Origin: Planctomycetia bacterium | GTDB lineage: Bacteria; Planctomycetota; UBA1135; UBA2386 | Assembly: GCA_005776475.1 (NCBI GenBank) | Contig: SXPB01000240.1 | Coordinates: 1-33,906, forward strand | Direction: 5' to 3' | DNA length: 33,906 nucleotides | Notes under the pieces: generated by a model | The model's input: only the letters and a program-made list of their open reading frames with translations | Told to the model about the DNA's origin: nothing | Database searches by the model: none | In this document: piece after piece, positions 1 to 33,906 of the stretch | How positions within the stretch are numbered: the stretch's first letter is position 1 | Layout: each line of letters starts with the position of its first letter | Position numbers and translations under genes: made by a program

Positions 1-1724
1 GAGAACGACACGCCACCAAACAGCCCGAAGGCGTCTTCGATGACGAGCGCCAACGGATACAGCGGGTGCACGCAGAGGGTGCCGAACGGCGTCGGCAACG
101 GCGGCGAGCCGGGGAACGACACCAGCACCAGGTACGGCACGAACGGCGGCACCGCGTCGGTCTGGTTCGTCAGCGTCAGCACGAGGGGCGATGCACTCGC
201 TGACGACGTGAGACGCCGCGCGAACACGCCAAACAGCGCACTGGCCGGCGCGCCAGCCACAGTCGCCGTCACCGTGATGGCACCCTGCGCCGATGCGGGC
301 GCCGCGATCGACACGCTGGCCAGCCCCTGCGCATCGGTCAGCGTCGGATTGCTCGACGTCACCACGCCCGGACCGGTCACCGCAAACGCCACGCTCGCAT
401 TCACCAGCGGACTGCCCGAAGGCCCAACGACGCGCGCCACCAACGGCAACGGGAACGCTTCGCCGGCCGCGACGCGCTGCCCGCTGCCGCTGACCGCGGC
501 GATGCCGTTGTTGGCACCGAGCGGCCGCACGCGCTGCAACATGCCGGGATGCCGCGTGCAGTACAACGCCCCGTCGGGCCCTTGCCGCAGGCTGGTGATG
601 CCGAAGAAGCCCTGGCCCCAGTTGGTCGCCGTCGGTTGGCCAGGAACCGCGGGCGGCGACGTCCAGGTGCCGCTGTCGACGAGCCGCCGGATCTCGCCGG
701 TGAAGTGGTCGGCAAAGAACAGCTGCCCTTCGTAGCCAACCCCGAACGCCATCGCGCCGCCGAGATTGCGGTAGCGCGGCCCGACCAGCAGCGCCGCCCA
801 CGGGCTGTTCGGCACCGTGGCGATCGGGCCGACGAGCCCGGGCGGCGGTGATCCGCCGCAGCCGACACCGGGTGCGGTGCCCTCGAACCATGGCCAGCCG
901 AAGTTGCGCAGCGGCAGTGCTCCGACCGACGGCCGCACGTAGACCGAGATCTCTTCCTGCACGAACTCGCCGACGTCGCCGACGAAGACGTCCCCGGTCA
1001 ACGCATCGACTTCGAGCCGCCACGGATTGCGCAAGCCGTGCGCGAGCATCAGCTGCGTGTGGTCGCTGTTCGCACTGAGCGGGTTGTCGCCAGGATCCAG
1101 CACCGCGAACGACGGCAACGTTGCACTCGCCCCGGCCGGCAGACCACTGACGTCGAAGCGCAGCAACCAACCCGCCTGCGACGCGAGGTTCTGCGACTGG
1201 CACGGCACCCCATCATCGCCGCAGGCGAGGTAGAGCATGCCGTCCGGCCCGAACCGCAACGCACCGCCGTTGTGGTTGGTCGACTGGTCCGCCAGCGTGC
1301 CGAGCACCACGCGCCGACTCGCCGCCGCGAACTGCAGGCTTGTGCTGTTCGGATCCGCGAGCGCGCCAGTGCACGTGAAGCGATCGACGTGCAGGAAAGC
1401 GTCCGCGGTGTGCGCGTAGAAGACGTAGACGAAGCCGTTGCTCGCAAACGCGGGATCGGCAGCGATGCTCAGCAGGCCACGTTCGTAGTCGGTTTCGACG
1501 TTGGGTACGACGCCGACCGTCGCGGTCGCACCCGTCGCGTACACACGCACTTCGCCAGCCTTGTGCGCGAGCAGGCAGCGGCCATCGGCCAGAAAGCACA
1601 GGTCGTGGGGCGTCGGCAAACCACTCGGCACCAGCGTGTCGACGACGAACCCCGCGGGCACGTTTTGCGCCGCGAGCATGGGAACGAACGCGATCGCGAC
1701 AAGCGCAGCAAGCTTCGACGGCAC
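1..1724 (-). CDS. Secreted PQQ-dependent sugar dehydrogenase-like protein with Ig-like domain, 3' end cut by window edge
   Basis: About 574 codons are visible and the frame is still open at the left edge, so the C-terminus is missing. I chose the GTG at 1724-1722 because GAGAGG lies about 7 nt upstream and it yields a signal peptide (hydrophobic core, then LAAQ near residue 20). Residues about 25-400 resemble the glucose/sorbosone dehydrogenase six-bladed propeller: GLLSIAADPAFASNGFVYV near 83-102, NHNGG with RFGPDG near 150-162, and HGLRNPW followed by GDVFVGDVG further on. Family members oxidise sugars or aldoses with PQQ in the periplasm. A bacterial Ig-like domain follows (about 405-500), then a beta-rich tail similar in style to the tail of the propeller protein at 2073-4514. 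The fold is secure; the substrate is unknown. Confidence 0.85.
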   Translation of the reverse strand, partial: MPSKLAALVAIAFVPMLAAQNVPAGFVVDTLVPSGLPTPHDLCFLADGRCLLAHKAGEVRVYATGATATVGVVPNVETDYERGLLSIAADPAFASNGFVYVFYAHTADAFLHVDRFTCTGALADPNSTSLQFAAASRRVVLGTLADQSTNHNGGALRFGPDGMLYLACGDDGVPCQSQNLASQAGWLLRFDVSGLPAGASATLPSFAVLDPGDNPLSANSDHTQLMLAHGLRNPWRLEVDALTGDVFVGDVGEFVQEEISVYVRPSVGALPLRNFGWPWFEGTAPGVGCGGSPPPGLVGPIATVPNSPWAALLVGPRYRNLGGAMAFGVGYEGQLFFADHFTGEIRRLVDSGTWTSPPAVPGQPTATNWGQGFFGITSLRQGPDGALYCTRHPGMLQRVRPLGANNGIAAVSGSGQRVAAGEAFPLPLVARVVGPSGSPLVNASVAFAVTGPGVVTSSNPTLTDAQGLASVSIAAPASAQGAITVTATVAGAPASALFGVFARRLTSSASASPLVLTLTNQTDAVPPFVPYLVLVSFPGSPPLPTPFGTLCVHPLYPLALVIEDAFGLFGGVSF

Positions 1725-1801
1725 GGCAACCTCTCGAACGCGGGTGCGGGGGCGCCGCAGGCTACCCGAAACGCCGACCTTCGGATCGATGCGAACCCGG
1801 C

Positions 1802-2062
1802 ATGCTCGCCGTGCAGTTCACGCTGCCGGAGTTCGACTTCGTCCTGCACCTGCAGCACGAATGGCGCGCGCTGGCCAACCTCGCCGGCCTGTTGCTCGGT
1901 TTCGCGCCGTTGGCAGCCCACTTCGCCGGCGTGTTCCCCGCCGCGCGTTCGGTCGGCAGTTGGCTGCGCCATGGCTGGCGCGTCGCAGTCGGGTTCGGGC
2001 TCGGCTTCCTGGCGATGTACGTGGTGTTCGGCTTTCACCCGCACGATCTGCCGCGCGGCTGA
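1802..2062 (+). CDS. Small two-helix membrane protein, function unknown
   Basis: An 86-residue protein that I do not recognise. Codon use is typical of the real genes here, with mostly G or C in third position. It has two hydrophobic stretches, about residues 24-47 (LANLAGLLLGFAPLAAHFAG) and 60-77 (VAVGFGLGFLAMYVVF), separated by a basic loop with SWLRHGWR, so a helical hairpin in the inner membrane is likely. The start has no clear ribosome-binding site, and no better start exists in frame. It is divergent from the sugar dehydrogenase gene (77 nt between starts) and converges on the propeller gene, ending 10 nt before that gene's stop. Confidence 0.6.
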   Translation: MLAVQFTLPEFDFVLHLQHEWRALANLAGLLLGFAPLAAHFAGVFPAARSVGSWLRHGWRVAVGFGLGFLAMYVVFGFHPHDLPRG

Positions 2063-2072
2063 GTTCGTTCGC

Positions 2073-4514
2073 TCAGAACCAGCCCACGGTCAGCTGCAGC
2101 GCGTTGGTCGCGGTGATCGCTGTGATCGCGCCGCCGCCGCCGAACTCGATCGGGATCATCTGGTGGCGGAACGTGATGCCGGCGATCGCTGGCGTGTTCG
2201 GCAACGTCCACGTGTAGTTGGCAGTGCCGTTGCTGCTCGGCAGCAAGTGCACGACGTCGGCGGACGCCATCTGCGTGCAGCCGGGTTGTCCGGCCGGATG
2301 CAAGGTCGCCAGCGGCGTGGATGCGGGAGACAGCCCGGTGAGCGCAAGCACGAGCCCCGATGTGGGCAAGCCCGTCGCGTGCGAACGGAACGGCGCGCCG
2401 GCCCACGGCAGCGACGCAGCGGTCAACGTGTTGGCGCCGCCGCTGCTCGGGCAGCCGGCTCCCGCTTGCGCGGTGCTGGCGGGACACGACGACGTCAGCC
2501 GAGCGACTCCATGCAGCACCGCACCCGTGGAAAGGAGAAGGCCACCAGCGCCGATCACGCTGCCGTCGGCCGTGGTCGTCATCGTCGTGATGTTGGCCAC
2601 GTCATCGACAACGGGATTCCATGCAACCCCATTCCAACGCTGCAGCGGGGCACCATTGCCCGAAGCGAGCAGATCGCCATTTGGCAAGACGTGCAGGGCG
2701 AAGACGTCGCCGTACGGCCAACCCATCGACAACCACGACGCTCCGTTCCAACGCAGCAATTTGTCTGGGCTCGTTTGGGTGTACCCGCCAACCACCAGGT
2801 CGCCGGATGGCAGCCGGACCATCGCATACGGAAGCCCGAGGAAGCCCGCACCCAGAGGCTGCCAGGAAGTGCCGTTCCAAAGGGCGACGCCGTTGGCAGT
2901 GACACCGCCGGCAGTGGAGAACCAGCCGCAGACGACCAAATCGCCGTTCGGCATGACGACCATCGCGGTCGGGGCGCCACCCAAACCGGCACCGAGTGAC
3001 GACCATGCGTTGCCGTTCCATCGAGCAATGCGATTGGCGGCGATTCCACCCGCCGTCTGGAACGAGCCACCGACCACGATGTCGCCGTTCGGCAGCACAC
3101 AGGAAGTCGCCCCCCAGGAAGTGATTCCACTGCCGAGAGCCTGCCACGAGGCTCCGTTCCACTTCGCCACGCGATTGGCAGGCAGACCACCGGCCGAAGT
3201 GAAGTCGCCGACGGCGATCAGTTCCCCTTGTGGCAAAGCAGTGATGCTCGCAACCAGACCGTTGCAGCCTGACCCAAGGGCAGACCAGCCCGAAGGACTC
3301 CAGCGTGCGACTCGCATGGCCGCGATGTTGCCGACGGTGGTGAAGGTGCCGGCGATGGCGAACGTGCCGTCCGACCACGCTGACGTGGTGTTCACTGCCC
3401 CGTTGACCCCAGGCCCAGCCGGCAACCAAGACATCCCGTTCCAACGAGCGGCACGATGAGCGCTGTTTCCGCCAGCCGAGTGGAACCCGCCAGCCACGAA
3501 GACATCACCATTCGGCAACAACTCCGAACCCAGCACTGGCCCGTTGACTCCTGCGCCCACTGGCGCCCACGTCGAGCCATCCCAACCTGCGAGGTAGCTG
3601 AACACCGTCGGCAACGTGTTCTGGATCGTACCGCCCGCGATGATGTTGCCATTCGGCAGCACCGTGAGTGTGTAGACCCCGAGGTTTGGCGCGATACCAA
3701 ACGCAACCCATGCCGCCCCATTCCATCGTGCGACGCCCCCGCCCGAGAAAGCAGTGATGTAGTCCCCGCCGACGATGAGGTCCCCGTTGGGCATCAAGGC
3801 GAACGTCCGCACAAAGCCAGCGAAGCCAAGTCCCATCGAGGACCAGGAGACTCCGTTCCATCGAGCGACCTTGTCCGCAGCGACACCGCCGAGCGAGGTG
3901 AAGCTGCCGCCAGCAACGAGATCGCCGTTCGGCATCACTTGCAACGCGTTGATGCCGCCGATCGCAGTGGTGTTGAGCGGCGTCCACGCCACTCCATTCC
4001 ACCGAGCAAGTCCTGCAGCCGGTACGCCACCAGCCGAGGTGAACAAACCCCCGGCAACGACATCACCGCTCGGCATTGCGGCTAGTGCGAGGACGTCGGA
4101 ATCGACACCACTTCCGAGAGGCGCCCATGCACCGCCCGACCATATCGCAAGCCGATTTGCGGCAACGCCACCAGCCATGGTGAAGGGCCCCCCCACGACC
4201 AAGTCACCGTTCGGCAAACTGGCGATCGCGCGAACCCTTCCGTCGACGCCCGCCCCGAAGGCGGACCACAAGCCGGTCGCTGGATCCCACGCCGCCACAT
4301 TTGCAGCACGGACTGATCCTGCAATGCTGAAGTCACCGCCGCAGATGACCACCGGCGTTGCAGGACCTGATCCGTCCGGATCATGCATCGCGGTGGCCCA
4401 GATGATGCCATTCACGCCGGGGATGCCGCCCATCGGCTGCCAGACGTTCGCGCACTGCGACGCGGCGATCGAGCCTAGTCCGGCAACGGCGAGAAGCGAC
4501 GAGACGAGGCGCAT
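2073..4514 (-). CDS. Secreted repeat protein, probable double seven-bladed beta-propeller
   Basis: An 813-residue protein. The ATG at 4514 is preferred over one 33 nt upstream because it begins directly with a signal peptide (MRLVSSLLAVAGLG, cleavage near IAASQ). The body is about 14 tandem units of roughly 40-50 residues with the pattern LPNGDLVVGG-F-SAGG-ANRVARWNG-SW-LG. Fourteen units suggest two seven-bladed propellers, by analogy with Kelch-like and delta-60-like repeats. The last 137 residues form a separate beta-rich domain beginning near CPASTAQAG and ending IEFGGGGAITAITATNALQL, typical in style of large planctomycete secreted proteins and possibly a sorting or anchoring module. No catalytic residues are recognisable. 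It lies downstream of the helicase gene on the same strand (59 nt gap), but shared transcription is not evident. Confidence 0.85.
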   Translation of the reverse strand: MRLVSSLLAVAGLGSIAASQCANVWQPMGGIPGVNGIIWATAMHDPDGSGPATPVVICGGDFSIAGSVRAANVAAWDPATGLWSAFGAGVDGRVRAIASLPNGDLVVGGPFTMAGGVAANRLAIWSGGAWAPLGSGVDSDVLALAAMPSGDVVAGGLFTSAGGVPAAGLARWNGVAWTPLNTTAIGGINALQVMPNGDLVAGGSFTSLGGVAADKVARWNGVSWSSMGLGFAGFVRTFALMPNGDLIVGGDYITAFSGGGVARWNGAAWVAFGIAPNLGVYTLTVLPNGNIIAGGTIQNTLPTVFSYLAGWDGSTWAPVGAGVNGPVLGSELLPNGDVFVAGGFHSAGGNSAHRAARWNGMSWLPAGPGVNGAVNTTSAWSDGTFAIAGTFTTVGNIAAMRVARWSPSGWSALGSGCNGLVASITALPQGELIAVGDFTSAGGLPANRVAKWNGASWQALGSGITSWGATSCVLPNGDIVVGGSFQTAGGIAANRIARWNGNAWSSLGAGLGGAPTAMVVMPNGDLVVCGWFSTAGGVTANGVALWNGTSWQPLGAGFLGLPYAMVRLPSGDLVVGGYTQTSPDKLLRWNGASWLSMGWPYGDVFALHVLPNGDLLASGNGAPLQRWNGVAWNPVVDDVANITTMTTTADGSVIGAGGLLLSTGAVLHGVARLTSSCPASTAQAGAGCPSSGGANTLTAASLPWAGAPFRSHATGLPTSGLVLALTGLSPASTPLATLHPAGQPGCTQMASADVVHLLPSSNGTANYTWTLPNTPAIAGITFRHQMIPIEFGGGGAITAITATNALQLTVGWF
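2487..4440 (-). repeat. Tandem array of about 14 propeller-blade repeats
   Basis: In-frame repeats of roughly 120-145 bp encode the blades of the secreted propeller protein. The best-conserved DNA cores encode PNGDLVVGG and VARWNG; on the plus strand these read like gttcggcat/cac and ccattcca/ccgttcca, recurring about every 140 bp. Units are diverged rather than identical, so they are old. Units near the C-terminal end (about 2550-2850) are shorter. Boundaries are approximate. Confidence 0.75.
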
Positions 4515-4573
4515 GCCCGCAGTATGCACCGCCGGCCGCGACGTCACACGGGGAGCGCTACCGCTCAGCTCGT

Positions 4574-5782
4574 TCAGTGCGCCGAGGCCGTGCGACCCCG
4601 CGAACGCCCGTCGCGCCGCTTGCCGCGACCACCACCGCCACCGCCCTCACGTCGCTTCGGCATGCCATAGCCGCGCCCGGCCGACGGCACGCTCGCCACT
4701 TCCCTGCCCTGCAGGTGCCCCTGCACCACTGCGAACAGCCGCTTCTCCATCGGCGCCACCAGCGACAGCGCGCGCCCGGACTTGCCGGCGCGCCCGGTGC
4801 GGCCCGAACGATGGATGTAGTCCTCGAGGGCGAGCGGGAAGTCGAAGTTGACGACCAGTTCGATGTCGTCGACGTCGATGCCGCGCGCGGCGACGGCGGT
4901 CGCGATCAGGAACCGCGTCTTGCCGCGCGAGAACGCCTGCAAACAGGCGTAGCGGGCCTCGGCGCTCTTGTCGCCGTGGATCGAGTCGGCGGGCAGCCCG
5001 GCACGCTTCAACGCGTTGCCGAGTTTCTCGCAGCCGATCTTCTTGTTGACGAACACCAGCACGCGGCCGGATTCGCGCTGCAGCAGGCGTTCGAGCGCCT
5101 CCTGCTTGTCGTGTGCGTTCACCGCAACGAAGCGGTGCGCAATCGTGCTGGCCGACTGGCTGCGCGAACCGATCTGCACGCGCTCGGCGTTGGGCAGGAA
5201 GTCGTTGACCAGGCCTTCGACTTCCTTCGGCATCGTCGCGCTGAACAGCAGGTTCTGCCGTTCCTGCGGCAAGCGCAGGAAGACACGCCGGATCTGCGGC
5301 ATGAAGCCCATGACGAGCATGCGGGCGGCTTCGTCGAGCACGACCATCTGCACGTGTTCGAAGCTGATGTTGCGCCGTTCGAGATGGTCGATCAAACGAC
5401 CGGGACAGGCGACCACGATGTCGAGGCCGCGCTTGAACGCCGATTCCTGGATCGACATGTCGACGCCGCCGAACGCGGTGCACACGTGCAGGCCGGCGAA
5501 CTGCGCGTAGACGCGCAGGTTCTCGGCGACCTGGACGCACAGCTCGCGGGTCGGGACGATGATGACGCCGCGCAGGCCCGGTGGGCCGCCGCACAGCTTG
5601 TTGAGCATCGGCAGGCCGAAGGCGGCGGTCTTGCCGCTACCGGTTTGGCCAAGGCCGATCAGTTCGGCGCCGCCTAGGATCTTCGGGATCGCGTTCGACT
5701 GGATCTCGGTCGGCGTTTCGTAACCCGCGGCGCGAACGCCGCGAAGGATGGGCTCCTTGAGCCCGAGGGAAGCAAAACTCAC
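4574..5782 (-). CDS. rhlE: RhlE-like DEAD-box RNA helicase with a DEAA motif II
   Basis: A 402-residue two-RecA-domain RNA helicase; the MSFASLGL start matches the RhlE family. Visible motifs are the Q motif (YETPTEIQ, 21-28), motif I GQTGSGKT (45-52), Ia PTREL (77-81), III SAT (181-183), V ARGID, and VI HRSGRTGRAG. The basic, glycine-rich tail (GGGGGGRGKRRDGRSRGR) is typical of RhlE RNA-binding tails. Family members unwind short RNA duplexes during ribosome assembly, RNA decay or cold adaptation. Three conserved residues are altered: motif II reads DEAA (150-153) instead of DEAD, the following LDMGF reads LVMGF, and TPGR reads CPGR (126-129). All other motifs are intact, so the family call is firm, but ATPase coupling may differ. 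The leader (5783-6062) contains several inverted repeats. Confidence 0.93.
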   Translation of the reverse strand: MSFASLGLKEPILRGVRAAGYETPTEIQSNAIPKILGGAELIGLGQTGSGKTAAFGLPMLNKLCGGPPGLRGVIIVPTRELCVQVAENLRVYAQFAGLHVCTAFGGVDMSIQESAFKRGLDIVVACPGRLIDHLERRNISFEHVQMVVLDEAARMLVMGFMPQIRRVFLRLPQERQNLLFSATMPKEVEGLVNDFLPNAERVQIGSRSQSASTIAHRFVAVNAHDKQEALERLLQRESGRVLVFVNKKIGCEKLGNALKRAGLPADSIHGDKSAEARYACLQAFSRGKTRFLIATAVAARGIDVDDIELVVNFDFPLALEDYIHRSGRTGRAGKSGRALSLVAPMEKRLFAVVQGHLQGREVASVPSAGRGYGMPKRREGGGGGGRGKRRDGRSRGRTASAH

Positions 5783-5846
5783 TCGTTCGTACTCGTTGCC
5801 GACGGACGGGGTCCGCCGGACGTGGGATCAATGACGGTGGGGCTTG

Positions 5847-5884
5847 CCACGAAGCGACAGGCGCGACGTGGCCGACCTTCGTGG
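5847..5884 (-). other. Inverted repeat in the helicase leader
   Basis: CCACGAAG at 5847-5854 and CTTCGTGG at 5877-5884 are perfect 8-base arms around a 22-nt loop, about 65-100 nt upstream of the helicase start. In the minus-strand transcript this could be a leader stem. A regulatory role is inference. Confidence 0.35.
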
Positions 5885-5929
5885 TCAGCCCGCAGTGACG
5901 GACAGGCGTGGCATCGCCGGACACATGTC

Positions 5930-5941
5930 GTGCAATTGCAC
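5930..5941. promoter_or_regulatory. 12-bp perfect palindrome upstream of the helicase
   Basis: GTGCAATTGCAC is a perfect palindrome in the 280-nt gap between the kinase and helicase genes, about 150 nt before the helicase start. Its AT-containing centre stands out in a GC-rich background, so it could be an operator for a dimeric repressor. No cognate regulator is identified, and no convincing -35/-10 pair is visible next to it. Confidence 0.3.
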
Positions 5942-6007
5942 AACGTCCCTGGCATCGGCACTTCTTCGTCCTGACTTGAGACGCCCGACGAGGGCCGGCC
6001 GATGCAA

Positions 6008-6023
6008 GGGTGCCCGGGCACCC
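6008..6023 (-). terminator. Probable terminator hairpin after the H-NOX/kinase operon
   Basis: GGGTGCCCGGGCACCC is a perfect 16-nt palindrome that folds as GGGTGC, a CCGG loop, then GCACCC. It lies about 40 nt downstream of the kinase stop codon on the minus strand. There is no U-tract, as often in GC-rich genomes, so it may act as an RNA-stability hairpin or a weak terminator. Confidence 0.45.
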
Positions 6024-6062
6024 ACCGACGGCGGGCCAGGATAGGGAGCGACGGGCGCTGGC

Positions 6063-7466
6063 TCAAGGGCGCAGGTCGGCAGACGGCAATCCAGGCACGG
6101 GATTGGCCTCACGGCAGAAGCCGTTGCGGCCGCGGCGCGCCAGCAGGGCGACCATGACATCGACCAGACGGTCGATCCGGAAGGGCTTCGGCAGGATCTC
6201 GTCCATGCCGGCGTCGAGATACCGACGCATGCGCTCCTCGATCACGTCGGCCGTGGTGCCGAGGATCGGGATGGCACGATCGCGCACCGGGGACCGCTCG
6301 GCGCGAATGCGGCGGGCAACCTCGTCGCCGTCCATGCCCGGCATCTGCCCATCCAGCATCACGAGGTCGAAGTCGTGTTGTTCGAGCAGCACGAGCGCGA
6401 TGTCGCCGCCGTCCGCCGTGGTCGGTTCGCAGCCCAGGCGCTGCAGCATGCGGCAGGCGACCAGGCGGTTCTGCACGTTGTCGTCGACGATCAGGATGCG
6501 CAGGCCGCGCAGGCGGTCGCGATCGGCATGGCTGGTCGGCGCATCCTGCTCCACGTGCGCCGCCAACATGAGCAGCGCCAGCGTGAAGGTCGAACCGCGA
6601 CCGACTTCGCTCGACAGCGTGATCTCGCCGCCCATCAAGCGCGCCAGCCGCCGCGCGATCGCCAGGCCAAGCCCGGTGCCGAGGTTGTGCTGGCCGCCCG
6701 CAGTCTTGACCTGTTCGTACTCGGTGAACACGCGCTCGTGGTCTTCACGGGCGATGCCAGGCCCGGTGTCGATGACCTGCACCGTCACGGCGATGCGGTC
6801 GTCGAACATCGGCTGCGTCGCCAGCTCGATCGTCACCTGCCCCGCGGCGGTGAACTTCACGGCATTGCCCACCAGGTTGTGCACGATCTGGCGCATTCGC
6901 ACCGGATCGGCGAAGACGACGGCCGGAGTACAACCGCCGACGAGCACTTCCAGATGGACTCCGTTCTGTTCGGCGCGGGCGCGGAACAACGTCGCGGCAT
7001 CCCGCACCAGCTGACGCAGGTCACAGGGCTCGTTGGCGAGTTCTATGTGGCCCGACTCGATTTTCGCGGTGTCTAGCACCGACTGGATCAGCTCGAGCAG
7101 CGTGTCCGCGCACAAGGTGATCGTCTCGACGTGGTCGCATTGGTCGGCCGACAGGGCGGTGCTGCGCAGCAGTTCCAGCGACCCGACCGCGCCGTTCAGC
7201 GGAGTGCGGATCTCATGGCTGAGGCTGGCGAGAAACTGGCTCTTGGCGCGATTGGCGGCCTCGGCCTGCTCCTTGGCGAGCACCAGTTCCTGCGTGCGCT
7301 GGGCGACGCGTTCTTCGAGGTGGCGGTTGACCTCGGCCAGGCGCTCGCGCGCCTCGTAGGCCTCGCGGCTCTTCGACTCGAGCAGCAGCTCGGCTGCAAG
7401 ACGGGCGCGACGTTCGCGCCCGACCTTGCGCAGCATCGGGTTCAGCGGATTGACGTCGTCGGACAC
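6063..7466 (-). CDS. Hybrid histidine kinase without its own sensor, partner of H-NOX
   Basis: A 467-residue kinase. I chose GTG 7466-7464 because GGAGG lies 7 nt upstream; an in-frame ATG at 7523 has no such site. The N-terminus (about 1-75) is a charged coiled coil with no transmembrane or sensory domain. The HisKA box [15 protein letters not shown] carries the phospho-acceptor H84. The ATPase has the N box (NLVGNAVKF, about 198-206), G1 DTGPGIA (233-239) and G2 GTGLGLAI (263-270). A receiver domain follows (about 322-445) with acidic DD (328-329), phospho-acceptor D372 in [10 protein letters not shown], and KPF at 427-429. Its start overlaps the H-NOX gene by 25 nt, so the two should be translationally coupled. 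H-NOX proteins commonly control soluble kinases of this sort. No phosphotransfer or output protein is in the window. Confidence 0.93.
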
Positions 7467-8002
7467 GCGGCCCCCTCCGGAACGGTGATCACGAACTCGC
7501 ACGCGTTCTCGGTGCCGGTCCATTGGACGTTGGCGCCAGGGTTGAAGCGTTTCACGCAGCCATCGATCAGACCCAGCGCGAAATCGCGGAACGGGCGCGG
7601 CGACGAGTAGACGAGGCGTAGTTGGTTGCCGGTCCGCTCCGAATAGAACGTCGGCAGCTCGGCGTCAGGGTAGAGCTTGCGCACTTCGGGGTGAATGAAC
7701 GACTCGATGCGTTCCAGCATCGTCAGCGACGATTCGATGCCGGCGGCGAAGGCGGGGAACTTGCCGGCGAGCACGCCGAAGAGATGGCGGCCGTAGCCAC
7801 GCAGCAACTGCGGAGCAGCGGTCCCACTCAGATCGGCCAGCGCGGTGACGAGGTCGGCGAACTCACGCCAGTCGTAGGCGCCGGTCGCAGCATAGGCGCC
7901 ATCGCGCTGCCGGCTGGCCCGCGCCAGCATGGCATCCACCATGGTGAGGCCGTGGACGGACTCGGCCCAGTCCACGAATTCCGTGAAGACGACGCCCTTC
8001 AT
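7442..8002 (-). CDS. H-NOX (heme nitric oxide/oxygen binding) sensor protein
   Basis: A 186-residue protein of full H-NOX length. The MKGVVFTEF start is the family's N-terminus, so ATG 8002 is chosen over the ATG six codons upstream; GGGGA lies just before it. The proximal heme ligand is H104 in [12 protein letters not shown], and the heme-propionate motif YxSxR is Y132-S134-R136. Aligning from memory without gaps to the Thermoanaerobacter (Tt) H-NOX, whose Tyr140 stabilises bound oxygen, places Phe141 here. That suggests an NO-selective sensor that excludes O2. The adjacent, overlapping hybrid kinase is the expected partner: NO-bound H-NOX would alter its autophosphorylation. The family assignment is firm; ligand selectivity is inference. 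Confidence 0.93.
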
Positions 8003-8088
8003 GCGTCCCCGATCGACCAAGAGCAGGGGGCTCCAACGCAGGGAAAACCCCTAGTCGGACCTTCGCCTGACCCGTGGCCGATGCGGGC

Positions 8089-9516
8089 TCACACGCCGAG
8101 GCGGCGCGACAGGTCGGTCTGCAGCAGACGATCCGGATCGAGGTGCGACTTCAACGCGCGGAACCGGTCGACGACATCGGCGCCATGCACTTGCGCGAAC
8201 GACGACGCCAGCAGCACCGCGTCCTTGGCGTAGTAGAAGCGGCCGCCGGCGCCGAGCACGACTTCGGCCATGTCGCGGCAATGCCGCCACAGCGCTTCGC
8301 GCCCCGATTTGCCGGACGGCACTGCAAAGTCCATCGCCAGCGAGTAGCCGTCGACGGCGTGCGTCATCAGGAAGGGGTCCGGCCGGTGTCGCTTCAACAC
8401 GCCTAGGTACGGCACGAACCGCGTCTGGTGGCACTTCTCGATCAGCGTGCGCAGCACGCGCGCGCCTTCCTTGTGCGGCACGAACGGCTGGAACTGGATC
8501 AGCCCGCCCGGCTTCGTCATCCAGTGCCAGCGCGGCACGTAGTCGAGCAGGAAGTGGAAGGCGCCGTGCGATTGCAGATACGGCGACTGCCGTTGCTCGC
8601 GGAAGCCCGCCTGGAACTTCAGCCAGTTGACCAGGCCGACCTGGCGCAGATGCACGGCCCCCCACATGCCCGGCCACAGCCAACCCTTCGGCACCACGCC
8701 GAACAACTTCGGCGGCACGTCCTGCAGCATCGGATCGAGGTAACGCAGACCCGTGGGATCCTCGCCCGGCTGCATCTGGTCCGCGCGGTGCATCAGCCCG
8801 CGACCAAGCCCGGCACCCTTGCCGTGCAGATCCAGCCACGACACCAGGTAGTCGGCCTTGCCGCGCAGGTCTTCGAGGATCTGCAGGTTGTGTTCGAGGT
8901 CCTTGGCGACGAGGCCCCACACCCGCAGCCGGCCCGAATGCACGCGCTTCGTCTCGATCACCAGCCTGGTGATGCAGCCGAGCATGCCAAAGCCGCCGAT
9001 CACCGCGTGGAACAGCTCCGCTTCCTGCTCGCGCGAACACTGCACGAGGTCGCCGCGTGGTGTCAGCAGTTCGAACGAACGAACGCACTCGCCGAAGCTG
9101 CCGAGCGCGAAGTTGTTCTTGCCGTGGATGTTCATCGCGGCGGCGCCGCCCATCGACACCGCCATGGTGCCGCTGACGACCTTCGGCCAGAAGCCATGCC
9201 CGATCGCACGCCGCCACAGGTCGCGCACGGTGACGCCTGGCTCGACGATGGCGACACCTGTCGCCGGATCGAAGTCGAGCATGCGGTTCATGCTCGTGAG
9301 GTCGAGCACGTGCCCCTTGCCGTTGGTCGCGGCATCGCCGTAGCTGCAGCCGGCTCCGCGCAGCGCGATCGAACCGCCGCGGCGGCGCACTTCGGCGAAG
9401 GCATCGGCGATCTGCTCCGTCGTCGTCGGCCGCAAGACCGGCGCCGGGCCGCCGATGCACATGCCGAATCCCCGCACGTCTTCGTCGCGGAACGGCAACG
9501 ACGTTGTCTGTGTCAT
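8089..9516 (-). CDS. DprE1-like FAD-dependent oxidase
   Basis: A 475-residue flavoprotein of the vanillyl-alcohol-oxidase fold. Start ATG 9516 begins MTQTTSLPF; an upstream in-frame ATG (9579) would add an arginine-rich stretch unlike the family. The FAD domain shows RGAGCSYGDAATNG near residue 50 and the DprE1-type IHGKNNFALGSFG segment. The C-terminal part contains YYAKDAV, whose lysine aligns with the catalytic Lys of mycobacterial DprE1 (TAKDS), and it ends in a DLSRRL-type tail. The benzothiazinone-target cysteine of DprE1 (ICVDF) is alanine here (LAMDF). DprE1 oxidises decaprenyl-phosphoryl ribose at C2, and the SDR partner then reduces the product. The presence of that partner just upstream supports a 2'-epimerase-like pair, but the sugar-lipid substrate in this organism is unknown. 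Confidence 0.85.
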   Translation of the reverse strand: MTQTTSLPFRDEDVRGFGMCIGGPAPVLRPTTTEQIADAFAEVRRRGGSIALRGAGCSYGDAATNGKGHVLDLTSMNRMLDFDPATGVAIVEPGVTVRDLWRRAIGHGFWPKVVSGTMAVSMGGAAAMNIHGKNNFALGSFGECVRSFELLTPRGDLVQCSREQEAELFHAVIGGFGMLGCITRLVIETKRVHSGRLRVWGLVAKDLEHNLQILEDLRGKADYLVSWLDLHGKGAGLGRGLMHRADQMQPGEDPTGLRYLDPMLQDVPPKLFGVVPKGWLWPGMWGAVHLRQVGLVNWLKFQAGFREQRQSPYLQSHGAFHFLLDYVPRWHWMTKPGGLIQFQPFVPHKEGARVLRTLIEKCHQTRFVPYLGVLKRHRPDPFLMTHAVDGYSLAMDFAVPSGKSGREALWRHCRDMAEVVLGAGGRFYYAKDAVLLASSFAQVHGADVVDRFRALKSHLDPDRLLQTDLSRRLGV

Positions 9517-9613
9517 GGTCGGAGGGGTGCGGCGGACGACGAGGAATCTGTTTCGACCGCGGCAGGCGGCTCGCTGCACGATGCTGCAACGCGCCGGCGG
9601 CAGCGGTCTTTCG

Positions 9614-10363
9614 TCAGATGGACAGGCGACGGAACACGAACGACGGAATGTTGCGGATCACGAACATGATCAGGCGCCACTTCCACGGCACGTAGGCGAT
9701 GGTCGCCTTGCGGTCGCGCGCGCGCAGGATCAGTTCGGCTGCCTTGTCGGCGCTGATCGCGCCCTTCAGTTTGAGACCCTGCGTCATCGGCGTCTCGACG
9801 AAGCCCGGACGGATCGTGGTGACCTGCACGCCATGCCGCCACAGGCGGTTGCGCAGTGCTTCCAGGAACGTGTCCATGCCGGCCTTGCTGGCGTGGTAGC
9901 CCGGCTTGCCGACGCGGCCGCGATCCTGCGCCACCGAACTGACGCCGACGAAGCAACCGGCCTTGCGCGCAAGGAAGCGCTTCGCGGCGGCATTGCCCCA
10001 CGCCATGCAGCCGAGCAGGTTGACCTGGACCTGGTGCCGGTCCTTGTCGAGATCGAACTCGTCGATCGCCACCGTCGGCATCACGCCGGCGACGAAGTGC
10101 ACTTCGTCGACCGGGCCGAGTTCTTGTTCGATGCGGGCGAACAGCGGCTCGGCGCTGTCGAGATCCCCGGCATCGTGCACGTAGGCGTGCGCCTGCGTCT
10201 TGCCGAGCACGTCGTTGGCGGTGTGCACCTGCGCCCGCAGTTCGGCTTCGCGCCGTGCCAGCATCGCGACCTTGCGGCCGCTCTGCAGCAACCGGCGCGC
10301 GACGGCGAGGCCGATGCCCGACGAAGCGCCGACCACGATGCACGTTCCGTTGCGTTCTGACAT
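9614..10363 (-). CDS. DprE2-like short-chain dehydrogenase/reductase
   Basis: A 249-residue SDR. ATG 10363 starts MSERNG, directly before the nucleotide-binding strand; a longer in-frame start (10411) adds unsupported sequence. The cofactor loop is VVGASSGIG (10-18), the catalytic Ser lies in VGVSSVAQ, and YxxxK appears as YHASK. The C-terminus (about the last 25 residues, WRLIMFVIRNIPSFVFRRL) closely resembles the end of mycobacterial DprE2, which reduces the 2'-keto intermediate made by DprE1. It is the first gene of a likely two-gene unit with the DprE1-like oxidase (97 nt gap) and is divergent from the SurA-like gene. Confidence 0.85.
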   Translation of the reverse strand: MSERNGTCIVVGASSGIGLAVARRLLQSGRKVAMLARREAELRAQVHTANDVLGKTQAHAYVHDAGDLDSAEPLFARIEQELGPVDEVHFVAGVMPTVAIDEFDLDKDRHQVQVNLLGCMAWGNAAAKRFLARKAGCFVGVSSVAQDRGRVGKPGYHASKAGMDTFLEALRNRLWRHGVQVTTIRPGFVETPMTQGLKLKGAISADKAAELILRARDRKATIAYVPWKWRLIMFVIRNIPSFVFRRLSI

Positions 10364-10449
10364 GCCCGAAGGAAACGGCGGCAGTGGACCGATTGCAACC
10401 TGCCGCAGCAAGCTTGTCCCAATCGACCACCTCGCGCATCATCGCCGCG

Positions 10450-11487
10450 ATGCGCGCCCTGCTCGCGATGGTCCTGTGCAGCACGCTGCTTCTGGCCCAG
10501 GAACGGCCGACGCCGACGCCGACGCCGACCCCGGCGCAGGCGCCCGCCTCGGATCGCCCGGTACTGGTCGACGGCGTCGTCGCCACCGTCAACGACAGTG
10601 CGATCCTCATCACCACGGTGCGTACCCAGGCGAACGGTCGCCTGAACGCACTGCAGCAGCGATTCGGGCAACTCACTGGCCAGATGATCGAGACCGAGAT
10701 GCAGCGCGCGCTCGACTCCGAGATCGAACGCCACAGCCTCGCCCATGCCGCCAAGTCGATCGGCAAGTTCACGCCCGAGCAGATCGACCAGATCGTGCAG
10801 TCCGAGCTCGAACGCGACCAGCAGGAGCAGATCCGCGGCATCGGCAGCATCAACGCCTACAGCCGTGAGCTGAAGCGACGCGGCCGCGATTGGCCGACCT
10901 ACGAGCACGAGCAGCGCATCGACAAGCTGTTCGACATCGCCGAAGAACTCGGCGTGCGCCAGCGGCTGGCGCGGCAGACAAACCTGTTCCTGACGCCGCG
11001 CATGCTGCGCGAGACCTACGCCCAAAACCGCGACCAGTTCGTACGGCCGGCGCTCGCTAGCGTCACGCAGGTGATGTTCACCGGACCGGATGCCGAAACG
11101 GCGGCGACCGAGGCGTCGACGACGTGGCGTCTGCAGCCGATGACGGCGCGCCAGGTCGCCGACAAGTTCACCGACCGCGGCGCCATCGCCGTCGGTGAAA
11201 TGCTGACCACCGAGCTCGCCGGCGGGCTGGCCGAGATCCGCGCCTTCGCCCTGGCAGGCCCACAAGGAGCGGTGTCGCCGCCGATCAAGTTCGGCAATTC
11301 CTGGCGCGTGGCCCGCGTCGGCGAGTTCCGGCCGGCGCGCAATGCCACGTTCGAGGACCCCGCAACGCAGGACGAACTGCGATCCATGTGCTCGCGCAAG
11401 GTGATCGACGAGTTCCGCGAGCAATACCTCGAACGTGCCAAACAGCGCACCGAGGTCTGGCGCATGTTCGATTCCCCGCGCCGCTGA
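10450..11487 (+). CDS. Secreted SurA/parvulin-like periplasmic chaperone
   Basis: A 345-residue protein. Start ATG 10450 gives a signal peptide (MRALLAMVLCSTLLLAQ). A proline/threonine linker (PTPTPTPTP) follows, then a SurA-like N-terminal helical region beginning VVATVNDSAILITTV, with an LDSEIERHSLA helix. The segment from about 180 to 300 (FLTPRMLRETYAQNRDQF, then VGEMLTTELAGGLAEIRAFALAGPQGAVSPPI) has the layout of a PpiC rotamase domain, degenerate in its middle. Such proteins escort outer-membrane proteins through the periplasm. Whether the isomerase site is active cannot be judged by eye. It is divergent from the SDR gene (86 nt) and followed after 117 nt by the squalene-oxidase-repeat protein. 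Confidence 0.8.
   Translation: MRALLAMVLCSTLLLAQERPTPTPTPTPAQAPASDRPVLVDGVVATVNDSAILITTVRTQANGRLNALQQRFGQLTGQMIETEMQRALDSEIERHSLAHAAKSIGKFTPEQIDQIVQSELERDQQEQIRGIGSINAYSRELKRRGRDWPTYEHEQRIDKLFDIAEELGVRQRLARQTNLFLTPRMLRETYAQNRDQFVRPALASVTQVMFTGPDAETAATEASTTWRLQPMTARQVADKFTDRGAIAVGEMLTTELAGGLAEIRAFALAGPQGAVSPPIKFGNSWRVARVGEFRPARNATFEDPATQDELRSMCSRKVIDEFREQYLERAKQRTEVWRMFDSPRR
10507..10530 (+). repeat. Hexanucleotide microsatellite encoding Pro-Thr repeats
   Basis: Three perfect CCGACG units and one CCGACC encode the PTPTPTPT linker just after the signal peptide of the SurA-like protein. Gain or loss of units would keep the reading frame, so it could only vary linker length. Confidence 0.7.
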
Positions 11488-11604
11488 CGCGCCAAGGCAG
11501 CCTGGCATCGGCAGTTCGCGCCCCGGCGGGAAGGCGGACCCGACCTGAACCCTAGGGTGGATCCTGGCGTTGACGCCCGGGACGATCTGGCCGTTCCCGC
11601 CCCC

Positions 11605-13161
11605 ATGCCCGCCCACCCAGCATCTGGTGTTTCCACGGCGCCGCCGGTGCCGCCGCAAGCCAAGGGCTACCGGACGGGCCCGAGCCTGTCGGCGCGAGGG
11701 CTGGTGCTGCTGGTCTCGGCCGGCATCCACCTGGCCGCCGGCTTCGCGCTGGTCGGCCTGTCGCCGGACCGCGAACGCCCGCTGCCCTTCGATGCGGTGA
11801 ACGTGGTGCCGCCGCCAACCTACGAAGTGGTCGCCGAGCCGAGCCCCGAGCCCCCCACCGCGGTTGCCGAGGAAGTGACCGAACCCATCGCCTTGCCCGA
11901 AGGGCTGCCATCGGTGGACACCGGTCCCGACCCCGTCGATCCGGCGACGGTGGCGGAGGCCGCGGGATTGGGCATGGCGGCGTCCCCGGCGTTCGGCTCG
12001 CTGCAGTGGAACCTGGCGCTCGGCGACGGTGGTGGCGCGGGCGGCATCGGCGGCACCGGCGGTCGCTACGAAGGCCGCGCCGCGGGCAGCGCGCGCAAGA
12101 CCACCACCAAACCCTACGCCGAAGCGATCGATGCCGGGCTGCAGTGGCTGCAGCGACACCAGGACGCAGATGGTCGCTGGGACTGCGACCGCTTCATGAA
12201 GCACGACGATCCGTCGGGACCGATCTGCGACGGCGGCGGCAACGCGATGCACGACGTCGGTGTCACTGGCCTGGCGATGCTCGCCTTCCTGGGCGACGGC
12301 CACTCGGCGCGCAACGGCACCTACAAGGACTCGATCCGACGCGGCGCGAAGTGGCTGCGCGAACAGCAGCAGACCAACGGCCTGTTCGGCAGCGCTGCCG
12401 CCAACGACTTCATCTACGACCACGCGATCGCGGCCTACGCGATGTGCGAGGCGTACGGACTGTCCGACTCGCCCCTGCTGCGCGACTGCGCCCAGAAGGG
12501 GCTCGACTACCTGGAACTGCATCGCAACCCGGGTGCGTGCTGGCGCTATCGCCCGCAAGGCGGCGCCAACGACACGTCGGTGACGGGCTGGTGCCTGATG
12601 GCGTGCGAATCCGGCCGCTACTTCGGGCTGCAGGTTCCCGAGGCAACGTTCACCGACTGCGCGAAGTGGCTCGACACCGTCGCCGACCCGACCGGCATGC
12701 ACGGCTACGGCAGCCGCGGCGAGATGAGTTCGCGCAAGCCCGGCGTGCACCAGGCGCGCTTCCCCCCCGACAAGACCGCGGCGATGACGGCGGTGGGCTT
12801 GCTCTGCCGCTACTTCCTGCATCAGGACGAACGCCACTCGCCGGTCATGCGCGGGGCGGCCGAACTGCTGCGCCAGCATCCACCCCAGTGGGACACCCGG
12901 GCAGGCACCATCGACCACTACTACTGGTACCACGCCACCTATGCCCTGTTCCAGAAGGGCGGCACGCACTGGAACGAGTGGCAGAAGAAGCTCGACGCCG
13001 CGGTGGTCAAGACCCAGCACCGCGACCGCTCCCGCAAGAACCTGTACGGCTCGTGGGACCCCGACTGCGCCTGGGGCGAAGACGGCGGCCGCATCTACAG
13101 CACCGCGATCCTGACGCTCACCCTGCAGGCGCACTACCGCTACACGCGCCTCGTGCGTTGA
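11605..13161 (+). CDS. Membrane-anchored prenyltransferase/squalene-oxidase-repeat protein (copy 1)
   Basis: A 518-residue protein (ATG 11605; a GTG at 11557 would add 16 residues). One transmembrane helix lies near residues 32-52 (LVLLVSAGIHLAAGFALVGL), followed by a proline/glutamate-rich region and a glycine-rich linker (about 140-165). The C-terminal 350 residues form an alpha/alpha-barrel of the terpenoid-cyclase type with repeated GLQWL/WLREQQ helices and motifs DGRWDCDRFMKHD, HDVGVTGLAMLAFLGDG and CWRYRPQGG. No DxDD-type cyclase acid motif is visible, so a structural or binding role is as likely as catalysis. Such proteins are abundant in Planctomycetota and their function is unknown. 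A close paralogue lies at 24597-26135. Confidence 0.82.
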   Translation: MPAHPASGVSTAPPVPPQAKGYRTGPSLSARGLVLLVSAGIHLAAGFALVGLSPDRERPLPFDAVNVVPPPTYEVVAEPSPEPPTAVAEEVTEPIALPEGLPSVDTGPDPVDPATVAEAAGLGMAASPAFGSLQWNLALGDGGGAGGIGGTGGRYEGRAAGSARKTTTKPYAEAIDAGLQWLQRHQDADGRWDCDRFMKHDDPSGPICDGGGNAMHDVGVTGLAMLAFLGDGHSARNGTYKDSIRRGAKWLREQQQTNGLFGSAAANDFIYDHAIAAYAMCEAYGLSDSPLLRDCAQKGLDYLELHRNPGACWRYRPQGGANDTSVTGWCLMACESGRYFGLQVPEATFTDCAKWLDTVADPTGMHGYGSRGEMSSRKPGVHQARFPPDKTAAMTAVGLLCRYFLHQDERHSPVMRGAAELLRQHPPQWDTRAGTIDHYYWYHATYALFQKGGTHWNEWQKKLDAAVVKTQHRDRSRKNLYGSWDPDCAWGEDGGRIYSTAILTLTLQAHYRYTRLVR

Positions 13162-13236
13162 CCCCGGCGCGGCCCGGGCGGGCGCTCCGACGTCGAAGTT
13201 CTCGCTTCGGAACACGCTTCGTCGCACTCTCCGACA

Positions 13237-13246
13237 GGGAATTCCC
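13237..13246. promoter_or_regulatory. Perfect palindrome in the flagellin upstream region
   Basis: GGGAATTCCC lies in the 267-nt gap before flagellin, about 185 nt upstream of its start codon. It could be an operator half-site pair or chance. I found no convincing sigma-28 or sigma-54 promoter in the gap. Confidence 0.2.
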
Positions 13247-13416
13247 GCGAAGGGAGAACGGCCAGTAAACCGGGGGTTGCGTGCCACCCATGCCATCGCC
13301 GACCGCTCCGGCGAGTGTCCATCTGCGAGATTTCCTGAAGTAGGACTCAAGCGACGGCCGATGCATTCGCCAACAAGGTGGCGGACTCCGGTCCGGCACG
13401 GTCACGGCAAAGGAAT

Positions 13417-13431
13417 CGAGGAGGAAAGATG
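13417..13431 (+). promoter_or_regulatory. Strong ribosome-binding site of flagellin, possible CsrA-type GGA cluster
   Basis: GAGGAGG sits 4 nt before ATG 13429 and is the strongest Shine-Dalgarno sequence in the window, fitting a highly expressed protein. AAGGAA and GAGGAGGA upstream give several closely spaced GGA motifs, the sort of arrangement CsrA uses to repress flagellin translation in other bacteria. That second reading is speculative. Confidence 0.6.
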
Positions 13432-14259
13432 GGCCTTCGGGTCAATTCGAACATCGCATCCCTGAATGCGCAGCGCTCGTTGTCGACGACGACGGATCGC
13501 CTACAGGCGAACTACCGACGGTTGTCGACCGGCTTGCGCATCTCGACGGCGTCGGACGACGCAGCAGGGTTGGCGATCTCCGAACGCTTCCGCGCACAGG
13601 TCCGATCGACCGCCCAGGCGATCCGGAACGCGCAGGACGGCATTTCGCTGACGCAGACAGGTGAAGGCGCACTCAACGAAGTGAGCTCGATCCTGATCCG
13701 CATGCGGGAACTGTCGATCCAGGCCAGCAACGGCACGGTCAGCTCTGCCGACCGCACCACGCTGGACCAGGAGTTCGAGGACCTGATCAACGAAATCGAC
13801 CGCATCGCGCAGTCCACGACCTTCAACGGCGTGCGACTGCTCGACGGCACCGGCTCGACGATCACGTTCCAGGTCGGCACCGGCACCATCAGCGGCATCG
13901 ACACGATCCAGTTGAGCACGTCGAACACGCTGGCGAGCACGCTCGGCCTGTCGACGCTCGACATCGGCTCGGCGGGCAACCCGACGCTGGCGGTGACGCG
14001 ACTCGACTCGGCGATCAACGCCGTCAGCCGTGTTCGCGGCCAGTTCGGTGCCGCCCAGAACCGGTTGACGACGACGATTGCGAACCTGCAGATCCAGTCC
14101 GAGAACCTGAGTGCCGCCGAATCGCGCATCCGCGACGTGGACGTGGCAGTCGAGACCTCGGCGCTGACGCGCAACTCGATCCTGCAGCAAGCAGCGATCT
14201 CGATCCTGGCGCAAGCCAACACGCAACCGCAGGCGGCTCTGCAGCTGCTGCAAGGCTAA
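13429..14259 (+). CDS. fliC: Flagellin, short D0/D1-only form
   Basis: A 276-residue flagellin, the filament subunit exported through the flagellar type III apparatus. The N-terminal coiled-coil domain is unmistakable (NSNIASLNAQRSL at 6-18, LSTGLRI, then DDAAGLAISERFRAQ). The C-terminal partner (RGQFGAAQNRL, AAESRIRDVDVAVE, QAAISILAQAN) is equally clear. The middle is short, so the surface D2/D3 domains are absent and the filament should be thin and plain. The GTG and ATG alternatives upstream lack the GAGGAGG site. No other flagellar gene is in the window, so this flagellin is an orphan locus. A hairpin follows the stop codon. Confidence 0.97.
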   Translation: MGLRVNSNIASLNAQRSLSTTTDRLQANYRRLSTGLRISTASDDAAGLAISERFRAQVRSTAQAIRNAQDGISLTQTGEGALNEVSSILIRMRELSIQASNGTVSSADRTTLDQEFEDLINEIDRIAQSTTFNGVRLLDGTGSTITFQVGTGTISGIDTIQLSTSNTLASTLGLSTLDIGSAGNPTLAVTRLDSAINAVSRVRGQFGAAQNRLTTTIANLQIQSENLSAAESRIRDVDVAVETSALTRNSILQQAAISILAQANTQPQAALQLLQG

Positions 14260-14301
14260 GCGCCGAAACGACCCTGCGCGCATGGCGCGGGTCGTCGGCG
14301 C
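14260..14301. terminator. Bidirectional terminator hairpin between flagellin and rpsT
   Basis: GCGCCGaaACGACCC pairs with GGGTCGTCGGCGC around a GCGC-rich tip, with one 2-nt bulge. It starts immediately after the flagellin stop codon and lies between two convergent genes. There is no T-tract on either side, so it is probably a strong-hairpin type or a 3'-end stabiliser. Confidence 0.6.
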
Positions 14302-14340
14302 AGCTTCCTCACCCGGCCGGAACGGCCGCGGGCGGGCGGC

Positions 14341-14604
14341 TCACTTCATCGCGGCGACCGCGCGCGTGGCCTGGCTCTTGTGCCGCGCGGCGTTGTTCTT
14401 GTGGATGACGTGCCCTTGCGCGGCCTTGTCGATGATCTTGCAGACCGTCGTCAGTTGCGCCGTGGCCTTCGCCTTGTCGCCTGCCTTGATCAAGGCCATG
14501 AGGTTCTTCACGGCGCCCTTCATGCGCGACATCTTCGCCTTGTTGGCGACGCGGTTCTTCTCGCTCTGTCGGGCACGCTTCAGTGCTTGCTTGCTGTGAG
14601 CCAT
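14341..14604 (-). CDS. rpsT: 30S ribosomal protein S20
   Basis: An 87-residue, lysine/arginine-rich protein beginning MAHSKQALKRARQSEKNR, the standard S20 start, with the conserved KNLMALIKAGDKAKA region and the C-terminal HKNNAARHKSQ. S20 binds 16S rRNA early in assembly of the small subunit. It lies 67 nt downstream of the TPR gene on the same strand and converges on flagellin. Length matches the family. Confidence 0.97.
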   Translation of the reverse strand: MAHSKQALKRARQSEKNRVANKAKMSRMKGAVKNLMALIKAGDKAKATAQLTTVCKIIDKAAQGHVIHKNNAARHKSQATRAVAAMK

Positions 14605-14671
14605 CGCTGCGTTCTTGTTGGTTGCGGAGTTCGTTCGGGAGGGAAGTTCAGGAACAGGCGGGCAACGGCAC

Positions 14672-16003
14672 TCAGGCCTTCAGTTGCTCCACCTTCTTGG
14701 CGACATCGCGGAAACCGATGTCTTGTTCGAGAATGCGGGTGAAGTGGCGCAGCGCGTCCTCGCGCTTGCCGAGAGTCTGGCAGATGGCGCCCATCTCGTA
14801 GAGGGCCTCCTTCGCCAAGACGCCGCTGCCGGCAGCCACCAGGGCCTTGTCGAACTGGCCGAGGGCCAGGTCCGGCAGGTTCTTCTGCTGGAAGGCGCGA
14901 CCGAGCGCGAACAGGGCCTCGTTCTTCTTGCGCGGGTCCTTGACCGCCTGCTGCAGCTCGGCGATCGCGGCGTCGACGTCGCCGGCAGCGAGCAGGCCCA
15001 GGCCCAGGTCGAAGCGGGCGGCGAGGTCGGCCGGATTGCGTTCCACGCGGCGGCGCGATTCGCCAACGCGCATCTGCAGCAGCGCCTGGCGGGCGCGACC
15101 GGCCGCGGCCTGGTCGCCGGCCTTCTCGGCCTTCTGCACCATCTGCTCCTGCAGGCGCAAGCGCAGGTCGCCGGCCAGCTCCTGCACTTCGCCGTCGGCT
15201 GGCGCCAGCCGCATCAGCTGCTCGACGAGGTCGAGCGCGCCGGCCAGATCCTTGGCCATCTCGCGCAGCTTGGCGCCGCGGCGCAGCAGCTTCTGGTCGG
15301 TGGGCGCCGACTGCAGCTTCTCTTCGACCTGCGTCAGCTCGTCCTCGATCTCGGCGGCCGACAGCTGCAGACGATCCTGCCGTTCGAGCTGGCGCTGCTG
15401 CTCCTTGTCCTTGATCAGGTCGCGCGAACTCGACGCCTTGTCGATGCCAGTGCTGCGCAGCGCGCCTTCGGCCGCGAGGTCCTTGCGCGCCTTCAGCGAT
15501 TCCTGGTCACGCGGGTCGACCTTCAGCGCCGCCTCGTACATGGCCAGCGCTTCCGGCAGCTTGCCCTGTTCCTGGTAGAGCTTGCCGGCGGCACGGCAGG
15601 CGTCGAGGCAACGCGGCTGGTGCTCGGCGTAGGCGGCGTAGACCGCAAGGGCCGAACGCTTCCAGCCGGCGCGAGCGCAGGCCCGGCCGAGCCCCAGGTT
15701 CTGCGACTCCGCCAGCGGATCGTGCACCAGGTAGCGCTCGAACGCGCGGGCCGCCGCACCGTGCTGGCCGAACATGCGGCACAGCCCACCGGTCAGCAGG
15801 TGCACGCCACCGAGCAGCATGGCGACCGCCTTCGACGGCGGCTTTTGCGCGACCTTCTGGAACAGCACCTTGCGCAAACCGGCGCGCGCTTCGCCGAAGT
15901 CGGGCTGGATCGCGAGCACTTGCGCGTAGATCTTCACCGCCATGGCGAAGTTGCGCCGCTTGGCGGCATCTGCTGCTTGCTCGAGGTATTTGCTGAGATC
16001 CAT
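14672..16003 (-). CDS. Tetratricopeptide-repeat protein
   Basis: A 443-residue, apparently cytoplasmic protein with no signal peptide. TPR-type helix pairs are visible at both ends: AAKRRNFAMAVKIYAQVLAI (13-32), QEQGKLPEALAMYEAAL (about 145-161), AAGDVDAAIAELQQAV, LPDLALGQFDKALVAAG, and GKREDALRHFTRILEQD near the end. A charged, glutamine-rich coiled coil (about 195-245) separates two TPR clusters. It probably acts as a protein-protein scaffold; the partner is unknown. It is divergent from def (149 nt) and lies upstream of rpsT. Confidence 0.85.
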   Translation of the reverse strand: MDLSKYLEQAADAAKRRNFAMAVKIYAQVLAIQPDFGEARAGLRKVLFQKVAQKPPSKAVAMLLGGVHLLTGGLCRMFGQHGAAARAFERYLVHDPLAESQNLGLGRACARAGWKRSALAVYAAYAEHQPRCLDACRAAGKLYQEQGKLPEALAMYEAALKVDPRDQESLKARKDLAAEGALRSTGIDKASSSRDLIKDKEQQRQLERQDRLQLSAAEIEDELTQVEEKLQSAPTDQKLLRRGAKLREMAKDLAGALDLVEQLMRLAPADGEVQELAGDLRLRLQEQMVQKAEKAGDQAAAGRARQALLQMRVGESRRRVERNPADLAARFDLGLGLLAAGDVDAAIAELQQAVKDPRKKNEALFALGRAFQQKNLPDLALGQFDKALVAAGSGVLAKEALYEMGAICQTLGKREDALRHFTRILEQDIGFRDVAKKVEQLKA

Positions 16004-16152
16004 GCCGGAAGTTCGGGGGTCGTCGGAGTCGGGCGCTTGACGCCGACGAAAGGGGCGAAGAATCTACCTCCCCCCCGAAGGCGCCGCAACGGCCGAACCG
16101 GCCGGGCGCCGCGACCCGGCGCCGCCGATCGCCAGGCACGCCCTGGAACCGA

Positions 16153-16659
16153 ATGGAAGTCCTCGTCTACCCCGACCCCGTCCTCCGCCGCGGCGGCAAG
16201 GCCATTTCGCAGTTCGACGCCGCCCTTCGCCAGCTGGCGGACACCATGATGGAGGCGATGTATGAGGAAGGCGGCGTGGGCCTCGCCGCCCCGCAGGTCG
16301 GCATCGAGCACAAACTGCTCGTGCTCAACCCGGCGGGCGACAAGAAGGATCGCTCCGGCGAATTGGTGCTCTGCAACCCCAAGCTCACGCGCAAGAAGGG
16401 CCGGGAGTTCGGCGAAGAAGGCTGCCTTTCGTTCCCTGGCATCCAGGCCGAGGTCGAACGCTGGGTGGACATCACGGTGAGCTACCAGGATCTCTCTGGC
16501 ACGGCGCAGACCCTCGCCGCGAACGGCTGGCTGGCGCGCATCATCCAGCACGAGATGGACCACCTGGACGGGGTGTTCTTCGTCGATCGGCTGACCGCCA
16601 CCGACAAGCTGCGGGTGAAGCCGAAGCTCCTGGAACTCGAGGCCGAGTTCGGGCGCTAG
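16153..16659 (+). CDS. def: Peptide deformylase
   Basis: A 168-residue enzyme that removes the N-terminal formyl group from new proteins. All three family motifs are present: GVGLAAPQ (41-48), EGCLSFPG (89-96) with metal ligand C91, and QHEMDHLDG (132-140) with metal ligands H133 and H137 and catalytic E134. The start fits the family, which begins with a VYPDPVLR segment. It is followed 22 nt later by ribF, probably in one transcript. Confidence 0.97.
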   Translation: MEVLVYPDPVLRRGGKAISQFDAALRQLADTMMEAMYEEGGVGLAAPQVGIEHKLLVLNPAGDKKDRSGELVLCNPKLTRKKGREFGEEGCLSFPGIQAEVERWVDITVSYQDLSGTAQTLAANGWLARIIQHEMDHLDGVFFVDRLTATDKLRVKPKLLELEAEFGR

Positions 16660-16681
16660 CCGGCGCCGGACTCGCATCGCC

Positions 16682-17638
16682 ATGCGGCTGATCGAAGGCC
16701 TCGACGCCCTGCAGAAGCTGGATCTCGCCGCGCTCTACGGCGAGGCGCCGGCGAGCCATTCGGTGGTCGCGATCGGCGTCTTCGACGGCGTGCACCTCGG
16801 GCACCAACGGCTGCTGCACCAGCTGCTGGAAATGTCGTCGGTGCTGCAAGGCCTGCCGACCGTGGTGACGTTCGCCAACCATCCGGACCAGGTGCTGCAC
16901 GGCAAAGCACCGCCGCCGCTGGTCAGCGTGCCGCACCGGCTGCGCCTGCTGCGCCGCGCCGGCGTGGCGCGGCTCGTGTTGCTGCAGTTCGAACCGCGCC
17001 TGCAGAACATGACGCCGCGGGCGTTCGCCGAGGACATCCTGGCGAAGTCGCTGCGCACGCGCGGGCTCCTGCTCGGCTACGACTCCGCGCTGGGCAAGGA
17101 CCGCGCTGGCACGCCGGCGGTGTTCCGCGAACTGGGCGGCGAGCTCGGCTTCGAGGTGCGCACCGGGGCGCCGTTCGAAGTCGATGGGCAGGCGATCTCG
17201 TCGACGGCGATCCGCGATGCGATCCAACTCGGCGACCTGGCCCTCGCGCATCGCTTCCTCGGCCGCTTCCCCAGCGTGATCGGCACCGTCATCGCCGGCG
17301 ACGCGATCGGGCGGCAGCTGGGTTTCCCGACCGCCAACCTGCAACCCGAAGCCTGCGCGCTGCCGCCGCGCGGCGTCTACGCGGTGGAAGCGATCGTCGA
17401 TGGTGCGGTGCTGCCTGCGGTCGCGAACCTCGGCGTGGCACCGACGTTCGCCGGCAGCGGGACGAACGTGAAACTGGAAGTGCATCTGCTCGACTGGTCC
17501 GGCGACCTCTACGGGCGCGAACTCGAAGTCGCATTCCGGCTGCATCTGCGCGCGGAGAAGAAGTTCGGCGACGTCGCTCAACTGCAGGCGCAGATCGTTG
17601 CGGACGTGGCGGCGGCGCGGCTGGCCCTGCGCGCGTGA
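16682..17638 (+). CDS. ribF: Bifunctional riboflavin kinase/FAD synthetase
   Basis: A 318-residue enzyme making FMN and then FAD from riboflavin. The N-terminal nucleotidyltransferase domain has GVFDGVHLGH (32-41), a GYDSALGKDRAG loop, and SSTAIR near 178-183. The C-terminal flavokinase domain has GFPTANL (about 218-224), GVYAVEA, and the VANLGVAPTF segment. It lies downstream of def on the same strand. Flavin supply is relevant to the two flavoproteins nearby (DprE1-like and COG2907), though no direct link is shown. It converges on the lipid cluster. Confidence 0.96.
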   Translation: MRLIEGLDALQKLDLAALYGEAPASHSVVAIGVFDGVHLGHQRLLHQLLEMSSVLQGLPTVVTFANHPDQVLHGKAPPPLVSVPHRLRLLRRAGVARLVLLQFEPRLQNMTPRAFAEDILAKSLRTRGLLLGYDSALGKDRAGTPAVFRELGGELGFEVRTGAPFEVDGQAISSTAIRDAIQLGDLALAHRFLGRFPSVIGTVIAGDAIGRQLGFPTANLQPEACALPPRGVYAVEAIVDGAVLPAVANLGVAPTFAGSGTNVKLEVHLLDWSGDLYGRELEVAFRLHLRAEKKFGDVAQLQAQIVADVAAARLALRA

Positions 17639-17648
17639 GACGTGACGA

Positions 17649-17662
17649 GCGCCGTGTGGCGC
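17649..17662. terminator. Hairpin between ribF and the lipid operon
   Basis: GCGCC-GTGT-GGCGC is a 5-bp GC stem with a 4-nt loop in the 28-nt gap between two convergent genes, a plausible short bidirectional terminator. No T-tract follows. Confidence 0.4.
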
Positions 17663-17666
17663 CGGC

Positions 17667-18002
17667 TCAGGCGATCGCGAGGACGACGACGACGGTCGCG
17701 ATGCCGACGCCAAACACCAACAACCCCCACCGTCGCAGAACTGGCGACGCCGCGGGCCGGCGCGCGACGATGCCGCCGATTCCGGCCACGGCGAGCGCCC
17801 CACACACCAGGCTGCGCCGCAGTTCCGCCTCCGGCGCGCAGGTGACGAGGAAGTAGAGCACCACCGCCAAGGCGACGCAGCCTTCGGCGACGAGCCCACA
17901 GGCACGCAGCTGCCACGGTTGTCGAGCCCACGCCTCAGGCTCCGCCTTCCACCGCTGCCACCACGCCCACAGACGGCTGTCGCGACGACTCATCTCCTTC
18001 AC
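17667..18002 (-). CDS. Small membrane protein, last gene of the lipid operon
   Basis: A 111-residue protein with no recognised family. The N-terminus is tryptophan- and arginine-rich (RLWAWWQRWKAEPEAWARQPWQLR), followed by hydrophobic stretches ACGLVAEGCVALAVVLYFLV, SLVCGALAVAGIGGIVA and GLLVFGVGIATVVVVLAIA, giving about three helices. GTG 18002 overlaps the CFA synthase stop by 4 nt, as at the other junctions of this operon. ATG 17993 is an alternative, but AAGGAG abuts it with no spacing. It could anchor the lipid-modifying enzymes at the membrane (inference). Confidence 0.65.
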   Translation of the reverse strand: MKEMSRRDSRLWAWWQRWKAEPEAWARQPWQLRACGLVAEGCVALAVVLYFLVTCAPEAELRRSLVCGALAVAGIGGIVARRPAASPVLRRWGLLVFGVGIATVVVVLAIA

Positions 18003-19255
18003 CCGCCGGCGCGACGGAAGCGGAGATGGCACACGCCGATGTGCCGTTCGCGGAAGCCTGCCTCGCAGTAGGCGAAGTAGTACTCCCACGCCCGCAGCAG
18101 TGCGGGGCCACCCCGCAGCAGGAACGGGTCCGGCGCGGCCAGCATCCGCTCGCGCCAGCGCTGCAGCGTGGTCGCGTAGTGCAACCCGAAGTCCTCGACG
18201 TGCTCCAGGTGCAGGTCGGTGTGCGCCGACGCCGCGGACACCAGCGCCTGCACCGATGGAATGAAGCTGCCGGGAAACACGTGCCGCCGGATGTAGTCCA
18301 CCATCCGCAGCGCCGCGTCGTAGTGCTGGTGCTGGATCGTGATCGCCTGCAGCCCCAACAGGCCGCCCGGCCGCAGCCGGCTTGCACACACCCGCAGGAA
18401 CGTCGGCAAGAACCTGGCGCCGACCGCTTCGACCATCTCGCAGGACAGCAGCTTGTCGAAGGTGCCGTCGAGATCGCGGTAGTCACGTTGCAACAGCTGC
18501 ACCCGATGCCCCAGCCCTCGTTGCAGCACGTTGCGCTTCGCGTGCTCGTGCTGGTTCTTCGAGATCGTGGTCGTCGTCACCTTCGCGCCGAACTCCGCCG
18601 CGGCGCACATCGCCAGGCTGCCCCAGCCGCTGCCGATCTCGAGCAACCGTTCGTCGCGCTGCAAATCGACCAAGCGACAGAGCCGGCGCAGCTTGTTCTG
18701 TTGCGCCTGCTCCATCGATTCGCCCGCGTGCTCGAACCACGCCGACGAATAGGTCATCGTCGGGTCGAGGAAGTGCGCGAACAGATCGTCGCCGAGGTCG
18801 TAGTGATCGCGGATGTTGGCACGACTGCCGGTGTGGCTGTTGCGCCGCAGGAACTGCCCGAGCCGCAGGAACAGGCGCCGCGGCCACGACCAGGGCGTCA
18901 GGTGCATGCCCAGCAGAACGTCGCGATCGGCGACGAACAGCCGCTGCAGGGCGACCAGGTCCGAACACGACCATTGTCTCGCCACGAACGCTTCGCCGGC
19001 GCCGACGTCGCCGCCGAACGCCAGCGCCGACCACGTCGCCGCATCGTGCACCGCAAGCTGGATCGTGCCGAACCGTCCCGAGGGGTCGCCGAGCAGTTCT
19101 TCGCCGTGCGCACAGCGCAGCAGGATCGCCCCGGAACGCAATTGCCGCAGCTGCGCCACGGCACCGGCGCGCAGGCGTCGCTGCAGCGAGGTCGGCTGCG
19201 GCGAGCGCACGGCGCCGGCGGCGTGGCCGTCGGCAATGAGGATCGAACCGGTCAT
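17999..19255 (-). CDS. cfa: Cyclopropane-fatty-acyl-phospholipid synthase family protein
   Basis: A 418-residue enzyme, near the usual CFA synthase length. It should transfer a methyl (methylene) group from S-adenosylmethionine to a double bond in phospholipid acyl chains at the membrane surface. Visible are the DHYDLGDDLFAHFLDPTMTYSSAWF substrate region (about 149-173), the SAM site LLEIGSGWGSLAM, SCEMVEAVG, and YDAALRMVDYIRRHVFPGSFIPS. The start overlaps the DUF1365 stop by 4 nt (ATGA). Order COG2907-DUF1365-CFA is a recurrent bacterial gene set. The product may be a cyclopropane, a branched methyl chain or another derivative; sequence alone does not decide. Confidence 0.92.
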   Translation of the reverse strand: MTGSILIADGHAAGAVRSPQPTSLQRRLRAGAVAQLRQLRSGAILLRCAHGEELLGDPSGRFGTIQLAVHDAATWSALAFGGDVGAGEAFVARQWSCSDLVALQRLFVADRDVLLGMHLTPWSWPRRLFLRLGQFLRRNSHTGSRANIRDHYDLGDDLFAHFLDPTMTYSSAWFEHAGESMEQAQQNKLRRLCRLVDLQRDERLLEIGSGWGSLAMCAAAEFGAKVTTTTISKNQHEHAKRNVLQRGLGHRVQLLQRDYRDLDGTFDKLLSCEMVEAVGARFLPTFLRVCASRLRPGGLLGLQAITIQHQHYDAALRMVDYIRRHVFPGSFIPSVQALVSAASAHTDLHLEHVEDFGLHYATTLQRWRERMLAAPDPFLLRGGPALLRAWEYYFAYCEAGFRERHIGVCHLRFRRAGG

Positions 19256-20022
19256 CGCTTCTTCGGGTGCACGTGGAACGGAGCGCGTTTGCAGAAGAGC
19301 CGGAAGGCGTGCCAGTGGATCATGAACGACACCTTGGCGGTCATCCACGGATGTCGCAGCAGCGCCCGCCACAGATTGCCCGTAGTCCATTCGCGCCGCT
19401 CGACGTTCAGGGTGGCGTCGAACACCACCTGGTCGGCGCGCACGTTGTCCATGTGCACGCACAGGTGCTTCCCCGGCGGCGTGAACGACCAACGGTAGCC
19501 GAGTTCCATCGGCTGGAAGGGACTCACGTGGAAGGCCTTCGGGAACGTCGCCCGCAGGGTGCCGTCGGCCTGTCCGGCGGCAGCGCCGAGCGCGTAGTGA
19601 TGCCGCTCGCCCCACGGCGTGTTGGTGATCTCGGCGAGCACCGCGGTGACGCGTTCGTGGTCGTCGAAGCAGTAGTAGAAGGTCACCGGGTTGAACACGT
19701 AGCCGAAGCAACGCAGGTTGGTCAGCATGCGGACCGGCCCCGTGGGCCGCGTGCCGAGCTTCGCCGCCACCGCATCGCGCACTGCTTCGGCGAGGGGCTG
19801 GTCCGGGGGCCCGAAGTAGTCGCGTCGCCGAAACCGGATCGGCGCCGGTCGGCGGGCCGAGAAGAACCAGCGTCCGGCGAACGCGCGCTCGACTTCGTCG
19901 AGATCGAGCCACGCCATCCACACCCGGGTCGAGAAACAGTCTTCCTTGGCCGTGAACCGCCGGTGCCGCACGCGCCCGACGTACAGCGCACTGTGCAGCG
20001 AGCCTGCCGCCGCCGCCGTCAC
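19252..20022 (-). CDS. DUF1365 family protein
   Basis: A 256-residue member of DUF1365. The hallmark FGYVFNPVTFYYCFD lies near residues 105-120; others are a VRHRRF segment near the start and a K-hydrophobic-MIHWHAFRLF tail. The biochemical role is not established, but the family occurs next to CFA synthases and COG2907 flavoproteins, which implies a step in acyl-chain modification. The GTG start overlaps the upstream stop by 4 nt (GTGA), so translation is probably coupled. Confidence 0.9.
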   Translation of the reverse strand: MTAAAAGSLHSALYVGRVRHRRFTAKEDCFSTRVWMAWLDLDEVERAFAGRWFFSARRPAPIRFRRRDYFGPPDQPLAEAVRDAVAAKLGTRPTGPVRMLTNLRCFGYVFNPVTFYYCFDDHERVTAVLAEITNTPWGERHHYALGAAAGQADGTLRATFPKAFHVSPFQPMELGYRWSFTPPGKHLCVHMDNVRADQVVFDATLNVERREWTTGNLWRALLRHPWMTAKVSFMIHWHAFRLFCKRAPFHVHPKKR

Positions 20023-21311
20023 GCGCGCTCCTGCGGCAGGGGCTCGCGCAGGCCGAAATCGGCAGCGACGGCGAGCCCGGCTTGCACGCCATCCTCATGG
20101 AAACCAAAGCCGCACCAGGCGCCGCAGTACCAGACTCGCGCACTGCCGTTGACCGCCGCAACGGTCGCCTGGGCCCGCACGCCCGCCGCGTCGAACACCG
20201 GATGGTGGTAGACGAAGCGCCTGAGCACCTGCTCCGGAGCGATCGCGTCGCTGCGATTCAGGGTGACGCTGTGGACCGCGGGGTCGGCCAGCCCCTGCAG
20301 CAGGTTCATGTTGTAGGTCACGGTCGCGCGCCGTTGCGGCACCACCGGGAGGTGGTAGTTCCACGCCGCCCACGCGCGACGACGCACCGGCAGCAGACGC
20401 GTGTCCGTGTGCAGCAGCACGTCGTTCTCCTGGTACGGAATGGCACCGAGCAGGTTGCGTTCCGGCTCGGTCGGGTCAGCCAGCATGCGCAGCGCCTGGT
20501 CGGTGTGCGTGGCCACGACCGCACCATCGAAGCGCTCGACCGGCTGCCCTGCCACTTTCACCTGCACACCATCGGGATCACGCTGCAGCGATTCGACCGG
20601 CGAGCGCAGTCGGATGCAGCCGGCGAACGGTTTCGTCAGTGGCCCGAGGTAGCTGCGCGAGCCCCCCACCACCGTGAACCACTGCGGCCGGTCGTTCACC
20701 GTCAACATGCCGTGGTTGCCGAAGAAGCGGACGAAGAAGCACGCGGGCATCGACAACAGGCGGTCCGGTTCGGCCGACCAGATCGCCGCCATCATCGGGA
20801 TGAGGTAGTGCTCGGCGAAACGACGCCCGAAGCGGCCACGTTCCAGCACTTCCCGGAGCGGCGCCTCGCTGGCGGCAAACGACGGCGCCAGCCGGTGGAA
20901 GCGCACGATGTCCCACAGCATGCGATGGAACGAAGGGCGCAACAGGTTGCGGCGCTGCGCGAAGACCTGGCCGAGGTTGCCGCCGTTCCACTCGAAGCCG
21001 GTTCGCTCGCAACGCACACTGAACCCCATCGTCGTCGGCCGCAGCGGCACCGACAGGCGCGCCATCAGGGCCAGGAAGCCCGGATAGGTGCGGTCGTTGC
21101 AGACGATGAAGCCGGTGTCGACCGCGAGTGGGCCGCTGGCGCCCGCGACATCGACGGTGTGGGTGTGGCCGCCGATGCGATCCGCAGCCTCGAAGACCAC
21201 CAGATCGTGGACCCTGGCCAGGCGCTCGGCAGCGACCAACCCGGCGATGCCGGTGCCGATGATCGCCAGGCGCTTGCGGCCTGGGCCAAGGGCCGCCGCC
21301 GCCTTCATCAT
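20019..21311 (-). CDS. COG2907-type FAD-dependent oxidoreductase (amine-oxidase fold)
   Basis: A 430-residue flavoprotein. The dinucleotide-binding motif GTGIAG is at 19-24, followed by the FEAADRIGGHTHT segment that binds FAD, and DTGFIVCNDRTYPGF. The C-terminal end has YCGAWCGFGFHEDGVQAGL, the second FAD contact. This family is annotated as a predicted NAD/FAD-binding protein and travels with DUF1365 and CFA synthase. It could oxidise or reduce an acyl-chain intermediate. It begins ATGATG overlapping the desaturase stop by 4 nt. Confidence 0.9.
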   Translation of the reverse strand: MMKAAAALGPGRKRLAIIGTGIAGLVAAERLARVHDLVVFEAADRIGGHTHTVDVAGASGPLAVDTGFIVCNDRTYPGFLALMARLSVPLRPTTMGFSVRCERTGFEWNGGNLGQVFAQRRNLLRPSFHRMLWDIVRFHRLAPSFAASEAPLREVLERGRFGRRFAEHYLIPMMAAIWSAEPDRLLSMPACFFVRFFGNHGMLTVNDRPQWFTVVGGSRSYLGPLTKPFAGCIRLRSPVESLQRDPDGVQVKVAGQPVERFDGAVVATHTDQALRMLADPTEPERNLLGAIPYQENDVLLHTDTRLLPVRRRAWAAWNYHLPVVPQRRATVTYNMNLLQGLADPAVHSVTLNRSDAIAPEQVLRRFVYHHPVFDAAGVRAQATVAAVNGSARVWYCGAWCGFGFHEDGVQAGLAVAADFGLREPLPQERA

Positions 21312-22267
21312 CCGCGGATGCGACGGGCGTCGTTGCGGGCGCGGGCCGGCAGCGGCCGCAGCTCATGCACGAGGCCGAACAGGGCGAGCACCCGCAGGCC
21401 GTAGTAGGCGCAATCGATCTCCCACCAACGGAAGCCCTGGCGCACGGTCCCTGGGCACCAATGGTGGTTGTTGTGCCAACCTTCGCCCAGCGTGATCAAC
21501 GCCAGCAGGAACGAGTTCTTGCTCTTGTCCTTGGTTGGCCACACGCGCTTGCCCATCAGGTGGGCGAGGCTGTTGATCGAAGCCGTGCCGTGGAACAGCA
21601 ACGTCGTCGAGATGCTGTAGCCCCAGACGCCCATCTGCAGCGCGTCCGTGCCGAGCGACGGCGCCCACGCTTCGAGGGCAGCCCCGAGGCCGAGCAGCGC
21701 GCCGAGCAGCAGCAACGGGACCACGAGATCGTTGCGGTCGAGCCAGCGCAACTCGGGGTAACACGCCAGGTCCGGAACCTGGGCCAGGTCGGTCTTGTGG
21801 TGCCGCGGCGAAGCGATCCAGCCGATGTGCGACCACAGGAAGCCGTGCGCATGCGGCGAATGCGCATCCATGTCGGTGTCGCTGAAGCGATGGTGCTTGC
21901 GATGGTGTGCCGCCCACCACAGCGGTCCACGCTGCGTCGCCGAAGAGCCGAGCAGGGCGCCAACGAACTGCATCACGCGCCCGACCCGGAACGTGCGGTG
22001 CGAGAAGTAGCGGTGGTAGAAAGCCGTGATCCCGAACATGCGCACCAGGTACAGTGCGACGCACACGATGACCGCGACCGGGCTCCAGCCGGTGAAGAAC
22101 ACCAGTCCGCAGGTGGCCTGCAGCACCAGCATCGGCACGATCCGGCCCCACGCAATGCGTTCGCCAACACCACGCGCCGGCGGCCGCGGCACCTCGTGCA
22201 CAACCTCGATCTCCGGAGCTTCGAGCGTAGCGGTGGTAGTGTGAGTGTCTGGTTCGTCCGACTGCAT
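21308..22267 (-). CDS. Membrane fatty-acid desaturase (acyl-CoA delta-9 type)
   Basis: A 319-residue di-iron desaturase. Three histidine boxes are visible: HRYFSH, HHRKHH and HNNHH (in GEGWHNNHHWCPG), with four hydrophobic helices in two pairs. It would introduce a double bond into acyl chains at the inner membrane, supplying the substrate for the CFA-type enzymes encoded downstream. ATG 22267 is used; a GTG within the acidic N-terminus with GGAG upstream is a possible shorter start. It is the first gene of the five-gene minus operon and is divergent from the DUF1295 gene by only 26 nt. Confidence 0.92.
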   Translation of the reverse strand: MQSDEPDTHTTTATLEAPEIEVVHEVPRPPARGVGERIAWGRIVPMLVLQATCGLVFFTGWSPVAVIVCVALYLVRMFGITAFYHRYFSHRTFRVGRVMQFVGALLGSSATQRGPLWWAAHHRKHHRFSDTDMDAHSPHAHGFLWSHIGWIASPRHHKTDLAQVPDLACYPELRWLDRNDLVVPLLLLGALLGLGAALEAWAPSLGTDALQMGVWGYSISTTLLFHGTASINSLAHLMGKRVWPTKDKSKNSFLLALITLGEGWHNNHHWCPGTVRQGFRWWEIDCAYYGLRVLALFGLVHELRPLPARARNDARRIRG

Positions 22268-22293
22268 TCGAGGGGTCGCCTTGGCGAGGGAAG
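22268..22293. promoter_or_regulatory. 26-nt gap between divergent lipid operons
   Basis: Only 26 nt separate the two start codons. Any promoters must overlap the opposite 5' coding region, giving potential co-regulation, or true starts lie further downstream. The plus gene has GAGGGA just upstream of its ATG. A TTGACG on the minus strand (about 22317-22322) is a possible -35, but the spacing to a -10 is poor. Confidence 0.3.
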
Positions 22294-23142
22294 ATGCAAC
22301 CGGCTCCGGCCGGGGCACGTCAATCTTCGACTCCACAATCGGAAAACCAAAGCCAGCAAGTCGTGACTCTCCTCCTTCTTGTGGCCACCAGTGCTTCGTT
22401 CGCGCTGCTCTGGTGGCGTCAGACCCGCACACGCAACGCGACCTCGGTCGATGCGGCCTGGGCGATCGCGATCGGTGGGCTTGGACTCGCGTGTGCGGTC
22501 TTCGGCAGCGGATCTCCCCTGCAGCGCATTCTCGCCGCATGCATTGTCGGCACTTGGAGTGCACGCCTGTCCTGGCACCTGCTCGCCCACCGCGTGCTCG
22601 GCCACGCAACGGAAGATGGCCGCTACCGGGCGATGCGTGAGGTCTGGGGTGCCCGCGCCAACTTCTGGCTGTTCTTCTTCTACCAGGCGCAGGCGGGTGC
22701 GGCGGTGGTGTTCACGCTGCCCTTCTGGTGGCTCGCCGCGCACGAAGCGACGGCCCTGAGCCCGAGCCAGTGGTGCGGACTCGCGGTGTGTGTGGTGTCC
22801 GTCGCTGGCGAGAGCCTGGCCGACCGCCAGCTGGAACGACACCGCCGCGACCCGGCGCAGCGGGGCCGCACCTGCCGATCCGGCCTGTGGCGATACAGCC
22901 GCCACCCGAACTACTTCTTCGAGTGGACGACGTGGTGTGGCATCGCGCTGATCGCCGCACCTGCTGCCGGCTGGCTCGCGCTGGTCCAACCGGCCGTGAT
23001 GTACGTCCTGGTCCGCTACCTGAGCGGCGTGCCCTTCACCGAGCTGCAGGCCTGCAAGAGCCGCGGCGAGGACTACCGCCGCTACCAGCAGGAGACGAGC
23101 GCGTTCGTGCCCTGGTGGCCACGCCGCATCGACACCCCATGA
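22294..23142 (+). CDS. DUF1295 integral membrane protein
   Basis: A 282-residue protein with about six or seven transmembrane helices, belonging to DUF1295 (related to steroid 5-alpha-reductase and isoprenylcysteine methyltransferase folds). The diagnostic C-terminal region is present: SGLWRYSRHPNYFFEWTTW (about 200-218), then GVPFTELQACKSRGEDYRRY. Family members are thought to act as membrane reductases or oxidoreductases on lipids. It overlaps the next gene by 4 nt, so the two proteins are made together. ATG 22294 has GAGGGAAG upstream. Confidence 0.9.
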   Translation: MQPAPAGARQSSTPQSENQSQQVVTLLLLVATSASFALLWWRQTRTRNATSVDAAWAIAIGGLGLACAVFGSGSPLQRILAACIVGTWSARLSWHLLAHRVLGHATEDGRYRAMREVWGARANFWLFFFYQAQAGAAVVFTLPFWWLAAHEATALSPSQWCGLAVCVVSVAGESLADRQLERHRRDPAQRGRTCRSGLWRYSRHPNYFFEWTTWCGIALIAAPAAGWLALVQPAVMYVLVRYLSGVPFTELQACKSRGEDYRRYQQETSAFVPWWPRRIDTP

Positions 23143-24170
23143 CTGCTTCACGCACCGAACGCTGGCTCGAGCGCGGCCTGCTACCCGACTGGATGATCCG
23201 ACTCGGCATCCGCCGGCTGTTGCGCGCGCGGCTCGTGGCCGAACATGCCGACGACCCCGAACTCGCTGCCGAACGGCTGCGCAGCTGGGTCGCGGAATGC
23301 GACCGCAGCCCGATCGCGATCGAAACCGGCGCCGCCAACGCACAACACTACGAAGTGCCGGCGGCGTTCTACGCCAAGGTTCTCGGTCGCCACCGCAAGT
23401 ACAGTTCGGGCCTGTGGACGACAGCGCGCGACCTCGACGAGGCCGAAGCCGCGATGCTGGCGCTGACCTGCGCCCGGGCCGGAATCCGCGACGGCGACGC
23501 CGTGCTCGACCTCGGCTGCGGCTGGGGCTCGGCGTCCCTGTGGATTGCGCGCCAGTTCCCGAAGTGCACCGTGGTCGGCGTCAGCAACTCGGCGAGCCAA
23601 CGCGCCGACATCCTGGCGCGCGCGGCGGCCGAGAACCTGCGCAACGTCGAGATCGTCACCGCCGACGCCAACACGTTCACGCCTGGCCGCACGTTCGATC
23701 GCATCGTCTCGATCGAGATGATGGAGCACACGCGCAACTGGCGCGCCCTGCTGCAGCGCGCCGCCAGCTGGCTCGAGCCGGCGGGGACCATGTTCGTGCA
23801 CGTCTTCACGCACGCCACGGTCGGCTACCCGTTCGCCGTCGACGGGGACGGCGACTGGATGGCCCGGCACTTCTTCACAGGCGGCCAGATGCCGGCCGAC
23901 GCGCAGATGCTGTACTTCCAGGACCACTTTGCCGTGGCCGGCCACTGGCGAGTGAACGGACAGCACTACGGCCGCACCGCCGAAGCCTGGCTCGCCAACT
24001 TCGATCGGCACCGGCGCGAACTCGACCCGGTGCTGGCGCCGGCCTACGGCCCGCGTGCCCACGCGATGGCGAACCTGTGGCGCGTGTTCTTCCTCGCCTG
24101 CGCCGAACTCTGGAACTACGCCGGCGGCCGCGAGTGGCTGGTTTCGCACTACCTGCTGCGGCGCCGTTGA
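23139..24170 (+). CDS. CFA-synthase-like SAM-dependent methyltransferase (second copy)
   Basis: A 343-residue methyltransferase of the cyclopropane synthase/coclaurine N-methyltransferase group. The SAM motif VLDLGCGWGSASL is near 121-133, followed by GVSNSASQR, IVSIEMMEHTRNW and a hydrophobic C-terminal region. It lacks the long N-terminal domain of the CFA synthase at 17999-19255 and is only distantly similar to it, so it probably has a different acceptor. Start ATG 23139 overlaps the DUF1295 stop (ATGA). Confidence 0.9.
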   Translation: MTASRTERWLERGLLPDWMIRLGIRRLLRARLVAEHADDPELAAERLRSWVAECDRSPIAIETGAANAQHYEVPAAFYAKVLGRHRKYSSGLWTTARDLDEAEAAMLALTCARAGIRDGDAVLDLGCGWGSASLWIARQFPKCTVVGVSNSASQRADILARAAAENLRNVEIVTADANTFTPGRTFDRIVSIEMMEHTRNWRALLQRAASWLEPAGTMFVHVFTHATVGYPFAVDGDGDWMARHFFTGGQMPADAQMLYFQDHFAVAGHWRVNGQHYGRTAEAWLANFDRHRRELDPVLAPAYGPRAHAMANLWRVFFLACAELWNYAGGREWLVSHYLLRRR

Positions 24171-24287
24171 CCAGAACCGCGGTGGCAACGAAGCCACCGA
24201 CGAGCCGCATCTTCGCGCTTGCGCACCGTTGGCGACCTCGCTAGCGTTCCGCGCCCCGTTGTCCTCCCGGAGGGCGCGGCACTGGTT

Positions 24288-24363
24288 GGGCAGATAGCTC
24301 AGTTGGTAGAGCACGGCACTGAAAATGCCGGGGTCGCCAGTTCAACCCTGGCTCTGCCCACCA
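24288..24363 (+). tRNA. tRNA-Phe (anticodon GAA)
   Basis: A 76-nt cloverleaf: acceptor GGGCAGA/TCTGCCC, D-arm GCTC/GAGC, anticodon stem CGGCA/TGCCG with loop CTGAAAA (anticodon GAA), T-arm GCCAG/CTGGC with TTCAACC loop, discriminator A and an encoded CCA end. GTTTTTC follows directly and may help termination. The gene stands alone between the lipid cluster and the second squalene-oxidase-repeat gene. Confidence 0.97.
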
Positions 24364-24596
24364 GTTTTTCTCTCCCTGCTCGCCCCGCAGGATGTGGCTG
24401 AGCCGGTCGAAGAGGGCGCCTCGGCGCGCGCTGCGAGCCCCTCACGGCGGCGCCGATTCGAAGAATCGTGGCACGCGAGCGAACCCGTTCGCACCACGCC
24501 TCGTTGGGACACTTGTCTGACGAGAGCCTGGCCGCCGTCGTCCCGGCGCCGCTCGCCAGTGCGGGAAACCTTGACCCTTCGTGGAGATCCCCTGCC

Positions 24597-26135
24597 ATGA
24601 CTTCGCCTCGCCCATTGCCTGAAGCCAGATCCCTCGCGACCAAATCGCCCTGGCTGATGATCGCGATCATGCTGCACGTCGCCGGCATCGCAATCGCGTC
24701 GATCCTCTACTACGCGCACGAAACCACGATCGACGACGACGTGCCGATGCACATCTCGATCGGGGGGGCGGCGCCCGAGACCGAGGCGATCAAGCCGGTG
24801 CCCATCGAAGACAGAAACGAACTGCCCAACATCCGGGATGACGAGGCGCAACCGAACGAGCTGCTCCACCAGTTCCACATCGATGCCAACGATGGCGGGG
24901 AAGTGGGCGACCCGACCGCGCCCACCCTCGAAAGCGACATGGTCAGCAAGCTGAGCGGGGACACTGGAGCCACTGCGATCGGAGTCGGCGTGGTTGGCCA
25001 CTTCAGCAACGGCCCCTCGACCAAACCAGGCACCGGATGCGGCCGCCCGCGCGGGATTCGCGAGCGCAAGGGGGACAGCAACACATCCGGCCGCCTCGAG
25101 AACGCGGTGACCTACGGTCTCGACTGGCTGAGCAAGCACCAGGACGAGGACGGCCGCTGGGACTGCGCCAACTTCATGAAGCACGACAAGGAAGGTGAGC
25201 CGTGCACCGGTCCGGGCAACAGCGTCAACGACGTCGGCGTCACCGGCCTCGCCCTGATCGCGTTCCTCGGCGACGGCAACACCATGAAGCAGGGCCCCCA
25301 TCGCAAGGTCGTGCAGAAGGGCGTGCGCTGGCTCTTGGAGCAGCAGCAGGAGAACGGCCTGATCGGCACCAACTCGTCGCAGTCCTACGCCTACAGCCAC
25401 GCGATCGCGACCGTGGCCTTGTGCGAGGCCTACGGGCTGTCGGAGCACCGCCCGCTGAAGAAGCCGGCCCAGGCGGCGATCAGCTACATCGCCAACGCCC
25501 GCAACCCGTACGGCGTGTGGCGCTACCAGCCGCGCGAGAACGACGGCGACACCTCGATCACCGGCTGGATGGTGCAAGCACTGCTGTCGGGGCGCGCGTT
25601 CCAGCTGCAGATCGACGACGCGGCGCTGAAGACCGCGTTGGTGTTCCTCGATTCGGTGACCGATCCGGTCACCGGTTCGGCGGGTTACACCAAGGCCGGC
25701 GAGGGTTCCTCGCGCAACGCCGCCATGATCGACCGCTTCCCGGCGGCGAAGACCGAATCGCTCACCGCGGTGGCGCTGCTGTGCCGACACCTGCTGCACC
25801 AGAAGCCGACTGAAGTGCCCGTGATGGCTGCGGCAGCGAAGACCCTGGTGGCCAAGCCGCCGGTGTGGAACCCGGCCGATGGCTCGATCGACATGTATTA
25901 CTGGTACTACGCCAGCTACGCGCTCTACCAGCACGGCGGCAAGGAATGGGAACAGTGGGGTCGCAAGATGACCGACGCGGTGGTGAGGACGCAGGTGGCG
26001 AAGGGCAACGCGAGCGGGTCATGGGATCCGGTCGATGCGTGGGGCGAAGACGGCGGCCGCGTCTACTCGACCGCAATGATGGTGCTCTGCCTCGAGGCCT
26101 ACTGGCGCTACGGCCGGGTGTCGTTCGCGCAGTAG
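24597..26135 (+). CDS. Membrane-anchored prenyltransferase/squalene-oxidase-repeat protein (copy 2)
   Basis: A 512-residue paralogue of the protein at 11605-13161. ATG 24597 has GGAGAT about 8 nt upstream. It has one transmembrane helix near 18-40 (LMIAIMLHVAGIAIASILYY), an acidic spacer, then a terpenoid-cyclase-like alpha/alpha-barrel from about 165. Shared motifs with copy 1 include DGRWDC-FMKHD, DVGVTGLALIAFLGDG, HAIA-CEAYGLS and SWDP-AWGEDGGR-YSTA. Most of the protein is predicted to be periplasmic. The function is unknown; conserved acids and histidines could bind a ligand, but no cyclase motif is clear. It may be a structural component of the planctomycete envelope. Confidence 0.82.
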   Translation: MTSPRPLPEARSLATKSPWLMIAIMLHVAGIAIASILYYAHETTIDDDVPMHISIGGAAPETEAIKPVPIEDRNELPNIRDDEAQPNELLHQFHIDANDGGEVGDPTAPTLESDMVSKLSGDTGATAIGVGVVGHFSNGPSTKPGTGCGRPRGIRERKGDSNTSGRLENAVTYGLDWLSKHQDEDGRWDCANFMKHDKEGEPCTGPGNSVNDVGVTGLALIAFLGDGNTMKQGPHRKVVQKGVRWLLEQQQENGLIGTNSSQSYAYSHAIATVALCEAYGLSEHRPLKKPAQAAISYIANARNPYGVWRYQPRENDGDTSITGWMVQALLSGRAFQLQIDDAALKTALVFLDSVTDPVTGSAGYTKAGEGSSRNAAMIDRFPAAKTESLTAVALLCRHLLHQKPTEVPVMAAAAKTLVAKPPVWNPADGSIDMYYWYYASYALYQHGGKEWEQWGRKMTDAVVRTQVAKGNASGSWDPVDAWGEDGGRVYSTAMMVLCLEAYWRYGRVSFAQ

Positions 26136-26151
26136 CGCGAACGGCCAGGCG

Positions 26152-26198
26152 GCCGGCGGCGGCAACTTCTGGCGAATCGCCGCCACGAATCCGCCGGC
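26152..26198. terminator. Nested hairpin after the squalene-oxidase-repeat gene
   Basis: GCCGGCGG (26152-26159) pairs perfectly with CCGCCGGC (26191-26198), enclosing a small inner hairpin GGCG-AAT-CGCC (26171-26181). It begins about 16 nt after the stop codon. It is a plausible terminator or 3'-end structure; no T-tract. Confidence 0.4.
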
Positions 26199-26262
26199 TT
26201 CCGGATGACCAGGGTCGCCGCCCCAGGGTTTCCCTGCGGCGCCCTCTGGACAACGAAGCCCC

Positions 26263-26970
26263 ATGGACCTGCCCGTCAACGTGACCGTGGCCGCGCGCGC
26301 CTTCCTGCGTGCGATGCTGACCGGCGACCTTCCCCTGCTGCAGCGCTGCGCGATGCCCCACCCGCAGCTGGCCCAGCTGGCGCCGACCCGGCCGCCGCTG
26401 GCCAGCATCGCGCCGGTGCTGGCCGAGATCGAACGGGTGACACTGCACGGCACGGCGCTCGTCGGCGACCGCTGGCTCGTGCAGGCGCCGCTCGGCGGCA
26501 TGGTGCACTTGCTGGTGGTGCAGCAGCGCGGCAACGAGGCCCGCGTCGATGCTCGCTACCTGCTCGCCTTCCAGCGTTCGGATGACGAACGCAGCCAGGT
26601 GGCGCGCGCCTTCTACCGCGCCATGCTGCTCGGCGATCTCGCCGCCCTGCAGACGCTGTCGTTTGACCCACGTGGCGTCGAAGTGCTCGCCGAAGCGTCG
26701 CCGCCGGCGGGTGAACACGACCAGCTCGCGCACGTGGCCGCGACGATGAGCCTGATCGAACTCGGCCTCGGCGAGGCGTTCGCGGTGCCGAACGCGATGC
26801 AGTTCGTCGACGCGCGGCATGTCGAACTCGGCATCGTGGTGCTGTCGGGACTGACTCCGAACGGCGAGATCCCTTTCCTGCTGCGGCAACGCGATGGCGA
26901 ATGGCGGGTGATCCCGAACCACTTCATCCAGAGCGCCACGCTGGCGCGCGCCGGGGCGGCGGCGCAGTGA
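26263..26970 (+). CDS. Hypothetical protein with internal duplication
   Basis: A 235-residue protein without signal peptide or membrane helix; I do not recognise its family. It has two similar halves: VAARAFLRAMLTGDLPLLQ near residue 9 and VARAFYRAMLLGDLAALQ near 113 begin each half, and each ends in a stretch of beta-strand character (VHLLVVQQRGNEARV; IPFLLRQRDGEWRVIP). The pattern of an N-terminal helix followed by strands with a final WRV suggests two NTF2-like cone folds, as in SnoaL or DUF4878 proteins, but that is inference. Start ATG 26263 lacks a strong ribosome-binding site. It lies 92 nt before the sigma factor gene. Confidence 0.7.
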   Translation: MDLPVNVTVAARAFLRAMLTGDLPLLQRCAMPHPQLAQLAPTRPPLASIAPVLAEIERVTLHGTALVGDRWLVQAPLGGMVHLLVVQQRGNEARVDARYLLAFQRSDDERSQVARAFYRAMLLGDLAALQTLSFDPRGVEVLAEASPPAGEHDQLAHVAATMSLIELGLGEAFAVPNAMQFVDARHVELGIVVLSGLTPNGEIPFLLRQRDGEWRVIPNHFIQSATLARAGAAAQ

Positions 26971-27062
26971 CGCCCGCGGCGCGTCCGCAACCCAAGGGCG
27001 GAAGCCTCGGCTGAGCCGCGCGGTGGACGCCCATGCGAGCCTGCGGATGGTAATGTGCGGGC

Positions 27063-27632
27063 ATGACGCAGGACCTCGAAGCTCTGCTCCAAGCTGCGAG
27101 TCGGCACGACGGCCAGGCGGTCGCGACCCTCCTGCAGCAGCATCTGCCGGCCTTGCGCGCGTTCGTGCGGCTCAAGGCCGGACCGACGTTGCTGGCCAAG
27201 GAGTCGTGCAGCGACCTCGCGCAATCGGTCTGCCGCGACGTGCTGGAGAACGCCGACCGGTTCCGCTTCGGCGGCGAAGCCGAGTTCCGGAAGTGGCTGT
27301 TCACGACGGCGATGCGCAAGATCGCCGACCGCGCCGAGCACTGGCGGGCGGACAAACGCAATCCCGGCCGCGAGCGCGCCGGCCTCGACGAAGAAGAAGC
27401 CCAGGGCCTCGCCGGCATCTGGTCGCCGAGCGGACAGGCCGCTGCGCGCGAAGAACTGCAGCGCGTCGAGTCGGCGTTCGGCAAGCTGGCGCCGGAGAAG
27501 CAGGAAGTGATCCTGATGGCGCGGTTGATGGGGCTCACGCACACGCAGATCGCGCAGGAACTCGGCAAGACCGAAGTCGCGGTGCGTTCGATCCTGAGCC
27601 GCGCGCTCGCCGAACTGTCGGCGTTCCTGTGA
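27063..27632 (+). CDS. ECF-type RNA polymerase sigma factor
   Basis: A 189-residue sigma-70 family member of the extracytoplasmic-function group. Region 2 is visible (LRAFVRLKAGPTLLAKESCSDLAQSV, then FRKWLFTTAMRKIADRAEHWRADKR, about 78-102), and region 4 with its helix-turn-helix GLTHTQIAQELGKTEVAVRSILSRAL lies near the end. No anti-sigma factor gene is adjacent, a common arrangement in Planctomycetota. Its regulon cannot be told from this window. Confidence 0.93.
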   Translation: MTQDLEALLQAASRHDGQAVATLLQQHLPALRAFVRLKAGPTLLAKESCSDLAQSVCRDVLENADRFRFGGEAEFRKWLFTTAMRKIADRAEHWRADKRNPGRERAGLDEEEAQGLAGIWSPSGQAAAREELQRVESAFGKLAPEKQEVILMARLMGLTHTQIAQELGKTEVAVRSILSRALAELSAFL

Positions 27633-27635
27633 GCG

Positions 27636-27664
27636 GCGACCGGCGGGACGAACCCGCCGGTCGC
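27636..27664. terminator. Strong bidirectional terminator hairpin
   Basis: GCGACCGGCGGG and CCCGCCGGTCGC form a perfect 12-bp stem with a 5-nt ACGAA loop, between the convergent sigma factor and thioredoxin genes. It starts 4 nt after one stop codon and ends 8 nt from the other. There is no T-run, but position and perfection argue for termination of both transcripts. Confidence 0.75.
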
Positions 27665-27671
27665 GCTGGCA

Positions 27672-28841
27672 TCACTTCTTCTTGCCCTTCTCGGGCGCGG
27701 GCTTGTCGGCCGCGGGCTTGCCACCCTTCGCGGCGGCTTCGGCCTTGGCGATCAGCTCGTCGATCGCCTTCTCCATCGCGGCATCGTCACGGATGTCCTT
27801 GTGACGGATCACGCCTTCGTGATCGATGAAGTACAGCGTCGGCCAGGTCTGGACGCGCCAGGTCTCGCTGATCCGCGGCGTGCTGCCTTCGTCGCGGAAG
27901 CTGCGCCACGTCACGCCCATTTCCTTGGCCTTCGAGCGGAACGTGGCGAGGCCTTCGGTCGTGTCGGTGCCGTCACTGTTGACGCCCAGGAGTGCAAACG
28001 GCTTGTCTTTCAGTTTTTCCACGAGCGACCGCTCGTGCGGGATCATGCCCACGCAGGGGCTTCACCAGAATCCCCAGAAGTCGAGCAGGATGACCTTGCC
28101 CTGGTAGTCGCTGAGCTTGATCGCAGCGCCTTCCACGTCCACACCGACGATGTCGGGAGCCTTGCAACCGACCTGCAGGTTCTCGATCTCGAACAGCGCA
28201 TCCTTGGCCTGGGCCAGCAGCGCTTCGTCCTTCGTGATCGCAGCGATCGAACGCAGGTCCTTCTCGGCGGCCTTGCGCTCTTCGTCGTTCTGCGCCATCT
28301 CGAGCATCAGCCCGCCGCGCGTGATCAGCGCCTGCGCCTTGCACTCGCTGTTGGCGTGGTTCTCGGCCACGTCGCCGAGCAGGTCGAGCACCTGCTTCTT
28401 GGCGCCCATGCGGACGCCGCTGGCGAGGAACGGCAGCACGTCGGCGATCGCGTTCGACTTCGCGTGCATCAGGGCGAGCGTCTCGATCGTCTTCTTGACG
28501 GCGTTGCGCTCGTTCCGTGCGTTCTTCAGCACGAAGCCGAGGAAGCGCACGGCGTCGTCCGTGCCTTCGTATTGCGACGCCAGTTCCTGCGCCTTGGCGA
28601 CGTATTCCTTCGTCGGCGGGTTCATCGCGATAGCCGGGAGCTGCTTGGCTCCTTCGGCGCGCGCTTTCTCGGCCGCGGCTCGCGCCTCGGTCTGCCAATC
28701 GCTGATCGCCTTGTTGAAGGCTTTGACCAGCTCGTCGTAGGCCGCTTGCGGATCCTGCTGACCGACCGGAACGGCATCTTGCGCGATGGCAAATGTCGGC
28801 GGACACAGCAGGAACAGCGCGGCGAGAACAGTCCTCGTCAT
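27672..28841 (-). CDS. Secreted TlpA-like thioredoxin, candidate selenoprotein (in-frame TGA at 28064-28062)
   Basis: One continuous frame of 390 codons if the TGA at codon 260 is read through. ATG 28841 has AAGGA 5 nt upstream and a signal peptide (MTRTVLAALFLLCPPTFAIAQ). Residues 22-225 are a helical region. The redoxin domain starts VGCKAPDIVGVDVEG, with LSDYQGKVILLDFWGFW, then TGA, S, P, C, VGMIPHE. In TlpA/ResA proteins that site is WCxxC, so the TGA replaces the first redox cysteine (W-U-S-P-C, resolving C263). The cis-proline loop (TWPTLYFID) and the rest of the fold are intact after the TGA, and a lysine-rich tail ends the protein. A SECIS-like hairpin lies about 31 nt downstream (loop). 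Alternatives are a recent nonsense mutation or a sequencing error. Conventional annotation would give two fragments, 28062-28841 and about 27672-28052. Confidence 0.8.
28020..28037 (-). promoter_or_regulatory. Candidate bacterial SECIS hairpin
   Basis: In the transcript CACGAGC-GGUC-GCUCGUG is a perfect 7-bp stem with a GGUC loop, beginning 24 nt after the UGA (loop 31 nt after it). The E. coli fdhF SECIS loop, which SelB recognises, also carries GGUC, and bacterial SECIS loops usually have G near the 5' side. The spacing is longer than in fdhF (about 18 nt as I recall) but within the range seen among bacterial SECIS elements. This is a match by eye, not by folding software. Confidence 0.6.
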
Positions 28842-28959
28842 CGGGTTCCTTGGGTAACGGTTCACGGAATGCGAAGCGGATGCTACGAGCCACCCGCCGA
28901 ATCGGTGAGCCGGCCGCGGACTTTCCCGCCGCGCCCCAGCCGTACGCCCGTCCGATGGG

Positions 28960-30639
28960 CTATTTGCCGGGTCCGTTCACCGGCGCCTCGGCCGGAGCCG
29001 CCGCCTTCACCTTCACCAGGTCGGCGCGCGCCGGCTTCAGCTTGGCGAACAGCGCCTGGTCGATCACGTAGTACCACGGACCGAAGCGCTTGGTCAGCTT
29101 GTCGGCCTCGGCCTGGCCTTCCTTGACCTTGCCGTCGTACTCGGTCCAGGTGTCCGCCGTCTTCTTCAGCTCGTCTTCGAGCGGCAGGCGATCGCTGCGC
29201 ACGTCCATCGCGATGCCTTCGCCGCCCTCCACCTTGCCGTCCGCGAACGACACCACCGCGTAGGCGTCACCGACGACGACCAGCTGGTAGTCGTTGTCCC
29301 ACGGGTCCTTCTTCAGCTCGGCGAGCATGGCGTCGCCTTCGGCCGGCTTCTCGGTCAGCTTCGCTAGCGTCTCCGGCAACTTGTTCTCGTTCTTCGTGCG
29401 GAACGCCTCGACGGCGCGTTGGATCGCTTCGATCTGCGTGCGCGCTTCGGCGCGCTTGGTGAGCTGGTCGGCCGGCAACCGCGCGCCCGCGGGCTTCGTC
29501 AGCAAGTCCTCGGCGAACTCGGCGGTGACCATCAGGTAGCGGTTGTTGGCGGCCTTCGCCGGATCGCCTTCCTTCGGCTTCTCCGTCGTCGTCGCCGTGC
29601 CCGCCGACACCTCGTCGCCGTCACCCAGCACGAGTTCACCGAAACGCAGCGTGTAGCGCACGCCCTTCTTGGTCTCGAAGAACAGGTCGCCTTCGTTGCT
29701 GTAGAGCTTGCCATCGACGAGGAAGAAGCCCTTGCGGCCGAGCTCGTTCTGCAGGATCTGCTCCTCGATGCCGTTGGCGCGTTCGAGCCGCGCGGTCAGG
29801 CCCGGCGGCTTGCCGCGCACGCCGACGATCTTGATCTGGCCCAAGGTGTCGCCGATCTCGCGCAGCTTGTCCTCGTTGGGGTCTTCCTTGGTCGCATCGA
29901 TGCCGTCGAACGTCCACTTGCCGGCGTCGTCCTTGCGCAGCACGAACTTGTCGCCGCGCACGATCGCCTCGGCCAGCGTGCGGCCCTGCTCGTTGACCGA
30001 GTAGTTGTCGAAGATCACCTTGGCGATGTCCCACGACTGCGCCTTCAACAAGTCGGTCTCGATCCAGTCGGCGAACTTCGTCGACAGCTCGCCGTCGATC
30101 TTGGTCCGGTACACGCGCTTCTTGTCCGGCACGCGCACGTAGAACTCCTGCATCTTGCCTTCGACGGCCTTGCCGATGACGAGGTCGGCGAGCACGTTGC
30201 CGGCGCTGTCCTTCATCTTGATGCGCTTGCCGCGCCCCTTCGTCTCGGCGCTCGAATCGAGCGGATCGACCACGCCATAGTCGACGTGGCGACCCTTGAC
30301 GTCGCCGATCACCGACTGCTTGACGAGTCCGATCATCATCGCCGCCGCCTTGCCCATGCGGTCCTTGGCGTCCGCCGCATAGTTGCCGTGCGAGGGAATC
30401 GTCCAGCGGCCCTTGTCGTCGCGCTTGACGACGAACGGGTACGGCGCGCCCGCGGCTTCGCGGTACTCGACGACTTCGAGCTCGGTGACCGCCCCACCGT
30501 CCGTGAACGTGGGGAAGAACTGCTGCCCCTGGTCATCGAACGCATCGAGACGGACTTCGCGCGGCCCCATCGACAGCGCGAGCAACGACAAGCCGACGGC
30601 AGCACCGACGGCGATCCCGGTCATGGCAACCTGGTTCAC
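28960..30639 (-). CDS. DUF4340-type membrane-anchored protein with pseudopilin GspG-like domain
   Basis: A 559-residue protein. GTG 30639 has GGAGGT 5 nt upstream and overlaps the stop of the GldF-GldG gene by 4 nt. One N-terminal helix (about 6-23, TGIAVGAAVGLSLLALS) anchors an extracytoplasmic portion made of DUF4340-type repeats (YGVVDPLDSSAE, KWTFDG). From about residue 401 there is a stretch resembling the C-terminal half of type II secretion pseudopilins: AIQRAVEAFRTKNENKLPETL, KKDPWDNDYQL, and FADGKVEGGEG. The tail is rich in alanine, lysine and proline. DUF4340 proteins accompany Gld-type ABC exporters. Function is unproven. Confidence 0.85.
   Translation of the reverse strand: MNQVAMTGIAVGAAVGLSLLALSMGPREVRLDAFDDQGQQFFPTFTDGGAVTELEVVEYREAAGAPYPFVVKRDDKGRWTIPSHGNYAADAKDRMGKAAAMMIGLVKQSVIGDVKGRHVDYGVVDPLDSSAETKGRGKRIKMKDSAGNVLADLVIGKAVEGKMQEFYVRVPDKKRVYRTKIDGELSTKFADWIETDLLKAQSWDIAKVIFDNYSVNEQGRTLAEAIVRGDKFVLRKDDAGKWTFDGIDATKEDPNEDKLREIGDTLGQIKIVGVRGKPPGLTARLERANGIEEQILQNELGRKGFFLVDGKLYSNEGDLFFETKKGVRYTLRFGELVLGDGDEVSAGTATTTEKPKEGDPAKAANNRYLMVTAEFAEDLLTKPAGARLPADQLTKRAEARTQIEAIQRAVEAFRTKNENKLPETLAKLTEKPAEGDAMLAELKKDPWDNDYQLVVVGDAYAVVSFADGKVEGGEGIAMDVRSDRLPLEDELKKTADTWTEYDGKVKEGQAEADKLTKRFGPWYYVIDQALFAKLKPARADLVKVKAAAPAEAPVNGPGK
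29191..29439 (-). other. GspG-like segment inside the DUF4340 gene
   Basis: Codes for residues about 401-483 of the DUF4340 protein. Matches to the GspG pattern are an alpha helix QIEAIQRAVEAFR, LPETLAKL, KDPWDNDYQ (compare KDPWGNPYQY), and DGKVEGGEG (compare DGxxGGEG) in the order and spacing of the T2SS major pseudopilin. It lacks the pseudopilin's own N-terminal helix and leader. Assigned by eye. Confidence 0.6.
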
Positions 30640-33290
30640 TGGACACCTCCGTGGCCCGCGTGGGCCGATACCTTGCGATTCTGCGGAACGATCGCCGCGG
30701 CGCGCGAGTTGCGCCGGACGAACATGGCGACGGCGAGCAGCAGGGCCGGCGCCAGACAGAACACCATCGTGGTGAGCCGATAGGTCGAGTTGATGCCGCG
30801 CTTCGCGGCGTCGCGATCGTGCGTGGCCTCTTCGAGCTTGCGGCGCTTGGCCTCCTCGATCTTGGCCTTCTCGTTCTCGAACTTGCGGTTCTCGACCTGC
30901 TGCACCTCGACGATCTTGACCTCCTTGGCCTGCTCGTCCATCGAACCGTCTTCGCGGATCTTCTTGACCGCTTCGTCGAGACGGCCCTGGGCTTCGCCGA
31001 GCGCGCTCTGCGCCGCCACTTCGGCCGCTTCCTTGTCGGCAGTCCACTTCTCTTCGAAGGTGAGCTGCGCCTTCTCGACCGTCTCCAGCTTGCGCAGGAT
31101 CGGGCGCCGCTTGCGCAGTTCGATCAGGCTCTCGTCACCGGCCAGCGAGTCGATGCAGTTGAGCACGAAGGTGACGTTGTCGAACCGCAGGTTCGCGTCG
31201 ACCATGCCGCGGCGCATCTGGAAGAACGTGTTGCTGACCACGTCGAGGTCGGCGACGTAGATCACGTCGACGGCCTTCTGCTGCGCATCCACGGGCTTGC
31301 TGGTGACGCGGGTCGCCAGCACCAGCTCGCTGCGGCTGGGGATGCGGCGCGGGCTCGGGCTGAGCTGGGCGCCAGTGCCGAAGAAGTCGGGCTGGAACAG
31401 CGTTTCCTTCTTCACGATGCCGCACGCTTCGCGCGACACGGTCGGATCGGGCAGGCTCAGCAGCGTCTTCGTCGAGAAGCCGTCCTTCGCCACCGACTTC
31501 ACGTGGCCGCCGAGCAGGAACAACACGCTCTGCAGGCCGTTGGTGATCGCGCTGTCCTTGGCCATGCTGGTGCCGCGCAAGAACAGGCACCATTGCAGCC
31601 ACGGGTTCTCGGCGCCGAACGGGAAGCGGCGGTAGGAGTGGTCGTACGCCACTTCCGCGGTCGCCGGCGCGAGTGCGATCGCCGCCAGGAAGGCGGTGAA
31701 GTTGCCCTTCTGCGGGCCGCCACCACCCATCATGCGCGCCTGCATGCCGCCCTTCTGGTCGTCGGCCGCAGTGCCTGGCGCACCCATCGGCATCGGGTCC
31801 TCGAGCAGCAGCGTCGGGTTGCCGGCGAGCATCCAATCGCGCAGGCGATCCATCTGCTCCTGCTGCAGCGAACTCGGCTGCGGCACCACGAGGCACGCGA
31901 GGCCCTCGGGGTAGTCCTTCTCGGCGTCGACGTTCTCGAGCGCGTACTGCTGCTGCAGTTCGTCGGCGATGATCCAGCGCTGCTTCTGGCGGAAGGTCTG
32001 GAAGTCCATGCCGCCGATGAACTCGACGTCGGTCTTGAGGATGCCGATCTTCTTGCGGTTGGCGTTGGCAACGGTGCGGATGCTTCGCATCAGCTCGTAC
32101 TCGAGCGGCACGGCCGGCTCGACGAACGGCGTCACCACTTCCTCGGTGCCCGCCTGCACGACGAAACCGAGGAATATCTGCTTCTCGGCGATGCCGCCGC
32201 CGGGCAGCTCCATCTGCACGCCCATGGCGCGGATGCCGAAGTTGGCTTCGGCTTCGCGCGCTTCCGGCGAATACGGCTCCGGCATCTTGATGCTGGTCTC
32301 GACCGCGTTGCCGCCCAGCCGGTCGAACTGGCTGATCAGGTTGAGCAACAAGCTCTTCTGCTGCACGAACTGCTCCGGCACCTCTTCGCTGACGTACGCG
32401 GTCACGTAGACCGGACGTTCGCTGTCGAGGCCAGCGATCAATTTGCGCGACTCTTCGCCGAGACTGTGGATGCCTTCGATCGTCGCATCCGGCCGCGGCA
32501 ACGCATGCACGCCGATGAGCGTCAGCGCGAACGCGCAGACGGCGAACGCGCCCGACTGCACGATGCCGTGCACGCCGTCGACACCGCTGCGCCAGTGGCG
32601 GCGCGCCAGCAGGCACAGGCCGAGCCAGAAGAACGCCACGGTCATGCCGAGGAACAGCAGGATGCCGGAGAACGGCAGCTCGCCGCCGGCGAACAACCGG
32701 AACTGGCCGATCGGGCCGTTCACGTTCCAGCGCGAGACGCCGAGGTAGGGCGGCGCGAACAGGAAGGCGGCACACAACAGGACCGAGACGATCAGCGAAA
32801 TCGTCGCCGAGTTGCTGATCTGCGAACCGATGGTGCAGATCGCGACCAGCGTGATGCCGAACAACCAGTAGCCGATGTAGTTGGCGATCAACTGGCCCCA
32901 ATCCGGGTTGCCGAGGAACGTCAACGCGATCGGCAACACCAGCGTGAAGGCCAGCGACACGCTGTAGATCGCGACGTAGGCCACGTACTTGCCGAGCTGC
33001 AGTTCGAGGTCCGTCGCCGGCAGCGTGAACAGCAGTTCCTGCGTGCCGTTGGCACGTTCGCTGGTCCACATGCCCATCGTCGCCGCCGCGATGAACAGCG
33101 CCGAGATGATCGGGAACCACGCGTTGAGCGTGTCGAGGTTGGCGAGGTTGTTGGTGAAGAAGGCGCCCGTCCACATCATCGCCACGCAGGCGATGCCGAC
33201 GAACAGCATGATGAAGACGTAGCTGGCGGGGTTGCCGAACCAGCTGCGCAGGTCGCGTTTGGCGACGGCGAGGACGACGTTCTTGTTCAT
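30636..33290 (-). CDS. GldF-GldG fusion: ABC-2 permease joined to auxiliary domain
   Basis: An 884-residue inner-membrane protein. Residues 1-250 hold six hydrophobic helices of an ABC-2 permease (RDLRSWFGNPASYVFIMLFVG at 13-33, then WTSERANGTQELLFTLPATDLELQLGKY). From about 255 comes the GldG-type extracytoplasmic region (VYVTAYVSEEVPEQF, then LLLEDPMPMG) of the ABC_transp_aux family. A charged coiled coil follows (about 745-840) before a final helix (TTMVFCLAPALLLAVAMFV) near the end. GldF and GldG are separate proteins in Bacteroidota but fused here. It works with the ATPase encoded 11 nt upstream and the DUF4340 protein downstream as an exporter of unknown cargo. The start is MNKNVV at 33290. 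Confidence 0.92.
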   Translation of the reverse strand: MNKNVVLAVAKRDLRSWFGNPASYVFIMLFVGIACVAMMWTGAFFTNNLANLDTLNAWFPIISALFIAAATMGMWTSERANGTQELLFTLPATDLELQLGKYVAYVAIYSVSLAFTLVLPIALTFLGNPDWGQLIANYIGYWLFGITLVAICTIGSQISNSATISLIVSVLLCAAFLFAPPYLGVSRWNVNGPIGQFRLFAGGELPFSGILLFLGMTVAFFWLGLCLLARRHWRSGVDGVHGIVQSGAFAVCAFALTLIGVHALPRPDATIEGIHSLGEESRKLIAGLDSERPVYVTAYVSEEVPEQFVQQKSLLLNLISQFDRLGGNAVETSIKMPEPYSPEAREAEANFGIRAMGVQMELPGGGIAEKQIFLGFVVQAGTEEVVTPFVEPAVPLEYELMRSIRTVANANRKKIGILKTDVEFIGGMDFQTFRQKQRWIIADELQQQYALENVDAEKDYPEGLACLVVPQPSSLQQEQMDRLRDWMLAGNPTLLLEDPMPMGAPGTAADDQKGGMQARMMGGGGPQKGNFTAFLAAIALAPATAEVAYDHSYRRFPFGAENPWLQWCLFLRGTSMAKDSAITNGLQSVLFLLGGHVKSVAKDGFSTKTLLSLPDPTVSREACGIVKKETLFQPDFFGTGAQLSPSPRRIPSRSELVLATRVTSKPVDAQQKAVDVIYVADLDVVSNTFFQMRRGMVDANLRFDNVTFVLNCIDSLAGDESLIELRKRRPILRKLETVEKAQLTFEEKWTADKEAAEVAAQSALGEAQGRLDEAVKKIREDGSMDEQAKEVKIVEVQQVENRKFENEKAKIEEAKRRKLEEATHDRDAAKRGINSTYRLTTMVFCLAPALLLAVAMFVRRNSRAAAIVPQNRKVSAHAGHGGVQ

Positions 33291-33301
33291 GGGTCGATGC
33301 C

Positions 33302-33906
33302 TCAGGCGTGCGTGGTCAGGGAGTGGAAGGCCTTGTCCATCTGGCCACCGCCCTTCGACTTGAAGTCGGCGGGCGTGCCGTCGAACACGAGCTTGCCGTC
33401 GTTCACCAGGAGGACGCGGCCGGCCATCGCTTCGACTTCCTGGAACAGGTGCGTCGAGAGCAGGATCGTGCGCGTCTCGCCGAGCTTCTTGACCAGCTCA
33501 CGGACGTGACGGATCTGGTTGGGATCGAGGCCCGTGGTCGGCTCGTCCATGATCAGCACCTCGGGATCGTGCAACAGCGCCAGCGCCATGCCGACGCGCT
33601 GCTTCTGGCCCTTGGAGCACGTGCCGATCGGCTTGTGCAGCAGTTCCGGCAGGTCGCACTCCTTGGTGACGAAATCGAGCCGCTCGGCGATCCGGCCGCG
33701 CGACATGCCGCGCGCCTCGCCGAAGAACGTCAGCAACTCGTGCGGCGTCATCTCCGGATACAGCGGGCCGTTCTCGGGCAGGTAGCCGAGCCTGGCGACG
33801 GCGCGGACGCGGTCCTGCACGACGTCGATGCCGCACAGGCGCGCTGCACCCGAGGTCGGTGCCAGGTAGCCAGTCAACACCTTCATGGTGGTCGACTTGC
33901 CGGCGC
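33302..33906 (-). CDS. ABC transporter ATP-binding protein, N-terminus cut by window edge
   Basis: The 3' 200 codons of an ATPase, running off the right edge just inside the Walker A motif (AGKSTTMKVLTGYLAPTSG). Visible are Q-loop-like LGYLPENGPLYPEMTP, the signature CSKGQKQRVG (in place of LSGGQ), Walker B VLIMDEPTTGLDP, and H-loop LSTHLF. The sequence resembles GldA/NodI-type ATPases. It drives the GldF-GldG fusion encoded next. Frame: codons begin at 33904, with the start codon outside the window. Confidence 0.94.
   Translation of the reverse strand, partial: AGKSTTMKVLTGYLAPTSGAARLCGIDVVQDRVRAVARLGYLPENGPLYPEMTPHELLTFFGEARGMSRGRIAERLDFVTKECDLPELLHKPIGTCSKGQKQRVGMALALLHDPEVLIMDEPTTGLDPNQIRHVRELVKKLGETRTILLSTHLFQEVEAMAGRVLLVNDGKLVFDGTPADFKSKGGGQMDKAFHSLTTHA

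Follow-up and report, generated by a model that had tools for sequence, protein, structure and literature searches.

Does an in-frame TGA codon in a thioredoxin-like gene of an uncultured member of the Planctomycetota specify selenocysteine (Sec), or does it end the protein? The gene lies in a stretch of 33,906 nucleotides (hereafter the window), which corresponds to contig C222 of a fragmented MAG (5.2 Mb, 348 contigs, 75.65% complete). The first-pass annotation had suggested Sec at the TGA (28064-28062). This suggestion is supported by the Sec machinery of the genome, the conservation of the TGA and a bSECIS-type hairpin, and Sec stands as a prediction. We consider it highly probable that the gene product is a genuine bacterial selenoprotein, namely an exported thiol-disulfide oxidoreductase of the TlpA/ResA type whose active site is U-x-x-C. 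The frame, the machinery, the conservation of the TGA and hairpin, the fold and the continued selection beyond the TGA were all computed.

The gene forms a single frame running from an ATG to a TGA (28841-27672) and contains only one internal stop. As the first-pass annotation described, this internal TGA falls exactly at the first redox cysteine of a TlpA/ResA domain (FW-TGA-SPC), and the context of residue 260 reads LLDFWGFW-U-SPCVGMIP. The true terminator is another TGA (27674-27672). The protein begins with MTRTVLAALFLLCPPTFAIAQ, which is followed by a helical region of about 190 residues and then by the thioredoxin-fold domain. A Pfam scan assigned no family to the helical N-terminal domain (residues 31-221), and the Foldseek matches mainly covered the thioredoxin domain. 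The coordinates of all features are collected in Table 1.

Table 1. Features of the predicted selenoprotein gene and its neighbors, in window coordinates.
Feature	Position	Strand	Basis and details
Predicted selenoprotein gene, exported TlpA/ResA-like thiol-disulfide oxidoreductase	27672..28841	(-)	389 residues, Sec at 260; TGA=U translation, PF00578/PF08534, orthologue alignment A1
Predicted Sec codon TGA, residue 260	28062..28064	(-)	First redox position of U-x-x-C; TGA in every orthologue
TGC codon, resolving Cys263	28053..28055	(-)	Invariant in alignment A1
Probable signal peptide, residues 1-21 (MTRTVLAALFLLCPPTFAIAQ)	28779..28841	(-)	Sequence inspection by eye; pLDDT <50 for residues 1-27
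N-terminal all-helical domain, residues 31-221	28179..28751	(-)	AlphaFold model, pLDDT mostly 82-96
TlpA/ResA thioredoxin-fold domain, residues 223-354, cis-Pro motif WPT (333-335)	27780..28175	(-)	Pfam; Foldseek to ResA, target TM 0.83-0.89
Putative bSECIS stem-loop CACGAGC-GGTC-GCTCGTG	28020..28037	(-)	7 bp, 4-nt loop GGUC at 28030-28027; -11.9 kcal/mol, z -2.6
DUF4340 + T2SSG-domain protein gene, upstream neighbor	28960..31047, start approximate	(-)	Pfam
GldG-like ABC_transp_aux/ABC2 membrane protein gene	30636..33290	(-)	Pfam; also next in L050, L051, L053
Convergent ECF sigma factor gene, separate from the selenoprotein	27063..27632	(+)	Pfam; common to closest relatives only

When translated through the TGA, the protein matches PF00578 (8.8e-17, 61.6 bits; cut-off 26) and PF08534 (3.5e-13, 50 bits; cut-off 26.6), in both cases over residues 223-354 and spanning the TGA. 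Pfam and Foldseek thus both place it among AhpC-TSA/Redoxin-type thioredoxin folds, and a sequence search of the PDB returned ResA structures (4nmu, 2.4e-17). The features that define TlpA/ResA proteins, a W-C-x-x-C active site and a conserved cis-Pro, are present as W-U-S-P-C and W-P-T. Moreover, W259, residue 260, P262, C263, W333, P334 and T335 are invariant in alignment A1.

The first-pass annotation had reasoned that a nonsense mutation striking this very codon would be a coincidence. One part of this argument stands, given that the exact position of the stop exceeds chance, but the open frame on either side means little. The window is GC-rich and contains 64 sites where one stop parts two frames that are each 100 codons or more in length (TGA at 47 of them). 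Since split pairs of like length are this frequent, an open frame around the TGA is little evidence alone, and we dropped frame continuity as a stand-alone argument. What goes beyond chance is the homology through the stop, its exact position, its conservation and the RNA signal downstream.

ORF calling with table 11 splits the gene at the TGA into separate ORFs (28062-28865 and 27672-28052) and would likewise cut its many relatives in two. Such a list is what would be expected if two polypeptides were made, with the N-terminal one terminating at the TGA and translation of the C-terminal one restarting at a GTG further downstream. However, in the AlphaFold model the cut falls between strand 250-256 and helix 261-276 and splits a compact thioredoxin fold. 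The active-site pair would also be lost and the exact conservation of the TGA and the SECIS would be left unexplained, and we regard two polypeptides as very improbable.

Conservation of the TGA was assessed across orthologues, paralogues and more distant homologues. All 13 orthologues with loci (50-77% identical) carry TGA at the codon for residue 260; the DUF4340 gene adjoins the Sec gene in each of these loci (13/13), and they are therefore true orthologues. Nearly all of the nearest paralogues also have TGA at this codon, and paralogues with TGA are found throughout the order, whereas more distant homologues encode Cys (TGT/TGC). Alignment with Cys homologues had been proposed as a check by the first-pass annotation; the TGA codon aligns with their Cys, the frame is continuous on both sides and UGA is kept in the orthologues. 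Both this alignment and the presence of UGA-bearing homologues in other organisms are expected of a selenoprotein. Relatives with names are mostly Planctomycetota MAGs.

At the level of the order, the motif FW[G/A]xW-TGA-xPC is present in 127 of 151 genomes. The same motif with TAA or TAG as the stop was found in none of the 151, and a reversed-pattern control in these genomes also gave no matches. A selA match was obtained for 143 of the 151; six of the eight genomes without one (completeness 56-80%) carry the motif, and missing contigs may account for this. In a phylum sample of 392 genomes, the motif occurs in 99, of which 92 have a selA match and seven, most of them incomplete, do not. One of the seven, G421, is a complete genome with a single copy of the motif, which may be due to chance. 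Perfect co-occurrence of the motif with selA is thus rejected, given the six order genomes and seven phylum-sample genomes that have the one without the other. These surveys suggest that Sec is the normal state, rather than an exception, for the TlpA family in this uncultured order.

We also compared the nonsynonymous and synonymous divergence of the gene from its orthologues on the two sides of the TGA. For L021, pN/pS was 0.131/0.36 after the TGA and 0.132/0.34 before it; for L033, the corresponding values were 0.207/0.45 and 0.357/0.51. Nonsynonymous divergence is well below synonymous divergence on both sides and tends to be lower after the TGA. Purifying selection thus appears to persist past the TGA, with equal or greater strength there. 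These data bear on the possibility of a pseudogene or of a sequencing or assembly error, in which a Cys codon (TGC/TGT) was mutated to or misread as TGA. A single base change would suffice and the host genome is a fragmented MAG, but other genomes carry the TGA in 13 orthologues, the motif copies of most genomes of the order have it as well, TAA and TAG are never found in its place, and pN remains well below pS downstream. Cross-genome conservation already refutes this explanation, to which we give hardly any weight.

The machinery for Sec insertion was sought in the host genome, as the first-pass annotation had stated that a genome without selA, selB or selC would refute its proposal. A tRNA-Sec was detected (75.5 bits, gathering score 47; ARAGORN anticodon TCA), together with a full-length selB (351.8 bits, cut-off 242) and selD (357.7 bits). 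Two pieces at contig ends match selA (model positions 1-174 and 175-454) and jointly cover the whole model, so that its division between two contigs is an assembly gap. One genome therefore holds selA, selB, selC and selD, as expected for a selenoprotein. The selD gene (L018, G000:C8:27713-28630) has an in-frame TGA of its own in the context GSG-U-AAKLPPG and is itself a predicted selenoprotein.

Further candidate selenoproteins in this genome were sampled through PF00578. Six of its 17 PF00578 domains were flagged with an in-frame TGA, which in the contexts that were read falls at a redox position. These are the window gene, a paralogue on contig C143, a peroxiredoxin (TFV-U), a double case (U-GPC plus GPG-U-PWC), FSESW-U-GPC and HYG-U-LFC. 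Two adjoining PF00578 genes (L130/L138, G000:C190:112-1236) each have an in-frame TGA and encode a peroxiredoxin (DYTFV-U-ATEF) and the TlpA-like FSESW-U-GPC protein. Two in-frame TGAs occur in the gene for a thioredoxin-domain protein (L132, G000:C7:2004-2315 and flanks), which is a candidate double selenoprotein, with U-GPC followed by a second domain that contains GPG-U-PWC. The AhpC-like HYG-U-LFC protein (L143, G000:C342:28594-28890) is a candidate UxxC selenoprotein.

The frame in the window would also be open if TGA were a sense codon throughout the genome, encoding Trp as in code 4, or Cys or Gly, rather than Sec. The gene nevertheless uses TGA as its own terminator, and the internal TGA aligns with Cys, not Trp. 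In addition, the genome holds the complete set of selA, selB, selC and selD, a context-specific hairpin is present, and the other TGAs read in its PF00578 domains likewise fall at redox Cys positions. There is very little chance that such a code applies, and nonsense mutation, sequencing error and reassignment to Trp or Cys are effectively excluded.

A stem-loop downstream of the Sec codon agrees with the published bSECIS model (PMC13188914) in all four of its constraints, having a 4-nt loop GGUC, 7 bp, a distance of 31 nt from the TGA to the loop and a folding energy of -11.9 kcal/mol; its stem starts 24 nt after the TGA. No such hairpin follows the terminator TGA. The fold of the 51-nt region (-18.8 kcal/mol) is only moderately below that of shuffles (z -1.5), and an Rfam scan of the window returned no SECIS family, its sole match being a tRNA-Phe. 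The 18-mer of the hairpin occurs exactly twice in the 5.2-Mb genome, in the window gene and in the C143 paralogue, at the same distance behind the Sec TGA.

Given that the stem of this type-I hairpin hardly varies, base-pair covariation is uninformative and codon invariance was used instead. We discarded a table of 42 sequences that had been selected by the hairpin itself, which is circular, and replaced it with 43 Sec copies selected only on the peptide HERSLV. Identical codons (CAC GAG CGG TCG CTC GTG) were found in 41 of the 43; each of the remaining two departs from this set at a single base. Judged by the codons used in the rest of these genes, a copy would be expected to carry the identical set with a probability of about 0.004 (about 0.4%), with related copies being non-independent. 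The less expected aspect of these genes is that the putative SECIS is near-invariant among divergent paralogues in uncultured Planctomycetota and also fixes the encoded peptide. Its near-identical copies form a natural data set for studying how an intragenic RNA signal may constrain the enzyme encoded by the same gene.

A Sec gene could also carry a conserved hairpin that mainly regulates translation, through UGA attenuation or selenium sensing, instead of acting as a plain SECIS. The two roles are not mutually exclusive, but the hairpin matches the bSECIS model in both placement and form, and no feature suggestive of regulation was detected; a mainly regulatory hairpin seems improbable, if slightly less so than the other alternatives. 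The preferred reading of the hairpin is therefore as a SECIS element. A second hairpin type is present in other paralogues (L041, L043, L044, L071, L072, L074, L075, L077, L084, L095 and L096). Its stem spans +35 to +51, about 7 nt further downstream, and its loop (CGUG or GGUC) follows the UGA by about 38 nt, just beyond the published spacing of 16-37 nt. The two sides of this stem show compensatory changes, and none of 2000 shuffles reached the observed pairing (relatedness uncorrected). In an Armatimonadota genome and a relative (L068 and L069, about 3730), Cys-type and TGA-type TlpA genes (FWAFW-TGA-SSC) adjoin each other, with a hairpin (GGAGCTC-GGT-GAGCTCC) shortly 3' of the TGA.

A tree of 84 thioredoxin-domain stretches requires at least six changes between Sec and Cys. 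Two Planctomycetota Cys homologues (L060/L062) fall inside the Sec group beside the orthologues of the window gene, with 100/83 support and on a long branch; they encode HERQLV with codons other than the set of the Sec copies. Their placement fits a loss of Sec that followed the shaping of the peptide by the SECIS; this peptide may be a fossil of the signal. We lean slightly towards the broader proposal that Sec-TlpA paralogues of the order as divergent as about 35% identity share one 18-nt SECIS that fixes HERSLV, and that the HER-LV peptide of L060/L062, with its drifted codons, looks as if Sec was lost and the fossil kept.

The DUF4340/T2SSG-domain gene and a GldG-like ABC transporter pair lie upstream on the same strand, and may be co-expressed with the Sec gene. 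Between the convergent selenoprotein and sigma factor genes is a strong 12-bp GC inverted repeat (27636-27664; GCGACCGGCGGG-TTCGT-CCCGCCGGTCGC), which is without a T run and is possibly a shared terminator.

We infer Sec insertion, export, the direction of electron flow and the substrate from these features. When a ribosome reaches the UGA at 28064-28062, SelB would bind the hairpin 24 nt downstream and deliver Sec-tRNA-Sec, and the chain would then elongate to the TGA at 27674-27672 and terminate as a full-length, exported U-x-x-C oxidoreductase. In Cys-type ResA/TlpA proteins, the roles of the attacking nucleophile and the resolving Cys are established. By analogy, Sec260 would be the attacking nucleophile and Cys263 the resolving residue, and the two would probably form a Se-S bond on reducing disulfides or similar oxidized targets outside the cytoplasm. 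That the protein reduces rather than oxidizes its targets is a guess, made because its ResA/TlpA relatives are reductants.

Among characterized structures, Bacillus ResA (1st9, 4nmu) shares the thioredoxin fold with the predicted selenoprotein (target TM 0.83-0.89, 24-29% identity by Foldseek). It has Cys-x-x-Cys and is without the helical N-terminal domain, whereas the window protein has this domain and a predicted Sec-x-x-Cys. Although ResA-like in fold, the window protein is outside the ResA subfamily NF002854 (73.8 bits, curated cut-off 170). The WAxxUGC family NF041054 (UGC-containing TlpA) likewise combines a ResA-like fold with a Sec residue in its redox motif; the motif of that family is UGC, in contrast to USPC (UxPC) here, and membership was rejected (24.1 bits, cut-off 300).

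The likeness to known UxxC thioredoxin-like selenoproteins that the first-pass annotation had pointed out is borne out, as ocean metagenome surveys and reviews already list such proteins with a PF00578 or PF08534 domain (PMC1088965, PMC2398784, PMC13188914). Closest in description are the Prx-like thiol:disulfide oxidoreductase selenoproteins (PF00578, UxxC; PMC13188914 Table 1), listed as 'Prx-like 1' in the GOS study (PMC2398784). A PF00578 domain with U-x-x-C, which defines this family (PMC13188914), is present in the window protein, and both have a predicted redox role that depends on a bSECIS. The window protein is set apart by description, adding the helical domain at its N terminus and a SECIS that hardly varies across the clade. 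The same table lists a Redoxin family selenoprotein (PF08534, UxxC) and a thiol-disulfide isomerase-like one (cd02966, UxxC); the window protein shares their motif and matches PF08534, with a lower score than for PF00578. The UxxC selenoprotein type is thus already known, and the window gene is a further example.

Within the phylum, selenoproteins have been reported for two Planctomycetes of the red alga Porphyra, P1 and P2 (PMC4807772), which resemble the present case in having Sec machinery and predicted redox selenoproteins. The main text of that report names fdhA and fmdB, whereas the window protein is TlpA/ResA-like. The window gene adds a securely supported predicted selenoprotein, together with its putative insertion signal, to a phylum little described for selenoproteins in the searchable literature.
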